Source: Oxalicibacterium flavum (GTDB lineage: Bacteria; Pseudomonadota; Gammaproteobacteria; Burkholderiales; Burkholderiaceae_D). From it: a DNA stretch of 64,000 nt. Shown piece after piece: positions 1 to 64,000 of this stretch. Both the position numbers and the translations under genes were made by a program. Below the pieces are notes generated by a model. The model saw nothing but the letters and a program-made list of their open reading frames with translations, did not search any database and was not told where the DNA came from. Position 1 is the first letter of the stretch. Every line of letters begins with the position of its first letter. Location: positions 186,001 through 250,000 of the forward strand of contig NZ_BMCG01000006.1 in NCBI RefSeq assembly GCF_014635065.1. Direction: 5' to 3'.

Positions 1-1
1 C

Positions 2-682
2 ACCATCACCCGCCACTACACCAAGCACGCCGAAGGTTCGGTCCTCATCGAATGCGGCGACACCAAGGTCATCTGCACCGCCAGCATCGAGGACCGCGTG
101 CCGGGCTTCCTGAAAGGCAAGGGGCAGGGCTGGCTGACCGCCGAGTACGGCATGCTGCCGCGCTCCACGCATACGCGCATGGATCGCGAAGCCGCGCGCG
201 GCAAGCAGTCGGGCCGCACGCAGGAAATCCAGCGCCTGATCGGCCGCTCGCTGCGTGCCGCCTTCGACCTGCAGGCTTTCGGTGAACGTACGTTGCATCT
301 CGACTGCGATGTGATCCAGGCCGACGGCGGCACGCGCACCGCGGCCATCACCGGCACCATGGTCGCGGCCTACGATGCCTTTGCCAAACTGGCCGAGCAG
401 GGTCTGATCCCGGCGATCCCGCTCAAGCACTTCGTCGCCGCGATCTCGGTCGGCGTCTATCGTGGCCAGCCGGTGCTGGACCTCGACTATGCCGAGGATT
501 CCGACTGCGATACCGACATGAACATCGTCATGACCGATGCCGGCCACTTCATCGAAGTCCAGGGCACGGCCGAAGGCGCGGCGTTCGACCGCGCCACCAT
601 GGACCGGCTGCTCGACCTGGCGCAGAACGGCATCCGCGACCTGATCGTCCTGCAGAAACAGGCGCTGGCGATTGCTGCGTAA
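2..682 (+). CDS. rph: Ribonuclease PH, 5'-truncated by window edge
   Basis: Phosphorolytic 3'-5' exoribonuclease that trims the 3' end of tRNA precursors using phosphate. The frame is open from base 2, and the 226 visible residues lack only about a dozen N-terminal residues compared with the usual ~238. The family signatures are clear: a [17 protein letters not shown] segment (phosphate/RNA binding), the RSLRAAFD core, and the [15 protein letters not shown] motif with the acidic catalytic/metal residues. It is followed after a 107-bp gap by rdgB and hemW, an order I recall as common in Burkholderiales. Identification is secure; only the start lies outside the window. Confidence 0.97.
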
Positions 683-789
683 AATAGCGGGATTGTCCGC
701 CTGACGATGCATCGCTGCGATACCGGCGCGTCCATGCGCTGGTGCGCCCGGTGCCGTCGGGCATCCATCCTGTTCATTTCTAGATTGTC

Positions 790-1374
790 ATGCCTCAATC
801 CCTGATCCTGGCTTCCAACAATGTCGGCAAGCTGAAGGAATTCGGCGCGCTGCTGGCGCGGCTCGATTACCAGTTGCACACCCAAGGAGAGTTCGGCGTG
901 CCGGAGGCGGAGGAGCCGTTCGCCACCTTCGTCGAGAACGCGATTGCCAAGGCGCGCCACGCATCGCGGTTGACCGGCCTGCCGGCGCTGGCCGACGATT
1001 CCGGCGTCTGCGTCAACGCACTGGGCGGCGCGCCCGGCGTCTATTCCGCGCGCTATGCGGGCGAGCCGAAATCCGACCAGCGCAACAATGAAAAGCTGCT
1101 GGCCGATCTGGCGCCGCATGTCGACAAGTCCGCCTACTACTACTGCGTGCTGGTGTTCGTGCGCCATGCCGACGATCCGCAGCCGGTGATTGCCGATGGC
1201 CGCTGGAACGGCGAAATGATCGCCGCCGCGCGCGGCGAGGGCGGCTTCGGCTACGATCCGCATTTCTGGATCCCGTCGCTGCAGAAGACTGCGGCCGAAT
1301 TGAGTGCGGAAGAAAAGAATCGTCTCTCGCATCGCGGCCAGGCGCTGCGCGCGCTGATCGAGAAGCTCGGATGA
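790..1374 (+). CDS. rdgB: Non-canonical purine NTP pyrophosphatase (RdgB/HAM1)
   Basis: Hydrolyses dITP, dXTP and ITP to the monophosphates, keeping deaminated purines out of DNA and RNA. It has 194 residues, normal for the family. SNNVGKLKEF at residues 9-18 is the substrate-binding signature, DDSG begins at Asp69 with the catalytic aspartates, and GGFGYDPHFW near residue 155 plus SHRGQAL near the C-terminus are also typical. Its stop overlaps the hemW start as ATGA, so the two are probably translationally coupled. Start is the ATG at 790; the next in-frame methionine would cut into the fold. Confidence 0.97.
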   Translation: MPQSLILASNNVGKLKEFGALLARLDYQLHTQGEFGVPEAEEPFATFVENAIAKARHASRLTGLPALADDSGVCVNALGGAPGVYSARYAGEPKSDQRNNEKLLADLAPHVDKSAYYYCVLVFVRHADDPQPVIADGRWNGEMIAAARGEGGFGYDPHFWIPSLQKTAAELSAEEKNRLSHRGQALRALIEKLG

Positions 1375-2615
1375 TTCCGATCAGGCCGATCGGCGCGGAC
1401 ATCGCGGACAGTCTCGACCACGCCGAGCCGGCGCGTGTCGCGACCGCCTACCTGAAGCCCGGCACGCTTTCACTGACGGCCTTGCCGCCGCTGTCGCTCT
1501 ACGTGCACATTCCGTGGTGCGTGCGCAAGTGCCCGTATTGCGACTTCAATTCGCACGAGGCCGGCGGCGATATCCCGGAAGACGAATATCTGTCGGCCCT
1601 GCGCGCCGACCTGGAAATGGCGCTGCCGCTGATCTGGGGCCGCAAGCTGCATACGATCTTCATCGGCGGTGGCACGCCGAGTCTGCTGTCGGCGGCCGGA
1701 CTCGATCGGCTGCTGTCCGATATCCGCACCCTGATACCCTTCGATCCGGGTATCGAGGTGACGATGGAAGCCAACCCCGGCACCTTCGAGGCGGACAAAT
1801 TCAAGTCCTACCGCGCCAGCGGCATCAATCGGCTGTCGATTGGCATCCAGAGTTTCAATGCGCGGCATCTGAAGGCACTGGGCCGCATCCACGACGGCGA
1901 CGAGGCGCGCCGCGCAGTCGAGATCGCGCAGGCCAATTTCGACAATTTCAATCTCGACCTCATGTACGCGCTGCCGTCGCAGACGCTGGAAGAAGCACGG
2001 CAGGACGTGCGGACCGCAATCGGTTTCGCGCCGCCGCACCTGTCGCTCTACCACCTGACGATGGAGCCCAACACGGTGTTCGCCAAGTACCCGCCAACGG
2101 TACCCGACGACGACGCCAGCGCCGACATGCAGGACATGATCGCGCAGGAAACCTTGGCCGCCGGTTATGCGCATTACGAGGTCTCTGCCTATGCGCAACC
2201 CACGCGCAAGGCCAGGCACAATCTCAACTACTGGCAGTTTGGCGACTACCTGGGCATCGGCGCCGGCGCGCACAGCAAGCTGTCGTTTCCGCACCGCGTG
2301 ATCCGCCAGGCGCGCTACAAGCAGCCCAAGTCCTACCTCGAGCATATGCGAAGCGGCAATCCGGTGCAGGAAGAAGTGGAAGTCGCGCGCAGCGAACTGG
2401 CCTTCGAGTTCATGCTCAATGCCATGCGCCTGACCGAAGGCGTCGAGGTCAACCTCTTCATGGAGCGTACCGGCATGCCGCTGAATGTCATCGAGCGCGC
2501 GCTGAACGAGGCGGAGTCCAAGGGACTGCTGTACCGCGACCACATGACGCTCAAGCCGACCGAGCTGGGGCGCCGTTTCCTGAACGATTTGCAGGAACTG
2601 TTCCTGGCCGATTGA
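1371..2615 (+). CDS. hemW: Radical SAM heme chaperone HemW (HemN-like)
   Basis: Radical S-adenosylmethionine protein of the HemN/HemW family; HemW binds heme and delivers it to respiratory targets, unlike true coproporphyrinogen dehydrogenase HemN. The CxxxCxxC motif for the 4Fe-4S cluster is at Cys50, Cys54 and Cys57, followed by FNSH. GGGTPS near residue 102 is the SAM-binding glycine motif. At 414 residues it is slightly longer than E. coli HemW because of about 35 extra N-terminal residues. The start overlaps the rdgB stop by four bases. HemW rather than HemN is preferred from its length, its pairing with rdgB and the C-terminal HemN_C-type winged region. Confidence 0.93.
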   Translation: MIPIRPIGADIADSLDHAEPARVATAYLKPGTLSLTALPPLSLYVHIPWCVRKCPYCDFNSHEAGGDIPEDEYLSALRADLEMALPLIWGRKLHTIFIGGGTPSLLSAAGLDRLLSDIRTLIPFDPGIEVTMEANPGTFEADKFKSYRASGINRLSIGIQSFNARHLKALGRIHDGDEARRAVEIAQANFDNFNLDLMYALPSQTLEEARQDVRTAIGFAPPHLSLYHLTMEPNTVFAKYPPTVPDDDASADMQDMIAQETLAAGYAHYEVSAYAQPTRKARHNLNYWQFGDYLGIGAGAHSKLSFPHRVIRQARYKQPKSYLEHMRSGNPVQEEVEVARSELAFEFMLNAMRLTEGVEVNLFMERTGMPLNVIERALNEAESKGLLYRDHMTLKPTELGRRFLNDLQELFLAD

Positions 2616-2725
2616 TGAACGTGCGGGTTTGCCCCGTATGCTGTATAGCCCGATTTTGAAGCGTGCAGACGGGTTTCGGTACCAGCACCGGAATTCCCGC
2701 AGTCGGCAATGGCAGGGGAGTTGGG

Positions 2726-2731
2726 TATAAT
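2726..2731 (+). promoter_or_regulatory. Likely -10 element of the tRNA-Ser promoter
   Basis: A perfect TATAAT lies about 57 bp upstream of the mature tRNA-Ser 5' end. The -35 region at the expected distance is weak, so only the -10 is well supported. Confidence 0.5.
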
Positions 2732-2787
2732 GCGGCCTCCCGCCAATCGATGCGTCCCTGCTTTTCTGCAGAGCATCGATATCGAAT

Positions 2788-2877
<90 letters not shown>

Positions 2878-3200
2878 TCAGACAAGCTGCATATCCTCGT
2901 GCAGACCAGAGCGGTAGCCTATTTGACGGCCGAGCAGATTCAAAGAACCCGGATGATGGGATTTTCGCCAGCAAATCTTGTGGTGAGGAATTTGTTGCAA
3001 ACAATATCGGCGTTCGTGTATTTTTCAGACAGCGGGCATCATGCAAGAGCAAGGAGTTCAAATGCGGTGCCGATCACAACGTCTTTGGGTTGGGTCGGGC
3101 CGGTCGGTGAGGCATTTTCAATGTCATTCAGCCGGGTGTAGTTGGTCGGAAAGGTGCGGTTCATCTCGGAACGAACAATGATCGGAGAGGTGGCAGACTC
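2878..3200. other. 323-bp gap between tRNA-Ser and the autotransporter
   Basis: No supported gene. Short open frames here have no convincing ribosome binding site or recognisable product. I found no direct repeat of the tRNA 3' end, so there is no sign of an integration site. The last part probably holds the autotransporter promoter and leader; GGAGAGG lies at 3183-3189 just before that start. Confidence 0.5.
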
Positions 3201-6200
3201 ATGCAATACTCGACTTGCGACAGCGATGTGTTGGGTGGCATCGACAATCCGCCGCACAGCCCCAGCGAGGCGAAACAGGGAAGAGGCCGACGATACCTTT
3301 TTCGCTTGGTGCCATGGAGGACGATTGCGGGATCGGTCATTTTGTGGGGGCTGCTCCCTGGCGCGGTGTTTGCGCAATGCGTTGTCGACGATGCCGGTAC
3401 GGTGACCTGTTCGGGTACCGATCCGGATGGACTGACCATCGCTCCTCCGCCACCGCCCGGTCCCAATGTCGCGCTCACCGTGGTGGCTGGCGCAACGGTG
3501 AATATGGGCATGTCGATCGACGGCCTTTTGTCTCTCGTTTTCAACAATAACGGCCAGATCAACGGTAACATCACCGTCACTAACAACGGCGATTTCACGT
3601 TCGATCAGAATGGCACGTTCGGCGGGACGACGCTTTCGGTCGATGGAACGGGGACTAACAGCGTGACGGTGCGGACCGGCCGTTCGATCGATACCCTCAT
3701 CATGTCAGGGGCGCAGAATCGCATCGACAACTACGGTGTACTCAACAATGCCGTCACGCTGACCGCAACATCTTCGAACACCGTCATCAACCGCGCCGGC
3801 GCGGCGATCAACCGGCTTACGCTGTCGGGGCCTTCCAATATCATCGACAACGAAGGATTGTTCAATCAGGGGCTGGAGTTCACCGGTGCTCACTCTGCCG
3901 CCAACCAGTACGATAACGTCATTACCAACCGGGGCAATGGCGTTATCAACGGCATCAACAGCAACGGCGCTTCGTTCGACAGCGTGGACAATGGCGGCGT
4001 GATCAATGGCCCTACCAATCTTGGTGCCGGCAACGATCGCTTCACCAACCGTGCGCAGACCAATGGCGGCATCAATCTGGGCGACGACAACGACTTGTTC
4101 CTGATGATGGACGGCACCGTGTGCTGTACGGTGAATCTCGGAGCCGGCAACGATCAGGCATTCATCGTCAGAGGTGTGATCAGTTCTGATGTGCAGGCGG
4201 GTGCGGGAGACGATCTTTTCGTCTGGCAAGGTGGTCAGATCGTCAGCGGCGTTCGGATGGGCGAGGACAACGATACCGCGCTACTGTCCGGCCTGAATGC
4301 CACGAACCTCGTGCAGGGGCTGATCGTCGACGGAGGAACGGGCAACGACAGCATGACCTGGAGCAACACGCAGAACGGCACGGGTCTTGACGTGGCTCAG
4401 CTCACCTACTGGGAGCGCATCGCACTGCACTCCCGTTCCCAGCTCACGTTCAAGAATTACAGCACGCTGACCCTGGGAGATCCCGGAACGGGGACAGGCG
4501 TTCTTTCCATCGACAGCAGCAGTATCGTGCTGGCCGGCAATGGCACGCATGCCGTGCGGCCGTGGGAGCCAAGTGCGCTGGCGACCGTCAACAATGCGGG
4601 GCTCATCGATCTGACCAACGGACCGGCGACGGCGACCGACCGCTTTGTGGTCTATGGCAATTACGTCGGCCAGAACGGGCGCCTCAATCTGCAGACGGTG
4701 CTGGGCGGCGACGACTCGCCGTCGGATCAGCTCGTGATCCAGAAGAACTCGACGGCGACGGCCAACCCGGCCGCGTCCGGCCTGACCGCGCTCAATGTGA
4801 GCAATCTGAACGGTCTGGGAGCCATGACTGTCGGCAACGGTATCCGCGTGGTGGATGCAGTTGGCGGCGCCACGACTACGTCGGAGGCTTTCGTGCTTGG
4901 CAGCCGAGTGGCAGCCGGCGTGTACGAGTATGCGCTCTTTCGTGGCGGCGTGACGGCCGATACGGCCAATGACAACGACTGGTTTCTGCGTTCTAGCGTA
5001 AGCAACCCGCTGGTGCCTATTACGGTGCTGCCGGCGCCGGCGCCAACTCTGCCGCCATCCCCGCCGATGACGTTGCCGGCGCCCGCGCCGCTCATTCCGC
5101 TGGCGCCACCAGAGCCGCCGGAACCACCACCCTCTCCACCATCGCCACCGACGACATTGCCTGCGCCGCCGCCGCCAATGCCTGCGCCGCCGCCCGAGCC
5201 GCCGCCTGACCCGCCGCCGCCTGTCGACCCGCCGCCGGAGCCGCCACCGCCGTCGCCGGAACCACCGCCGCCGCTGCCGCCGGGACCACCGGGGCCGCCT
5301 GTTCCGCCACCGCCGGGAGAGACGCCGCCGCCTGAAACGCCGCTGATTCGCCCCGAAATTCCGGGGTATGTGCTCGGACCCGCGATGGCGCAACGGGGGG
5401 GCATCGTTACCCTCGGTACGTTCCACGAACGTCGCGGCGACCAGTCATTTCTGGACAGCGCTGGAGCGAACAGCAACGTGTGGGTACGCGCGCTGGGCGG
5501 CAAGCACGATCAGCGCTGGAGTTCGACGATCGGAGATTCCGGCTATCAGCTTGCGCCGAAGATAGAGAGTCGCATGTGGGGCCTGCAGATAGGTTCAGAC
5601 CTGTTCGTCCGCAACGATGAAGACGGCGGTGAGGATCGCGCCGGTGCGTTCTATTCACATACCGAGACGCGTGGAACCGTTTTCGGCAATACGCTGGCGG
5701 TCGAGGGCAATCGCTCAGGCAGACTGACGCTGAATGGCGACAGTCTCGGCCTCTATTGGACGCGCGTCGATTCCAGTCGCTGGTATCTCGATGCTGTCGC
5801 CATGTACACGCGGTTCGAAGGAAATGCCTGGTCGGATATGAACGTCGGCGCCAAGACTCGGGGCGATGCCATTGCCGCTTCCATAGAAAGCGGCATCCCG
5901 TTTCCGCTCAATGGGACCTGGACGCTCGAGCCGCAGGGACAGCTCATCTGGCAGTATGTGGACTTCAAGGATACGCGCGATCCTTATTCTTCCATCGACT
6001 ATCGTCACTTCGACGCTTTCACTGGGCGGCTGGGCTTGCGGCTGGAGAACAACACGCTCGTTGGTGGCCGGCCGTGGCAATCCTTTGTCAGTGCCGACGT
6101 GTGGCACAACTTTTCGAAGAAGTCGAACGTGAGGTTCGGCGACACGAATATATCCACCGAGCTTGATGGCACTTCGCTGGAGTTGCGCGGCGGCATGACG

Positions 6201-6314
6201 ATGAAATGGGCAGATAACGTCGACGCCTATCTGTCGATCGGGTATATGACCGATCTCGGTGGAGAGAAGCAGCGCGGCGTGAGCGGGATGGCAGGCGTGC
6301 GAATCCGGTGGTAG
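3201..6314 (+). CDS. Autotransporter (type Va secretion) with Gly/Asp repeats and long proline linker
   Basis: A 1037-residue surface or secreted protein. Order: an extended basic N-terminus with a hydrophobic signal segment ending near AVFA (about residues 35-58); an Asn/Gly-rich passenger likely forming a beta-helix (about 60-600); within it five G-x-[GD]-[ND]-D turns spaced 19-20 residues apart (about 276-358), plus a sixth GTGND further on; a roughly 120-residue proline-rich linker (about 603-725); and a C-terminal autotransporter beta-barrel (about 765-1037) ending GVRIRW with a terminal aromatic residue. Its substrate or adhesion target cannot be read from the sequence. Start is the ATG at 3201 with GGAGAGG upstream. 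It stands alone, with no partner secretion gene beside it. Confidence 0.85.
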   Translation: MQYSTCDSDVLGGIDNPPHSPSEAKQGRGRRYLFRLVPWRTIAGSVILWGLLPGAVFAQCVVDDAGTVTCSGTDPDGLTIAPPPPPGPNVALTVVAGATVNMGMSIDGLLSLVFNNNGQINGNITVTNNGDFTFDQNGTFGGTTLSVDGTGTNSVTVRTGRSIDTLIMSGAQNRIDNYGVLNNAVTLTATSSNTVINRAGAAINRLTLSGPSNIIDNEGLFNQGLEFTGAHSAANQYDNVITNRGNGVINGINSNGASFDSVDNGGVINGPTNLGAGNDRFTNRAQTNGGINLGDDNDLFLMMDGTVCCTVNLGAGNDQAFIVRGVISSDVQAGAGDDLFVWQGGQIVSGVRMGEDNDTALLSGLNATNLVQGLIVDGGTGNDSMTWSNTQNGTGLDVAQLTYWERIALHSRSQLTFKNYSTLTLGDPGTGTGVLSIDSSSIVLAGNGTHAVRPWEPSALATVNNAGLIDLTNGPATATDRFVVYGNYVGQNGRLNLQTVLGGDDSPSDQLVIQKNSTATANPAASGLTALNVSNLNGLGAMTVGNGIRVVDAVGGATTTSEAFVLGSRVAAGVYEYALFRGGVTADTANDNDWFLRSSVSNPLVPITVLPAPAPTLPPSPPMTLPAPAPLIPLAPPEPPEPPPSPPSPPTTLPAPPPPMPAPPPEPPPDPPPPVDPPPEPPPPSPEPPPPLPPGPPGPPVPPPPGETPPPETPLIRPEIPGYVLGPAMAQRGGIVTLGTFHERRGDQSFLDSAGANSNVWVRALGGKHDQRWSSTIGDSGYQLAPKIESRMWGLQIGSDLFVRNDEDGGEDRAGAFYSHTETRGTVFGNTLAVEGNRSGRLTLNGDSLGLYWTRVDSSRWYLDAVAMYTRFEGNAWSDMNVGAKTRGDAIAASIESGIPFPLNGTWTLEPQGQLIWQYVDFKDTRDPYSSIDYRHFDAFTGRLGLRLENNTLVGGRPWQSFVSADVWHNFSKKSNVRFGDTNISTELDGTSLELRGGMTMKWADNVDAYLSIGYMTDLGGEKQRGVSGMAGVRIRW

Positions 6315-6322
6315 GTATTTGC

Positions 6323-6338
6323 AGGCATGCGCATGCCT
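6323..6338. repeat. 16-bp perfect palindrome after the autotransporter
   Basis: AGGCATGCGCATGCCT is a perfect palindrome 9 bp after the autotransporter stop, followed by a short T-rich stretch (TATTGTTTTG). It could act as a weak terminator, but the hairpin has almost no loop and the T tract is broken. Confidence 0.4.
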
Positions 6339-6541
6339 ATTGTTTTGTTCTCCTGTGTGCCTCTATTTCGCGTAACGGAATATGTGCTTTTGCATGAACG
6401 GGCCGAGACAGCTCGGAGAAGAGACGAATTCCTACGCGCACTCGCGTCCGGGTCTGATGGATATTGCGTTGGACCTGAAGAAAAATGTGTGGGTCAAACC
6501 AGCAGATCGTCTGAACGGCCCCACTTTTCGGAAGGAATGCC

Positions 6542-6796
6542 ATGTCTTCCAGGACTCCCTATCGAGACTACGAAATCACCACCGACGGTGAATTGACGCG
6601 CAGTCAGTTCTGGCTGGCGCGATATATCTTGAGAAGCAGGCGGGACCGACGCGTGATGATTATGGAGAACGTCGGACTGTATTCCTCCCGGGAAGATGCG
6701 GAGCGTTCTGCCTTGCAGCATGCGATCGAAAAGGTGGATTTCCTGGTGGAGTCCGATCAGCCTCGTCGCCGCGCCCTGGCATCCGGCCACAGATAA
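6542..6796 (+). CDS. Small uncharacterised protein, 84 aa
   Basis: I do not recognise a named family. The start at 6542 has a good Shine-Dalgarno (GGAAGGA, 5 bp spacing). The layout is a YRDYEI strand near the N-terminus, a W-x-A-R-Y-I segment, and a SSREDAERSALQHAIEKVD helix near the C-terminus. This alternation (Y-x-x-Y, W-x-A, then E-x-A-E-x-x-A-L helix) resembles the 74-aa protein at 12374, suggesting a shared small alpha-beta fold. No signal peptide or membrane segment. It lies alone between the autotransporter and a DUF4124 protein. Function unknown. Confidence 0.6.
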   Translation: MSSRTPYRDYEITTDGELTRSQFWLARYILRSRRDRRVMIMENVGLYSSREDAERSALQHAIEKVDFLVESDQPRRRALASGHR

Positions 6797-6975
6797 AACG
6801 GCTTGGTTGACGGTACGTTAGCAGCGCATTTTTCTTACATTCTCCAGCTTCTCAGGCACATCGATGCCCGTCGGAGAACTGCAACCATCCGACTGACGGT
6901 TTCATGCATCGCTGTCGCTGTCGCTGGCGATGGGATTGCGATCAGGCAATATAATCGGCTTTCTTCCAGCTTCCG

Positions 6976-7431
6976 ATGCCTGCCATGCGACCCGTATCGT
7001 TGACGATCTTCTTCGTCCTGCTCGTCCCTGCCGCATATGCGCAGGACATCTATAAATGCGTTCATCAGGGCAGGACGATTTATTCCGAAAAGGCTTGCGC
7101 GGCAGACGATGCGCAGAACGAGCGGTTCGAGGTGCGCGACGATCGGGTCGGCAATGTGGCGCCGGACCGCGAGACGATCCGCGCCACGCGCGCGCGGGTG
7201 CAGGCCGAGATGGCGGCGTCGGCAAACGCAGTATCCGGCACCAAGAGTATCGGTGCGATGGTCGGGGAACAGGCCAAGCCGTCGGACCGTAAGCCTCGTT
7301 GCGATGCGTTGGAAAGGGACATTGCCGATATCGAGGCCGAGGCGCGCCAGCAAATCACGGCGCGTCGCCAGGATCGGCTGGCGCAGAAGAAACGCAAATT
7401 GCGCCAGCAACAGCATGCGCTGAAGTGCTGA
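6976..7431 (+). CDS. Exported DUF4124-type protein
   Basis: A 151-residue protein with a clear signal peptide (residues 1-22, hydrophobic LTIFFVLLVPAAYA then cleavage before QDIYKC). The mature N-terminus IYKCVHQGRTIYSEKAC is the DUF4124 pattern, a small beta domain with two conserved cysteines found in periplasmic proteins of Beta- and Gammaproteobacteria. The C-terminal 45 residues are highly charged and probably a coiled coil. Function unknown. The ATG at 6985 is an equally possible start. Convergent with the histidine kinase downstream. Confidence 0.75.
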   Translation: MPAMRPVSLTIFFVLLVPAAYAQDIYKCVHQGRTIYSEKACAADDAQNERFEVRDDRVGNVAPDRETIRATRARVQAEMAASANAVSGTKSIGAMVGEQAKPSDRKPRCDALERDIADIEAEARQQITARRQDRLAQKKRKLRQQQHALKC

Positions 7432-7457
7432 AGGTTTTTATTCGGGATACGTTGCCG

Positions 7458-9464
7458 TCAGGATGAAGAGCGCTTGGCGAGCACATGGCGGATCTTGCGC
7501 GACAGTGTTTCCCGCGTATAGGGTTTGCTCAGGAGTTCCACGCCGGCATCGAGCCGGTTGCCGTGCACGATGGCATTCTGCGTGTAGCCCGAGGTGAACA
7601 GCACGGCAATGTCGGGAATGCGTTCGCGTGCCATGCGTGCCAGCTCGGTGCTGCGCATGGGACCAGGCATCACCACGTCGGAAAACAGCAGGTCGATCCT
7701 GACGCCGCTTTCGATGATGGCAAAAGCGCTTTGCGCATCGGCCGCCTTCAGGATCTGGTACCCGAGTTCGCGCAGCATGTCTACTACGATGCTGCGCACC
7801 TGCTCGTCGTCTTCGACGACGAGAATGGTTTCGGAGCCGCCGATCACGAACTGTTCTTCCGGTGGCGTGACGATGTGTTCGGTGTCGGTGGTGCGTGGCA
7901 GGTACAGCCTGATGGTGGTGCCGTGCCCGATTTCGCTGTAGATGCCGATATGGCCGCCCGACTGCTTGATGAAGCCATAGACCATCGACAGCCCGAGTCC
8001 TGTGCCTTTGCCCTCTGGTTTGGTGGAGAAGAACGGTTCGAAGGCCTGGGCCACGACCTCGGGCGACATGCCGGTACCGGTATCGGTCACTGCCAGCATG
8101 ACGTACTGGCCGGGATTGACGTCGCTGTGCTTGCGCGCGTAGTTCTCGTCGAGAAATGCATTGCCCGCTTCGATGGTCAGCTTGCCCGTGCCGTGCATCG
8201 CGTCGCGCGCATTGATGGCGAGGTTGAGCACCGCATTTTCGAGTTGCACGATATCGACCATGGCATTCCACAAGCCGGCGGAAGTGATGACCTCGGTCTC
8301 GATCGATTCGCCCAGCGTGCGTGACACCATGTCCTGGAAGTTCGAGAGAAAACGGCCGAGATTGACCGCCTTGGGTTCCAGAGGCTGGCGCCGGCCGAAG
8401 GAGAGCAACTGATTGGCGAGTTTGGCACCGCGTCCGACGCCATCGAGGGCGCGCGCGATGCGCTTCTGCGCGCGCGGATTGTCGCCGATCTCCTTGCCGA
8501 GCAGGTGCAGATTGCCGGAAATGACCTGGAGCAGGTTGTTGAAATCGTGCGCGACGCCACCGGTCAGCTTGCCGATGGTTTCGAGTTTGCGGGACTGCTG
8601 GAGGGCGATCTCGGTCTTCTTCAGGGTGGCCGCGGCTTCCAGCTTTTCGGTGATGTCGCGCGTGATCTTGGCAAAACCGATGAAGGTGCCGGTATCGTCG
8701 TAAATGGGATCGATCACGACATGGGCCATGAACTGGCTGCCGTCCTTGCGTACCCGAACGGCTTCCTGCTCGTACCTGCCGTTCGACAGTGCCGATGCCA
8801 GGGCGAAGGCGGGTTTGCCTTCTGCGCGATCCTGTTCGGTGTAAAAGCGCGAAAAATGGGTGCCGATGACTTCTTCGCCGGCATAGCCCTTGATGCGTGC
8901 GGCGCCGGCATTCCAGTTGGTGACGATCCCCCCGGCATCGAGCATGTAGATCGCGTAATCCGTGACGCCCTGCACCAGCAGACGGAATTGCCGTTCGCTG
9001 GCACGCAGGGCTTCCGCCGCTTGCTTGCGTTCGGTGATGTCGCGCGTGATCTTTGCGTAGCCGATCAGTTGGCCATCCTGATCACGTACCGCATCGATGA
9101 AAACGGAAGCCCAGAAGCGTGTGCCGTCCTTGCGAAAACGCCATCCTTCCCCTTCGAACTTGCCTGTCGTTTCGGCCAGATGCAGGGCGTGTGCCGGCAT
9201 GCCCCTTTCCAGATCGTCCGCGCCGTAAAAGCGCGAGAAGTTCTGACCGATGATTTCCTGCGTCTCGTAACCCTTGAGCCGGCGAGCACCTTCGTTCCAG
9301 CTGACGATGGTGCCATCCGGAGAGAGCATGTAAATCGCGTAATCCGAAATGGCATTGATGAGTAGCCGGAAGCGATGCAATTCGATCAGGCTCAAATCGT
9401 TAGCGGAAGAAGGCTGTGCGGGCACTGACATGGGGGTATCGGGGCGAAATGCGTCATGGGGCAT
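7458..9464 (-). CDS. PAS-PAS hybrid histidine kinase with receiver domain
   Basis: A 668-residue soluble two-component sensor. Two PAS domains (about 30-145 and 150-275) each end in an ITRDITE PAC motif. The H-box GGVAHDFNNLLQ puts the phosphorylated His near residue 305, in the form seen in CckA-like hybrids. The ATPase G-box GKGTGLGLSMVYG follows, and a C-terminal receiver (about 545-660) has VVEDDE and phospho-acceptor Asp in LLFSDVVMPGP. There are no membrane segments, so it senses an intracellular signal. No output regulator is adjacent, so the partner is unknown. The start could also be the ATG 33 bp downstream, at 9431; neither has a strong ribosome binding site. Confidence 0.9.
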   Translation of the reverse strand: MPHDAFRPDTPMSVPAQPSSANDLSLIELHRFRLLINAISDYAIYMLSPDGTIVSWNEGARRLKGYETQEIIGQNFSRFYGADDLERGMPAHALHLAETTGKFEGEGWRFRKDGTRFWASVFIDAVRDQDGQLIGYAKITRDITERKQAAEALRASERQFRLLVQGVTDYAIYMLDAGGIVTNWNAGAARIKGYAGEEVIGTHFSRFYTEQDRAEGKPAFALASALSNGRYEQEAVRVRKDGSQFMAHVVIDPIYDDTGTFIGFAKITRDITEKLEAAATLKKTEIALQQSRKLETIGKLTGGVAHDFNNLLQVISGNLHLLGKEIGDNPRAQKRIARALDGVGRGAKLANQLLSFGRRQPLEPKAVNLGRFLSNFQDMVSRTLGESIETEVITSAGLWNAMVDIVQLENAVLNLAINARDAMHGTGKLTIEAGNAFLDENYARKHSDVNPGQYVMLAVTDTGTGMSPEVVAQAFEPFFSTKPEGKGTGLGLSMVYGFIKQSGGHIGIYSEIGHGTTIRLYLPRTTDTEHIVTPPEEQFVIGGSETILVVEDDEQVRSIVVDMLRELGYQILKAADAQSAFAIIESGVRIDLLFSDVVMPGPMRSTELARMARERIPDIAVLFTSGYTQNAIVHGNRLDAGVELLSKPYTRETLSRKIRHVLAKRSSS

Positions 9465-9550
9465 GGAAAATATTCTACCGTAGTGGAAACGTCTGCCGAC
9501 GGCGTGTTTGCCGGCTTGTCGGAGAATTTCCGATCATCCTACGAAAACTG

Positions 9551-9567
9551 GTGTACCTGTCCTACAC
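9551..9567. promoter_or_regulatory. Inverted repeat GTGTA-N7-TACAC in a divergent promoter region
   Basis: GTGTA and TACAC arms 7 bp apart sit between the divergent kinase and SDR genes, 78 bp before the SDR start. The shape fits a dimeric repressor operator, but no regulator is identifiable from this. Confidence 0.3.
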
Positions 9568-9644
9568 ACCGATTTCTCCATCCTGCTTTTTAATAGGAAT
9601 TGCTATTCACGCAGCATATCGATCATTTGGGGAGCGCGCCACCA

Positions 9645-10442
9645 ATGAATATCACGCTGGAAAATCAGGTTGCGATCGTCACCGGCGGCAGTTCGGGACT
9701 GGGACGAGCCATCTGTCTTGCGTTCGGGCAGGCGGGGGCGAAGGTTGTCGTCAATTATCGGCGCGACGACAAGGCCGCTGCCGCAGTGGTCGCGCAGATC
9801 GAACGGGCCGGCGGCGCGGCACTGGCCGTGCAGGCGGATGTCGGTGAGGAAGCCGATGTCGAGCGTCTGTTCGCCGAAACCATCGAGCGTTTCGGTGCGG
9901 TCGATATCCTGGTGGCGAATTCGGGCATGCAGCAGGATGCGGGTTTTGCCGAGATGACGCTCGAGCAGTGGGATTCGGTGCTGAAGGTCAACCTGACCGG
10001 GCAGTTCCTGTGCGCCAGGGCGGCCGTCAAGGCATTTCGCGTGCAGGGTGACCGTGGCGTGTCGCGCGCACGCGGGAAGATTCTGTGCATGAGTTCGGTG
10101 CATCAGCGCATTCCGTGGGCCGGTCATGTCAATTATGCCGCCTCCAAGGGAGGCGTCGCGCTGCTGATGGCGTCGCTGGCGCAGGAAGTGGCGGCCGAGG
10201 GAATTCGGGTCAATGCGATTGCGCCAGGCGCAATTCGTACCCCGATCAATGAGAACGTGACGCAGGGCGACGGCGAGAAGAAGCTGCTGGAACTGATCCC
10301 CTGGGGCCGTATCGGCGATCCCGAGGATGTTGCGCGCGCGGCTATGTTCCTGGTGTCGGATATGGCCGATTACGTGGTCGGTACCACCTTGTACATCGAT
10401 GGCGGCATGTCGCTGTACCCCGGATTCGAGGACAACGGTTGA
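9645..10442 (+). CDS. SDR-family oxidoreductase, glucose 1-dehydrogenase-like
   Basis: A 265-residue classical short-chain dehydrogenase. The Rossmann glycine motif TGGSSGLG is at residues 13-20, NSG follows further on, and the catalytic residues include Tyr164 and Lys168 in NYAASKGG with a serine in MSSVHQ. The C-terminal GTTLYIDGGMSLYPGF resembles bacterial glucose 1-dehydrogenases. Its stop overlaps the ATG of a GH15 glycosidase (TGATG), so the two are coupled; a role in oxidising a sugar released by that enzyme is inference. Start chosen at ATG 9645, with GGGGAG upstream and a normal family N-terminus. Confidence 0.82.
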   Translation: MNITLENQVAIVTGGSSGLGRAICLAFGQAGAKVVVNYRRDDKAAAAVVAQIERAGGAALAVQADVGEEADVERLFAETIERFGAVDILVANSGMQQDAGFAEMTLEQWDSVLKVNLTGQFLCARAAVKAFRVQGDRGVSRARGKILCMSSVHQRIPWAGHVNYAASKGGVALLMASLAQEVAAEGIRVNAIAPGAIRTPINENVTQGDGEKKLLELIPWGRIGDPEDVARAAMFLVSDMADYVVGTTLYIDGGMSLYPGFEDNG

Positions 10443-12319
10443 TGGCGCAAAACAAGAAGACAGCAACGCCGCGCAAGCAGGCATCGCTACGAAAAGCCAA
10501 GGCTGCGACGGCGTCGAGCCGCATTCCGCGTTCGATCGCCGACCATGGCGTGATCGGCAATCTATCGACGGCGGCGCTGGTCGCCACCGATGGCGCAATC
10601 GACTTTCTGTGCTGGCCCTGTTTCGACAGTCCCGCCATTTTTGCCGCGCTGCTGGATCCCGACAAGGGAGGGGCTTACATGCTCGCTCCGCAATTGGACG
10701 ATGCGCGGGTGATCCAGATGTATCTGCCGGATACCAATGTGCTGATGACGCGCTGGATTGCGCGCGAAGCGAGCGCCGAGGTGATCGACATGATGCCGAT
10801 GCCGCTGGCAGACGGCGCCTGTCCGACGCGCGTGGTCAGGCAGGTCAGGGCCACCCGCGGGCAGGTGCGCATTCAGCTGCGTTGCGCGCCGCGCTTCGAT
10901 TATGGAAGGGCGCCGCTCAAGGTGCGCATCGAAGAGGGATGTGCGGTTTTTTCCAGTCATGGTCATCCCACGCTGCGCCTGTCCGGTCCGGCTGCCTTTC
11001 ATGCAGGCAGAAACGAGGCGACGGCCGAGCTTGTCCTGCAGCAGGGCGAGTATGCCGATTTCGTGTTCGAGGAACACGACATGCCAATGCTGTCGCAACA
11101 CGATCTGCATGAACTCGAACGCTATACCATCCGTTACTGGCAGGAGTGGACGGCGCGCTCAAGCTACAAGGGCCATTGGCGCGAGGCCGTCACTCGCTCG
11201 GCGCTCGTGCTCAAGCTGCTGACGTCGCGCCAGCACGGCTCCATGGTGGCGGCAGCCACATTCGGTCTGCCGGAAGCGGAAGGCGGGGAGCGCAACTGGG
11301 ACTATCGCGCTACCTGGATACGCGACGCTTCCTTCGCCATGTATGCACTGATGCGTCTGGGCTATCAGGAAGAGGCGTCCGCGTTTTATGGATGGCTGGG
11401 TCGGCTTGCCGTGCATTCCGACCGAAGCGGCACGTTGAAGGTGATGTACGCCCTGGATGGCGGCATTCCGCCCAGGGAAACGATCCTCGACCATTTTTCC
11501 GGCTATGGCGGCGCAGTGCCGGTGCGTATCGGCAACGATGCCGTGGATCAGATCCAGCTGGATATCTATGGAGAGTTGCTCGATTCGATCTATCTGAGCA
11601 ACAAGTATGGCGACGCCATTTCGCACGAACAATGGGCGGGCGTCAGGCGGGTGGTTGACCATGTCTGCCGCGACTGGAAGAAGCCGGACGCGGGCATCTG
11701 GGAAATTCGCAGCAAGCCGCGTCACCATCTGCACTCGCGCCTGATGTGCTGGGTTGCGGTCGATCGCGCGATCCGTCTTGCCAGCAAGCGTTCGCTGGCG
11801 GCGCCGTTCGATAAATGGATTCGTGCACGCAACGCGATCCACGACGATATCTGGAAAAATTTCTGGAACGACAAGGGCGGGCATTTTGTGCAAAGCAAGG
11901 GACGCACGGAGCTTGACGCCTCGCTGCTGCTGATGCCGCTGGTGCGCTTTGTCAGCGCGACCGATCCGCGCTGGCTGGCAACGCTCGATGCGATCGGCAG
12001 GACATTGTCGGACGACGGGCTCGTCTATCGCTATCGCAACGAGGATGGATTGCGCGGCGAAGAAGGCGCGTTCGCCGCCTGTTCGTTCTGGTATGTCGAG
12101 TGTCTGGCGCGTGCCGGTCGCGTCGATGAGGCGCGTCTGGTGTTCGAGAAGGTACTGCATTACGCCAACCATTTGCACTTGTACGCCGAAGAGTTCGATG
12201 TGCACGCACGGCTGAGTGGAAATTTTCCGCAGGCATTCACGCATCTGGCATTGATCAGCGCGGCCCATTATCTCGATCGCCGGGTGTCGGGGGCCAGCAG
12301 GGGCGAATGGCCGGCGTGA
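10442..12319 (+). CDS. Glycoside hydrolase family 15 (glucoamylase/trehalase-like)
   Basis: A 625-residue cytoplasmic protein (no signal peptide; lysine-rich N-terminus). Bacterial GH15 enzymes hydrolyse alpha-glucosidic bonds in maltodextrin or trehalose. The N-terminal beta domain starts at IADHGVIGNLSTAALV. The catalytic (alpha/alpha)6 barrel has the hallmark ERNWDYRATWIRDASF near residues 283-298 and EEGAFAACSFWYVE near 538-552. The actual substrate (trehalose or a dextrin) cannot be decided from sequence. The ATG at 10442 overlaps the SDR stop. Two small genes follow closely on the same strand. Confidence 0.88.
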   Translation: MAQNKKTATPRKQASLRKAKAATASSRIPRSIADHGVIGNLSTAALVATDGAIDFLCWPCFDSPAIFAALLDPDKGGAYMLAPQLDDARVIQMYLPDTNVLMTRWIAREASAEVIDMMPMPLADGACPTRVVRQVRATRGQVRIQLRCAPRFDYGRAPLKVRIEEGCAVFSSHGHPTLRLSGPAAFHAGRNEATAELVLQQGEYADFVFEEHDMPMLSQHDLHELERYTIRYWQEWTARSSYKGHWREAVTRSALVLKLLTSRQHGSMVAAATFGLPEAEGGERNWDYRATWIRDASFAMYALMRLGYQEEASAFYGWLGRLAVHSDRSGTLKVMYALDGGIPPRETILDHFSGYGGAVPVRIGNDAVDQIQLDIYGELLDSIYLSNKYGDAISHEQWAGVRRVVDHVCRDWKKPDAGIWEIRSKPRHHLHSRLMCWVAVDRAIRLASKRSLAAPFDKWIRARNAIHDDIWKNFWNDKGGHFVQSKGRTELDASLLLMPLVRFVSATDPRWLATLDAIGRTLSDDGLVYRYRNEDGLRGEEGAFAACSFWYVECLARAGRVDEARLVFEKVLHYANHLHLYAEEFDVHARLSGNFPQAFTHLALISAAHYLDRRVSGASRGEWPA

Positions 12320-12373
12320 CGGGTTTGCCGGCACAACACGCAGGGTTGCGAACAAGACCGGAGGAGGAGCGAA

Positions 12374-12598
12374 ATGAGTCATACCAATGTCGAGAATCAC
12401 AAGGGCTACGACGTGCACGGTACCAGTGAAAAGCACGATAGCGGCAAGTGGATCGGGAGCTTTCATGTGGCAAGGAGCGGTCTTCCTGTCATCAGCATCA
12501 GCGTTCTGGATGCGGAGTTCGGCCAGGCCGAAGAGGCAGCCGAGCATGCATTGCAGCAGGGGCGGCGCTACATAGACAATATGAAAGCCCATGACTGA
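12374..12598 (+). CDS. Small uncharacterised protein, 74 aa
   Basis: Not recognised as a named family. It starts at ATG 12374 after a strong GGAGGAGG site. Pattern: a KGYDVHGT strand, GKWIGSFHVAR, a hydrophobic strand, then the helix EEAAEHALQQGRRYID. This order resembles the 84-aa protein at 6542. Its stop overlaps the next gene by 8 bp, so they are cotranslated, and it lies 54 bp after the GH15 gene, perhaps in one operon with it. Confidence 0.65.
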   Translation: MSHTNVENHKGYDVHGTSEKHDSGKWIGSFHVARSGLPVISISVLDAEFGQAEEAAEHALQQGRRYIDNMKAHD

Positions 12599-12887
12599 CG
12601 CCGATACGCCGGCCGTGCGGGAGCCGCATGGGTGTCCTGCAGAAGTCTGCGGTCACCGCATAGCGGTCGCGGCGCGACCGATACAGGCGCATCTGTTTGC
12701 CGGCGTGGTATCGGTTTGCGTGCTGGACGATGGCGAACGATGCGAGCCGCCGGTGGCGATCATGGTGCCCGGACAATGGCAGAGTGAGGAAGAGGCGCGT
12801 CGCGCTGCGGCTGACTACGCAGGAGTGATGGCAAGAACGGGAGCGTTGCGGCTGGCGACGAGAGTGCGGACGCTGGCGGGCGGTTGA
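12591..12887 (+). CDS. Small uncharacterised protein, 98 aa
   Basis: Overlaps the stop of the preceding 74-aa gene by 8 bp. It begins with about 20 residues of low complexity, then an alternating strand pattern (HRIAVAARPIQAHLFAGVV) and a C-terminal helix (SEEEARRAAADYAGVMAR). Again this is the small alpha-beta plan of its neighbour, so the pair may be related. Three cysteines lie in the first half. Convergent with the next gene on the minus strand. Function unknown. Confidence 0.55.
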   Translation: MTDADTPAVREPHGCPAEVCGHRIAVAARPIQAHLFAGVVSVCVLDDGERCEPPVAIMVPGQWQSEEEARRAAADYAGVMARTGALRLATRVRTLAGG

Positions 12888-12907
12888 TGCCGCAGCAAAA
12901 CAATGAC

Positions 12908-13429
12908 TCAGCGTACGTGCCGGAGCTTGTGCAAATAGGAATAGAGTTGCTGACGCTGCGTGGCATCGAGGCGAATGCATTCGCCGTTGGCGGTAATGGT
13001 CAGTTCTCCGTTGAGGAAGAATGACGCGACAATCGGAGATTCGGCGTTCATGGCGAGGCCGCGCATGGCATTGCGATGAGCCGGCGGATGGGCGGGTGAT
13101 GGCGCCTTGGCGGCCGGTGCAACGCTGGCCGGGGAGGGCAGGCGCTGCTTCGCGCACGAAGGCGCTTTGCGTTCCACTGCAGCGGCAGTGAATGCGGCGT
13201 GCTGGGCGGCCTGGGGCATGGCGAAATAAAGCTTGCCGGCATCGTCCGTTACCTTGACGATGACGCCGCGCGAAAGAGGCCGCAGCAGCATCGAGCGCAC
13301 AGCGTTGCAAGTGCACTCGAGTATATTGCCCAGTTCACGCGTGGTGCGAGGCCGGGTTTGTATGGCCTCGATGGCAATGGCGACCTTGCTGCCCCGACGC
13401 GGTGTATAACGCTTTCCCTGTTTTTCCAT
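12908..13429 (-). CDS. Putative winged-helix DNA-binding protein, 173 aa
   Basis: Residues 15-70 (VAIAIEAIQTRPRTTRELGNILECTCNAVRSML in outline, followed by a short wing) look like a winged helix-turn-helix, with the likely recognition helix around TCNAVRSMLL. A Pro/Ala-rich linker (about 85-125) joins it to a C-terminal region with a two-strand hairpin (FFLNGELTITANGECIRLD) and a helix. The architecture resembles small phage-type or plasmid-type regulators, but I cannot name the family. Weak ribosome binding site before ATG 13429. The next gene upstream, also minus strand, is an XRE regulator. Confidence 0.6.
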   Translation of the reverse strand: MEKQGKRYTPRRGSKVAIAIEAIQTRPRTTRELGNILECTCNAVRSMLLRPLSRGVIVKVTDDAGKLYFAMPQAAQHAAFTAAAVERKAPSCAKQRLPSPASVAPAAKAPSPAHPPAHRNAMRGLAMNAESPIVASFFLNGELTITANGECIRLDATQRQQLYSYLHKLRHVR

Positions 13430-13687
13430 CTCAATGACTTTTACCGCATGCTTGCCCCGCAGGCAGCTGTTTTACTGTACGAACCGTGTGGATTTCTATC
13501 ATGCAATTTATGCGAGAACGGATTGATATGTCAATTCGTGAACGGTTAATTTTTGTGACAATTACAGGCTTTTGAATGCATCAGACCAGCAAAATACCGT
13601 ATCTCTGCCGTTTCGGCATGCCGGACTGACGAACGGCGATAAAAATCGGAATAGTGGACCGGAAGGCGAAGGAAGAGGGCGAGCGGG

Positions 13688-14077
13688 TCAGGACTTGCGC
13701 GTGTCGGCGCTGTCGCTCTTCTCAAAAGGCAGCGGCTCGGCGATCGTATCGATGATCTTGACGATCTGGTTCAGCTTGTATTCGGGCATTTGCTGCATGA
13801 CCCTCAGCGCATGGGCAATGCGTTGATCGAGCAGCGGGTCGGCAGTGCCTTGAGAAGACGGAAGACTGTCTTCCTCGCCCTCGTTCAGCCAGGTAAACGA
13901 GACACGGCATGCCTTCGCGAGTTTCTTGATGGTTTCTGTTTCAGGGCCCTTGGCGCCGATGTCCTTGAGGATGCGGCTGATGGTGGCCTGAGGAACGCCG
14001 GACAGACGCGAAAGCTCGCTTTGAGACTTGATTCTTGCGGCTTTCATTGCCTGGTCCAGGCGATTTCCGATATTCAT
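13688..14077 (-). CDS. XRE-family transcriptional regulator
   Basis: A 129-residue protein with an N-terminal HTH_3 domain (about residues 3-62): RLDQAMKAARIKSQSELSRL, then GVPQATISRIL as the recognition helix and KKLAKACRVSFTWLNEG to close the fold. The C-terminal half is short and helical and may dimerise. An in-frame extension of 12 residues upstream is possible, but ATG 14077 gives the usual MNIGNRL beginning. It is not beside a toxin gene or phage genes. Targets unknown; self-regulation from the upstream gap is plausible but unproven. Confidence 0.85.
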   Translation of the reverse strand: MNIGNRLDQAMKAARIKSQSELSRLSGVPQATISRILKDIGAKGPETETIKKLAKACRVSFTWLNEGEEDSLPSSQGTADPLLDQRIAHALRVMQQMPEYKLNQIVKIIDTIAEPLPFEKSDSADTRKS

Positions 14078-14244
14078 GCGGCCGACTATACATACGCGCA
14101 TAAGGCCGATCAAAGTTCTATCCGTTCAGCACTAGTTTTTCTATACGTTCGTGAATATGCGTGGATTTTCGAGACTATGAAGACGCGCAAGGAATTCCCT
14201 TGGCCAATGCTGCGGCAGCAGGAAAAAGAGCGTGAGGTCATGGA

Positions 14245-14529
14245 TCAGGCGGCCGGGCGCATGATTTTCTGTACGCCATCCTTGTTGAGAATGTCGCCCC
14301 ATGATTCGATCCGGTAGGCATCGCCGAACTTGTGGATGGTCATGCCGTATTGTTCGCAGAGTTTTTGTACTGCTTCATCGATGATGGTGCGGTCGATGCC
14401 GGTCAAATCGTCGAGAGCGGACGGAGTCGGGCGTTCCAGCAGGTCGATGGCGCAGGCCAGCACAAACAGGCGGCGCGCATCGTCGTGCGGATATTGCGGG
14501 ATGCCGAATTGATTGACGGGAATGCCCAT
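14245..14529 (-). CDS. Conserved hypothetical protein with winged-helix-like region, 94 aa
   Basis: Starts at ATG 14529 after a very strong AAGGAGG site. Residues 20-80 (an ACAIDLLERPTPSALDDLTG helix pair, an IIDEAVQKLCEQYGMTI helix, then a KFGDAYRIESWGDIL wing) read like a winged helix-turn-helix that tests a repressor-type switch. I recall similar short proteins in Oxalobacteraceae and Burkholderia but have no functional assignment. It is separated from the XRE gene by 167 bp. Confidence 0.65.
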   Translation of the reverse strand: MGIPVNQFGIPQYPHDDARRLFVLACAIDLLERPTPSALDDLTGIDRTIIDEAVQKLCEQYGMTIHKFGDAYRIESWGDILNKDGVQKIMRPAA

Positions 14530-14809
14530 TCGATCCTCCTTTTTTCTGAAACGCGCTCACTTGCCGGAATGCATGACAATGGCATGCGTATCGATACCCG
14601 GACGGGCGATGGCTGGCGCCTGCATGGCACAAGCTCCTCAATGCTTGACTGTGCGGCCCGGCAAAGATTCCCGGACGGACTGGGCTGCACGCGTTTGCCG
14701 CGTGCATCGGCGGGAACTCCGCTTTTAGGCTAGGCTTGCAAACTTGTTTTGCATGGATGTTTCGTGCAACCGATATCCTGCTGTTTCCTCCTCTCTGAAT
14801 GGATCGCGA

Positions 14810-17311
14810 ATGCTGGTGCAATCATTAAGAATGACGAGGCGCGACTGGCGCGCCGGTGAACTGCGTTTTCTGCTGGTGGCGCTGATCGTGGCAGTGGCAG
14901 CACTTTCTTCGGTCGGCTTCTTCGTCGACCGCATGCGCGCGCAACTCGCGCGCGACGCCAACCAGCTGCTGGCGGCCGATCTCGTGATACGCACCGATGA
15001 ACCGATTGCGGCTGCCCTGCGCGACGAGGCCCAAAGGCGCGGACTGCAACTGGCGGAAACCATTGTATTTCCGAGCATGGCGGGCATCGGAACAGGAGAG
15101 GACAGTGTCGCCAGACTGGCGTCGATCAAGGCGGTCAGTTCCGGCTACCCCTTGCGGGGAGCGGTAAAGATTGCCGACGCCATCGATGTCGAAGGCACGC
15201 CTGCCACTGCCATTCCCGCTTCGGGCACGGTATGGGCCGACGCGGCGCTGCTCAGTAGTCTGGATGCACGCGTGGGCGATGCGCTGCGTCTGGGCGACAA
15301 GACCTTCAGGATTGCCGGCGTCATCACGTTCGAACCCGATCGCGGTGCCGGCTTCATGAACTTTGCGCCACGCGTCATGCTTGCGCAGAGCGATCTGGCC
15401 GCCACCAATCTGATCCAGTTCGGTTCGCGTGTCAGTTATCGTCTGCTGGTCGCGGGAGAGAAGGGCGCGGTTGCCGATTTCGGCCGGTACATGGAACAGC
15501 AGATCGATGAGCAGAAGCTGCGCGGCGTGCGTCTCGAGTCGCTGGAATCGGGACGCCCGGAAATGCGCGCCACGCTCGAACGTGCAGAACAGTTCCTGTC
15601 GCTGGTCAGTCTGCTGTCCGCCATGCTCGCCGCGGTGGCGGTGGCGATGGCGGCACGTCGCTTCATGCTGCGGCACGTGAATGCATGCGCCATGCTGCGC
15701 TGTCTGGGCATGACCCAGAATCAGGTGACGGGACTGTATCTGATCGAATTTCTGCTGGTCGGGCTGATCGGCAGCGCGGTCGGTGCGGCAATCGGTTTCG
15801 GCGCGCATTTCGTGCTGATCGAATGGCTGGGCCGACTGGTCACCGGCGATCTGCCGCCGGCTTCCTTCATACCTGCCGTGCAGGCCATCGTGACCGGGCT
15901 GATCCTGCTGGTGGGGTTTGCGATTCCGCCCATCCTGCAACTGCGCAACGTGCCGCACAATCGCGTGATCCGCCAGGAACAGGCGTTGCCGCAGCCGATG
16001 ACCATGGCGACCTATGGACTGGGATTGCTGACCTTCGTCGGTCTGCTGCTGTGGCAGGCCGGCAATCTGCGTCTGGGACTGATGACTGCCGGCGGTTTCC
16101 TCGGTGGCCTGGCGGTGTTTGCGCTGGCTGGTTGGGGGGCACTGAAATCACTGCGCTTTCTGCGTGCGGCAGCCGATCATCCGAACTGGCGTTTTGCCCT
16201 GACTTCGCTGCAGCGGCGTCCCGGAGCGACCGTGGTGCAGATCGTCGCACTGGCGCTGGGTTTGATGGCCTTGCTGCTGTTGACCGTGATCCGTGGCGAC
16301 CTGGTTGACGCCTGGCGGCAGGCCACGCCGCCGGATGCGCCCAATCGTTTCGTCATCAATATCCAGCCCGAGCAGAAGGCGCAGATCGAGGAACGTCTGG
16401 CGCAGGCCGGCATCGTCAATGCCAAGCTGTTCCCGATGATTCGCGGACGTCTGCTGGCGATCAACGATACGCCCGTTAACGGCGAATCCTTTATCGAGGA
16501 CCGCGCCAAACGGCTCGTTGACCGCGAGTTCAATCTGTCGACCATGATGGAAGTGCCGGACGGAAACGAGATCAAGGCCGGACGCTGGTATGACGACAGC
16601 AAGCCGGAAGCTTCGATCGAATCCGGTCTTGCGAAAACCCTCAATCTCAAGCTCGGCGACATGCTGCGCTTCGAGATCGCGGGGGAGACGGTCGATGTCG
16701 CCATCACCAGCCTGCGTGATCTGGAATGGGGCTCGATGCGCGTCAACTTCTTCGTCATCATCAATCCGGCCGCGATGCAGAACATGCCGCAGACCTGGAT
16801 CACGGCCTTCCACCTGCCGCCGGAAAAAGCCGCGCTCGACAACCTGCTCACGCGCGATTTTCCGAACCTGACGGTGGTTGACATCGGCAGCGTGGTGAAG
16901 CAGATCCAGGACGTCGTCGATCAGGTGGTGGCAGCGGTCGAATTCCTGTTCCTGTTCACGCTGGCCTCGGGCATGCTGGTGTTGTACGCGGCGCTGGTCA
17001 GTTCGCAGGACGAGCGCAAGCGCGAGGCAGGGTTGCTGCGCGCGCTCGGTGCCACGCGCGCGCAGTTGTCGCGCGCGCAGTGGATCGAGTTCGTGCTGGT
17101 CGGCGGCTTGGCAGGCCTGCTGGCGGCAGCCGGCGCGACGGCAGTGGGCTGGAGTCTGGCCTACTTCGTCTTCGATTTCTCCTGGGTCTTCAGCCCGGTG
17201 GTATGGCTGGCGGGGATAGGTATCGGCGCCGCCTGCGCCTTCGTCGGCGGCTGGGTGGGCCTGCGCCACGTGTTGCGCCAGCCGCCGCTGCAGACGTTGC
17301 GCGAAGCCTGA
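14810..17311 (+). CDS. FtsX-like ABC transporter permease (YbbP type)
   Basis: An 833-residue inner-membrane protein with the two-module layout of large FtsX/MacB-like permeases: an N-terminal membrane helix (about residues 23-45), a periplasmic domain, three or four helices around 265-400, two further helices near 405-455, a second FtsX module with a second periplasmic domain (about 500-700), and C-terminal helices with the DERKREAGLLRALGATRAQL coupling segment. The YbbAP family has been linked to lipid or lysophospholipid export. The matching ATPase (YbbA) is not next to it. Start chosen at ATG 14810 (MLVQSLRMTRRDWRAGE); an upstream in-frame ATG would add 22 atypical residues. Confidence 0.85.
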   Translation: MLVQSLRMTRRDWRAGELRFLLVALIVAVAALSSVGFFVDRMRAQLARDANQLLAADLVIRTDEPIAAALRDEAQRRGLQLAETIVFPSMAGIGTGEDSVARLASIKAVSSGYPLRGAVKIADAIDVEGTPATAIPASGTVWADAALLSSLDARVGDALRLGDKTFRIAGVITFEPDRGAGFMNFAPRVMLAQSDLAATNLIQFGSRVSYRLLVAGEKGAVADFGRYMEQQIDEQKLRGVRLESLESGRPEMRATLERAEQFLSLVSLLSAMLAAVAVAMAARRFMLRHVNACAMLRCLGMTQNQVTGLYLIEFLLVGLIGSAVGAAIGFGAHFVLIEWLGRLVTGDLPPASFIPAVQAIVTGLILLVGFAIPPILQLRNVPHNRVIRQEQALPQPMTMATYGLGLLTFVGLLLWQAGNLRLGLMTAGGFLGGLAVFALAGWGALKSLRFLRAAADHPNWRFALTSLQRRPGATVVQIVALALGLMALLLLTVIRGDLVDAWRQATPPDAPNRFVINIQPEQKAQIEERLAQAGIVNAKLFPMIRGRLLAINDTPVNGESFIEDRAKRLVDREFNLSTMMEVPDGNEIKAGRWYDDSKPEASIESGLAKTLNLKLGDMLRFEIAGETVDVAITSLRDLEWGSMRVNFFVIINPAAMQNMPQTWITAFHLPPEKAALDNLLTRDFPNLTVVDIGSVVKQIQDVVDQVVAAVEFLFLFTLASGMLVLYAALVSSQDERKREAGLLRALGATRAQLSRAQWIEFVLVGGLAGLLAAAGATAVGWSLAYFVFDFSWVFSPVVWLAGIGIGAACAFVGGWVGLRHVLRQPPLQTLREA

Positions 17312-17357
17312 TGAAAGCCGTGCGGCGGCCGTCAGAAGCGGCCGCCGATGCGCTATC

Positions 17358-17810
17358 ATGACGGCCATGACTACTGCAGAAAACCAATCCACGCCGACCG
17401 CGCAAACTACGCAGGAAACGGAAAAGCCGCAGCACACCCTGTACGAGCTGCTCGACGGCGAAACCGGCCTGCGGGCGCTGGTTGACCGCTTCTACGATCT
17501 GATGGATCTCGAGCCGCAGTTCGCCGGCATCCGCGCCATGCATCCGCCCACGCTGGACGGTTCGCGCGACAAGCTGTTCTGGTTCCTGTCCGGCTGGACC
17601 GGCGGCCCCAATCTGTTCATCGAACGCTTCGGCCATCCGCGCCTGCGCGCCCGTCACCTGCCGTACGCGATCGGCATCAGCGAACGCGACCAGTGGATGC
17701 AGTGCATGGACATGGCGATGAACGAAGTCGGCCTGGTGCCGGCGCTGCAGGAATACATGCGCAAGGCGTTTGCCGAGACCGCCGACTGGATGCGCAATAC
17801 GCACGGCTGA
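17358..17810 (+). CDS. Group II truncated haemoglobin
   Basis: A heme protein of 150 residues that binds O2 or NO; group II members are usually linked to oxygen or nitrosative chemistry. Hallmarks: the B10 Tyr46 in DRFYDLMD, the proximal His93 in GHPRLRARHLP and the G8 Trp113 in RDQWMQCMD. The first 25 residues are a polar Thr/Gln/Glu-rich extension that may be disordered. The ATG at 17367 is an alternative start. It lies 46 bp after the permease, and whether the two are cotranscribed is unclear. Confidence 0.94.
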   Translation: MTAMTTAENQSTPTAQTTQETEKPQHTLYELLDGETGLRALVDRFYDLMDLEPQFAGIRAMHPPTLDGSRDKLFWFLSGWTGGPNLFIERFGHPRLRARHLPYAIGISERDQWMQCMDMAMNEVGLVPALQEYMRKAFAETADWMRNTHG

Positions 17811-17873
17811 TCGCGCGAGCCCCGATTTTCTTTTTTCGTTCAGCACGAGGCTGACGACCATCTAGGTTTTTCC

Positions 17874-19340
17874 ATGACCGAACTGCATTTCCTGATCCTG
17901 CTGGCGGCCGTTGCCGTCATCGTCGTCCTGCAATTGATCCTGCTGCTGCGCGGCCGCGGCACCGATGTCGCGCCGCAACTGGCCGCCTTGCAGTCTGAAC
18001 TGCAGCGCAGCCAGCAGCAGGGCGGCGATCGGCTCGAGCGCGAACTGCGCGAGCAGGTGCATGCCTCGGCGCAAGCCACGCGGCAGGAGCTTGGCAGCAA
18101 CTTCTCGCAGTTCCAGCAGGCGCTTGCCGCGCAGCTGACGAGCGTGGCGACGATGCAGAACAACCAGATCGACAGCTTCGCGCAGCAGCTCGCCAAGCTC
18201 AACGAAGCCAACGCGCAGCAACTGGAGGCGATGCGGCAGGCGATCGGCCAGCAGGCGCAGACCGGACGGGAGGAGCAGGCGGTGGCATTCAAGCGCTTCG
18301 GCGAGTCGTTGAGCCAGTCGCTCAACGCGCTGACCGAATCGAACGCGCAGCGCATGGCCGAAGTGCGTGCCACGCTGGAAGCGAAGATCCGCGACCTGCA
18401 GACCGACAACGGCACGCGCCTCGAAGAGATGCGCAAGACGGTCGATGAAAAGCTGCATGCGACGCTCGAACAGCGCCTCGGCGAATCGTTCAAGCTGGTG
18501 TCGGACCGGCTCGAGAAAGTCCATCAGGGCCTCGGCGAGATGCAGCAGCTGGCAATCGGCGTCGGCGATCTCAAGCGCGTGCTGACCAACGTCAAGACGC
18601 GCGGCACCTGGGGCGAAGTCCAACTCGAGATGCTGCTCGAACAGTTGCTGACGCCTGACCAGTATGCGAAGAACGTGGAGACGATTCCGCGCAGCGGCGC
18701 GCGCGTCGAATTTGCCGTCAGGCTGCCGGGCAAGGACGATGCCGGCACGCAGGTCTGGATGCCGATCGACGCCAAGTTCCCCAAGGAGCAGTACGAACGC
18801 CTGGCCGAGGCAGCCGACCGCGCCGATACTGAAGGCGTGCTGGCGGCCGGCCGCGAACTGGAAATCGTGATCCGAGGTGAGGCGAAGAAGATTGCGGAGA
18901 AATACCTGTCGCCGCCGCTGACCACGGACTTTGCAATCCTGTTCCTGCCAACCGAAGGTCTGTACGCCGAAGTCATGCGCCGGCCCGGCCTGTGCGACGA
19001 TCTGCAGCGCAGCTATCGCGTCAGCATCGCCGGCCCGTCAACGTTGTCGGCGCTGCTGAACAGCCTGCAAATGGGGTTCCGCACGCTGGCGCTCGAAAAG
19101 CGTTCGTCGGAAGTGTGGCAGGTGCTTGGTGCGGTCAAGACCGAGTTTTCGAAGTTCGGCGACGTGCTGGCTGCCACCAAGACCACGCTCGAACGCGCTG
19201 CGCGCAACATTGAGCAGGCGGAGACGCGCACGCGCCAGATGTCGCGCAAGCTCAAGTCGGTCGAGGCGCTGCCGACCGAAGCGGCGCAGCAATTGCTCGG
19301 CGGCGAGTCCATCGACGATCTGCTCGACGACAAGGAGTGA
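17874..19340 (+). CDS. rmuC: DNA recombination protein RmuC
   Basis: Limits DNA inversions at short inverted repeats in E. coli and contains a nuclease-like fold. The 488-residue protein has an N-terminal membrane anchor (FLILLAAVAVIVVLQLILLL, residues 5-24), a long Gln/Ala/Glu coiled coil (about 40-210), and the RmuC domain (about 215-430) with the conserved TRGTWGEVQLEMLLEQLL and MPIDAKFPKEQYERL blocks. The tail is acidic. It is monocistronic as far as can be seen; an FMN riboswitch begins about 105 bp downstream. Confidence 0.95.
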   Translation: MTELHFLILLAAVAVIVVLQLILLLRGRGTDVAPQLAALQSELQRSQQQGGDRLERELREQVHASAQATRQELGSNFSQFQQALAAQLTSVATMQNNQIDSFAQQLAKLNEANAQQLEAMRQAIGQQAQTGREEQAVAFKRFGESLSQSLNALTESNAQRMAEVRATLEAKIRDLQTDNGTRLEEMRKTVDEKLHATLEQRLGESFKLVSDRLEKVHQGLGEMQQLAIGVGDLKRVLTNVKTRGTWGEVQLEMLLEQLLTPDQYAKNVETIPRSGARVEFAVRLPGKDDAGTQVWMPIDAKFPKEQYERLAEAADRADTEGVLAAGRELEIVIRGEAKKIAEKYLSPPLTTDFAILFLPTEGLYAEVMRRPGLCDDLQRSYRVSIAGPSTLSALLNSLQMGFRTLALEKRSSEVWQVLGAVKTEFSKFGDVLAATKTTLERAARNIEQAETRTRQMSRKLKSVEALPTEAAQQLLGGESIDDLLDDKE

Positions 19341-19445
19341 CGCCGCGTAGTCCTTGCGCGCCGGCAGGATTTTTCCAGCCGTGATAAATTCTCTGTTGCC
19401 GATGAACGTAGTGCGCTGAACAGCAGCATTGCACTTCATCGGTTT

Positions 19446-19612
19446 CGTTCTCGGGGCGGGGCGAGATTCCCCACCGGCGGTGATGATGCGCAAGCATCCA
19501 GCCCGCGAGCGCCTGACGAAGCTTCCGCCTGCTCCCGCAGGCCGCCTCGGCAGGGTCAGCAGATCTGGTGCGATTCCAGGGCCGACGGTCATAGTCCGGA
19601 TGATAGAGAACG
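19446..19612 (+). promoter_or_regulatory. FMN riboswitch (RFN element)
   Basis: All conserved RFN blocks are present in order: GGGGCGGGGCGAGATTCCCC, ACCGGCGGT, AGCCCGCGAGC, GGTGCGATTCC, CCGACGGTCATAGTCCGGATG. The closing P1 helix is CGTTCTC (19446-19452) with GAGAACG (19606-19612). It senses flavin mononucleotide and normally shuts off expression when FMN is plentiful. No clear intrinsic terminator separates it from the lumazine synthase start at 19718, so control is probably translational or Rho-dependent (inference). Confidence 0.97.
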
Positions 19613-19717
19613 GGAAGCCTCATCGCGACGCGGCGCCTGCCGCCGGTCGTCTTGTCATTCCCGCTTGATATTCCACACCCCCTGTTATTGTCATCTGCAA
19701 CAGGAGCTTTATCCATC

Positions 19718-20218
19718 ATGCAACAAGCCATCGATATCAAATCGAAATCCGCGCGTCGTGTCGCCTTCATTCAATCGAGCTGGCACAAGGACATCGTCGA
19801 TCAATGCCGCGTCGCCTTCGTCGAGGAAATGGGCAAGCGCGGCTACAGCGAGGATGCCATCGACTTCTTCGAGGTCGCCGGTGCCTTCGAAATCCCGCTG
19901 CACGCCAAGGTGCTCGCCAAGAGCGGTCGCTACGCCGCCGTGGTCGGTACCGGCCTGGTGGTTGACGGCGGTCTCTATCGTCACGAATTCGTCGCGCAGG
20001 CCGTCATCAGCGGCCTGATGCAGGTGCAGCTGGAAACCGAAGTGCCGGTCATCTCGGCCGTGCTGACGCCGCACCAGTTCCATGCGCACGAAGAGCATCA
20101 GCAATTCTTCTTCCAGCATTTCCTGGTCAAGGGCAGGGAAGCCGCCCATGCGTGTGCCGATACCATCCAGCGCCTGCAGCAGATCGATCACCTGCTGCAG
20201 GAGCGTATCGCGGCGTAA
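19718..20218 (+). CDS. ribH2: 6,7-dimethyl-8-ribityllumazine synthase, type II (RibH2-like)
   Basis: Condenses 5-amino-6-ribitylamino-uracil with 3,4-dihydroxybutanone phosphate in riboflavin synthesis. At 166 residues its sequence closely follows the Brucella/Mesorhizobium RibH2 type as I remember it: FIQSSWHKDIVDQCR, FFEVAGAFEIPLHAK, DGGLYRHEFVAQAVI and VISAVLTPHQFH. This type is decameric in Brucella, unlike the icosahedral type I enzyme. The catalytic His is likely in the YRHEF segment. ATG 19718 follows AGGAG. No other riboflavin gene is near; the FMN riboswitch just upstream confirms flavin control. A strong terminator follows. Confidence 0.93.
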   Translation: MQQAIDIKSKSARRVAFIQSSWHKDIVDQCRVAFVEEMGKRGYSEDAIDFFEVAGAFEIPLHAKVLAKSGRYAAVVGTGLVVDGGLYRHEFVAQAVISGLMQVQLETEVPVISAVLTPHQFHAHEEHQQFFFQHFLVKGREAAHACADTIQRLQQIDHLLQERIAA

Positions 20219-20244
20219 GCAAGGCACAGGCAACGCACGGAAAT

Positions 20245-20274
20245 AAAAAAGGGAGCCCGCAGGCTCCCTTTTTT
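20245..20274. terminator. Intrinsic terminator shared by ribH2 and rne
   Basis: GGGAGCC-CGCA-GGCTCCC flanked by six A on one side and a T tract on the other, so it can work in both directions. It lies between the convergent ends of ribH2 (+) and rne (-). Confidence 0.92.
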
Positions 20275-20310
20275 GTTGCCTTGCATCGCCGTGACGGCGA
20301 TGCAGGACGA

Positions 20311-23223
20311 TCAGTGACGCGTTTCGACCTGTTCCAGCGGCTCGGACGAGAGCGGCGGCAAGGGCTTGCGCTCGCGCGGTACGCGCGGAGCAGGCACGAA
20401 GCGGGCGGCTTCCTCCTGTGCACGGCGCAGTTTTTCCGGATCGGTCGAAGCCAGTTCCAGGCCAGCGGCATGCAGCACGGCATCCAGATCGCCGGCATGG
20501 CCGTTGGCGCTGCCGTTGATGGCAGGCTTCGCTGCGGATGCGGCAGCAGCAGGTGCAACCGGTGCCACAGGTTCAACTGCAACCGGGGCCGGCGCGGATA
20601 CCTGTGCGGTTTCGGCCGCTTCGACCACCGGTTCTTCGGCCAGCGATTCGGCATCGAGCGCTACCACCGGGACCGGTTCGATCACGGCTTCGGCAACTGG
20701 CGTGGCTTCGGCTACGACCTCGGCGACGGCAGCCGGTTCGGCAGCAACTTCCTGCTCCTGCGCTACCACTTGCGGTTCCTGCGGTGCGGCGATCACGCTG
20801 TCGAGTACGCTGACGGGAGCCACGGCAGCAGCCGTGGTTTCGTCAACGGCTGCAGCGGCGATGACCGGTGCGCTGTTGTCGTCGGCGGCTTCAACGGTTT
20901 CAGCAGTTTCGATGCCTTCGCCCGTTTCACCCGCTTCCGTATCGCCTGCGGTTTCCGAACCGTCGCGGTCGCGGCGATTGCGGTTGCGTCCGCCGCGACG
21001 GCGGCGGCGGCGCGGCTGCTCGTCGCCGCTGGCAGCTTCGAGCGGTTGACCGTTGACGTCGAGGATCACGGCGTCGATGGCGGCTTCATCGGCAACCGGC
21101 AGGGCTGCTGCGGCGACCGGTGCGATCACCAGCTGTTCGGCGGTCTCGGCCACGACTTCCTTGTTGCGATCTTCACGCGGTGCGCGCGGCGCGCGTTCGC
21201 GGCGGCCTTCGCCGCCTTCACGCTGTTCGCGCGGCTCACGGGCCTCGCGTGGCTCACGCGGCGGACGCGGTTCACGCGGAGCGCGTGGTGCCGTGGCTTC
21301 CGTTGCTGCTATTGCTGCAGTCGCCGGTTTGGCGTTTTCCTCGCGCTCCTCGCCACGTTCGCGGTTGCCACGACCGCCACGGCTACGGTTGCGCTGGTTG
21401 CGGCCGTTGCCGGCAGCGGCGTTGCGTTCGCCACGTTCGCGCGTGCCGCGCTGACCTTTTTCCTCGGCTGCCGGTTTGGCCGCTGCCGTGGGCGCGGTTT
21501 CGGTCGGGCCGGTGAAGAAGGCGATGATCTTCTGGAAGAAGCCTTGCGGCTGAACCGGGGCAGGCGCTGCCACAGGCGCGCTGTCGATCGGCTTGCGCTC
21601 GAAGATCGGTGCCGGCTGGTCGGGCGTGATGCCCTTGACCACGGCTTCCTGACGCGGCTTGGCGGCTTCGTCCTTGTTGCGCTTGCCGTAGCTGATGTCG
21701 GTGTCGGCCTGTTCCGCCATCGCGTAGCTGGCCTTCATGTCTTCGAGGCGCGGATCGTCGTGCTTGATGCGCTCGAGCTTGTAGTGCGGCGTTTCCAGAT
21801 GCTTGTTCGGGATCAGGATGACGGAGACGCGGTGACGCGTTTCGAGCTTGAGCACTTCGCCGCGCTTCTCGTTGAGCAGGAAGGCAGCGACGTCAACCGG
21901 CGTCTGCACGTGGATCGAAGCGGAGTTTTCCTTCATCGCTTCTTCCTGGATGATGCGCAGCACCTGCAGGGCCGACGATTCGGTATCGCGGATGTGGCCG
22001 GTACCGTTGCAGCGTGGGCAGGTCACGTGGCTGCCTTCGGACAGCGACGGACGCAGGCGCTGGCGCGACAGTTCCATCAGGCCGAAGCGCGAGATCTTGC
22101 CCATCTGCACGCGGGCGCGGTCATGGTGCAACGCTTCCTTCAGGCGCGATTCGACTTCGCGCTGATTCTTGGCGTTCTCCATGTCGATGAAGTCGATCAC
22201 GATCAGGCCGCCGAGGTCGCGCAGGCGCAACTGGCGCGCCACTTCGTCGGCGGCTTCGCAGTTGGTGTGGAACGCGGTGGTTTCGATGTCGCTGCCGCGC
22301 GTGGCGCGTGCCGAGTTGACGTCAACCGAGACCAGCGCCTCGGTGTGATCGATGACGATGGCGCCGCCCGAAGGCAGCGGCACGGTGCGCGCGTAGGCGG
22401 TTTCGATCTGGTGTTCGATCTGGAAGCGCGAGAACAGCGGCACGTCGTCGCGGTAGCGCTTGACGCGATGCACCATGTCCGGCATCACGTGGCTCATGAA
22501 CTGCTGGGCCTGTTCGTAGATGTCGTCGGTGTCGATCAGGATTTCGCCGATGTCCGGCTGGAAATAGTCGCGGATCGCGCGGATCACGAGCGACGATTCC
22601 TGATAGATCAGGAAGGCGCCCGGCGCCGACTTGCCGGCGCCTTCGATCGCGCGCCACAGCTGCATCAGGTAGTTCAGGTCCCACTGCAGTTCATCGACGT
22701 TGCGGCCGATGCCGGCGGTACGGGCGATGACGGACATGCCCTGCGGCAAATCCAGCTTGTCCATGGTTTCGCGCAGTTCCTGGCGGTCTTCGCCCTCGAC
22801 GCGGCGCGAGACGCCGCCGCCACGCGGATTGTTCGGCATCAGGACTAGGTAGCGGCCGGCCAGCGAGATGAACGAGGTCAGGGCCGCGCCCTTGTTGCCA
22901 CGTTCTTCCTTCTCGACCTGGACCATGATTTCCTGGCCTTCGCGCAGCGCATCCTTGATGGAGGCATTGCGCACGTCGATGCCTTCCTTGAAATAGGTGC
23001 GGGCGACTTCCTTGAAGGGGAGAAAACCGTGGCGGTCTTCGCCGTAGCTGACGAAGCAGGCTTCGAGCGAGGGTTCGATGCGGGTGATGACACCCTTGTA
23101 GATATTGGACTTGCGTTGTTCGCGTCCGGCGGTTTCGATATCGATGTCGATGAGTTTTTGCCCATCGACAATGGCAACGCGCAGTTCCTCCTGCTGCGTT
23201 GCGTTGAAAAGCATACGCTTCAT
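20311..23223 (-). CDS. rne: Ribonuclease E
   Basis: The main endoribonuclease of mRNA decay and rRNA/tRNA processing and scaffold of the degradosome. The 970-residue protein has MKRMLFNATQQEELRVAIVD at the start, an S1 domain (about 38-120), the DNase I-like catalytic core with aspartates in SVDVNSARA and LIVIDFIDM, and the Zn-link CPRCNGTGH near residue 401. From about residue 540 it is disordered: an Arg-rich block, an RRRRRRGGRNRNRRDRDG RNA-binding stretch and Ala/Glu/Val-rich repeats ending in VETRH. The gene is divergent from rluC across a 689-bp gap that probably contains a long regulated leader. Confidence 0.97.
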   Translation of the reverse strand: MKRMLFNATQQEELRVAIVDGQKLIDIDIETAGREQRKSNIYKGVITRIEPSLEACFVSYGEDRHGFLPFKEVARTYFKEGIDVRNASIKDALREGQEIMVQVEKEERGNKGAALTSFISLAGRYLVLMPNNPRGGGVSRRVEGEDRQELRETMDKLDLPQGMSVIARTAGIGRNVDELQWDLNYLMQLWRAIEGAGKSAPGAFLIYQESSLVIRAIRDYFQPDIGEILIDTDDIYEQAQQFMSHVMPDMVHRVKRYRDDVPLFSRFQIEHQIETAYARTVPLPSGGAIVIDHTEALVSVDVNSARATRGSDIETTAFHTNCEAADEVARQLRLRDLGGLIVIDFIDMENAKNQREVESRLKEALHHDRARVQMGKISRFGLMELSRQRLRPSLSEGSHVTCPRCNGTGHIRDTESSALQVLRIIQEEAMKENSASIHVQTPVDVAAFLLNEKRGEVLKLETRHRVSVILIPNKHLETPHYKLERIKHDDPRLEDMKASYAMAEQADTDISYGKRNKDEAAKPRQEAVVKGITPDQPAPIFERKPIDSAPVAAPAPVQPQGFFQKIIAFFTGPTETAPTAAAKPAAEEKGQRGTRERGERNAAAGNGRNQRNRSRGGRGNRERGEEREENAKPATAAIAATEATAPRAPREPRPPREPREAREPREQREGGEGRRERAPRAPREDRNKEVVAETAEQLVIAPVAAAALPVADEAAIDAVILDVNGQPLEAASGDEQPRRRRRRGGRNRNRRDRDGSETAGDTEAGETGEGIETAETVEAADDNSAPVIAAAAVDETTAAAVAPVSVLDSVIAAPQEPQVVAQEQEVAAEPAAVAEVVAEATPVAEAVIEPVPVVALDAESLAEEPVVEAAETAQVSAPAPVAVEPVAPVAPAAAASAAKPAINGSANGHAGDLDAVLHAAGLELASTDPEKLRRAQEEAARFVPAPRVPRERKPLPPLSSEPLEQVETRH

Positions 23224-23912
23224 TTTTATTGCTCCGCGACCCTAGGGTCATGAATGCCGTCTTGCCGCAAGGCAGCATCAATAATGACAGGCGCTCGCAG
23301 TCAGCCGGTTGCTGCGCGAAGGCTTCGATGGCGTGGCCATCGGGTTCGCGGCAGCCTGCAGCCGACGAGCGCTTGCATCATCGTTGATGGCGTCGTGCGT
23401 CATCGAACGGCAAATAAAGTACAGGGATGTACGCGAGGCAGGAAGGGCTGGGGAGGGGAATTGCCATATGTGTGAGGCTCAGCGCTGGGCGCTGCCGTCA
23501 CAACGGGCGCGGATGCAGCGAAACGCGTGGCCGGTCGAAGCCATGCTGTGCGGGTGCGCTTCGCATTCACGAGCGCGACGGACACAATCGCAAGGAGAAC
23601 ATCGAGCCTGGCGAAACATGGCAAACGGCAAAAAAACGCACTTCAACTGCATCGACCGCCCAGCTCGTCGTTCTCGACAGGCTGGGCGGACTTTTAATCC
23701 TGACAATCCAGACATTCTTGACCAACACCCAGGCGCGTTATCCGATTGCAACAACGGTGCAACCTTGATTCGCACAGGGGCGGTGCATACACATCTTTTC
23801 CCATCGAATTTGCGAAATGGCGAGGCCGATGGAGACGCCCCTGTGTAGAATGTGCTTTTTATTCTTACACTGCACTGGCGCTTTGCCGGTGCGAATCGAT
23901 TATATATTCAAA
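23224..23912. other. 689-bp divergent region: rne leader and rluC promoter
   Basis: No convincing gene on either strand; longer open frames here have no family resemblance or good start sites. Two structured elements are visible: the palindrome GACCCTAGGGTC (23238-23249) just upstream of the rne ribosome binding site, and a stem with 9-bp arms CCGCCCAGC (23656-23664) and GCTGGGCGG (23681-23689) enclosing a small inner hairpin. A long structured 5' leader is known to mediate RNase E autoregulation in E. coli; that this region does the same is inference. Confidence 0.5.
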
Positions 23913-24905
23913 ATGAAGGACTTAGCGAGATTTTCAGGGAAAGAGGCTCAGAACGCTGCGCCGGCCCGATCTGCGCAGGTCCAGTTCGTCACGATCTCCG
24001 GCGAAGAGGCCGGCCAGCGCATCGACAATTTCCTGCTGCGCGTCTGCAAGGGCGTACCCAAGAGTCATATATATAGAGTGCTGCGTTCGGGTGAGGTGCG
24101 TGTCAATAAAGGCCGCATAGACCAAACCTATCGGTTGGCAGAGGGCGATATGGTCCGCATCCCGCCAGTCCGCATGGCGGAAAAATCCGCGACCGCAGTT
24201 CCGGGCGCGGAATTCAAGATCATCTTCGAAGACAGCCACCTGCTCATCATCGACAAGCCGGCCGGTGTGGCGGTGCATGGCGGATCGGGCGTCAGTTATG
24301 GTGTCATCGAGCAATTACGCGCCGCGCGCCCCGATGCCAAATTCCTGGAGCTCGTGCATCGACTCGATCGCGAGACGTCCGGTGTTCTGTTGCTTGCCAA
24401 GAAACGTTCTGCGCTGACCAACCTGCACGAACAGATTCGCGACGGCGAACCGGACAAGCGTTATCTGGTGCTGGTGCACGGCGACTGGAAGAATGCGCGC
24501 CAGCACGTCAAGCTGCCGCTTCATAGATATTCGACACCGGATGGCGAGCGGCGCGTGCGGGTACAGGCCGACGGCATGGCGTCGCATACCATTTTCAACC
24601 TGCGACAGCGCTACGAAGATTTTGCCCTGCTGGAAGCCGAACTGAAAACCGGCCGGACTCACCAGATTCGTGTTCATCTGGCTTCCAGCGGATTTGCGAT
24701 AGCGGGCGATGACAAGTACGGCGATTTTGCGCTGAACCGCGAGTTGCAAAAGGCGCAAGGCGAGCGCGCACCGCTCAAGCGCATGTTCCTGCATGCGCAT
24801 CAGATCACCTTCCTGCATCCGGAAACCGGCCAGCAGATGACTTCCCATGCACCGCTTCCGCCCGAGTGCGAGCGTTTTCTCAACAGCCTGGTCAAGGTCG
24901 CGTAA
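23913..24905 (+). CDS. rluC: 23S rRNA pseudouridine synthase RluC
   Basis: Modifies uridines 955, 2504 and 2580 (E. coli numbering) of 23S rRNA. The 330-residue protein has an S4 RNA-binding domain (about 30-90: QRIDNFLLRVCKGVPKSHIYR) and the pseudouridine synthase core with HRLDRETSG, catalytic Asp152, and LKTGRTHQIRVH. The ATG at 23913 is preferred; the open frame extends 32 residues further upstream, but that part looks non-coding. Classification as RluC rather than RluA or RluD rests on the S4 domain, the core sequence and the divergent rne neighbour, a pairing also known in E. coli. Confidence 0.94.
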   Translation: MKDLARFSGKEAQNAAPARSAQVQFVTISGEEAGQRIDNFLLRVCKGVPKSHIYRVLRSGEVRVNKGRIDQTYRLAEGDMVRIPPVRMAEKSATAVPGAEFKIIFEDSHLLIIDKPAGVAVHGGSGVSYGVIEQLRAARPDAKFLELVHRLDRETSGVLLLAKKRSALTNLHEQIRDGEPDKRYLVLVHGDWKNARQHVKLPLHRYSTPDGERRVRVQADGMASHTIFNLRQRYEDFALLEAELKTGRTHQIRVHLASSGFAIAGDDKYGDFALNRELQKAQGERAPLKRMFLHAHQITFLHPETGQQMTSHAPLPPECERFLNSLVKVA

Positions 24906-24974
24906 GGCGGGTTTCGGCAGGCATTTTCAATCTCGATCAGGCAAGCAAGGAGCGGTGACCACTGTCACCCGGAT

Positions 24975-25634
24975 ATGGCAAAGAAACAGTTCGACTTCAT
25001 CGTCTTCGATTGGGACGGCACGCTGATGGACAGCACGGCCACCATTGTGCAATGCATACAGGCAGCGGCTGCCGATCTGGGATTGCCGGTACCCGATCAA
25101 CGCGCCGCATCGCATGTGATCGGCCTGAGTCTGCAGAGTGCGATGGAGACGGCGATTCCGGATGTCGACCCGGCCTTCTATCCGCAGATCGTCGAGCGCT
25201 ATCGCTACCACTATCTGACCCAGGATCATGGTTTGACCCTGTTCGACGGCGTGCGCGACATGCTCGAGGATTTGGCCGGGCAGGGCTATTTCCTGGCGGT
25301 GGCAACCGGCAAGAGCCGCGTCGGGCTGAACCGTGCGCTGGCCGTGTCCGGTCTGGCGCCGCTGTTCGACGCCACGCGTTGTGCCGACGAAACCTTTTCC
25401 AAGCCGCATCCGGCCATGCTGCAGGAACTGACGAACGAGCTTGGACAAGAGATGAACCGCACAGTCATGATCGGCGATACCACGCATGATCTGCAACTGG
25501 CGCGCAACGCCGGCGCGGCAGGTGTTGCCGTGCATTACGGTGCGCACACGCCGGCCGATCTGTGCGCGATGGACCCGCTGTATGCAGCCAATTCGGTACC
25601 GGAGCTGCATGCATGGCTAAACCAGAATGCCTGA
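24975..25634 (+). CDS. HAD-IA hydrolase, Gph-like phosphatase
   Basis: A 219-residue haloacid dehalogenase-type phosphatase. Motif I is FDWDGTLMDS (nucleophile Asp12), motif II the Thr in AVATGKS, motif III the Lys in FSKPHP and motif IV GDTTHD. The cap helices follow motif I, as in phosphoglycolate phosphatase. In many Burkholderiales the gene after rluC is such a phosphatase. The exact substrate is not determinable. It lies in a rluC-phosphatase-sppA run on the same strand. Confidence 0.88.
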   Translation: MAKKQFDFIVFDWDGTLMDSTATIVQCIQAAAADLGLPVPDQRAASHVIGLSLQSAMETAIPDVDPAFYPQIVERYRYHYLTQDHGLTLFDGVRDMLEDLAGQGYFLAVATGKSRVGLNRALAVSGLAPLFDATRCADETFSKPHPAMLQELTNELGQEMNRTVMIGDTTHDLQLARNAGAAGVAVHYGAHTPADLCAMDPLYAANSVPELHAWLNQNA

Positions 25635-25730
25635 ACGTCTTTCTAGCGACGATCGGGTATGCTGACAGCCGGACCACGATGCAACATTCCCGCGTGCGCA
25701 TGAGCCGCGCGGCATCCAACGAGTGTGAAC

Positions 25731-26729
25731 ATGAGCAACGATTACGAGCAGGACAGGCAGGTTTCTTCCGAACGCCCGGCAACGCCGCGCAAGGAAGGGT
25801 GGGAGCGCGAGGTGCTGGAAAAGCTGGCTTTCGCGACCATCAAGGAGCAGCGCGCCCGGCGGCGCTGGGGCATCTTCTTCAAATTGGCGGTGTTGAGCCT
25901 GATCGTGTTCGCGATCTGGACCGGCATGACTACCACTGGCGACAACGCGCAGAATGTCGGTCCGCACACGGCGCTGATCAAGATCGACGGCACCATCGAA
26001 GCCAAGGGTGCCGGCGACGCGGAAAGCGTCATCTCTGCGCTGACCAAGGCCTACAACGACGCGAGCTCGGTTGGCATCATCCTGCAGATCAACAGCCCTG
26101 GCGGCAGCCCGGTGCAGGCCGGAATCATCAACGACGAGATCACGCGCCTGCGCGCCGAGAATCCGAAGAAGCCGATCTACGTGGTGGTCGGCGAGGTCTG
26201 CGCATCGGGCGGCTACTACATCGCGGCTGCGGCTGATCGCATCTATGTCAACAAGGCCAGCATCGTCGGTTCGATCGGTGTGCTGATGGATGGCTTCGGT
26301 TTCACCGGCGCGATGGAGAAGATCGGCGTCGAGCGCCGTCTGCTGACGGCCGGCGAAAACAAGGGTTTCATGGACCCGTTCAGTCCGCAGTCGGAGACGC
26401 AGAAGATCTATGCGCAGGACATGCTTAACGAGATCCACCAGCAGTTCATCGACGTGGTGCGCAAGGGACGTGGCGCGCGCCTGCGTGAAACGCCGGAAAC
26501 CTTCTCCGGCCTGGTGTGGAGCGGCGCGAAGTCGGTGGAACTCGGCTTGGCGGATGGCTTCGGCACGGTGGAAAGCGTGGCACGCGAGCAGTTCAAGTCA
26601 ACCAACATCGTTGACTACACGCAGCGCGAAGGCATCTCCGACCGTGTGCTGAGGAAATTCGGCGCGGCAGCCGGCGCGGCCGCCATCAAGGCAGCGCTGC
26701 CGGAACTGGTGACGCCCTCGCTCAAGTAA
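25731..26729 (+). CDS. S49 peptidase, SppA-type signal peptide peptidase
   Basis: A 332-residue membrane serine protease that degrades cleaved signal peptides. One membrane segment (about residues 46-66) anchors an S49 domain, with INSPGG near residue 120 and the nucleophile Ser159 in CASGGYYIAAAAD, followed by GSIGVL. The length is that of the short, single-domain SppA form; the catalytic lysine is expected in the second half as in that class. Start ATG 25731; the GTG two codons upstream is possible. Followed by a probable small RNA gene. Confidence 0.9.
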   Translation: MSNDYEQDRQVSSERPATPRKEGWEREVLEKLAFATIKEQRARRRWGIFFKLAVLSLIVFAIWTGMTTTGDNAQNVGPHTALIKIDGTIEAKGAGDAESVISALTKAYNDASSVGIILQINSPGGSPVQAGIINDEITRLRAENPKKPIYVVVGEVCASGGYYIAAAADRIYVNKASIVGSIGVLMDGFGFTGAMEKIGVERRLLTAGENKGFMDPFSPQSETQKIYAQDMLNEIHQQFIDVVRKGRGARLRETPETFSGLVWSGAKSVELGLADGFGTVESVAREQFKSTNIVDYTQREGISDRVLRKFGAAAGAAAIKAALPELVTPSLK

Positions 26730-26756
26730 TGCAATGGAAAAACGCGGTGCCAACCC

Positions 26757-26784
26757 TTGACCTTTTGGCACGTCGTTCTATAGT
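26757..26784 (+). promoter_or_regulatory. Sigma-70 promoter of the putative small RNA
   Basis: -35 TTGACC (26757-26762), 16-bp spacer, -10 TATAGT (26779-26784). The predicted start is near G26791. No protein-coding gene lies downstream on this strand before the terminator at 26907. Confidence 0.7.
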
Positions 26785-26790
26785 GGAATC

Positions 26791-26941
26791 GTCACCGTCA
26801 TCAAGAGATGAGGGATAAAGATATACGCAACATGGGGTTGTCTATATTCATGTCACGGTGACATCAGGGTCCATGACCCATCCAGATGCCTTCTAGGAAG
26901 GCAGGCAAAGCGGCGATGCAATATCGCCGCTTTGCGTTTTT
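26791..26941 (+). ncRNA. Putative structured small RNA, about 150 nt
   Basis: A complete transcription unit without a protein. After a good promoter come an outer stem GTCACCGT (26791-26798) with ACGGTGAC (26855-26862); inside it a hairpin ATATA/TATAT plus CAAC/GTTG (26821-26847); then GGGTC-CAT-GACCC (26867-26879); then GCCTTC-TAG-GAAGGC (26888-26902); then the intrinsic terminator. I could not match it to a known RNA family. A nine-codon frame from ATG 26832 has no properly placed ribosome binding site. It sits between sppA (+) and the 3' end of the methyltransferase gene (-). Confidence 0.6.
26907..26941 (+). terminator. Intrinsic terminator of the putative small RNA
   Basis: AAAGCGGCGAT and ATCGCCGCTTT pair perfectly over 11 bp with a 5-nt loop, followed by GCG and five T. 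Confidence 0.9.
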
Positions 26942-26993
26942 ATGGGCTGCTTTTTATTGCGTCGAGACGTCGAACGGCAGATGCAGCGTCGCC

Positions 26994-27746
26994 TTAACCC
27001 GCGAGCAGCAGAAAGACCGTCGGCTTCTTGTGGAAGTCCGGTCCTTTTCCCTTGGCAAGATCGTCTTTCCAGCGTGCCGCGTTCTGGGTTTTGATTGTCT
27101 CCGATGGCAGGGTCAGATCGGTGGCAACGCATATCAAGGTCTGCGCCTGACAGGTCTGGGCCAGTGTTTCGAGCATGGCGGCGTTGCGGTAGGGCGTTTC
27201 GATGAAGAACTGGGTCTGCTTTTCCGCGCGCGCCCGGTTTTCCAGTTGCTGGATGTGCTTGATGCGCGCCGCGTGCTCGACCGGCAGATAGCCGTTGAAG
27301 GCGAAATTCTGGCCGCTCAGGCCGCTGGCCATGATGGCCAGCAACAGGGAGGATGGCCCGACCAGCGGTTTCACAGTGATCCCGCGCGCGTGCGCCAGCC
27401 GCACGAGGTTGGTGCCCGGATCGGCCACGGCCGGCACGCCGGCTTCGGAGATCAGGCCGCCGTCGGCGCCAGCCAGGATGGGTTCCAGCAGTGTCGGCAA
27501 GGCCTTGGCGTCGGTGTTGACGTTGAGTTCCGCGATACGGATTTCCTGTAGCGGCTGCGCCAGCGGCACGTTCGCTGCCACCAGCTTCAGGAAAGCGCGC
27601 GTGGTCTTCGCATTTTCCGCGACGAAATAGCCGAGGCTAGCCGTAATCGCCTGCACCTCAGCGGGAATGATGTGGGCCAGCGGATCGCTGCCGGTGTCGG
27701 CAGCATTGCCCAGCGTGTTGGGGATCAGGTAGAGAACGCCGGCCAT
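26994..27746 (-). CDS. SAM-dependent methyltransferase, tetrapyrrole methylase (RsmI-like) family
   Basis: A 250-residue protein of the TP_methylase superfamily, which includes RsmI (2'-O-methylation of C1402 in 16S rRNA). Visible motifs are LYLIPNTLGN at the start, ISEAGVPAVADPGTNLVR near residues 90-108 and PLVGPSSLLLAIMASGLSGQ near 115-135. It differs from canonical RsmI in its start and is one of two such proteins typical of Betaproteobacteria; a separate true rsmI elsewhere is likely. Its start (ATG 27746) lies 2 bp beyond the maf stop, so they form an operon. The exact target is unknown. Confidence 0.85.
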   Translation of the reverse strand: MAGVLYLIPNTLGNAADTGSDPLAHIIPAEVQAITASLGYFVAENAKTTRAFLKLVAANVPLAQPLQEIRIAELNVNTDAKALPTLLEPILAGADGGLISEAGVPAVADPGTNLVRLAHARGITVKPLVGPSSLLLAIMASGLSGQNFAFNGYLPVEHAARIKHIQQLENRARAEKQTQFFIETPYRNAAMLETLAQTCQAQTLICVATDLTLPSETIKTQNAARWKDDLAKGKGPDFHKKPTVFLLLAG

Positions 27747-27748
27747 GC

Positions 27749-28360
27749 TCAATCCCGGAAGAAGGCGACGCCGGCACGGCGCAGCATCGAGGTCAGCGCG
27801 ATCAGCGGCAGGCCGGTGAGGGCGGTTGGGTCGCTGCTTTCCACGCTGGAAAGAATGGCAATGCCGAGTCCTTCGTTCTTGGCGCTGCCGGCGCAATCGT
27901 AGGGCTGCTCGGCGCGCAGGTAGGCGTCGAGCTCGGCGTCCGGCAGATCGCGGAAGGTGACGCGGGTGCGAATGTTGTCAATCTGAAGCGGCGCCGCGGC
28001 ATCCGTCCTGTTGTCCAGCAGGCACAAGGCGGTATGGAAGACGACCGTGCGGCCGCGCATGGTCTGCAATTGCTGCAAGGCGTTGGCGTGGTTGCCGGGC
28101 TTGCCGATCTGCCTGCCGTCCAGTGTGGCGACCTGGTCGGAGCCAATCACAAGGGTATCGGGCATTTGCGCAGCGATCGCTGCAGCCTTGGCCTGGGCCA
28201 GCCGCAATGCGGTGGCTTCGGGCTGTTCGCCGGCCAAGGGCGTCTCGTCGATATCGGGCGTCATGACGTCGAAGGGAAGGCGCAGGCGCGACAGCAATTC
28301 CCTGCGATAGATCGAACTGGAACCCAGAATCAGGCGCGGTGGTGTGCTGGAAGAAGACAT
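27749..28360 (-). CDS. Maf-family nucleotide pyrophosphatase (YceF type)
   Basis: House-cleaning NTP pyrophosphatase; the YceF branch prefers 7-methyl-GTP. The 203-residue protein opens with LILGSSSIYRRELLSRL (Maf signature), then DIDET, and VIGSDQVATLDG with the catalytic Asp, followed by KPG. It is the first gene of a two-gene minus-strand unit with the methyltransferase, and is divergent from yceD-rpmF, the same arrangement as yceF beside yceD-rpmF in E. coli, which supports the YceF assignment. Confidence 0.92.
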   Translation of the reverse strand: MSSSSTPPRLILGSSSIYRRELLSRLRLPFDVMTPDIDETPLAGEQPEATALRLAQAKAAAIAAQMPDTLVIGSDQVATLDGRQIGKPGNHANALQQLQTMRGRTVVFHTALCLLDNRTDAAAPLQIDNIRTRVTFRDLPDAELDAYLRAEQPYDCAGSAKNEGLGIAILSSVESSDPTALTGLPLIALTSMLRRAGVAFFRD

Positions 28361-28406
28361 TTTGATGTTTTTTTGAATGACTGCTCAACAAAGACGCGCT
28401 AACGCT

Positions 28407-28436
28407 TTGACGAATAAGGAAAAAGCCTGTTATTAT
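28407..28436 (+). promoter_or_regulatory. Sigma-70 promoter for yceD-rpmF
   Basis: TTGACG (28407-28412), 18-bp spacer, TATTAT (28431-28436), 27 bp before the yceD start. It is divergent from maf. Confidence 0.6.
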
Positions 28437-28462
28437 CGCAGGTTTTCCGGGTCCGGCCAGCC

Positions 28463-28960
28463 ATGAGCGCTTCCGTCATCGACGTTTTTGAATTCTGTCG
28501 GCGTGCAGAGCAGCAAAGCGGCACGTTTTCGGCGGGCGATCTGCCCCGGCTGAAGGCCGAAGCGGTTGACGATGCGGTGGTGCTCGACTGGTCATTGCAG
28601 GGCAGCACCAACAGCTACGGTCATCCCGAGCTGACGATGCAGGTGACGGGCAAGGTGTCCCTGATCTGCCAGCGTTGCATGAGGCCGTTCGACTTCCCGG
28701 TCGAGAGTGCGCAAGTGCTGGTGCTGGCAAAGAACGATGCGCAGGCCGACGAAATCGAGAGCCTGCTTGACGACGAATCCGTCGATGTCATCGTGGGTGA
28801 CCGTTCGACGAAGATCGTCGATCTGGTCGAGGATGAGGCATTGCTCGCATTGCCGTCGTCGCCGCGGCACGAAACATGCCCCGACCAGGAGTCCCAAACG
28901 CGTCTGGAAGAAGTACGCAAGCCTTCTCCTTTCGATGTGCTGAAAGGGCTGAAGCAGTAA
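28463..28960 (+). CDS. yceD: DUF177/YceD family 23S rRNA accumulation protein
   Basis: A 165-residue member of the family required for normal 23S rRNA accumulation in bacteria and plants. It carries the CQRCMRPFDFPVE cysteine pair (near residues 72-84), the acidic middle with DIIVGD-like strands and the C-terminal KPSPFDVLKGLKQ that is typical of the family. It precedes rpmF and the fatty-acid cluster, the standard order in Beta- and Gammaproteobacteria. ATG 28463 agrees with homologues. Confidence 0.92.
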   Translation: MSASVIDVFEFCRRAEQQSGTFSAGDLPRLKAEAVDDAVVLDWSLQGSTNSYGHPELTMQVTGKVSLICQRCMRPFDFPVESAQVLVLAKNDAQADEIESLLDDESVDVIVGDRSTKIVDLVEDEALLALPSSPRHETCPDQESQTRLEEVRKPSPFDVLKGLKQ

Positions 28961-29086
28961 TTCGCAGCGGCTGCAGCGATGCAGGCGTTGCCATAGGTAG
29001 TACACGTAGCAGAAATTGTCGATTTGCAGCGTTTTGCAAAGCGAATATGTTAGAATTTTCGAACTTAAGGTTTAGGAGTCGTCATC

Positions 29087-29269
29087 ATGGCTGTTCAGCA
29101 AAACAAGAAAACCCCGTCCAAACGCGGCATGCACCGCTCGCACGACTTCCTGGTCGCGCCGCAGCTGAGCACCGAGCAAACCACGGGCGAGACGCACATG
29201 CGTCACCACATCAGCCCCAACGGCTTCTATCGCGGCCGTAAAGTACTGAAAACCAAAAACGACGAATAA
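29087..29269 (+). CDS. rpmF: 50S ribosomal protein L32
   Basis: 60 residues, the normal size for L32. It has the characteristic [20 protein letters not shown] start and the [17 protein letters not shown] end. The CxxC zinc pairs are absent, so this is the zinc-independent form. A good AGGAG site precedes the ATG. A terminator follows, although the plsX-fab genes continue on the same strand. Confidence 0.98.
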
Positions 29270-29290
29270 TCCATTCTCGTTCAGGCGAAG

Positions 29291-29329
29291 AAAGCGGCGC
29301 GTTGGGTTCACCACTTTGCGCCGTTTTTT
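29291..29329 (+). terminator. Intrinsic terminator after rpmF
   Basis: AAAGCGGCGC and GCGCCGTTTTTT arms around a 17-nt loop, with six T. It may be partial, allowing some read-through into plsX. Confidence 0.75.
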
Positions 29330-29416
29330 CATATGCTGATCCAGCGCATTGCGTCATTTTGATCAAGCCGAATTTCTGGCCCATAATGTGGCTGGACTGC
29401 GCCCTGAATCAATCCG

Positions 29417-30502
29417 ATGACAATTAAAATTTCTATCGACTGCATGGGTGGCGATCACGGCCCGGCGGTCACCATTCCTGCCGCCGTCGCGTTTGCCGAC
29501 AGCGAGCCGGAAGCCGAACTTGTCCTGGTCGGTCCCGAAGCCGTGCTTGCCGCGGAATTGAAGAAACTCAAGGCCGACAATCATCCCCGTTTGCGTGTCG
29601 TCAATGCCACCGAGATGGTGACGATGGAAGATACGCTCGAAGTCGCCCTGCGCCGCAAGCGCGATTCTTCCATGCGCGTGGCCATCAACCTGGTCAAGGA
29701 AGGGCAGGCCGACGCCTGTGTTTCGGCCGGCAATACCGGCGCGCTGATGGCGATTTCGCGCTACGTGCTCAAGACCATTCCCGGCGTCGATCGTCCCGCC
29801 ATCTGCAGCCTGCTGCCGAACCAGAAGGACGGCCCGACCTACATGCTCGACCTGGGTGCCAACGTTGACTGCGAACCGCAGCACTTGCACCAGTTCGCGC
29901 TGATGGGTTCGGCGCTGGTTTCCGCGATGGAAGGCAAGCCGCGTCCCACGGTCGGCCTGCTCAACGTCGGCGAGGAAGACATCAAGGGCAACGATCTGGT
30001 CAAGCAGACCGCCTTGCTGCTGCGTGCCGACCACGAGAAGGGCACCCTCAATTTCTACGGCAACGTCGAAGGCGACGACATCTTCAAGGGCACGACCGAT
30101 ATCGTCGTCTGCGACGGTTTCGTCGGCAATGTCACGCTGAAGGCATCCGAAGGCCTCGGCCGCTTCGTCAAGGGCGTGCTGACTACCGAACTCAAGAGCG
30201 GTCCGCTCAACATGCTGGGCGCGATCATCGCGCGCGGCGCGTTGAAGAAGATTTCACAACGCCTCAATCCCTCCCGCTACAATGGCGGCAGTCTGCTGGG
30301 ACTGCGTGGCCTGGTGTTTAAGAGCCACGGCGGCGCTGATGCCTATGGTTATCAATGGGCGATACGGCGCGCATTCGATGCCGCCCGGAATGATCTGATT
30401 TCCCGCATTTCCTCCAAGATGGCCGACTTCATGCCGCAGCCCGACGACGCGGCTGCGAGCCAGATGACTGCAACAGAAAACATAGAACAGAAAACCGCAT
30501 GA
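29417..30502 (+). CDS. plsX: Phosphate acyltransferase PlsX
   Basis: Converts acyl-ACP to acyl-phosphate for PlsY, the first step of phospholipid synthesis. 361 residues; signature [12 protein letters not shown] at the start and [10 protein letters not shown] near residue 105. The stop overlaps the fabH start by 4 bp (ATGA). It links the ribosomal/rRNA genes upstream with the fatty-acid genes downstream, as in E. coli. No unusual features apart from a slightly extended C-terminus. Confidence 0.98.
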
Positions 30503-31485
30503 CTCTCCACAGCAAAATCATCGGGACCGGCAGCTATCTGCCGCCCCGGCGCGTCACCAACCATGATCTGGCTGCACAATTGGCTGCCCAGGGAATCGAA
30601 ACCTCGGACGAATGGATCGTCTCGCGCAGCGGCATTTCGGCACGCCACTATGCCGACGCCGATACGCAATCGAGCGATCTGGCGGTCGAAGCGGCCAAGC
30701 GTGCGCTCGACATGGCCGGCCTGGCACCGAACGATATTGACCTGATCATTCTCGCCACCTCGACGCCGGACTTCTTCGGCGGCTTTCCGAGCACGGCCTG
30801 CGTGGTGCAAAACAAGCTCGGTATCACCAACGAGTGCGCGGCACTCGACGTGCAGGCGGTCTGCAGCGGCTTCATCTATGCATTGACCACGGCCGACAAG
30901 TTCATCAAATCCGGCGCGCACAAGAACGTGCTGGTGATCGGTGCCGAGGTGTTCTCGCGCATCATCGATTTCAAGGACCGTACCACCTGCGTGCTGTTCG
31001 GCGACGGTGCCGGCGCTGCCGTGCTGAGCGCGTCCGACGAGCCGGGCGTGCTGGCGACCAAGCTGCATGCCAATGGCAGCTACGGCGACATCCTGTGCGG
31101 TCCGGGCCGCATCGCCAACGGCGTCATCGAAGGCAATTCCTTCATGTACATGGACGGTCAGGCAGTGTTCAAGCTGGCGGTCGGTCTGCTTGACAAGGTC
31201 GCCAACGAGGCATTGCAGCTGGCCGGCATGGATGCCTCGGCCGTTGACTGGATCGTGCCGCACCAGGCCAACATCCGCATCATGCAGGGTACGGCGAAGA
31301 AGCTGGGCCTGGGCATGGACAAGATGATCGTCACGGTTGATCAGCATGGCAACACTTCGGCAGCCTCGATTCCGCTGGCGCTCGACGTCGGCGTGCGCGA
31401 TGGCCGCATCAAGCCGGGCCAGAACGTCATGATGGAAGGCGTGGGCGGCGGCTTCACCTGGGGCGCGGTACTGGTCCGCATGTAA
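30499..31485 (+). CDS. fabH: 3-oxoacyl-ACP synthase III (FabH)
   Basis: Starts fatty acid synthesis by condensing acetyl-CoA with malonyl-ACP. The 328-residue thiolase-fold protein has the catalytic triad Cys122 ([10 protein letters not shown]), His255 ([10 protein letters not shown]) and Asn285 ([10 protein letters not shown]). It overlaps plsX by 4 bp and is followed 61 bp later by fabD. Confidence 0.98.
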
Positions 31486-31546
31486 CTCGTCCCTATGTAA
31501 AATCCCGCCCGTTCGGGCATTCATATATAAAAGCAGAAGAGACGGC

Positions 31547-32479
31547 ATGACCACATTCGCATTCGTTTTTCCGGGACAGGGTTCGCAGGCCATCGGCATG
31601 CTCAACGGCTTTGCCGACAACCCTGTCGTGCAGCAGACGCTGGCCGAGGCCTCGGACGCCCTGCAGTTCGATCTCGCCAGGCTGATTTCCGAAGGTCCGA
31701 AGGAAGAGCTGGACCTGACCACCAATACCCAGCCCGTGATGCTGACCGCCGCGGTTGCCATGTACCGCGCCTGGATCGCGGCCGGCGGCAAGGTGCCGTC
31801 GGTCGTCGCCGGTCACAGCCTGGGTGAGTATTCGGCGCTGGTTGCCGCTGGCGTGATCGCATTCAAGGACGCGGTGCCGCTGGTGCGTTTCCGTGCCAAG
31901 GCGATGCAGGAAGCGACGCCGGTCGGGCAGGGCGGCATGGCTGCCATCCTCGGTCTGTCGGACGCCGACGTGCTGGCTGCCTGCGCCGAAGCGGCACAGG
32001 GCGAGGTGGTGGAAGCCGTCAACTTCAACGCGCCGGCGCAGGTCGTGATCGCGGGCCACAAGGCCGCCATCGAACGCGCCTGCGAAGCCGCCAAGGCCAA
32101 GGGTGCCAAGCGCGCCTTGCCGCTGCCGGTGTCGGCGCCGTTCCATTCCTCGCTGCTGAAGCCGGCGTCGGATCGCCTGCGCGAGTATCTGGCGCCGCTG
32201 GCGTTCTCTGCGCCGCAGATTCCCCTGATCAACAACGTCGATGTGGCGATCGTCAATGATGTCGATGGCATCAAGGATGCGCTGGTGCGCCAGGCCGCGA
32301 GCCCGGTGCGCTGGGTCGAGACCGTGCAGAAGATGGCTGCCGACGGCGTCACCGACATCGTCGAATGTGGCCCGGGCAAGGTGCTGGCCGGTCTGACCAA
32401 GCGCATCAACGGTGACGTTGCCGGACACGCCATTGTCGATCAGGCATCGCTCGATGCCGTTTTGGAGACTTTGAAATAA
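31547..32479 (+). CDS. fabD: Malonyl-CoA:ACP transacylase (FabD)
   Basis: Loads malonyl groups onto ACP. 310 residues; N-terminal FVFPGQGSQ, nucleophile Ser91 in GHSLGEYSAL, and the His in VSAPFHSSL. The stop codon TAA shares its last A with the fabG ATG (TAATG), so translation is coupled. Confidence 0.98.
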   Translation: MTTFAFVFPGQGSQAIGMLNGFADNPVVQQTLAEASDALQFDLARLISEGPKEELDLTTNTQPVMLTAAVAMYRAWIAAGGKVPSVVAGHSLGEYSALVAAGVIAFKDAVPLVRFRAKAMQEATPVGQGGMAAILGLSDADVLAACAEAAQGEVVEAVNFNAPAQVVIAGHKAAIERACEAAKAKGAKRALPLPVSAPFHSSLLKPASDRLREYLAPLAFSAPQIPLINNVDVAIVNDVDGIKDALVRQAASPVRWVETVQKMAADGVTDIVECGPGKVLAGLTKRINGDVAGHAIVDQASLDAVLETLK

Positions 32480-33222
32480 TGGAAAACAAGCAACTCGCAG
32501 GACAGGTCGCGCTGGTTACCGGTGCTTCGCGCGGCATCGGCCGTGCCATCGCGCAGGAACTGGCGCGTCAGGGCGCCAGGGTGATCGGCACCGCCACCTC
32601 GGAATCGGGGGCAGCCGCCATTTCGGAATACCTGGGCGAAGGCGGCAAGGGCATCGTGCTCGACGTCAATGACGCCGCACGTTCGGCTGCCGTCATCGAC
32701 GACATCCAGAAGGAAGTCGGCGCCGTGACCATTCTCGTCAACAATGCCGGCATCACGCAGGATCAGCTCGCCATGCGCATGAAGGACGAGGAGTGGGACA
32801 GCGTGATCGCCACCAATCTGACCGCTGTCGGTCGCCTGTCGCGCGCCGTGCTGCGCGGCATGATGAAGGCGCGCCAGGGACGCATCATCAACATTACTTC
32901 GGTCGTGGGTTCTGCCGGCAATCCGGGCCAGATGAATTATGCTGCGGCCAAGGCGGGCGTGGCCGGCATGAGCCGTGCGCTGGCGCGCGAGATCGGCAGC
33001 CGTGGCATCACCGTCAACTGCATCGCACCGGGCTTCATCGACACCGACATGACCAAGGCACTCAACGAAGAGCAGATCAACGGCCTGAAGGCACAGATTC
33101 CGCTTGGCCGTTTGGGTGAGCCCGAGGATATCGCGGGCGCCGTCGCCTTCCTGGCATCGCCGCAGGCGAGCTATATCACCGGTACCACGCTGCACGTCAA
33201 CGGCGGCATGTACATGAGCTAA
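32479..33222 (+). CDS. fabG: 3-oxoacyl-ACP reductase (FabG)
   Basis: NADPH-dependent first reduction of the elongation cycle. 247-residue SDR with TGASRGIGRAIA for the cofactor, NNAG, and the catalytic Ser141, Tyr154 and Lys158 (NYAAAKAG). The C-terminus GTTLHVNGGMYMS is that of true FabG, which together with its place between fabD and acpP makes the assignment firm. Confidence 0.98.
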   Translation: MENKQLAGQVALVTGASRGIGRAIAQELARQGARVIGTATSESGAAAISEYLGEGGKGIVLDVNDAARSAAVIDDIQKEVGAVTILVNNAGITQDQLAMRMKDEEWDSVIATNLTAVGRLSRAVLRGMMKARQGRIINITSVVGSAGNPGQMNYAAAKAGVAGMSRALAREIGSRGITVNCIAPGFIDTDMTKALNEEQINGLKAQIPLGRLGEPEDIAGAVAFLASPQASYITGTTLHVNGGMYMS

Positions 33223-33350
33223 GTTGTTTTTAATTGGGCACTTTTGGCGCATGTTTCCCGTTTCTTGGGGACAAAAGCCGAAAGTGAATTATCGATGCGC
33301 AAACCTGCTAAAATGCGCGCACTTTCTGTAATCACTCATTGGAGTTAAAC

Positions 33351-33590
33351 ATGTCGGACATCGAACAACGCGTTAAGAAAATCGTCGCTGAACAACTCGG
33401 CGTCGCCGAAGCAGACATCAAGATCGAATCGTCCTTCGTCGATGACCTCGGCGCCGATTCTCTGGATACCGTTGAACTCGTGATGGCACTCGAAGACGAG
33501 TTCGAAATGGAAATCCCTGACGAACAAGCAGAGAAAATCACCACGGTGCAGCAGGCGATCGACTACGCCAAGGCACACGTCAAAGCGTAA
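33351..33590 (+). CDS. acpP: Acyl carrier protein
   Basis: 79 residues, strongly acidic. The 4'-phosphopantetheine attachment site is Ser37 in [18 protein letters not shown]. Start at ATG 33351 with GGAG upstream. The 128-bp gap after fabG contains a TAAAAT -10-like box (33309-33314), so acpP may have its own promoter. Confidence 0.99.
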
Positions 33591-33615
33591 ATCTGAACGA
33601 CTCCAGGAGAATTGC

Positions 33616-34857
33616 TTGAGCCGCTCTAGTAAACGTCGTGTTGTTGTCACCGGTCTTGGATGTATCTCTCCTGTTGGCAACAGCGTCGCCGATGCATGGA
33701 ATGCTCTGACTGCGGGCAAATCCGGGATCGCCACCATTACCAAGTTCGATGCGTCGCCGTTCAGCACGCATTTCGCCGGTGAAGTAAAAGACTTCCATAT
33801 CGACGAGTACATTCCTGCCAAGGAAGCGCGTCATATGGATACCTTCATCCATTACGGCATCGCGGCAGGCATGCAGGCTGTCAAGGACAGCGGACTGGTC
33901 GTGACCGAAGAAAATGCGGAGCGCATCGGCGTTCTGGTCGGCTCCGGTATCGGCGGCCTGCCGCTGATCGAGGAAACGCATGCGGAACTGACCAATCGCG
34001 GCCCGCGCCGCATCAGCCCGTTCTTCGTGCCGGCCTCGATCACCAACATGATCTCCGGCCACCTGTCGATCATCTACGGCTTCAAGGGGCCGAACCTGGC
34101 GATCGTCACGGCGTGTACCACCGGCCTGCATTCGATCGGCGCAGCCGGTCGCATGATCGAGTACGGTGACGCCGACGTCATGATCGCCGGCGGCGCGGAA
34201 TCGACGATTTCGCCGCTCGGCCTCGGCGGTTTTGCCGCGGCGCGCGCACTGTCCTCCCGCAATGACGATCCGGCAACGGCATCGCGTCCGTGGGACAAGG
34301 ATCGCGACGGCTTCGTGCTCGGCGAAGGTGCGGGCGTCATGGTGCTCGAGGAATACGAGCATGCCAAGGCGCGCGGCGCAAAGATCTATGCGGAACTGGC
34401 CGGCTTCGGCATGAGCGGCGATGCGTATCACATCACCGCGCCGAACATGGATGGTCCGCGTCGCAGCATGGTCAACGCACTCAAGAATGCGGAGATCAAT
34501 GCCGACCAGGTGCAGTACCTGAACGCGCACGGCACCTCGACGCCGCTGGGCGACAAGAACGAATCGGATGCGGTCAAGGCGGCATTCGGCGAGCACGCGA
34601 AGAAGCTGACCGTCAACTCGACCAAGTCGATGACGGGCCACCTGCTCGGCGGCGCCGGCGGGCTGGAATCGGTCTTCACCGTGCTGGCCCTGCATCATCA
34701 GGTCTCGCCTCCGACCATCAACATCTTCAATCAGGATCCGGAATGCGATCTTGATTACTGCGCCAACACGGCGCGCGCCATGCCGATCGAATATGCGATG
34801 AAGAACAACTTCGGTTTCGGCGGTACCAACGGTACGCTGATCTTCGGCAAGGTCTGA
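33616..34857 (+). CDS. fabF: 3-oxoacyl-ACP synthase II (FabF)
   Basis: Elongating condensing enzyme. 413 residues; catalytic Cys167 in [11 protein letters not shown], histidines in [11 protein letters not shown] and GHLLGGAGG. The start is a TTG at 33616 ([14 protein letters not shown] follows) with AGGAGAA upstream; no suitable ATG is nearby and homologues begin here. The gap from acpP is 25 bp, and a strong terminator follows. Confidence 0.97.
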
Positions 34858-34860
34858 TCG

Positions 34861-34899
34861 AATCCGGTCCATCCGAGAGGATGACCGGATTTTTTCCTT
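34861..34899 (+). terminator. Intrinsic terminator after fabF
   Basis: AATCCGGTC-CATCC and GGATG-ACCGGATT form a long hairpin with a GAGA loop, followed by a T tract. It ends the fatty-acid cluster a few bases before the ygfX start. Confidence 0.92.
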
Positions 34900-34905
34900 T
34901 TCGTC

Positions 34906-35406
34906 ATGTCGATCGCGGTCAGCGCCCTGATCAAACCGTCAAGATTGCTGTCACGGATGCTGACAGCGATGTGCGTGCTGGCCGGGGTGGTTGCCTTGCC
35001 GGCCGGATTCGTCGCGGCAAACGGCGTGCAGACGTACGTGTGGTGGGGATTGTTTCCCGGATGTGCGATCATTGCATTCTTTTGCTGGCGCAGCTGGTCG
35101 AGGCGTCAAGGCTGGCAACGGCTGATGATATCCGCCAACGGCCAGATCCGGTTGCAGGGAGTGACGCCGGGCATGCCGGCTGTATTCGCCGAGGAAGATG
35201 CCCGGACATGGCGGCTGCTGCCGGTTTCGACGCTGTGGTCGCACTTGATGATTTTGCATTTGCAGGACGCAGCAGGCAGCAAGGAAGTGATCGTGATATT
35301 GCGCGATTGCGTTCCTGCGGAAACTTTCCATGCGTTGCTGGTGGCCTGCCGATGGCTCGCAATGCGCGCTTCCGCAGCAGAAGCACCGCAGGTGCGGCAG
35401 AATTAA
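34906..35406 (+). CDS. YgfX-like small membrane protein
   Basis: 166 residues with two membrane segments (about 19-40 and 44-62) followed by a soluble part with the WRLLPVSTLWSHLMILHL strand region and RDCVPAETFHALLVACRW end, the plan of YgfX/CptA proteins. In E. coli, YgfX is described as the membrane partner of a toxin-antitoxin-like pair with SdhE; no sdhE is near here. It occurs between fabF and rpoE, an order I recall from other Betaproteobacteria. ATG 34906 lies just after the fabF terminator. Function in this organism uncertain. Confidence 0.65.
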   Translation: MSIAVSALIKPSRLLSRMLTAMCVLAGVVALPAGFVAANGVQTYVWWGLFPGCAIIAFFCWRSWSRRQGWQRLMISANGQIRLQGVTPGMPAVFAEEDARTWRLLPVSTLWSHLMILHLQDAAGSKEVIVILRDCVPAETFHALLVACRWLAMRASAAEAPQVRQN

Positions 35407-35419
35407 TGTCGGAATCTTT

Positions 35420-35447
35420 GAACTAATTCATGTTACGTCCAGTCAAC
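35420..35447 (+). promoter_or_regulatory. Possible sigma-E-type promoter before rpoE
   Basis: GAACTA (35420-35425) and TCAAC (35443-35447) are 17 bp apart, close to the extracytoplasmic sigma-E pattern (GAACTT / TCnAA). It fits autoregulation of rpoE, but the match is imperfect. Confidence 0.35.
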
Positions 35448-35490
35448 AGCTCGAACCGCGTGCGTGTTGCAGCATTACAAGGGACCAGGA

Positions 35491-36093
35491 TTGACGACAG
35501 AACGCGATATTGACCAACAGCTTGTCGAGCGAGTGCAGGGTGGCGACAAGAAGGCTTTCGAGCTGCTGGTGGTCAAGTACCAACGAAAATTGATGCGACT
35601 GGTTTCGCGGCTCGTGCGCGACCAGGCGGAAGCCGAAGATGTGGTGCAGGAAGCATTCATCAAGGCGTATCGTGCGCTGCCGCAATTTCGCGGCGATTCG
35701 GCGTTCTATACGTGGCTTTATCGAATCGGCATCAATACGGCCAAGAACTATCTGGTGACACAGGGACGTCGCGCGCCGACCTCCACCGAAGCCGATGTCG
35801 AGGAGGCCGAAACTTTTGACGACGGCGATCACCTAAGAGATATCAATACACCGGAATCGTTGTTGGCAACCAAGCAGATTGCCCAGACGCTGAACGTGGC
35901 GATGGGGGAACTGCCTGAAGAGTTGCGCATGGCGATTACCCTGCGAGAGATCGAGGGATTGAGTTATGACGAGATTGCCGAGTCGATGGGTTGTCCGATC
36001 GGCACGGTGCGCAGCCGGATCTTCCGGGCGCGCGAAGCCATCTCGGAGAAGTTAAGGCCGCTGCTGGATACGGCACTCGACAAACGTTGGTAA
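35491..36093 (+). CDS. rpoE: RNA polymerase sigma factor RpoE (AlgU)
   Basis: Extracytoplasmic stress sigma factor. About 200 residues with region 2 (ELLVVKYQRKLMRLVSRL, then DVVQEAFIKAYRALPQFRG) and region 4 (LPEELRMAITLREIEGLSYDEIAESM, GTVRSRIFRARE). The start is probably the TTG at 35491: AAGGGA lies 6 bp upstream and the protein then opens TTERDIDQQLVERVQGG. A further in-frame TTG at 35464 has no ribosome binding site. It is followed by its anti-sigma genes rseA and rseB and the protease mucD, which respond to misfolded envelope proteins. Confidence 0.96.
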   Translation: MTTERDIDQQLVERVQGGDKKAFELLVVKYQRKLMRLVSRLVRDQAEAEDVVQEAFIKAYRALPQFRGDSAFYTWLYRIGINTAKNYLVTQGRRAPTSTEADVEEAETFDDGDHLRDINTPESLLATKQIAQTLNVAMGELPEELRMAITLREIEGLSYDEIAESMGCPIGTVRSRIFRAREAISEKLRPLLDTALDKRW

Positions 36094-36152
36094 AGATATA
36101 AAACGCTGTTTTGTTGCAAATACAGGGGTAGCCTTAATTTTTCGAGGGTGTG

Positions 36153-36731
36153 ATGAATACGATGAACATGACGCGGGAACAGATTTCTGCCTTGATCGAT
36201 AGCGAACTGGCCGACGGGCAGGTCGATATCGCGCTGGCGGCTTTGCGTCAGGAAGAAGCACGTGGTGCGTGGGACATCTATCACCAGATCGGTGATGCGC
36301 TGCGTTCCGATGAACTGAATCTGCCATTGAGCGCGGACTTCAACCAGCGCATGTTTGCGCGTCTGGAGGCCGAGCCGACGATCCTGGCGCCGGTCAACAA
36401 AAAAAACGCCGCTACTCCGCAAACCGGCAGCGTCAGGCGTTTTGCCGTGCCCGGCATGGCTGCAGCGGCTGTTGCTGCGGTGGCTTTCCTCGCGGTACCC
36501 AACATGCTGCCGCAACAGGCGCCGACCCTGGCGTCTGCTCCGGTTGCGCAGCCGGTTGTAGTGGCAAGCGCAACGCCGGAGACGGTCAGCGTCTCCAGTG
36601 AAAACGGAGAAGTCCTGCGCGACCCGCGCATCGACGATTATCTGGCGGCGCATCAACGCTTCTCGCCATCTGTTTACAGCACGGCACAATATGCGCGCTC
36701 GGCGACCTTCGCCGTTGATTCGGAAAAATAA
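36153..36731 (+). CDS. rseA: Anti-sigma-E factor RseA (MucA-like)
   Basis: Inner-membrane protein that sequesters RpoE until cleaved by DegS/RseP-type proteases. 192 residues: an N-terminal anti-sigma domain (TREQISALIDSELADGQVD, then WDIYHQIGDALRS, about 1-75), a single membrane helix (VPGMAAAAVAAVAFLAVPNM, about 105-125) and a periplasmic tail. ATG 36153 with GAGGG upstream; a GTG one codon earlier is possible. The gap to rpoE is 59 bp and the next gene, rseB, starts 5 bp after the stop. Confidence 0.93.
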   Translation: MNTMNMTREQISALIDSELADGQVDIALAALRQEEARGAWDIYHQIGDALRSDELNLPLSADFNQRMFARLEAEPTILAPVNKKNAATPQTGSVRRFAVPGMAAAAVAAVAFLAVPNMLPQQAPTLASAPVAQPVVVASATPETVSVSSENGEVLRDPRIDDYLAAHQRFSPSVYSTAQYARSATFAVDSEK

Positions 36732-36736
36732 CGGTT

Positions 36737-37738
36737 ATGCGGCAGACATTAGGCCTCTTCAAGTTTGTAGTTCTTTTTTCGAGCCTGCTGGCATTTACCT
36801 CCCATGCCGAGAGTATCGAGCAGGCCGGCGAGGCACGTGATGCGCAGGTATGGCTGAAGAAGATTCAGACTTCCGCCAAGCAGCTCGATTACTCCGGTAC
36901 TTTTGTCTATCAGCAGGGCAACCAGGTGCGCACCTCGCGCATCTCGCATATCCGCAGCGGTCGCAACGAGCTCGAGAAGCTCGAGATCCTCGACGGCAAG
37001 CCGCGCGAGTACATCCGCAACAACGAGGAAATCGCCTGCTACGTGCCGGAGAACAAATCCATTCGCGTCGAGAAGCGTGTCTCGCAGGATGTGTTCCCGG
37101 CCATCCTTGGCGCGCAGCCGGACGAACTGCTGCAGCACTATGCGTTGAAGAAGGGCGAGGTCGGCCGCGTGGCCGGTCATGATTGCCAGACTATCGTCCT
37201 CGCGCCCAGGGACAAGCTGCGCTACGGCTACAAGCTGTGGGTCGAGCAGTCGACCGGCCTGTTGCTGAAGGCGCAGACGCTCAATGAAAAGAACGACGTG
37301 GTCGAGCAGATCGCCTTCACCCAGATCGTGATCGGCAATGTGGATGCGGCGTCGGTCAAGCCGAGCTTCCGCAATACCCAGGGCTGGCAGGTCGAGAACG
37401 CGGTGATGCAGGATGCCGACCTGTCCGGCTGGTCGGTCAAGGCCATGCCGCCAGGCTTCAAGAAGACGCGTCAGATGAAACGCCTGGTGACCGACGTGCC
37501 CGCCGAGGGCGGTCAGCCGGTGCAGCGTGAAGTCTCGCAGATCGTCTATACCGACGGTCTGGCAGCCATCTCCGTCTTCATCGAAGCCGGCTCGCAGAGC
37601 CGCACCGAAGGCACGATGCAGCAGGGCGCCATGAACATCGTCGGCAAGCGCCAGGGCGATTACTGGCTGACCATCGTCGGCGAAGTGCCGGCGGCCGCGA
37701 TCCGGCAGGTCGCCAACTCCATCGAGTTCAATCCCTAA
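36737..37738 (+). CDS. rseB: Sigma-E regulatory protein RseB (MucB)
   Basis: Periplasmic protein that binds RseA and shields it from proteolysis until lipoprotein or LPS signals release it. 333 residues; signal peptide MRQTLGLFKFVVLFSSLLAF to about residue 24 (SHA cut before ESIEQA). The mature part has the MucB/RseB N-terminal fold (DYSGTFVYQQGNQVRTSRISH) and C-terminal domain (WSVKAMPPGFKKTRQMKR). Located as expected between rseA and mucD. Confidence 0.95.
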   Translation: MRQTLGLFKFVVLFSSLLAFTSHAESIEQAGEARDAQVWLKKIQTSAKQLDYSGTFVYQQGNQVRTSRISHIRSGRNELEKLEILDGKPREYIRNNEEIACYVPENKSIRVEKRVSQDVFPAILGAQPDELLQHYALKKGEVGRVAGHDCQTIVLAPRDKLRYGYKLWVEQSTGLLLKAQTLNEKNDVVEQIAFTQIVIGNVDAASVKPSFRNTQGWQVENAVMQDADLSGWSVKAMPPGFKKTRQMKRLVTDVPAEGGQPVQREVSQIVYTDGLAAISVFIEAGSQSRTEGTMQQGAMNIVGKRQGDYWLTIVGEVPAAAIRQVANSIEFNP

Positions 37739-37763
37739 TTTTCTTCCTTCCCTGTCAGGTTGT

Positions 37764-39242
37764 ATGAAAACGAAAGAGCTGTTCCGTAAACAATTCTCGG
37801 TTGCGCTGCTGAGTGCCATCGGCGCATTGTTCGTTCCCGCTGCTGCTGGCCTGGCGCCATCGGCGCTGGCGGCGACTTCCGTGGCCGGCTTGCCGGACTT
37901 CACGGATCTGGCGGAAAAAGCCGGACCGGCCGTCGTCAATATCCGTACTACGGAGCGCGTACGCTCCAACGCCAGCGGAGCGATGACGCAGGACGAGGAA
38001 ATGCAGGAGTTCTTCCGCCGCTTCTTCGGCGCACCGCTGCCGCAGCAGCCGGCGCCGCGCCGTCGCCAGCAACCGAATGCCGCGCCTGAAGTCGAGGAAC
38101 AGGTGCCGCGCGGCGTGGGTTCCGGCTTCATCATCTCGGCCGACGGTTTCGTCATGACCAATGCGCACGTGATCGACGGCGCCGATGAAGTCTATGTGAC
38201 GCTGACCGACAAGCGCGAATACAAGGCCAAGATCGTGGGTGCCGACAAGCGTACCGACGTGGCGATCGTCAAGATCGAGGGCAGCAACCTGCCTCGGCTG
38301 ACGATGGGCGATTCCGACAAGATCCGCGTCGGTGAATGGGTGGTCGCGATCGGTTCGCCGTTCGGACTCGACAGCACCGTGACCGCCGGCATTGTTTCTG
38401 CCAAGGCGCGCGACACCGGCGACTACCTGCCGCTGATCCAGACCGATGTCGCGGTCAATCCGGGCAACTCGGGCGGCCCGTTGCTGAACATGCGTGGCGA
38501 GGTGATCGGCATCAATTCTCAGATTTACAGCCGCTCGGGCGGCTTCATGGGCATCTCGTTCGCGGTGCCGATCGATGAAGCGATGCGCGTGGCGGATCAG
38601 TTGCGCACGACCGGCAAGGTCACGCGCGGCCGCATCGGCGTGCAGATCGGCGAAGTGACCAAGGATGTCGCCGAATCGCTGGGCCTGGCGCGCGCGCAGG
38701 GTGCGCTCGTGCAGCGCGTGGAGCCAGACGGTCCGGCAGAGAAGGCCGGCCTTGAGGCGGGCGACGTGATCCTGAAATTCAATGGCACGCAGATCGAACG
38801 TTCGAGCGACCTGCCGCGCATCGTGGGCGCCACCAAGCCCGGTTCGCGTTCGACCGTGACCGTATGGCGCAAGGGTGCGCAGCGCGATCTGAGCGTGAAT
38901 ATCGTCGAACTCGAATCCGATCAGACGGCCGCGCCGCAACAGCAGAATCCGAAAGCGCCGCGTTCGGCCAACATGCTGGGATTGGTGGTTGCCGATCTGA
39001 CGCCGACGCAATTGCGCGCCCTGAATATCGATGGCGGTGCGCTGGTTGAAATGTCGGAGGGAGCGGCAGCGCGTGCTGGCCTGCGCGCAGGCGATATCGT
39101 CCTGCGGGTCAACAACACGGATGTGAAGGACAGCAGGCAGTTCAACGAGCTGGTCGCCAAGCTGGATGCGAAGAAAACCACGCTGTTGCTGGTACGGCGC
39201 GGCGACTCATCGCAGTTCGTGACGGTCAAGCCCCTGCCGTAA
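37764..39242 (+). CDS. mucD: Do-family periplasmic serine protease (MucD/DegP)
   Basis: Envelope quality-control protease/chaperone. 492 residues: a signal peptide (to about residue 35, ALAA), a trypsin-like domain with the triad His135 (TNAHVIDGA), Asp165 (RTDVAIVKI) and Ser236 (NPGNSGGPLL), and two PDZ domains (about 280-370 and 400-490). A Gln/Pro/Arg-rich loop (about 93-110) follows the LA-loop region. It completes the rpoE-rseA-rseB-mucD module; a terminator follows directly. Confidence 0.96.
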   Translation: MKTKELFRKQFSVALLSAIGALFVPAAAGLAPSALAATSVAGLPDFTDLAEKAGPAVVNIRTTERVRSNASGAMTQDEEMQEFFRRFFGAPLPQQPAPRRRQQPNAAPEVEEQVPRGVGSGFIISADGFVMTNAHVIDGADEVYVTLTDKREYKAKIVGADKRTDVAIVKIEGSNLPRLTMGDSDKIRVGEWVVAIGSPFGLDSTVTAGIVSAKARDTGDYLPLIQTDVAVNPGNSGGPLLNMRGEVIGINSQIYSRSGGFMGISFAVPIDEAMRVADQLRTTGKVTRGRIGVQIGEVTKDVAESLGLARAQGALVQRVEPDGPAEKAGLEAGDVILKFNGTQIERSSDLPRIVGATKPGSRSTVTVWRKGAQRDLSVNIVELESDQTAAPQQQNPKAPRSANMLGLVVADLTPTQLRALNIDGGALVEMSEGAAARAGLRAGDIVLRVNNTDVKDSRQFNELVAKLDAKKTTLLLVRRGDSSQFVTVKPLP

Positions 39243-39268
39243 TAAAAGGGCAGTAGGGCAATCGAACC

Positions 39269-39305
39269 AAAGGCTGCATGCCGCGAGGCCTGCAGCCTTT
39301 TTCTT
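39269..39305 (+). terminator. Intrinsic terminator after mucD
   Basis: AAGGCTGCA and TGCAGCCTT, 12-nt loop, then T5-C-T4. It lies directly on top of the proposed start of the glutaredoxin-like gene. Confidence 0.85.
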
Positions 39306-39575
39306 TTGGATCTTCGCGTGCTCCGATTCATTCTCTATTCGCGCAGCTATTGCCACCTTTGCGAGGACATGCGGGCCGCGCTGATCGGCCTGCAGTTGGA
39401 CATGCCTTATACGCTGGACGTGGTGGATGTGGATGCGGATTCCGATCTGGTGGCGCGCTACGACGAATTGGTGCCGGTGCTGCTGGGGGTGAAAGCAACC
39501 GGCGAGGCAATGCAACTCTGTCACTATTTTCTCGACGAAGCGGCGGTACGTGCGTTTGCCGAGGCCGCACAGTGA
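39306..39575 (+). CDS. Glutaredoxin-like protein (DUF836 type)
   Basis: 89 residues of a thioredoxin fold: RFILYSRSYCHLCEDMRAAL with a CxxC redox motif at the first strand/helix junction, a DVVDVDADSDLVARYDELVPVLL central strand region, and a C-terminal helix. The start may be TTG 39306 or GTG 39318, both very close to the terminator of mucD, so expression probably depends on read-through. This small gene is commonly found between mucD and lepA in Betaproteobacteria. Redox partner unknown. Confidence 0.82.
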   Translation: MDLRVLRFILYSRSYCHLCEDMRAALIGLQLDMPYTLDVVDVDADSDLVARYDELVPVLLGVKATGEAMQLCHYFLDEAAVRAFAEAAQ

Positions 39576-39641
39576 GCGGGCAGGCAGTGCGGCAGGGTTC
39601 GGGCGGCTGCAATTTGCCGGCTTTTCCCCTCTGAATTCCGG

Positions 39642-39647
39642 TAGAAT
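39642..39647 (+). promoter_or_regulatory. Likely -10 element for lepA leader RNA
   Basis: TAGAAT with a G+C-rich discriminator (GCCGGGGCCG) about 90 bp upstream of lepA. The -35 is not obvious. Confidence 0.4.
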
Positions 39648-39673
39648 GCCGGGGCCGTCATCCATCTGTCACA

Positions 39674-39719
39674 AGGCGCTCGCCTGGGAAGAACGTTCCC
39701 GCATGGAGCGCTTTTTTTG
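39674..39719 (+). terminator. Attenuator-like hairpin upstream of lepA
   Basis: GCGCTC (39676-39681) pairs with GAGCGC (39706-39711); inside it GGGAA-GAACG-TTCCC forms a second stem; seven T follow. It lies 18 bp before lepA, downstream of the -10 box at 39642, so it may regulate lepA transcription or end upstream transcription. Confidence 0.7.
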
Positions 39720-39736
39720 TAGTCGTTAATTGGTTA

Positions 39737-41530
39737 ATGAACAACATCCGCAATTTTTCCATCATCGCTCACATCGACCATGGCAAATCCACGCTCGCCG
39801 ATCGCATCATTCAATTGTGCGGCGGCCTGTCCGATCGTGAAATGGAAGCCCAGGTGCTCGATTCGATGGATATCGAGCGCGAGCGCGGCATTACCATCAA
39901 GGCGCAGACCGCAGCGCTGACCTACAAGGCCAGAGACGGCCAGATTTACAATCTCAATCTCATCGATACGCCGGGCCACGTCGATTTCAGCTATGAAGTC
40001 AGCCGTTCGCTATCGGCCTGCGAAGGCGCGCTGCTGGTGGTTGACGCTTCGCAGGGCGTGGAGGCGCAGACGGTCGCCAACTGCTACACCGCGCTCGACC
40101 TCGGCGTGGAAGTGGTGCCGGTGCTCAACAAGATCGACCTGCCTTCGGCCGATCCCGACAGCGCCAGTGCCGAAATCGAGGAAGTCATCGGCATCGATGC
40201 CAGTGATGCCGTGCATTGCTCGGCCAAGACCGGCCTCGGCGTGCAGGACGTGCTGGAATCGCTGATCGCCAAGGTGCCGCCGCCGGTTGGCGACGCCACC
40301 GCGCCGCTGCAGGCGCTGATCGTCGATTCGTGGTTCGACAACTACGTCGGCGTGGTGATGCTGGTGCGCGTCAAGAACGGCACGCTGCGGCCCAAGGACA
40401 AGATTCGCCTGATGGCGACTGGCACCACGCACCTGGTGGAAAGCGTGGGCGTGTTCACGCCGAAGTCGATCGCGCGCGACGAACTGACGGCCGGACAGGT
40501 GGGTTTCATCATCGCCGGCATCAAGGAACTGAAGGCGGCGCGCGTGGGCGATACCGTGACGCTGGTCAGCCAGCCGGCTGCCGCGCCGTTGCCCGGCTTC
40601 AAGGAAGTGCAGCCGCAGGTGTTCGCCGGCCTGTTTCCGGTCGAGGCCAACCAGTACGATGCGCTGCGCGATTCGCTCGAGAAGCTCAAGCTCAACGACG
40701 CGGCGCTGATGTACGAACCGGAAGTCTCGCAGGCGCTGGGCTTCGGCTTCCGTTGCGGCTTCCTGGGACTGCTGCATATGGAGATCGTGCAGGAACGTCT
40801 CGAGCGCGAGTTCGACATGGACCTGATCACGACCGCGCCGACCGTGATCTACGAGGTCATCCAGCGCGATGGCAGCACCATCATGGTCGACAACCCGTCC
40901 AAGATGCCCGAGCCGTCCAGGATCGAGGAAATCCGCGAGCCGATCGTCACCGTCAATCTCTACATGCCGCAGGAATACGTGGGTTCGGTCATCACGCTGT
41001 GCACGCAGAAGCGCGGCGTGCAGATGGACATGAATTATCACGGCAAGCAGGTCAAGCTGGTCTATGAGATGCCGATGGCCGAGATCGTGCTCGACTTCTT
41101 CGACAAGCTCAAATCGACCTCGCGCGGCTATGCGTCGATGGATTACGAGTTCAAGGAGAACCGCGCGTCCGACGTGGTCAAGGTCGATATGCTGATCAAC
41201 AGCGAGAAGGTCGATGCACTGGCCATCATCGTGCACCGTACCGCGGCGCAGTTCCGCGGCCGCGCGGTGGCGGCCAAGATGCGCGAGCTGATTCCGCGCC
41301 AGATGTTCGACGTTGCGATCCAGGCTGCCATCGGTGCCAACATCATTTCGCGCGAGAACGTCAAGGCCATGCGCAAGAACGTGCTGGCCAAGTGCTATGG
41401 CGGCGATATCAGCCGCAAACGCAAGCTGCTCGAGAAACAGAAGGCCGGCAAGAAGCGCATGAAGCAGGTGGGATCGGTCGAGATTCCGCAGGAAGCATTC
41501 CTGGCCATTCTACAAGTGGAAGACAAATGA
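39737..41530 (+). CDS. lepA: Elongation factor 4 (LepA)
   Basis: Ribosome-bound GTPase. 597 residues: G1 [15 protein letters not shown]2 [11 protein letters not shown]3 DTPGHVDF, G4 NKIDLP; EF-G-like domains; and the LepA-specific C-terminal domain with [20 protein letters not shown] and [23 protein letters not shown]. The stop overlaps the lepB start by 4 bp. It heads a long colinear run of genes down to pgsA. Confidence 0.98.
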
Positions 41531-42438
41531 CATTGCAAGACATACTGGGCAATTTTTCGCTGATCCTGTTCGTGCTGACCATCGGCACGGGCGTCATCTG
41601 GGTGCTGGACCGTTTCTATCTGTCTCGCAAGCGCGAGGAAAAGGCCGAAGCCGTGCTGGCCGAATTCGATGCGCGCAATGCGCGTCTGGCGGGCGAGGGC
41701 GTCAAGCCGGACGACAACGGCCGCGCCGCGCTCAAGGCTTCGCTGCTGCGCCAGCCGACCTGGATCGAGTATTCGGGCAGCTTTTTCCCGGTGATTGCGC
41801 TGGTGTTCTTTCTGCGCTCGTTTCTCTACGAACCGTTCAAGATTCCGTCAACCTCCATGCTGCCGACGCTGGAAGTGGGCGACCTGATCCTGGTCAACAA
41901 GTATGAGTACGGCATTCGACTGCCGATCATCAACAAGAAGATCATCGAAATCGGCGAGCCGCAGCGCGGCGATGTCATGGTGTTCAAGTACCCCGAAAAC
42001 CTGGCGCTCGACTATATCAAGCGCGTGGTCGGGGTGCCTGGCGACACCGTGGCCTACAAGAACAAGAAGTTGATCGTCAACGGCACGCCGGTGAGCTATG
42101 AACCGCTGCGCGATTATCTGGACGAGGAAACGCTCAGTTATTCGCGCCAGTTCAAGGAAAAACTGGGCGAGACCGACCACCGCATCCTCAACAATCCGCG
42201 CGTGCCGGCCTATGTGCCGAACCCGCATGATTTCCCGCATCGCGAAAACTGCACCTACGACAGCGAAGGCTTCGTCTGCAAGGTCCCCGCTGGACAATAC
42301 TTCATGATGGGGGATAATCGCGACAACAGTCTGGACAGCCGCTACTGGGGCTTCGTGCCCGACCAGAACATCGTCGGCCGCGCCTTCTTCATCTGGCTGA
42401 ACCTGGGCGATCTGGGCCGGATTGGACGTTTCCAATAA
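41527..42438 (+). CDS. lepB: Signal peptidase I (LepB)
   Basis: Cleaves signal peptides on the periplasmic side of the inner membrane. 303 residues with two membrane helices (about 8-28 and 80-98), the catalytic Ser110 in [14 protein letters not shown] and the general-base Lys165 in [11 protein letters not shown], and [14 protein letters not shown] near the C-terminus. Start at ATG 41527 ([11 protein letters not shown]), overlapping lepA; a longer in-frame extension upstream lies inside lepA and is rejected. Confidence 0.97.
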
Positions 42439-42460
42439 GAAAACATTCAGGGAGTGTTGC

Positions 42461-42853
42461 ATGGCATCGTCATTGTTTCCGCGTAGCAGGCAGCAAGGTG
42501 TTTCGCTCTTGAATTTAATTATTTTTCTGGCAATTATCGGAGGCATTGCCGTTCTGGCAATGAAGGTGGTGCCGACGGTGACAGAGTACCTGTCGGCCAA
42601 GAAGGCCATCCAGAGCATCAAGGCCGCAGGCGGCTCGCCGCAGGAAATGCGGGCGGCTTTCAACCGGCAGGCCGAGGTGGGCTATATCACTTCGCTCAAG
42701 GGCAGCGATCTCGATATCGTGCGCCAGGGCGACCAGACCGAGCTTTCTTTTGCTTATCAGAAAGTCATTCCTTTGGCAGGGCCGGTCAGCCTGTTGATCG
42801 ACTACGAAGCCTCCACTGGCGACAGTCGAACGGCCCAACCTGCGGTACCATGA
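42461..42853 (+). CDS. DUF4845 membrane protein
   Basis: 130-residue protein with a pilin-like hydrophobic N-terminus (QQGVSLLNLIIFLAIIGGIA) and one membrane span, followed by a soluble region (AKKAIQSIKAAG). It is often found between lepB and rnc in Betaproteobacteria. It resembles a class III or pseudopilin start but lacks the canonical Phe and Glu arrangement. ATG 42461 has AGGGAG upstream. Function unknown. Confidence 0.85.
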   Translation: MASSLFPRSRQQGVSLLNLIIFLAIIGGIAVLAMKVVPTVTEYLSAKKAIQSIKAAGGSPQEMRAAFNRQAEVGYITSLKGSDLDIVRQGDQTELSFAYQKVIPLAGPVSLLIDYEASTGDSRTAQPAVP

Positions 42854-42896
42854 ACGGATGAAAAAAGGACGCGCGCAAGCGTGAAGCGATGAAACG

Positions 42897-43883
42897 ATGG
42901 ATTTGATGTTATTGCAGACCCGGCTGGGCCATACATTCAGGGATGTTGTCTTGCTGCAGCAGGCCCTGACGCATCGCAGCCACAGCGGGGTGCATAACGA
43001 GCGTCTGGAGTTCCTTGGCGACTCCATCCTGAACTGCGTGGTGGCGTCGCTGCTGTTCGACCGCTATACCAAGATCGACGAAGGCGACCTCTCGCGCCTG
43101 CGTGCCAATCTCGTCAAGCAGCAGTCGCTGTACGAGATCGCGCAGCGCCTCGAACTCTCGCAGTTCCTGCGGTTGGGCGAGGGTGAACTCAAGTCAGGCG
43201 GCTTCCGCCGGCCATCGATCCTGGCCGATACGCTGGAAGCCCTGTTCGGCGCAATCTACCTTGACGCCGGCTTCGACGCCGCGCGCGACGTGATCCGCGC
43301 GCTTTACATCCCGATCCTCGACACCGTCGATCCCAAGACGCTCGGCAAGGATGCCAAGACCCTGCTGCAGGAATACCTGCAGGGCAAGAAGATTCCGCTG
43401 CCGCAGTACAACGTGGTCGCCACGCATGGTGCCGCGCACAACCAGGAATTCGAGGTCGAATGCCTGGTGCCCAAGCTCGACATCCAGGTGTTCGGCACCG
43501 GCGGCAGCCGCCGCGCGGGCGAGCAGGCCGCGGCCAAGCTGGCGCTGGAAGCGGTGCAGGTAGCGCTGGCGAAGACGCCGGCTACCGCGCGCAAGAGCCG
43601 CCCGCGTACGGCGCAGTTGAAGCTGGCCGGCATCGCCACCGTGCAGGGCGATCATCCGGCCGAGGAACGCGCCAAGCCGGTGCCCAAATCGCGCGGCGAA
43701 GGCAAGGCTAAATCCGAAGCCGGTGCCGATAGCCGTATCGCCGGCAATCCACCGGTCGCGACCGACGAACCGGCGGCCGTCAACGACGATCGCCAGCAGA
43801 GCCTGATCGCGCCGGCCGCCCACCATGACGGCGAGGCGGAAACCGCGGCCGCCACCACTTCTTCCCAGACAAAGATTGCATGA
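42897..43883 (+). CDS. rnc: Ribonuclease III with long C-terminal tail
   Basis: Double-strand-specific endoribonuclease for rRNA and mRNA processing. The catalytic domain holds [12 protein letters not shown] (metal-binding acidic residues) and the second acidic site in [17 protein letters not shown]; a double-stranded RNA-binding domain (about 155-225) follows. The family is usually about 225-250 residues; here 328, because about 100 residues of charged Ala/Arg/Glu-rich, probably disordered sequence follow the dsRBD. The stop overlaps era by 4 bp, as in other proteobacteria. Confidence 0.96.
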
Positions 43884-44782
43884 CTGAATCCCACGCGCAG
43901 CCCGACTTTCGATGCGGTTACATCGCCATCGTCGGCCGCCCCAATGTCGGTAAATCGACGCTCATGAACCAGCTGATCGGCGCCAAGGTCAGCATCACCT
44001 CGCGCAAGGCACAGACCACGCGGCACCGCATCACCGGCATCCAGACCACGGACGACGCGCAGTTCGTCTATGTCGATACGCCGGGTTTCCAGACCCGCCA
44101 TTCGAACGCGCTGAACAAGACGCTGAACCGCACCGTCACCAATACGCTGACCGCGTCCGACGTGATCCTCTACGTGATCGAGGCCGGCACCTTCGGCCAG
44201 GCCGACCAGCAGGTGCTGGACCTGATCCCGGCCGATGTGCCGTGCATCCTCGTCATCAACAAGTCGGACCGTATCAAGGACAAGGCGGGGCTAATGCCGT
44301 TTGCGCAGCAGGTCGCCGCCAGGCGCGACTTCACGGCCGTGGTGCCGGTCTCGGCCAAGCTGCGCTTTCAGCTCGACAACCTGCAGAGCGAGATTCGCAC
44401 GCATCTGCCGGAGAATCCGCCGGTGTTCGGCGAAGACGACATCACCGACCGCAGCGAGAAATTCCTGGCGGCCGAGATCGTGCGCGAGAAGGTGTTCCGC
44501 TTCGTCGGCGACGAGCTGCCCTACACCAGCACCGTGCTGATCGAACAGTTTCAGCAGGAAGGCGATCTGCGCCGTGTGTTTGCCGCCATCCTGGTCGAGC
44601 GCGACACGCACAAGGCAATGGTGATCGGCAACAAGGGCGCGCGCCTGAAGGACATCTCGACCCAGGCGCGGCTCGACATGGAGCGCCTGTTCGGCGGTCC
44701 CGTCTATCTCGAGATCTGGGTCAAGGTCAAATCCGGCTGGGCCGACAACGAAGCCGGTCTGCGCGCCTACGGCTACGAATAA
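43880..44782 (+). CDS. era: GTPase Era
   Basis: GTPase that binds 16S rRNA and takes part in 30S assembly. 300 residues: G1 [15 protein letters not shown]3 DTPGFQ, G4 NKSD, and a C-terminal KH domain with [17 protein letters not shown]. It overlaps rnc by 4 bp and leads into recO 10 bp later. Confidence 0.98.
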
Positions 44783-44792
44783 GCGGACGCCG

Positions 44793-45599
44793 ATGGCCGT
44801 CATTTCCGCCGACAACATTTCTTCCCTGTCTTCCGACGCCAAGGAACCGGCGAAAGCGCCGGCGCGGCGTGCACGTCCGGCCGAGAAGGAATTGCGCATC
44901 GCCGACCAGCCGGCCTTCGTGCTGCACAGCTATCCCTACAAGGAAACCAGCCTGATCGTCGATGTGCTGTCGCGCGATCACGGCCGTGTCGCGCTGGTGG
45001 CCAAGGGCGCCAAGCGCCCGCATTCCAGGTTGCGCGGCGTGCTGCAGACTTTCCAGCCACTGTCGCTGAGCTGGAGCGGCAAATCGGAAGTGCGCACGCT
45101 GACGGCGGCCGAGTGGGTCGGTGGCCTGCTGCCGCTCGAGAAATCGGCGCTGCTGTGCGGCTTCTACCTGAACGAACTGCTGGTCAAGTTGCTGGTGCGC
45201 GACGATCCGCATCCGGCACTGTTCTCCCACTATACGAGCGCGCTCAACCAGCTTGCGCACGACGAGCCACCGGCCATCGTGCTGCGCAAGTTCGAGCGCG
45301 CGCTGCTCAAGGAAAGCGGCGTGGCCGGCGACTGGACGCGCTGTACGGTCAGTCGCGAGACGGTGATCGCCGATCTGCTGTACGTGATCGATCCGGAAGC
45401 GGGACCGCGTCCCGCGCACGTCGCCGACACCGCGCCCAAGGTCCTCGGCAAGACGCTGCTGGATATGGATAATGAAGACTATGCGGACGCCACCACGCAG
45501 ACGCAAAGCAAGTTCCTGATGCGCTTCCTGCTTGCGCATCATCTGCATGGCGCCACCCTGAACACGCGTCAGATCCTGATCGATCTGCTGCAGCTTTGA
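44793..45599 (+). CDS. recO: DNA repair protein RecO
   Basis: RecFOR-pathway mediator that loads RecA onto SSB-coated DNA. 268 residues, longer than E. coli RecO (242) by an N-terminal Ala/Pro/Arg-rich extension of about 35 residues before the OB-fold ([21 protein letters not shown]). ATG 44793 is the first suitable start; an internal start would shorten but not alter the domain. Sits in the usual era-recO-pdxJ order. Confidence 0.94.
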
Positions 45600-45609
45600 C
45601 GGAACATTC

Positions 45610-46386
45610 ATGAGCTTCCTGCAACCCAATCATCCGGGCATCGAGCTCGGCATCAACATCGACCACGTCGCCACGCTGCGCAATGCGCGCGGCACGTCCT
45701 ATCCCGATCCGCTGCAGGCCGCGCTGCTGGCCGAAGAGGCGGGCGCGGATGCAATCACGCTGCACCTGCGCGAGGATCGCCGCCACATCAAGGATGCCGA
45801 TGTCGAACTGATCCGTCCGCAATTGCGCACGCGCATGAATCTCGAATCGGCGGTGACGTCGGAAATGATCGACTTCGCCTGCCGCATCCGCCCGCAGGAC
45901 GTCTGTCTGGTGCCCGAGCGGCGCGAGGAAGTGACGACCGAAGGCGGGCTCGACGTGGTGCGTCATTTCACCGAGGTCAGCGCCGCCGTGCGGCAACTGC
46001 ACGCGCAGGACATTCGCGTGAGCCTGTTCATCGATCCCGATGCCGAACAGATCGCGGCCGCCGAGGAAACCGGCGCGCGCGTGATCGAACTGCACACCGG
46101 CCGCTACGCGGACGCGCACGACGATGCCGAACAGCAGCGCGAACTGGCGCGCATCCGCGATGCCGTGACCGAAGGCGTGCGCCATGGCCTCAAGGTCAAT
46201 GCCGGCCACGGCCTGCATTACACCAACGTGCAGGCGATCGCCGCGATTGCCGATATCGCCGAACTCAACATCGGCCACGCGATCGTCGCGCACGCGGTGT
46301 TCGCCGGCTGGCAGAACGCGGTGCGCGAGATGAAGGCCATCATGGTGGCGGCGCGCCTGTCCGGGCACATGGCGGAGCGCGCATGA
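45610..46386 (+). CDS. pdxJ: Pyridoxine 5'-phosphate synthase (PdxJ)
   Basis: Last step of the DXP-dependent vitamin B6 route, joining 1-deoxyxylulose 5-phosphate with 3-amino-2-oxopropyl phosphate. 258 residues, with [16 protein letters not shown] at the start, the [12 protein letters not shown] and [15 protein letters not shown] segments, and [11 protein letters not shown]. The stop overlaps acpS by 4 bp, as in E. coli. Confidence 0.98.
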
Positions 46387-46775
46387 TCTACGGCATCGGC
46401 ACCGACATCATCCAGATCTCGCGCGTGGAAGCGGCGCTCGGCCGCCACGGCGACCGTTTTGCGGAACGCGTGCTCGGCGACCAGGAGCTGGAGAAATATC
46501 ATCGCCGCAAGGCCAAGGTCGAGGCGCGCGGCCTGCGCTTCCTGGCGACGCGCTTCGCGGCCAAGGAAGCGTTTTCCAAGGCGATCGGACTCGGCATGCA
46601 CATGCCGATGACCTGGCGCGCGATGCAGACCTTGAACGCGCCGAGCGGCAAGCCGGTCGTCGTGACCAGCGGCGCGCTCGAACGATTCATGCGCGAAAAC
46701 GGTCTGAGCGCGCAGGTGACGATTACCGACGAAGTCGATTACGCGGTCGCCTTCGTGATTGTGGAGAAGACATGA
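46383..46775 (+). CDS. acpS: Holo-ACP synthase (AcpS)
   Basis: Transfers phosphopantetheine from CoA to apo-ACP, the partner of acpP at 33351. 130 residues; [16 protein letters not shown] near the N-terminus and [13 protein letters not shown], both metal/CoA binding signatures. Overlaps pdxJ and nagZ by 4 bp at each end. Confidence 0.98.
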
Positions 46776-47836
46776 ACGCAGTACACGCCAACCTGCCGGG
46801 CGCCTTCGGCCCCGTGATGCTCGACGTGGTCGGCACCGAACTCGACGAGAACGATATCCGCCGCATCCGCGATCCGCTGACGGGCGGCGTGATCCTGTTC
46901 GCACGCAACTATCGCGACCGCGCGCAGCTGACGGCGCTGACGGCCGCCATTCACGAGGCGCGTCCCGGCATCGTGATCGCGGTTGATCACGAAGGCGGCC
47001 GCGTGCAGCGCTTCCGTACGGACGGCTTCACGCACCTGCCGTCCATGCGCAAGCTGGGTCAGTTGTGGGATCGCGACGTGCTGGCGGCGACCAAGGCCGC
47101 GACCGACGTCGGCTACGTGCTGGCGAGCGAGCTGCGTGCCTGCGGCGTCGATCTGTCGTTTACGCCGGTGCTCGATCTCGACTACGGCGAGTCGGGCGTG
47201 ATCGGCGACCGTTCCTTCCATCGCGATGCGCGCGTGGTCACGCTGCTGGCGAAGAGCCTCAACCATGGTCTTGCGCTGGCCGGCATGCGCAACTGCGGCA
47301 AGCACTTTCCGGGGCACGGCTATGTGAAGGCCGACTCGCACCTCGAGATTCCGGTTGACGAACGCACGCTCGATGCCATTCTTGCCGAAGACGCCGCACC
47401 GTATGGCTGGCTCGGCCTGAGCCTGGCCGGCGTGATGCCGGCGCACGTGATCTATCCCAAGGTGGACCGGAATCCGGCCGGCTTTTCGCACAAGTGGCTG
47501 ACCATGCTGCGCCAGCGCTTCGGCTTCAAGGGCATCATCTTCAGCGACGATCTCAGCATGGAAGGTGCGCGCTTTGCCGGCACCGTGGTGGACGGCGCGC
47601 ACGCCGCGCTGGACGCCGGCTGCGACATGGTGCTGGTCTGCAATTCGCCGGAACGCGCGGACCAACTGCTGGCGGGGCTGCGCATCAAGCCGGGCCGCGC
47701 CGCCGCCGAATCGGCGGCGCGCATCGCCGAACTGATGCCGCGCACGCCGGCGCTCGGCTGGGACGAATTGCAGCAGGATGCACGCTACCAGTCCGCGCGC
47801 AAGACGGCGCTCGACCTGGCAGCCGGCGCGGGATGA
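46772..47836 (+). CDS. nagZ: Beta-N-acetylhexosaminidase (NagZ)
   Basis: Cytosolic glycoside hydrolase family 3 enzyme that removes GlcNAc from muropeptides in peptidoglycan recycling. 354 residues: [30 protein letters not shown] with the flexible loop His/Asp dyad, and [11 protein letters not shown] with the nucleophilic Asp. The stop overlaps a possible uvrC start. Confidence 0.97.
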
Positions 47837-47850
47837 CGCAGGGGACGCAC

Positions 47851-49716
47851 ATGTCCGATCGACCGGAAACTGGCGCGCAGGAAATACGTGCGTTGCTGCT
47901 CGAAACGGTAGCGAAGCTGCCGAACCTGCCGGGCGTCTATCGCTACTTCGACGCCGACGACAATCTGCTCTACGTCGGCAAGGCACGCGATCTCAAGAAG
48001 CGCGTTTCGAGCTATTTCCAGAAGAACATCGCGAGTCCGCGCACGGCGCTGATGGTCGAGCGCATTGCGCGGCTCGAGACCACCGTCACGCGCAGCGAGG
48101 CCGAGGCGCTGCTGCTCGAGAACAACCTGATCAAGACGCTGCAGCCGCGCTACAACATCCTGTTCCGCGACGACAAATCGTATCCCTACCTGAAGATTAC
48201 TGGCGGCGCCTTTCCGCGCATGGCCTACTACCGCGGCGCAGTCGACAAGAAAAACCAGTACTTCGGCCCGTTTCCGAGCGGCTGGGCGGTCAAGGAATCG
48301 ATGCAGATTCTGCAGAAGGTCTTTCTGCTGCGCACCTGCGAGGATTCGGTGTTCGCCAACCGTACGCGACCCTGCCTGCTGCATCAGATCAATCGCTGCA
48401 GCGCGCCATGCGTGGATTTCATCAGCAGGGAAGACTACGCGCTCGACGTCGAGAACGCCGCGATGTTCCTGCGCGGCCGCCAGAGCGAGGTGCTCGATAC
48501 CTTGCAGGCCAAGATGCAGGCGCATGCCGAGGAGTTGAATTTCGAGCAGGCTGCGGTGGTGCGCAACCAGATCACGGCACTGTCGCGCGTGCTGCATCAG
48601 CAGAGCATGGAAACCGGCAGCGAGGCCGACATCGACATCATCGCGGTGGTGGTGCAGGGCGGTCGCGCCTGCGTCAACCTGGCGATGGTGCGCGGCGGCC
48701 GCCATCTCGGCGACCGCGCCTATTTTCCGACGCACGTCGATCAGGCGCCGGCCGGCGAAGGCGAGACGCTCGAGGGTGAAGTCATCAAGGCCTTCATCGC
48801 GCAGCACTACATCGACAAGTTCGTGCCGTCGGCACTGATCCTGAATACCGACTTCGACGATCCGGAACTGATGCTGGCGTTGATGGCGCAGTGCGGGCAC
48901 CGCATCAACCTGATCTTCCAGCCGCAGGGCGCGCGCCGCCAGTGGCTGGAAATGGCACAGAAGGGGGCCGAGATTTCGCTGGCGCGCCTGTTGTCGGAGC
49001 AGGGGTCGCAGCAGACGCGCACGCGGCTGTTGATCGAGGCGCTTGGCATCGAAGTGGAAGACATCGAAGCGTTCCGCGTCGAATGCTTCGACATCAGCCA
49101 TACGCAGGGCGAGGCAACGCAGGCGTCGTGCGTGGTGTTTCATCACCATGCGATGCAGAACGGCGAATACCGCCGCTACAACATCAACGACATCACGCCC
49201 GGCGATGACTATGCGGCGATGCGCCAGGTGCTGATGCGCCGCTACGAAAAGGTCGCCAACGGCGACGGCGTGATGCCGGACGTGGTGCTGATCGACGGCG
49301 GCAAGGGGCAGGTCGAGATGGCGCGCCAGGTGTTCACCGAACTCGGGCTCGACATCAGCCTGATCGTCGGCGTCGCCAAGGGAGAAGGGCGCAAGGTCGG
49401 GCTCGAGACCCTGGTGTTCGTTGACGGGCGTGCGCCGCAGGAACTTGGCAAGGAGTCGGGCGCGCTGATGCTGATCGCGCAGATCCGCGACGAGGCGCAC
49501 CGCTTCGCGATCACCGGCATGCGTGCCAAGCGCGCCAAGGCGCGCCAGACCTCGCGCCTCGAGGAAATCGAGGGCATCGGCGCCAAGCGCAGGCAGAAAC
49601 TGCTGGCGCGATTCGGTGGTCTGCGCGGCGTGATGGACGCAAGCATCGAGGATTTGTCGTCGGTGGAAGGCATTTCGCGGCAATTGGCTGAAGACATTTA
49701 CAGGCAATTGCATTAG
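47851..49716 (+). CDS. uvrC: Excinuclease ABC subunit C (UvrC)
   Basis: Makes both incisions in nucleotide excision repair. 621 residues: N-terminal GIY-YIG nuclease ([18 protein letters not shown]), a UVR motif near 205-240 ([17 protein letters not shown]), the RNase H-like nuclease with [11 protein letters not shown] and DGGKGQ, and C-terminal helix-hairpin-helix motifs ([18 protein letters not shown]). ATG 47851 has AGGGGA upstream; the in-frame ATG 47833, which overlaps the nagZ stop, is the alternative. Confidence 0.97.
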
Positions 49717-49776
49717 ATTACGGGGGCGGCGTCATCGGGCGTCGCGGTACCGAATGGAAAGAACACGTTTTTTGTC

Positions 49777-50364
49777 ATGCCTTTCAATATTCCCATTCTC
49801 CTGACCTGGCTGCGCGTCGCGCTGATCCCGCTGATGGTCGGCGTGCTTTACATCCCGGACGCCTGGCTCGGCTCGTTCAACAAGACCCAGGGCCTGATCG
49901 CGACCGTGATCTTCATCGTGGCGGCGCTGACCGACTGGATCGACGGCTTCCTCGCACGGCGCTGGAACCAGACCTCGGCGTTCGGCGCCTTCCTCGATCC
50001 GGTGGCCGACAAGCTGATGGTCGCCGGCGCCTTGCTGGTGCTGATCGAACTGCAGAGAGTTGATGCCATCATCGCCTTCATCATCATCGGCCGCGAGATC
50101 ACGATCTCGGCGCTGCGCGAATGGATGGCGCGCATCGGTGCGTCCAAGTCGGTGGCCGTCAGCTCGCTCGGCAAGATCAAGACCGCGGCGCAGATGACCG
50201 CGATTCCGATGCTGCTGTACTACGAAGACCTGTTCGGCATCAACCTGCAGTTCTGGGGCGACAAGCTGCTGTGGATCGCCGCGGTGCTGACCGTGTGGTC
50301 GATGTTCTACTACCTGCGCAAGGCATGGCCGCTGATCAAGGAAAAGGGCGGAAATCTGCTTTGA
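49777..50364 (+). CDS. pgsA: Phosphatidylglycerophosphate synthase (PgsA)
   Basis: Membrane CDP-alcohol phosphotransferase making phosphatidylglycerol phosphate from CDP-diacylglycerol and glycerol 3-phosphate. 195 residues, several membrane helices; the DWIDGFLARRWNQTSAFGAFLDPVADKL run matches the family motif D-G-x2-A-R-x8-G-x3-D-x3-D. Last protein gene in the lepA run; two tRNA-Gly genes follow. Confidence 0.97.
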   Translation: MPFNIPILLTWLRVALIPLMVGVLYIPDAWLGSFNKTQGLIATVIFIVAALTDWIDGFLARRWNQTSAFGAFLDPVADKLMVAGALLVLIELQRVDAIIAFIIIGREITISALREWMARIGASKSVAVSSLGKIKTAAQMTAIPMLLYYEDLFGINLQFWGDKLLWIAAVLTVWSMFYYLRKAWPLIKEKGGNLL

Positions 50365-50380
50365 TTTCGTGCAAGATTGC

Positions 50381-50409
50381 TTGACAGGGCAAGGCAATGC
50401 CTTTAAGAT
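50381..50409 (+). promoter_or_regulatory. Sigma-70 promoter for the tRNA-Gly pair
   Basis: TTGACA (50381-50386), 17-bp spacer, TAAGAT (50404-50409), 17 bp before the first mature tRNA. Confidence 0.75.
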
Positions 50410-50426
50410 GCACCCCTGTTGTCGAT

Positions 50427-50502
50427 GCGGGAGTAGCTCAGTTGGTAGAGCGATACCTTGCCAAGGTATAGGTCGAGAGTTCGAGACTCTTCTCCCGCTC
50501 CA
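50427..50502 (+). tRNA. tRNA-Gly (anticodon GCC), copy 1
   Basis: 76 nt with encoded CCA. Acceptor GCGGGAG/CTCCCGC, anticodon loop TTGCCAA giving GCC, T loop TTCGAGA. Identical to the copy at 50585. Confidence 0.98.
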
Positions 50503-50510
50503 GTTTCTTG

Positions 50511-50539
50511 AAAGGAAGCTCAACAAGGCTTCCTTTTTT
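50511..50539 (+). terminator. Terminator between the two tRNA-Gly genes
   Basis: AGGAAGC (50513-50519) and GCTTCCT (50528-50534) with an 8-nt loop and a T6 tract. Confidence 0.7.
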
Positions 50540-50584
50540 GATAGATGGGTGCGCATGATCCCATCGGCACGAAGTAAAAAACAT

Positions 50585-50660
50585 GCGGGAGTAGCTCAGT
50601 TGGTAGAGCGATACCTTGCCAAGGTATAGGTCGAGAGTTCGAGACTCTTCTCCCGCTCCA
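50585..50660 (+). tRNA. tRNA-Gly (anticodon GCC), copy 2
   Basis: 76 nt, base-for-base identical to the copy at 50427, with encoded CCA. Separated from the first copy by a terminator-like hairpin. Confidence 0.98.
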
Positions 50661-50702
50661 ATACGGTTTGCAGCATCACGATCATGCTGCAGCCTTTTCA
50701 GG

Positions 50703-50728
50703 AAAAAAGGGACGCAAGTCCCTTTTTT
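50703..50728 (+). terminator. Intrinsic terminator after tRNA-Gly copy 2
   Basis: AAAAAAGGGAC-GCAA-GTCCCTTTTTT, perfect stem with both A and T tracts; could act in both directions, and the flavin reductase gene on the minus strand ends 80 bp away. Confidence 0.92.
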
Positions 50729-50808
50729 CTTTTCTGCACTATCTTCCATTCCATCCCTTTGAGTCCCCGGGCGCAGATCGTTTCTCGGTCACGCATGAGC
50801 GATAGCCG

Positions 50809-51357
50809 TCATGATTTTGGCGCGCACAGGAAGCGCCCGTCCAGATACAGCAGCGGTGCAGGTGCTGCCGCCTGCTGCAGGCCGCCGGACACTTCTCCCA
50901 GTACGACGGCATGTGTCTGTGTCAGGTGGTGTCCCGATGTCTCGCAGAACAATACGGCCTGTGCCTTTGCCAGATAGGGCAGGCCCGTTCCATTGAAGCG
51001 CCATTCAGGATGCACAAAGCGGTCGGCGGCACGGCCGCTGCACATCCTGGCGACGTCTTCATGTTCCTGCCCCAGTATGTTGATGCAGAACCGATCCAGC
51101 CTGCGCACGGGTTCGTACAGGCTGGCCTGAAGGTTGATGCAGACCAGTACGGTCGGTGGCTGCAGCGAGACGGAAGTGAAGGAGTTGGCCGTCATGGCAT
51201 GACGCTCGCCGTGCACGTCGCCGGTGGTGACGATGACCACGGTCGATGCGACGCCGCGCATGGCCTGTTTCAGCAGGATATCCGGAGCCATGGAAGAAGA
51301 ATCGGTTGCGTCTGGCGAGGCGGTGGCCGGGGCGGGAGAAAGCGATGTATTGCGCAT
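50809..51357 (-). CDS. Flavin reductase-like protein (HpaC/FMN-binding split barrel)
   Basis: 182-residue flavin-dependent reductase-type protein of the HpaC/Fre-like split-barrel family, which reduce free FMN or FAD with NAD(P)H for partner oxygenases or for iron release. Motifs: GVASTVVIVTTGDVHGERHAMTANSFTSVSL and PPTVLVCINLQASLYEPV, followed by RFCINILGQEHEDVAR. The start is uncertain: ATG 51357 is proposed, with a TTG at 51420 extending it by 21 residues. No oxygenase partner is adjacent. Divergent from the PPOX-fold gene across a Fur-like box. Confidence 0.82.
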   Translation of the reverse strand: MRNTSLSPAPATASPDATDSSSMAPDILLKQAMRGVASTVVIVTTGDVHGERHAMTANSFTSVSLQPPTVLVCINLQASLYEPVRRLDRFCINILGQEHEDVARMCSGRAADRFVHPEWRFNGTGLPYLAKAQAVLFCETSGHHLTQTHAVVLGEVSGGLQQAAAPAPLLYLDGRFLCAPKS

Positions 51358-51398
51358 GAAAGGGCCGAAAACGCCGTGAAATGAGGAGAAATCTTTTT

Positions 51399-51417
51399 GT
51401 AAAAGATTCTCATTATA
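51399..51417. promoter_or_regulatory. Fur-like box between the flavin reductase and PPOX-fold genes
   Basis: GTAAAAGATTCTCATTATA matches the 19-bp Fur consensus GATAATGATAATCATTATC at 13 of 19 positions, with the TCATTAT half perfect. It is placed to act on either divergent gene. Confidence 0.45.
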
Positions 51418-51528
51418 CAAATAATACTTATTTCGTTTAGAATCTGGCTCCGGAGCAAATGCATTGCCGGCAGTCGAATCTTCACTCCGTCAAGGATTTG
51501 CGCATTCCCAACCGACCGGAGTAAACGA

Positions 51529-51927
51529 ATGACTGTACTGAACGACGCCATGAAGGCCATGCTGGCCAAGCAGTTGCCGATCCAGGCCACCACCAGCAAG
51601 GACGGCCTGCCCGATATCGGCCCCAAGCGCTCGCTGCGCTTCTATGACGACAACACCCTGATCTACAACGAGAACACCGGCGGCCAGACGCTGCAGAACA
51701 TCCGCGACGGCTCCAAGATGGCGATTGCCGTCATCGACCGCGAGGCGCTCGACGGCTACCGTTTCGTCGGGACGCCGGAAATCTTTACCGAAGGCAGCAA
51801 GCCTTACGAGAATGCGCTGGAATTTGCGGCCGGCAACAACATGAAGCAGCCGAAGTTCGCGGTGCTGATCCACATCGACAACATCTACACGCTGCGTTCG
51901 GGACCGGATGCGGGCAAGCAGTTGTAA
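51529..51927 (+). CDS. Pyridoxamine 5'-phosphate oxidase-fold protein
   Basis: 132 residues of a flavin-binding split-barrel domain: TTSKDGLPDIGPKRSLRFYDDN, GGQTLQNIRDGSKMAIAVID and a C-terminal strand. Proteins of this group bind FMN, F420 or heme, so the exact cofactor and substrate are open. CCGGAG upstream supports ATG 51529. Shares the divergent control region with the flavin reductase. A bidirectional terminator follows. Confidence 0.82.
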   Translation: MTVLNDAMKAMLAKQLPIQATTSKDGLPDIGPKRSLRFYDDNTLIYNENTGGQTLQNIRDGSKMAIAVIDREALDGYRFVGTPEIFTEGSKPYENALEFAAGNNMKQPKFAVLIHIDNIYTLRSGPDAGKQL

Positions 51928-51961
51928 TCGTCGTGCCGCCTGTTGCGGCGGCAAGAGATGC

Positions 51962-51996
51962 AAAGAAAAAAGGCCGGTTTCCGGCCTTTTTTCTTT
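51962..51996. terminator. Bidirectional intrinsic terminator
   Basis: AAAAAAGGCCGG-TTT-CCGGCCTTTTTT with flanking complementarity extending to AAAG and CTTT. It lies between the convergent PPOX-fold and HD-GYP genes. Confidence 0.94.
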
Positions 51997-52007
51997 GCGC
52001 GAAGCGA

Positions 52008-53039
52008 TCACGCGGCGGACAGTGGCTGCGGCACGGTGTTTTCCTGCGTGTCGGCCCATTGATCGCGTATGCGCAGGACGTCCGGGATGCAGTCGAGAAA
52101 AGCCGTGACGAGTTCCGGATCGAAGTGCCGTCCGCTTTCCTCGCGGATCAGGGCCAGGGCTTCATCGACCGTCCATGCGCGCTTGTAGGGACGCACACTG
52201 GTGAGTGCATCGAACACATCAGCGAGGGCGACGATGCGCGCAACATGGGGAATGTCGTCGCCGCCGAGCCCGTGCGGGTAGCCGCTGCCATCCCACTTCT
52301 CGTGATGGTTGAGGGCGATGACGGACGCCATGCGCAGCAGGCCGGACGGATGTTCGCCGATGATGCGCGCGCCGATCACGGTGTGCTGCCGCATGATCGT
52401 CCATTCGTCCTCGGTCAGCTTGCCCGGCTTTTGCAGGATGGCGTCAGGGATGCCGATCTTGCCGACGTCGTGCATCGGCGCCGCGTGGAGCAGGTCGTCG
52501 GCGGCGCAGTTGCTGTAGCCGACCGCCAGCGCCAGGGTGCGTGCATAGTGGCTCATGCGAATCACGTGCAGACCGGTCTCGTTGTCCTTGAATTCAGCGG
52601 CTGCGCCCAGGCATTGCACGATCTGCAGGCGGGTTTGCAGCACTTCGCTGGCCTGCACTAGTGACAGATGGGTGCGCACGCGAGCCTGCACGATGTGCGG
52701 GTTGAACGGTTTGCTGATGTAATCGACTGCGCCGAGTTCGAGGCCCTGCTGTTCGTTGGCCGCTTCGGCCAGTGCCGTCACGAAGATGACCGGAATCGAG
52801 GCCAGCGAGAGATCCTGCTTCAGGACGCGGCAGACTTCGTAGCCGGAAAGCCCCGGCATCATGATGTCGAGCAGGATCAGGTCCGGGTGCTCCGTACGCA
52901 CGAGTTCCAGCGCCTTGTAGCCGTCCTTGGCGAACAGCAGGCGGTAATCGTCTTGCAGGGTATGGCGCAGGACCTGCAGATTGACCGGCTCGTCATCGAC
53001 CAGCAGCAGGGTACGGCGAGGGTCTTTCATTCGTTGCAT
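52008..53039 (-). CDS. Response regulator with HD-GYP domain
   Basis: 343-residue predicted cyclic di-GMP phosphodiesterase. Receiver domain (about 9-125) with LLLVDDEP and phospho-acceptor Asp in LILLDIMMPG; HD-GYP domain (about 155-320) with the HD pair in APMHDVGKIGIPD, NHHEKWDGSGYPHGL and ALADVFDALTS. The frame is open further upstream into the kinase gene, but AGGA lies 7 bp before ATG 53039. It begins 13 bp after the MHYT kinase stop, so the kinase is the likely donor of its phosphate. Confidence 0.93.
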   Translation of the reverse strand: MQRMKDPRRTLLLVDDEPVNLQVLRHTLQDDYRLLFAKDGYKALELVRTEHPDLILLDIMMPGLSGYEVCRVLKQDLSLASIPVIFVTALAEAANEQQGLELGAVDYISKPFNPHIVQARVRTHLSLVQASEVLQTRLQIVQCLGAAAEFKDNETGLHVIRMSHYARTLALAVGYSNCAADDLLHAAPMHDVGKIGIPDAILQKPGKLTEDEWTIMRQHTVIGARIIGEHPSGLLRMASVIALNHHEKWDGSGYPHGLGGDDIPHVARIVALADVFDALTSVRPYKRAWTVDEALALIREESGRHFDPELVTAFLDCIPDVLRIRDQWADTQENTVPQPLSAA

Positions 53040-53052
53040 GCCATGGTCCTGT

Positions 53053-55995
53053 TCATGTCGGGGTTGCGGCGGTATGTGTTGCGGCCAGTTCTTGCAGCAG
53101 GACGTGCGCCTGGGCGAATTCGAAGTTATCGATCGCGGTGCGCAGGGCTTGGGCCTGGGCGCGCTGGTCGATGGCCTCGAGTCCGGCACAGACGGCTTCC
53201 AGTGCGGTGTCGTCGAGTTCGCTGCGTGCCATGCATGCCAGCAGTCGCTGGATGTGCGGCTGCAGGTCGGATGGTTGCGTCGCTGCGACAACGGCAGGTG
53301 ATGCAGCCAACCCGGCACCGCTTGCCTGAAGCTCGCGCTGGGCAGTTTCGAGGGCTGCCTGCAGTTTCGCGACAAGGGGACGAAGTTCGTCGCGCCCGCC
53401 GGCGCGCAGCATGTCTTCCAGCGCTGCCGCGCGATGCGACACTTCGGGCAGCGCGAGATTGCCGGCGGCGCCGCGAATGCGGTGCAGATTCGCCTGCAGC
53501 AGTTCCCAGTCGATGTCGGCATCGGCGGCAGGCAGTGGATGGTCGGCTGCAATCGCATGCAGGAAGCTTGTCATCTCCTTGATCAGCCGGGCCTCGCTTC
53601 CCCACAGCGCGATGCCCGTGGTCCAGTCGATCGACGGCGCGTGTTGCTGCTCGCCTCCGTTGTCTGTTGCGGGCATGGCGGCATGGATGTTGAGCACCTG
53701 GGCGATCTCTTCGAACAGGTGCGGCACGTCGAGCGGTTTGACGGCGAAGCCATCCATGCCGGCCTGGCGCGCGGCACGTCGATCTTCCGCCATCACGCTG
53801 GCCGTCAGCGCGATGACGGGAGTGTGTGGGCGGCCCGTCTGTCGTTCGTGCTGGCGGATCAGGCGCGTGGCCTGCAGGCCGTCGGTGCCCGGCATGTGGA
53901 CATCCATCAGCACGACGTCGAAGCTGCCTGCCGTGAATTTCTCGACGGCCTCGGCACCGTCGCCTGCGGTGACGACAAGATGGTTGCCGTCTTCCAGTGT
54001 CAGTGTCAGCAGTTCCAGGTTCTGTGCCACGTCATCGGCGATCAGGATACGCAGCGGCGGCAGCATCTGGTGCACGGTGTCGAGGCGCGCCGTGTCCGGT
54101 TTCTGGCCACGCGGCAACGGCAGGCGCACGTGGAAGGTGCTGCCGCGGCCGACTTCGCTTTCGACCTCGATGCTGCCGCCCATCAGGTCGACCAGTTGGC
54201 GCGCAATGGTGGTGCCGAGCCCGGTACCGCCGAAGCGGCGGCTGATCGAGGCATCGGCCTGCGTGAATGGCGCAAAGATCGATTGCACCTGCTGCGGTGT
54301 CATGCCGATGCCGGTATCGCGCACCTGGACATGGACCATGTCTTCCTCGTGGGAGAAGATCACGTCGATTCCGCCGCGCTCGGTGAACTTGATAGCATTG
54401 CCGACCAGGTTGGTCAGAATTTGCAGCATGCGCAGCGGGTCGCCACGAAAGTATTCGTGCATGTCGGGCGGATAGTGCGTGGTCAGCGCAAGCCGTTTGG
54501 CATGCGCGCCCAGCCGCAGCGAGGATTCGACCTGCAGTGCCAGCCCCTTGAGCGAGAAGTCGATGGTTTCCAGCGAAAGTCCGCCTTTTTCCATGCGCGT
54601 GGTATCGAGAATGTCGTTGATCAGTCCAAGCAGCGAGCGCGACGATTGGCGGATGATGTTCAGGTGATTGCGCTGGGAATTGCTGAGATCGCTCTGCAGC
54701 AGCAGTTCGGTGAAGCCGATGATGGAGTTCATCGGCGTGCGGATTTCATGACTCATGTTGGCGAGGAAGGTGCTCTTGGCAGCGGCCGCGCGCTCGGCGC
54801 GTTCCGCCGTTTCGCGCAGCGATGCTTCCAGGGCGTGGCGTTCGCTGATGTCGGTGACGAAGCCGACGAACATCGGTTCTCCCGGCAGATCGACGCGCCC
54901 CACGCCCAGTCGCATCGGCATCAGGCTGCCATCCTTGCGCAAGCCCATGACCTCGCGTCCGGTGCCGATGATGCGTGCCTCGCCGGATTCGAGATAGTTG
55001 CGCAGGTAGCCGTCATGCCGCGACTGGTCGGGTTCGGGCATCAGCATCTTGATGTTGCGTCCGAGTACTTCCTCCGCCTGCCAGCCGAACAGGCGTTCGG
55101 CCGAATGATTGAAGCTCTGGATCAGGCCGCGGCTATTGATGGTGATGATGCCGTCAACTGCCGTATCGAGCGTGGCACGCAGGCGCGACTGGCTGTCTTC
55201 CATTCTGACGTACAGCTCCCGGGTCCGGATCAGGCCGTTGACGGCCGCCACCATGACCGTGACCGTGATGGTGAAGGTCGAGAGTGCCAGCGACGCATAG
55301 GTGTTGTTCAGCAGCAGGCCGGAACTGGCGGGGCCGGCTTCGCCGATGAAGCGCACGGCGGCCATGCCGGTGTAATGCATGCCGGCGATGGCCAGGCCCA
55401 TGATGGTGCCGCTGGCCAGAAAGCGTTGGAAAGGACCCAGCGCCGTGCGGCGCAATCCGTAGCGCACCCATAGCGCGAAAATGGCAAGCAGCACGGCCAC
55501 TGCGATGGACAGCAGGAAGGTCAGCGGTTCGTAGCGCATGAGGACCGGCGCCTGCATGGCCGCCATGCCGCTGTAGTGCATGGTGCCGATGCCAAGGCCG
55601 ACCAGCGTGCCGCTCATCAGCAGTTGCTGCAGGTTGACATGCGGGCGCGACAGCATGCGCAGCGCGAGCCACGAGGCGATGCAGGCCGGTAGCAGGGACA
55701 GCAGGGTCAGGCTGGTGGCGTAATGCACATGCGTGGGCAGTTCGAAGGCCAGCATGCCGATGAAGTGCATGGTCCAGATGCCGCCGCCCAGTGCGATGGT
55801 GCCGGTGCCGATGGCAATGTGCCGATATACGGTGTTTTCGCTGCGGCGCGCAATCTGGGCCGTCTGCAACGCCATGGTGGCGGAGAAGATCGATACGAAC
55901 AGCGACAGCAGCACCAGTCCCGGATGATGGCTACCATGCAGATAGGAGGCATCAGCCGCTGCTGCGGTGATGAAAAAGTGTTCGAAGATCCCCAT
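53053..55995 (-). CDS. MHYT-PAS hybrid histidine kinase with receiver and HPt-like domain
   Basis: 980-residue inner-membrane sensor. The N-terminal MHYT domain has the repeated motifs WTMHFIGM, GTMHYSGMAAM and AGMHYTGMAAV in a seven-helix fold (about 1-255) thought to bind copper and sense O2, CO or NO. Next come a PAS domain (about 270-390), the kinase with H-box FLANMSHEIRTPMNSIIG (His near 415), ATPase G-boxes, a receiver (about 645-765, Asp in VVLMDVHMPG) and a C-terminal HPt-like region with LHRIRGAAGNL (about 838). Start ATG 55995 preferred over 56043. It heads a two-gene unit with the HD-GYP regulator. Confidence 0.94.
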   Translation of the reverse strand: MGIFEHFFITAAAADASYLHGSHHPGLVLLSLFVSIFSATMALQTAQIARRSENTVYRHIAIGTGTIALGGGIWTMHFIGMLAFELPTHVHYATSLTLLSLLPACIASWLALRMLSRPHVNLQQLLMSGTLVGLGIGTMHYSGMAAMQAPVLMRYEPLTFLLSIAVAVLLAIFALWVRYGLRRTALGPFQRFLASGTIMGLAIAGMHYTGMAAVRFIGEAGPASSGLLLNNTYASLALSTFTITVTVMVAAVNGLIRTRELYVRMEDSQSRLRATLDTAVDGIITINSRGLIQSFNHSAERLFGWQAEEVLGRNIKMLMPEPDQSRHDGYLRNYLESGEARIIGTGREVMGLRKDGSLMPMRLGVGRVDLPGEPMFVGFVTDISERHALEASLRETAERAERAAAAKSTFLANMSHEIRTPMNSIIGFTELLLQSDLSNSQRNHLNIIRQSSRSLLGLINDILDTTRMEKGGLSLETIDFSLKGLALQVESSLRLGAHAKRLALTTHYPPDMHEYFRGDPLRMLQILTNLVGNAIKFTERGGIDVIFSHEEDMVHVQVRDTGIGMTPQQVQSIFAPFTQADASISRRFGGTGLGTTIARQLVDLMGGSIEVESEVGRGSTFHVRLPLPRGQKPDTARLDTVHQMLPPLRILIADDVAQNLELLTLTLEDGNHLVVTAGDGAEAVEKFTAGSFDVVLMDVHMPGTDGLQATRLIRQHERQTGRPHTPVIALTASVMAEDRRAARQAGMDGFAVKPLDVPHLFEEIAQVLNIHAAMPATDNGGEQQHAPSIDWTTGIALWGSEARLIKEMTSFLHAIAADHPLPAADADIDWELLQANLHRIRGAAGNLALPEVSHRAAALEDMLRAGGRDELRPLVAKLQAALETAQRELQASGAGLAASPAVVAATQPSDLQPHIQRLLACMARSELDDTALEAVCAGLEAIDQRAQAQALRTAIDNFEFAQAHVLLQELAATHTAATPT

Positions 55996-56144
55996 CCGCC
56001 TGATTCCCGGTTCTGATTGATTCTGGCGCCACCTGCCGCGCATGGCATTGTGCTATCCGTTTGTGGGTAGCGGTATTCCATTCATATCGGTAGAAAGGAG
56101 GGGTTTCTTTAGTTGTCTGAATGTGAAGGAATGTGAATTTCTTT

Positions 56145-56159
56145 GCACGTTTTGAGTGC
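56145..56159. promoter_or_regulatory. NtrC-type inverted repeat 1
   Basis: GCAC-GTTTTGA-GTGC, with TGCAC/GTGCA arms; agrees with the NtrC pattern GCACY-N5-RGTGC except at the Y position. 287 bp before the gdhA start. Confidence 0.5.
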
Positions 56160-56275
56160 ATAAAAGACAAGATGCCGAATCGTGCCGTGGTGGATTGAAA
56201 GCAATAAATAGGGGAAACAGCGTTTTTCCAAATTGCCTGATATGTCAAAAATGCACCAAAATATTTCAATTAACC

Positions 56276-56290
56276 GCACTTTTACGGTGC
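56276..56290. promoter_or_regulatory. NtrC-type inverted repeat 2
   Basis: GCACT-TTTAC-GGTGC, a perfect fit to GCACY-N5-RGTGC. It is 20 bp centre to centre from repeat 3, so the sites lie about two helical turns apart. Confidence 0.6.
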
Positions 56291-56295
56291 TTAAT

Positions 56296-56310
56296 GCACT
56301 ATTTACGTGC
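56296..56310. promoter_or_regulatory. NtrC-type inverted repeat 3
   Basis: GCACT-ATTTA-CGTGC, one mismatch from the consensus. Immediately upstream of the TATATT box at 56320, where an activator or repressor could meet RNA polymerase. Confidence 0.5.
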
Positions 56311-56445
56311 TTTCTCATTTATATTACGGCCCTCTGACTTTCATTGTTTCATTGATTCGGCTGTGGATAGCCATAGGGACTGCTCTCCGGGTTGAACGAA
56401 ATTTCCGAAAAGTCGGCTTTCTACCCATCCATGTGAGGAGTGATC

Positions 56446-57789
<1,344 letters not shown>

Positions 57790-57812
57790 GTCGATCATGC
57801 CGACTCAACGAC

Positions 57813-57841
57813 AAGCCGATCCATGTGGATCGGCTTTTTTT
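57813..57841 (+). terminator. Intrinsic terminator after gdhA
   Basis: AAGCCGATCC-ATGT-GGATCGGCTT followed by T. Lies between convergent gdhA and dnaE2. Confidence 0.94.
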
Positions 57842-57863
57842 ATGCGCGAGTGCGGCAGATCGC

Positions 57864-60800
57864 TTACTGGAAGTCGCGGCTGTGCACCCGGAGCGTACCG
57901 AGCAGATGCGTGTGATCGACGATGCGCTTGGCGACCAGGTGGTGGACGCCATCCTTGGTTTGCCAGATGCCGAATACCGTCATCAACTGCGCATTGAGGA
58001 TTTCGCTGCGTTGCTTTTCCACGAGGGCGGGCCAGATGATGACATTGGTGATGCCGGTTTCATCCTCGAGGGTGACGAACATGGTGCCCTTGGCCGTGGG
58101 AGGGCGCTGCCGCATGGTGACGATGCCGGTGGTGCGGGCGATCTTGCGGTCGGCAAAGCCGCGCATTTCCAGTGAAGTGGAGAGATTCATCTGCCTGAGG
58201 CGAGGGCGCAGCAAGGCAAGTGGATGGCGCTTGAGCGTGAGGCCGACGCTGGCGTAGTCGGCGACGATTTCCTGCCCTTCGCTGGCGGCGGGCAGGACGA
58301 GCGGGGTTTCCGCGATGGGCGCGTCGCGCAGCAGTCGCGGCGGTGGCTGCATGGCGGCAACTTCCCATTTGGCCTGGCGGCGATGGCCGGTCAGGGGCAG
58401 CAGGGCATTGGCGCGTGCCAGTGCACCGAGTTCGAATTGATCCAGCACGGCGCGGCGTGCCAGATCGTCGATGCTGCGGAAGGAATGCGCAGCGCGTGCC
58501 GCGACGATGCGTTCGGCCGCGTCGGCGGACAATCCCTTGACCATGTGCAGGCCAAGCCGCACAGTCGGTTCGGCAGCGTGAATGTCTTCGAGCGTGGTAT
58601 CGGTATCGCTGGCGGCGATATCGACCGGATGTACGCGCACGCCGTGCCGCTTGGCATCCTGCACCAGTTGCGAGGCGGAATAGAAGCCCATCGGTTGCGC
58701 ATTGAGCAGGGCGGCCAGAAAGGTCGCCGGATAATGCCGCTTGATCCAGGCCGATACATAGACCAGCAGGGCAAAGCTGGCGGCATGGGATTCGGGAAAA
58801 CCGTACTCGCCGAAGCCTTCGATCTGCCTGATCAGCCGTTCGGCAAATTCGGGTTCGAATCCGTTTGCCGCAAGGCCGCGCTTGAGCTTGTCGTTGTATT
58901 GCTCGAGCGTGCCCTTGCGCTTCCATGCCCCCATGGCACGCCGCAGTTCGTCCGCCTGACCGGGCGTGAAGCCGGCGGCACTGATCGCGATCTGCATCAC
59001 CTGTTCCTGGAAGATGGGTACGCCGTAAGTGCGCGTGAGCGCTTCCTTGAGCTCATCGCGCAGCACGATTTGATCCTTGGGCATGCGCCGCTGCGTCAGA
59101 TAGGGATGTACCATGCCGCCCTGTATCGGTCCCGGCCGCACGATCGCGACCTGCACCACCAGATCGTAGTATTCACGCGGCTGCAGACGCGGCAGCATGG
59201 ACATCTGCGCGCGCGATTCGACCTGGAAGACGCCGATGGTATCGGCCGCGCAGATCATGTCGTAGGTTTTGGTATCGCCTTCCTTGATGTCCTGCATGGT
59301 GAATGCAGGGTCGTTGCGTTGCACGCGCAGCATGTCGATGGCGCGGTGTATTGCCGACAGCATGCCCAGCGCCAGCACATCGACCTTGATCAGGCGCAGC
59401 GCCTCGAGGTCGTCCTTGTCCCATTCGATCACGCTGCGTCCCTCCATGGCGGCATTCTCTATCGGTACCAGCCGCGCCAGGTTGTCGCGCGCGATGACGA
59501 AGCCGCCCACATGCTGCGACAGATGGCGCGGAAAGCCGATCAGCGTCTCGCTCAGTTCCACCAGCTTGTGCACGATGGGAGAGCGAGGATCGAAGCCGCA
59601 TTCGCGCAGGCGTTCCTCGCGCACGGTGCGGCCGTCCCACCATTTGTGCGAGGCGGACAGGCGGTTGACCTGGTCGAAATCGAGACCGAGCGCCTTGCCT
59701 ACATCCTTCATGGCCGAACGCGGCCGGTAGGTGATCAGCGAAGCGGCAAGGGCGGCACGATGGCGGCCGTATTTTTCATAGATGTACTGAATCACTTCTT
59801 CGCGCCGCTGGTGCTCGAAATCGACATCGATATCAGGTGGCTCGTTGCGTTCGCGCGAGATGAAGCGTTCGAACAGGACATTGCTGCGCTGCGGATCGAC
59901 CTCGGTGATGCCAAGGCAGTAGCAGACGATGGAATTGGCGGCCGAGCCGCGGCCCTGGCACAGAATGTTCTTGCTGCGCGCAAAGCGGACGATGTCGTAT
60001 ACGGTCAGAAAGAACGGTTCGTACTGCAGCTCGGCGATCATCTCCAGTTCGCGATCGATCTGTTGCGTGATGGCGGGCGGAATGCCCTGTCTGAAGCGTC
60101 GCTGCGTGGCGCCTTCATAAGTCAGGCGGCGCAGGTAGCCGGACAGCGTTTCTCCTTCCGGCACGATTTCCCTGGGGTACTGATAGCTGATTTCCGTGAG
60201 GGAAAACGCGCACGTTTCCGCGATGCGCACGCTTTCTTCCAGCAGATCGGCAGGATACAGCTGTGCCAGCCGCAGACGGGAGCGCAAGTGCTGTTCGGCA
60301 TTGGGCTGCAGCGCGAATCCGCATTCGGCCACCGGCTTGCCCAGACGAATGGCGGTCAGCGTGTCCTGCAGGGGTTTGCGCGAACGCACGTGCATCAGCA
60401 CATTGCCCGCCGCGGTCAGGGACAGGGCATGGGCAGCGGCGATGGTGCGCAGGCAGGTCAGCCAGGTTTCGTCTTCGGCGCCACACAGAAGTTCCACCGC
60501 AATGCGTGCGCGGTCGCCGAAGGTACGGACCAGCCAGCCGGCCTGTTCGGCGAGGATGTCGGTGCCGGCGCCGCGCTGCGGAATCAACAGGGCGATGCAG
60601 TCGGGCAGGCCGGCGAGATGCGCAAAGCCCGGTTCGACTGCGACCATTGGCGAGGCATCGGCTGCCGCAACATCGAGGTCCTGGCGATGCAGCAGATAGC
60701 TGCCCTTGGCGGCACGCCTTCGCCCCAACGTAATCAGTTCCGACAAATTGCCGTAGCCGTTCAGGTTGGTTGCCAGGAATACCAGCCGGGTGCCGCAGGC

Positions 60801-61022
60801 CAACCCGATTTCGCTGCCGATGAGCAGATGCAGCTTCCGTTTTGCCGCTTCCACATGCGCGCGCACCACGCCCGCCAGGGAGCATTCGTCGGTGATCGCC
60901 AGGCCGCGGTATCCGAGTCGATGGGCGCGCGCCACCAGTTCTTCCGGATGCGAGGCGCCATGCAGGAACGTGAAGTTCGACTGGCAATGGAGTTCGGCAT
61001 AGGCAGGAAGCAGGTCGGACAT
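57864..61022 (-). CDS. dnaE2: Error-prone DNA polymerase DnaE2 (ImuC)
   Basis: C-family polymerase of the SOS mutasome, doing lesion bypass with ImuA and ImuB. 1052 residues: a PHP domain (YAELHCQSNFTFLHGASHP), palm with NEPPDIDVDFEHQRREEV catalytic aspartates, a FGEYGFPESHAASFA thumb/helix-hairpin segment and a C-terminal OB fold. It lacks the longer C-terminus of replicative DnaE. Start ATG 61022 has a weak ribosome binding site. It is third in the imuA-imuB-dnaE2 cassette, 119 bp after imuB. Confidence 0.95.
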   Translation of the reverse strand: MSDLLPAYAELHCQSNFTFLHGASHPEELVARAHRLGYRGLAITDECSLAGVVRAHVEAAKRKLHLLIGSEIGLACGTRLVFLATNLNGYGNLSELITLGRRRAAKGSYLLHRQDLDVAAADASPMVAVEPGFAHLAGLPDCIALLIPQRGAGTDILAEQAGWLVRTFGDRARIAVELLCGAEDETWLTCLRTIAAAHALSLTAAGNVLMHVRSRKPLQDTLTAIRLGKPVAECGFALQPNAEQHLRSRLRLAQLYPADLLEESVRIAETCAFSLTEISYQYPREIVPEGETLSGYLRRLTYEGATQRRFRQGIPPAITQQIDRELEMIAELQYEPFFLTVYDIVRFARSKNILCQGRGSAANSIVCYCLGITEVDPQRSNVLFERFISRERNEPPDIDVDFEHQRREEVIQYIYEKYGRHRAALAASLITYRPRSAMKDVGKALGLDFDQVNRLSASHKWWDGRTVREERLRECGFDPRSPIVHKLVELSETLIGFPRHLSQHVGGFVIARDNLARLVPIENAAMEGRSVIEWDKDDLEALRLIKVDVLALGMLSAIHRAIDMLRVQRNDPAFTMQDIKEGDTKTYDMICAADTIGVFQVESRAQMSMLPRLQPREYYDLVVQVAIVRPGPIQGGMVHPYLTQRRMPKDQIVLRDELKEALTRTYGVPIFQEQVMQIAISAAGFTPGQADELRRAMGAWKRKGTLEQYNDKLKRGLAANGFEPEFAERLIRQIEGFGEYGFPESHAASFALLVYVSAWIKRHYPATFLAALLNAQPMGFYSASQLVQDAKRHGVRVHPVDIAASDTDTTLEDIHAAEPTVRLGLHMVKGLSADAAERIVAARAAHSFRSIDDLARRAVLDQFELGALARANALLPLTGHRRQAKWEVAAMQPPPRLLRDAPIAETPLVLPAASEGQEIVADYASVGLTLKRHPLALLRPRLRQMNLSTSLEMRGFADRKIARTTGIVTMRQRPPTAKGTMFVTLEDETGITNVIIWPALVEKQRSEILNAQLMTVFGIWQTKDGVHHLVAKRIVDHTHLLGTLRVHSRDFQ

Positions 61023-61045
61023 GTGATCGATTTGGCTAGATATTC

Positions 61046-61077
61046 TGAATGTTCATTCATGTGAAAATCATGATTTT
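61046..61077. repeat. Two adjacent palindromes between imuB and dnaE2
   Basis: TGAATG-TT-CATTCA at 61046-61059 and AAAATCATGATTTT (perfect, 14 bp) at 61064-61077, in an A+T-rich 119-bp gap. They could be an operator or part of a second dnaE2 promoter; neither is a LexA box. Confidence 0.45.
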
Positions 61078-61141
61078 TATTGTGATTGGCGAGTGATTGA
61101 TGCAAAAAGATATTTTCTGAAATGGAGTGATCGTTCAATTT

Positions 61142-62623
61142 TTATCCGAACAGCCCATGCAGAAACCAGCCACCGCTTTCGGCTTCCTTCGGCACGCGTG
61201 CGCGGAATATCCACAGCAGGCAATGCGCTTCGTTCTGCGCGATGAAGTAGTCGCGCGTAGCAGGCTTGTCGTCCCACCAGCCGGTTTCGATGCGCTCCGG
61301 TCCGCTCAGCAGGGTCAGCGGACTTTGATAGAACGGTTTGTGTCCCTGGGTGGAGAGCGGCAGCGGCCGGGGCAGCAGCCAGGCGGGGCGCGCAGTCGCA
61401 TGCCGGGGCTGCGAGGACTGGCCGCCACGGCGCGGGGCGCTGGTCAAGGCGGGTGTGATGACGCTGCGTTCCGGACGATGATCGTCAAACAGGGCGAGCT
61501 GACGCACGGCGTGAACGCCGAGACGGCTTTGCAGGCGTTCGATCAGACGGCTCGTAGTCTCCGCCTGCGCGGCGGGCGTCGGAAACAGTTCGGTATTCGC
61601 AGCAGCCTGCTCGACGATGCGGTCTGCTTCCAGCGAGAGTTCGATGACCGGTGCGATCAGGGTGAGCCGTGCCAGCCGTTCGCGCAGCAACAGGGTCAGG
61701 TGCTCCGGATCGCGGCTGGCCATGCCGAGCAGGATGGGCAGCGGTGTACTGCGGTGATCGCGCCGGCGCCGGGATTCATGATGCAGCCACAAGGTGATGC
61801 CGGCAACGGCGGCATGTCGTGCCGTCAGCCAGCCCGTCAATTGCAGCAGCAGGCGGCGTGCGGCAAACAGCAGGGATTCCGCATGCTCGATGCGCGAAGG
61901 CAGTTCCAGGGCGGCGTGGAAGACGGTGGGCGCTTCGAACCAGGCATGGGCTTCCGCTTCCTGCCCGTAGGCACGGTCCAGTTCGCCCAGCAGCTGCCGG
62001 CCGAAGCGGCGTGTCAGGCCGCCGCGCGGCAGACGGCGCAACTGGCCGATGGTATGGCAGCCGATGTCGTTCAAGGTTTCGAGATGAGGCGCGGCATGCT
62101 CGAGCGTGCGCACCGGCAGGCGATCGAGTGCACCGGTCTTGCTGGTGTCGGCTATCCCGCTCTGCGGACATTGCGCCTGCAGCCATGCGCCTGTGGCGGT
62201 AGGAGCGAATGCCAGACTGGCCTGCAATCCCAGCGTGTCCATGCCGTCCAGCAGTTTGGACGCGATACGTTCGCCTCCGCCGAACAGGCGCAGGCTGGCG
62301 GCGATTTCCATCAGCAGCCCGCATGGGCGCAGCGCGACATGGGGCGTGAAATGCAGTGCCCAGAGCGCTGCCTCCTGCAAGGCACGGTTTTCGGCCTGCA
62401 TGTCGCGTGCGACGATCTGCAGACTGGCCGACAGGGCGCGTGCATTGCTTTCGGACATGCCGGCACGGATGCCGGCTTCGCCTGCCTGCCGGTCGTACCA
62501 GCCGATGCGTTTGTTTTCGGCGATGGCCAGCGGTGTGGTGTGTTCGTCGCTTTCCGGGTTATGCCGAGAGCGTAGCGCGGTGTCGAGCGGCAGTTGCGGC
62601 AAGTGCAGGGCGATCCACAGCAT
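61142..62623 (-). CDS. imuB: ImuB, Y-family polymerase-like mutasome hub
   Basis: Catalytically inactive relative of DinB that links DnaE2 to the sliding clamp. 493 residues from ATG 62623: an N-terminal Y-family fold (LWIALHLPQLPLD replaces the polymerase's acidic metal motif), a helix-hairpin-helix region (LNDIGCHTIGQLRRLPRGGL), a little-finger domain, and a beta-clamp motif QLALF at residues 375-379. The C-terminal region ends with FIAQNEAHCLLWIFRARV. Overlaps imuA by 65 bp. Confidence 0.93.
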   Translation of the reverse strand: MLWIALHLPQLPLDTALRSRHNPESDEHTTPLAIAENKRIGWYDRQAGEAGIRAGMSESNARALSASLQIVARDMQAENRALQEAALWALHFTPHVALRPCGLLMEIAASLRLFGGGERIASKLLDGMDTLGLQASLAFAPTATGAWLQAQCPQSGIADTSKTGALDRLPVRTLEHAAPHLETLNDIGCHTIGQLRRLPRGGLTRRFGRQLLGELDRAYGQEAEAHAWFEAPTVFHAALELPSRIEHAESLLFAARRLLLQLTGWLTARHAAVAGITLWLHHESRRRRDHRSTPLPILLGMASRDPEHLTLLLRERLARLTLIAPVIELSLEADRIVEQAAANTELFPTPAAQAETTSRLIERLQSRLGVHAVRQLALFDDHRPERSVITPALTSAPRRGGQSSQPRHATARPAWLLPRPLPLSTQGHKPFYQSPLTLLSGPERIETGWWDDKPATRDYFIAQNEAHCLLWIFRARVPKEAESGGWFLHGLFG

Positions 62624-63338
62624 GGGAAGAAAAGGGCAGGATGGGTTCGGCCATGGCGCGTCGGGCAAATGGCTTGATCAGGACGTCCGGGATAGCGAGC
62701 GGCAGGAAGATGGGGGCGGCATGCACGGGGCCGCGTCGCTTGATGATCTCGACCGACATGCGTCCGGCTGCTGCCGGTTCGCACACCATGCGCAAAGGGG
62801 CGGGCGAGGATTGCTCGCGCGCTTCGCGCGGACGGAACACGAAGGTCAGGCCATCGCCGGCCGCAGCCGCCAGTTGCAGGCGGCGCAGATGGTCGGCACG
62901 CGCCTGCGGCAGCCAGCACAGCAGGGCGCCGAAGCTGGCGCTCTTGAGTGCCTGTTCGACCGCCCAGATGCGATCGGTGGGTTTGTCTGCCTCGATCAGC
63001 AGGACGTACTTGAGATCGATGCCCAGTTCGGTCAGCGCTGCGGCAAACGGAATGTGCGGCGGCGCCAGCAGGATCACGCTCTTGCCGGCGCGCGTCAGCT
63101 GCGACAGGGTAGGTGCCAGCAGCCGCAGTTCGCCAATGCCGGGATTGGCCAGCAGCAGCTCGATCAGTACGGAAGGCGGCCAGCCGCCGTTCGGCAGTTC
63201 GCGGTCCAGTGCACGGTGACCGGAGGCGATGCCTGCCACCTTGCAACTGCCCATCTGATCGCCGCGCCAGACCGAGTCGGGCAGGGTGGAAAGAATGGAC
63301 GAATGGGCAAATGAGAGCGCGGATGGAACGGCAGCCAT
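62559..63338 (-). CDS. imuA: ImuA, RecA/SulA-like mutasome protein
   Basis: First gene of the SOS mutagenesis cassette. 259 residues with a RecA-like plan: GGWPPSVLIELLLANPGIGELRLL near the N-terminus, then KSVILLAPPHIPF, and a central YVLLIEADKPTDRIWAVEQAL stretch. Homologues (ImuA, formerly SulA-like) interact with RecA and ImuB in Pseudomonas and others, with an unclear biochemical role. Start ATG 63338; the LexA box lies 62 bp upstream of it. Confidence 0.9.
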   Translation of the reverse strand: MAAVPSALSFAHSSILSTLPDSVWRGDQMGSCKVAGIASGHRALDRELPNGGWPPSVLIELLLANPGIGELRLLAPTLSQLTRAGKSVILLAPPHIPFAAALTELGIDLKYVLLIEADKPTDRIWAVEQALKSASFGALLCWLPQARADHLRRLQLAAAAGDGLTFVFRPREAREQSSPAPLRMVCEPAAAGRMSVEIIKRRGPVHAAPIFLPLAIPDVLIKPFARRAMAEPILPFSSHAVDRPALAATAARHRATLSA

Positions 63339-63399
63339 TGAAAACCTCCAGAAGTGCAAATCGGTAACGGGACCCGGATGCGGGCACACGTCAAATATA

Positions 63400-63415
63400 C
63401 TGTATAAACATACAG
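63400..63415. promoter_or_regulatory. LexA (SOS) box of the imuA-imuB-dnaE2 operon
   Basis: CTGTATAAACATACAG matches CTG-N10-CAG with perfectly inverted CTGTAT/ATACAG outer arms, embedded in A+T-rich DNA. On the minus strand its end overlaps a TATATT-like -10 box. Confidence 0.93.
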
Positions 63416-63464
63416 TATAAAAGCGGTTTTTTTACGATGCCCGATTTTTCTGGAGGAGAGACGA

Positions 63465-63489
63465 CTGGCGTTGGTCGTCTATTTTTTCT
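63465..63489 (+). terminator. Terminator-shaped hairpin on the plus strand
   Basis: AGACGAC-TGGCGTT-GTCGTCT-like arms followed by T6; overlaps the stop codon of the minus-strand lipoprotein gene. No plus-strand gene precedes it; see findings. Confidence 0.4.
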
Positions 63490-64000
63490 GTAATTCCCCG
63501 ACGATTTCCCTGCTGAGTGCTTCGACCTGTTTATCGGTCATGGCCGAGAAGATGCCCTGCCAGGCCGACGATGAGGTGTTGTAGGCACGTTCGCCGAGGA
63601 GCTTGCCGCTGCGGGCATCGATGAAGCTGACGTTTGCATCGACGAAGGCATTGCCGGCGAAGGCACCCAGGCCGTAGCGTGTGCCCGTGCCCAGGTAACG
63701 ATAATCCTTGATGTGTACTGCCACCACAGTGCCATCGCGGCCGGTGGCGCGCGGTTTGTCATCCTGTTCGGCATAGCCGGCACCGATTTCTGTGGCGGCG
63801 GTCTTCATGCCGCTCTGCCAGGCCGTTTTCAGCTTGGTCCAGTCTTCACCGGCGGTGTGCTGCGGGTCGCCTTCCAGATTGAGGACGATGTTCTTGGCGG
63901 AGGCGGCGCTGGTCTTGAGAGGTGGTGCGCTTGCAGTAGTCGTATTGACGGTGGCGGCGCAGCCTGCCAGCAGCATGCTGGTCACGGTGATCGGGAGCAG
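63479..64000 (-). CDS. Lipoprotein, DUF4410-like, 5' end beyond window
   Basis: At least 173 residues are visible. The lipobox LLAGC (in MLLAGCAATV) marks an outer- or inner-membrane lipoprotein; residues before it read as the end of a signal peptide that continues out of the window. The mature part has VLNLEGDPQHTAGEDW, VAVHIKDYRYLGTGTRYGLGAFAGNAF and DARSGKLLGERAY, the glycine-rich pattern of DUF4410 lipoproteins. Function unknown. It is upstream of and codirectional with imuA, but the LexA box lies between them. Confidence 0.75.
   Translation of the reverse strand: MLPITVTSMLLAGCAATVNTTTASAPPLKTSAASAKNIVLNLEGDPQHTAGEDWTKLKTAWQSGMKTAATEIGAGYAEQDDKPRATGRDGTVVAVHIKDYRYLGTGTRYGLGAFAGNAFVDANVSFIDARSGKLLGERAYNTSSSAWQGIFSAMTDKQVEALSREIVGELQKK

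Follow-up and report, generated by a model that had tools for sequence, protein, structure and literature searches.

A Predicted Small Structured RNA Gene Downstream of sppA in Oxalicibacterium flavum and Its Relatives in the Oxalobacteraceae

In Oxalicibacterium flavum, positions 26791-26942 of the window (the whole stretch of 64,000 nucleotides that was analysed) carry a putative independent gene for a small structured RNA, a reading supported by sequence comparison, with its own promoter, a row of hairpins, and an intrinsic terminator. The same comparisons support the view that the RNA belongs to a family which appears, so far, only in Oxalobacteraceae. Transcription probably starts at about G26791, and the likeliest role is that of a trans-acting regulatory RNA, which is favoured because it is the commonest role of such genes. 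The joint reading, namely, an independent structured sRNA gene of an Oxalobacteraceae family which is transcribed from about G26791 and acts in trans, is considered moderately probable. Two traits make the family notable: its conservation, which is wide within Oxalobacteraceae, and its exchangeable 5′ domain.

Transcription Unit and Predicted Fold

The stretch 26757-26942 of the window is a small transcription unit on the forward strand, consisting of a promoter, a predicted structured RNA of about 145–150 nt (26791-26942), and a terminator. The promoter is of the sigma70 type (26757-26784, + strand): TTGACC (26757-26762) is separated by 16 nt from TATAGT (26779-26784), as the initial annotation had stated, and the predicted start, G26791, lies 7 nt past the −10 hexamer. 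It is the single promoter-like site in 26600-27100. Since shuffled sequences contain 0.4 such sites on average, the site is unremarkable by itself, and the striking part is its conservation in relatives, where similar hexamers and the 16-nt spacer are kept. The unit closes with an intrinsic terminator (26905-26942, + strand), whose stem pairs 26905-26918 with 26922-26935, with a G-U pair innermost, and is followed by GTTTTTA. A terminator of 11 pairs at 26907-26933 had been described; its presence is confirmed, but the stem actually comprises 14 pairs over 26905-26935.

The neighbouring genes, both outside the RNA, are also those described earlier. Upstream on the same strand is an sppA-like gene of peptidase family S49 (25725-26729, + strand; PF01343, E 2.6e-37; TIGR00706 score under cut-off), whose stop codon precedes the predicted RNA start by 62 nt. 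Downstream, on the opposite strand and therefore convergent, is an RsmI-like (TP_methylase) methyltransferase gene (26994-27749, − strand), for which PF00590 scores barely above cut-off and TIGR00096 under it. Elsewhere the window holds an FMN riboswitch (19443-19615, 107.1 bits) and two tRNA genes of equal score (50427-50499 and 50585-50657, with 85 nt between them).

The minimum free energy (MFE) of the predicted RNA is −66.9 kcal/mol, whereas 200 dinucleotide shuffles average −39.6 ± 4.2 (z −6.59), none of them folding as well. When the terminator is removed, z is −4.29, and again none of 200 shuffles is equal. The initial proposal of a structured RNA of about 150 nt is thereby borne out. 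The closing stem P1 has its 5′ arm, GTCACCGT (26791-26798, + strand), beginning at the predicted start and its 3′ arm, ACGGTGAC, at 26855-26862 (+ strand). These are the arms of the long-range stem noticed initially, and they carry compensatory changes in the window's genus. Within the P1 domain, the MFE and centroid folds predict a hairpin P1a, CATC-AAGA-GATG (26799-26810, + strand), and a candidate internal hairpin, P1b (26813-26849, + strand), has possible pairs in two registers, as judged from its sequence arms and the fold. For the latter, the initial annotation had given ATATA-CAAC/GTTG-TATAT; the arms exist, ATATA and CAAC (26821-26831) being complementary to GTTG and TATAT (26837-26847), but both folds use another register. 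Both folds retain P1, GGGTC/GACCC, P4, and the terminator, and add the CATC/GATG hairpin. The folds of several genus members show internal hairpins of different sequence.

Two short hairpins follow, both of which had been recognized before. P3, GGGTC-CAT-GACCC (26867-26879, + strand; arms 26867-26871 and 26875-26879), occupies the place of a hairpin that is typically GAG..CTC in other genera. P4, TGCCTTC-TAG-GAAGGCA (26887-26903, + strand; arms 26887-26893 and 26897-26903), has 7 pairs when the outer T-A is included. In the genus, P4 is 100% paired, with double changes at 4 of its 7 pairs.

Layout and Covariation in Relatives

For comparison, 170 stretches downstream of sppA were taken (some genomes twice), 143 with the terminator core and 27 without it; L040, L064, and L067, among the latter, appear to contain the RNA. 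The set for promoter and 5′ end was obtained by removing 21 of the 143 (8 judged RNA-less, 13 with a wrong start), which left 122, of which 71 are non-redundant. The set for the 3′ domain was obtained by removing 10, which left 133, of which 72 are non-redundant.

The general layout is a promoter with a 16-nt spacer, a start that coincides with the 5′ arm of P1, a variable 5′ domain, P2, P3, P4, and the terminator. P2 is typically CCGCATC..GATGCGG in most relatives; none was seen in the window's genus. TTG lies exactly 16 nt ahead of the −10 hexamer in 66 of the 71 RNAs, a count that is partly circular, as the starts come from a promoter scan and the 13 loci with a misplaced start had been removed. 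The agreement of start and P1 in relatives is free of this circularity.

The 5′ domain is of several types. The motif GGRGG stands at a near-constant distance from the 5′ end of the RNA in L026, L031, L071, L082, L128, L149, L151, and similar members, and by eye it often precedes GAUAUA. The Noviherbaspirillum type (L025, L027, L030, L033, L039, L055, L059, L108) seems by eye to have a 5′ domain of its own, with UUUCGAUUCU/UUUCGAUCCU ... GGAAAAACU in most members, which differs from both the GGRGG type and the window type.

Covariation was counted in a family alignment, A1, over the structure from P2 to the terminator, against 500 shuffles and against slid versions of the structure. A1 holds 58 of the 72 sequences and omits rows that align poorly or are near duplicates. 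Standard pairs make up 84.8% in A1, as compared to 76.0% when shuffled and 39–53% when slid. There are 203 double-changed cells against 79 in shuffles, and in none of the five measures do any of the 500 shuffles score as high. Both sides have changed in at least one sequence at 30 of the 32 pairs. The weak spots are P4 (63% paired) and P3 (77%), whose inner pairs are often broken; this weakness is tentatively put down to the alignment. Shuffles leave the relatedness of the sequences in; slid versions keep it too and score far lower. The tested structures were drawn from single sequences (L128 for the family, L012 for the genus), which gives them an advantage over the slid versions.

In the genus alignment A2, of 12 sequences, P1, P4, and the terminator were counted; P3 was excluded because MAFFT misplaces its 5′ arms, and the P1 3′ arm of L022 is misplaced as well. 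Over these stems 97.4% of positions are paired, with 28 double-changed cells against 10.6 in shuffles. P1 is 90.6% paired, with both sides changed at 4 of 8 pairs, while P4 and the terminator are 100% paired. The measure of further pair types is not above shuffles in A2 (171 of 500). The initial annotation had named, as a result that would count against it, stems that are not conserved and lack compensatory changes; family and genus counts alike give the opposite on both points.

P1 was also assessed without alignment, by comparing each RNA's own arm with arms from other species (71 RNAs, 4136 foreign arms). The own arm pairs at −9.8 kcal/mol and the foreign ones at −6.9, with a quarter of the 4136 equally good. 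For each of the 9 members of the genus, no more than 5 of the 64–68 foreign arms match the pairing of the own arm. Over all 71 RNAs, the own arm is better than 96% of shuffled arms in 33 only. The signal stands out for the window's genus, for the Noviherbaspirillum type, and for the greater part of the Massilia/Duganella/Janthinobacterium type; by this method it is unclear in several clades, for example, those of L024, L034, L041, and the L026-L038 type. When the terminator is left out, 33 of the 71 RNAs reach a fold z below −2 and 38 do not (mean −1.9).

Distribution

BLAST with the window's DNA finds matches in 8 of 60 genomes, its own included, of which the short ones in G014 and G055 are probably spurious; matches in so few genomes suggest that the RNA sequence changes fast. 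Downstream of sppA, the majority of the first 30 loci nevertheless show the shared layout, which L035 clearly lacks. The initial annotation had proposed a comparison with related Oxalobacteraceae, and the unit is indeed found in much of the family.

At E 0.01, the model R1 has matches in 160 of 195 family genomes. Only matches of at least 46 bits were counted, because chance terminators reach about 38 bits; these occur in 118 of the 195 genomes, the window's own included, wherever in the genome they lie. Of 300 genomes sampled from the order, with members of the family among them, R1 matches 103 at E 0.01, and none outside the family exceeds 37.9 bits. Several of the outside matches fall on both strands at once, like terminators, and all of them are treated as chance.

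The named loci compared, 80 in all, were those with the closest SppA, and 29 of them have a training row in R1; in 73 of the 80 the RNA follows sppA on the same strand. These include Janthinobacterium, Massilia, Duganella, Rugamonas, Undibacterium, Noviherbaspirillum, Herminiimonas, and Oxalicibacterium, with Oxalicibacterium faecigallinarum as the closest named relative of the window. No match was found at L112, L114, L115, and L119 (L114 and L115 are Herbaspirillum), and at the other RNA-less loci, L136, L140, and L161, the sequence ends soon after sppA.

Removal of L078 and the 8 genus rows from A1 gives alignment A3, and the held-out model R2, of 49 sequences, excludes the window's genus. 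R2 gives the window a score of 39.8 bits (E 3.8e-7 within 108 kb), which barely exceeds that of chance terminators in hundreds of genomes (37.9 bits under R1). It also finds all 11 other genus loci, at 29.7–49.3 bits, whereas opposite-strand terminators score up to 30.8 bits; the lowest of the loci, L022 (29.7 bits), falls below that terminator. As these held-out scores are near those of chance terminators, homology leans also on position, promoter, and the order of the parts. The set L232-L241, which lies outside training, scores 36.5–92.1 bits.

Independence from Neighbouring Genes

At E 1e-60, sppA was not found in G077, G103, G139, and G152 (one genus) or in G072, and the RNA is present in all of them despite this. 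In these genomes it follows homologues of the rluC and HAD genes found in the window, together with a gene that is presumably Rieske-like. The methyltransferase gene adjoins the RNA in G072; the stretches of G077, G103, and G139 do not show it, and the contig of G152 ends about 350 nt past the RNA. In 10 of the 13 genomes of the window's genus, a Rieske-like gene also immediately precedes sppA; none was found in the present genome (window 25635-25724), nor in G008 or G004.

The RNA occurs at other places too. In G124, the copy L237 (3048-3162, − strand) lies in a contig stretch without this gene group, beside a gene taken to resemble a pseudouridine synthase. In G128, a second copy, L238 (328-442, − strand), lies on another contig, near a gene assumed to be recQ-like. 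Both are draft genomes, and misbinning may account for these placements. Among the loci L232-L235, which come from the genus of G077, G103, G139, and G152, L234 has an opposite-strand gene after the RNA that presumably is similar to a tRNA 2-selenouridine synthase.

Of the 73 named loci with the RNA, 12 have the methyltransferase gene downstream, always convergent, and in the fetched downstream stretch of the other 61 it was not found. This result indicates that downstream gene order changed in the Massilia/Duganella/Janthinobacterium/Undibacterium part of the family (L116-L181). Since the RNA is kept where no sppA was found, at other places, and mostly where the methyltransferase gene was not seen, it belongs to neither neighbour and serves neither of them as a leader, attenuator, or 3′ UTR.

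Possible Function and Alternative Explanations

As a trans-acting regulator, the RNA would be transcribed from its own promoter at about G26791, and P1 would enclose the variable 5′ domain. Binding of mRNAs (or of a protein) might occur through the loops and this fast-changing domain, while the 3′ hairpins and the terminator would supply stability. Hfq-dependent sRNAs have a long U tail after the terminator, of about 7 or more. The longest T run after the terminator stem is 1–5 in all 71 RNAs, 5 in the window, and extension of the stem into A-T pairs hides Ts. An anti-Shine-Dalgarno seed in P3-P4 was also considered and is unsupported (own −7.52 as compared to −7.47 shuffled; 1 of 71 RNAs).

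The RNA could instead act via ribosomes or an RNA-binding protein rather than through mRNA pairing, with GGRGG occupying the 3′ end of 16S rRNA or CsrA, a reading regarded as unlikely. GGRGG occurs within nt ~9–65 in 38 of the 71 RNAs, where shuffles give an expected 9.2, and 37 of these 38 have it at nt 14–21; moreover, the duplex with the 16S 3′ end beats shuffles at p ≤ 0.05 in 22 of 71. However, the motif is absent in all 9 genus members of the 71 and in the Noviherbaspirillum type, and the duplex of the window RNA with the same 16S end has p 0.19. CsrB/RsmZ-type RNAs carry many GGA motifs in hairpin loops, and the window RNA, on direct reading, has two GGA, far below RNAs of the CsrB type. 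Of all features of the wider family, GGRGG is the most unusual; it is a lead and not an explanation of the window copy. A narrower form, in which the RNA in much of the family would control translation as a ribosome decoy whose Shine-Dalgarno-like 5′ loop sits on the 16S 3′ end, the loop having given way to a different 5′ domain in lineages like the window's genus, is distinctly improbable.

It is very improbable that the RNA is a short mRNA encoding a small protein or has a dual function. By reading, the Herminiimonas-type members (L015-L023) have an ATG frame, MQQRLQ..., after GGAG/AAGG at RNA nt ~28–90, and a closed ATG frame of at least 10 codons is found in 44 of 71 RNAs; the MQQRLQ... 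frame is, however, not shared with L012-L014, its length and end vary among relatives (by reading), and the stem changes are compensatory.

To a similarly small degree, the region might be an elaborate terminator between two convergent genes, with the hairpins being passive. The A-tract on the 5′ side of the terminator stem and the T-tract on its 3′ side could let it act both ways, and the methyltransferase gene is convergent in 30 of 30 of the first loci compared. Against this, a promoter of fixed spacing and covarying upstream hairpins are unnecessary for termination, and the RNA persists beside other neighbours, the methyltransferase gene being unseen downstream in most named loci, as given above.

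That the RNA is a 3′ UTR element of the sppA mRNA, or is derived from its 3′ end, would fit the shared strand, the short distance from the stop codon, and the prevailing position downstream of sppA, but is scarcely credible given its own conserved promoter and its retention where no sppA was found and at other places. A riboswitch, attenuator, or leader is rejected, because the downstream gene in the window is convergent. A mobile element was rejected as well, since a search of 72,556 plasmid and 50,697 phage records gave no match.

As a structured RNA which many Oxalobacteraceae keep and for which Rfam has no family, it is a candidate regulator ready for testing. The family is defined by an alignment and a model, and the changing 5′ domain on a steadier 3′ frame offers a natural series in which the functional part may be located.

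Comparison with Known RNAs

The initial annotation could place the RNA in no known family, and the Rfam search, run on the window region and 26 related loci, likewise gave no match above chance. The window region yielded two chance alignments only, with mir-2756 and SR1 (E 2.7 each). Ten related loci had no match up to E 0.5, and 16 further loci gave two sub-threshold matches, both at L087 and overlapping the RNA region: BSnc120 on the RNA strand (22.5 of 114 bits) and CRISPR-DR30 on the other strand (25.4 of 50 bits). Chance is taken to explain all of these alignments.

Literature searches on Oxalobacteraceae, sppA, and betaproteobacterial sRNA found no description of the RNA; coverage was partial, and an earlier description is possible. 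Searches on Herminiimonas arsenicoxydans and on Janthinobacterium/Massilia/Duganella sRNA returned only works unrelated by title, and the term "Oxalobacteraceae-1" gave none among the matches listed. Two papers on Herbaspirillum sRNA do not contain "sppA" in the portions of main text consulted (PMC7011215, PMC6337395).

Among known RNAs of betaproteobacteria, the family RF02278 (ncS27 and ncS62 of Burkholderia cenocepacia, with the related S17 of Bordetella) is likewise intergenic, terminator-bearing, and hairpin-rich. According to the parts of the reports consulted, ncS27 has 92 nt, ncS62 57 nt, and S17S about 70 nt, and their CU-rich regions are predicted to pair with ribosome binding sites (PMC5688073, PMC11722255). 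The window RNA differs in being longer, in its 5′ closing stem, and in having no anti-Shine-Dalgarno excess, as no CU-rich region of this kind exceeds shuffles in P3-P4 (1 of 71). In the window region RF02278 gives nothing up to E 5, and in the 26 related loci nothing up to E 0.5.

The antisense sRNA SR1 (RF02376) gives a sub-threshold alignment that covers the whole unit, terminator included; its score is 13.8 bits, where the gathering score is 45 (E 2.7), and it is attributed to chance. The many GGA motifs of CsrB/RsmZ-type RNAs are not found in the window RNA, which has the two mentioned above. 6S RNA (RF00013) is of similar size and has a terminal closing stem. It is absent among window-region matches up to E 5, and the genome's own 6S RNA lies elsewhere (G000:C3:436619-436798, 70.9 bits).

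Trans-encoded bacterial sRNAs are, as a rule, intergenic and lineage-restricted, with a sigma70 promoter, a length of about 100–200 nt, and an intrinsic terminator. Set beside them, the present family of small RNAs, which is real but has no entry in Rfam, is ordinary in kind.
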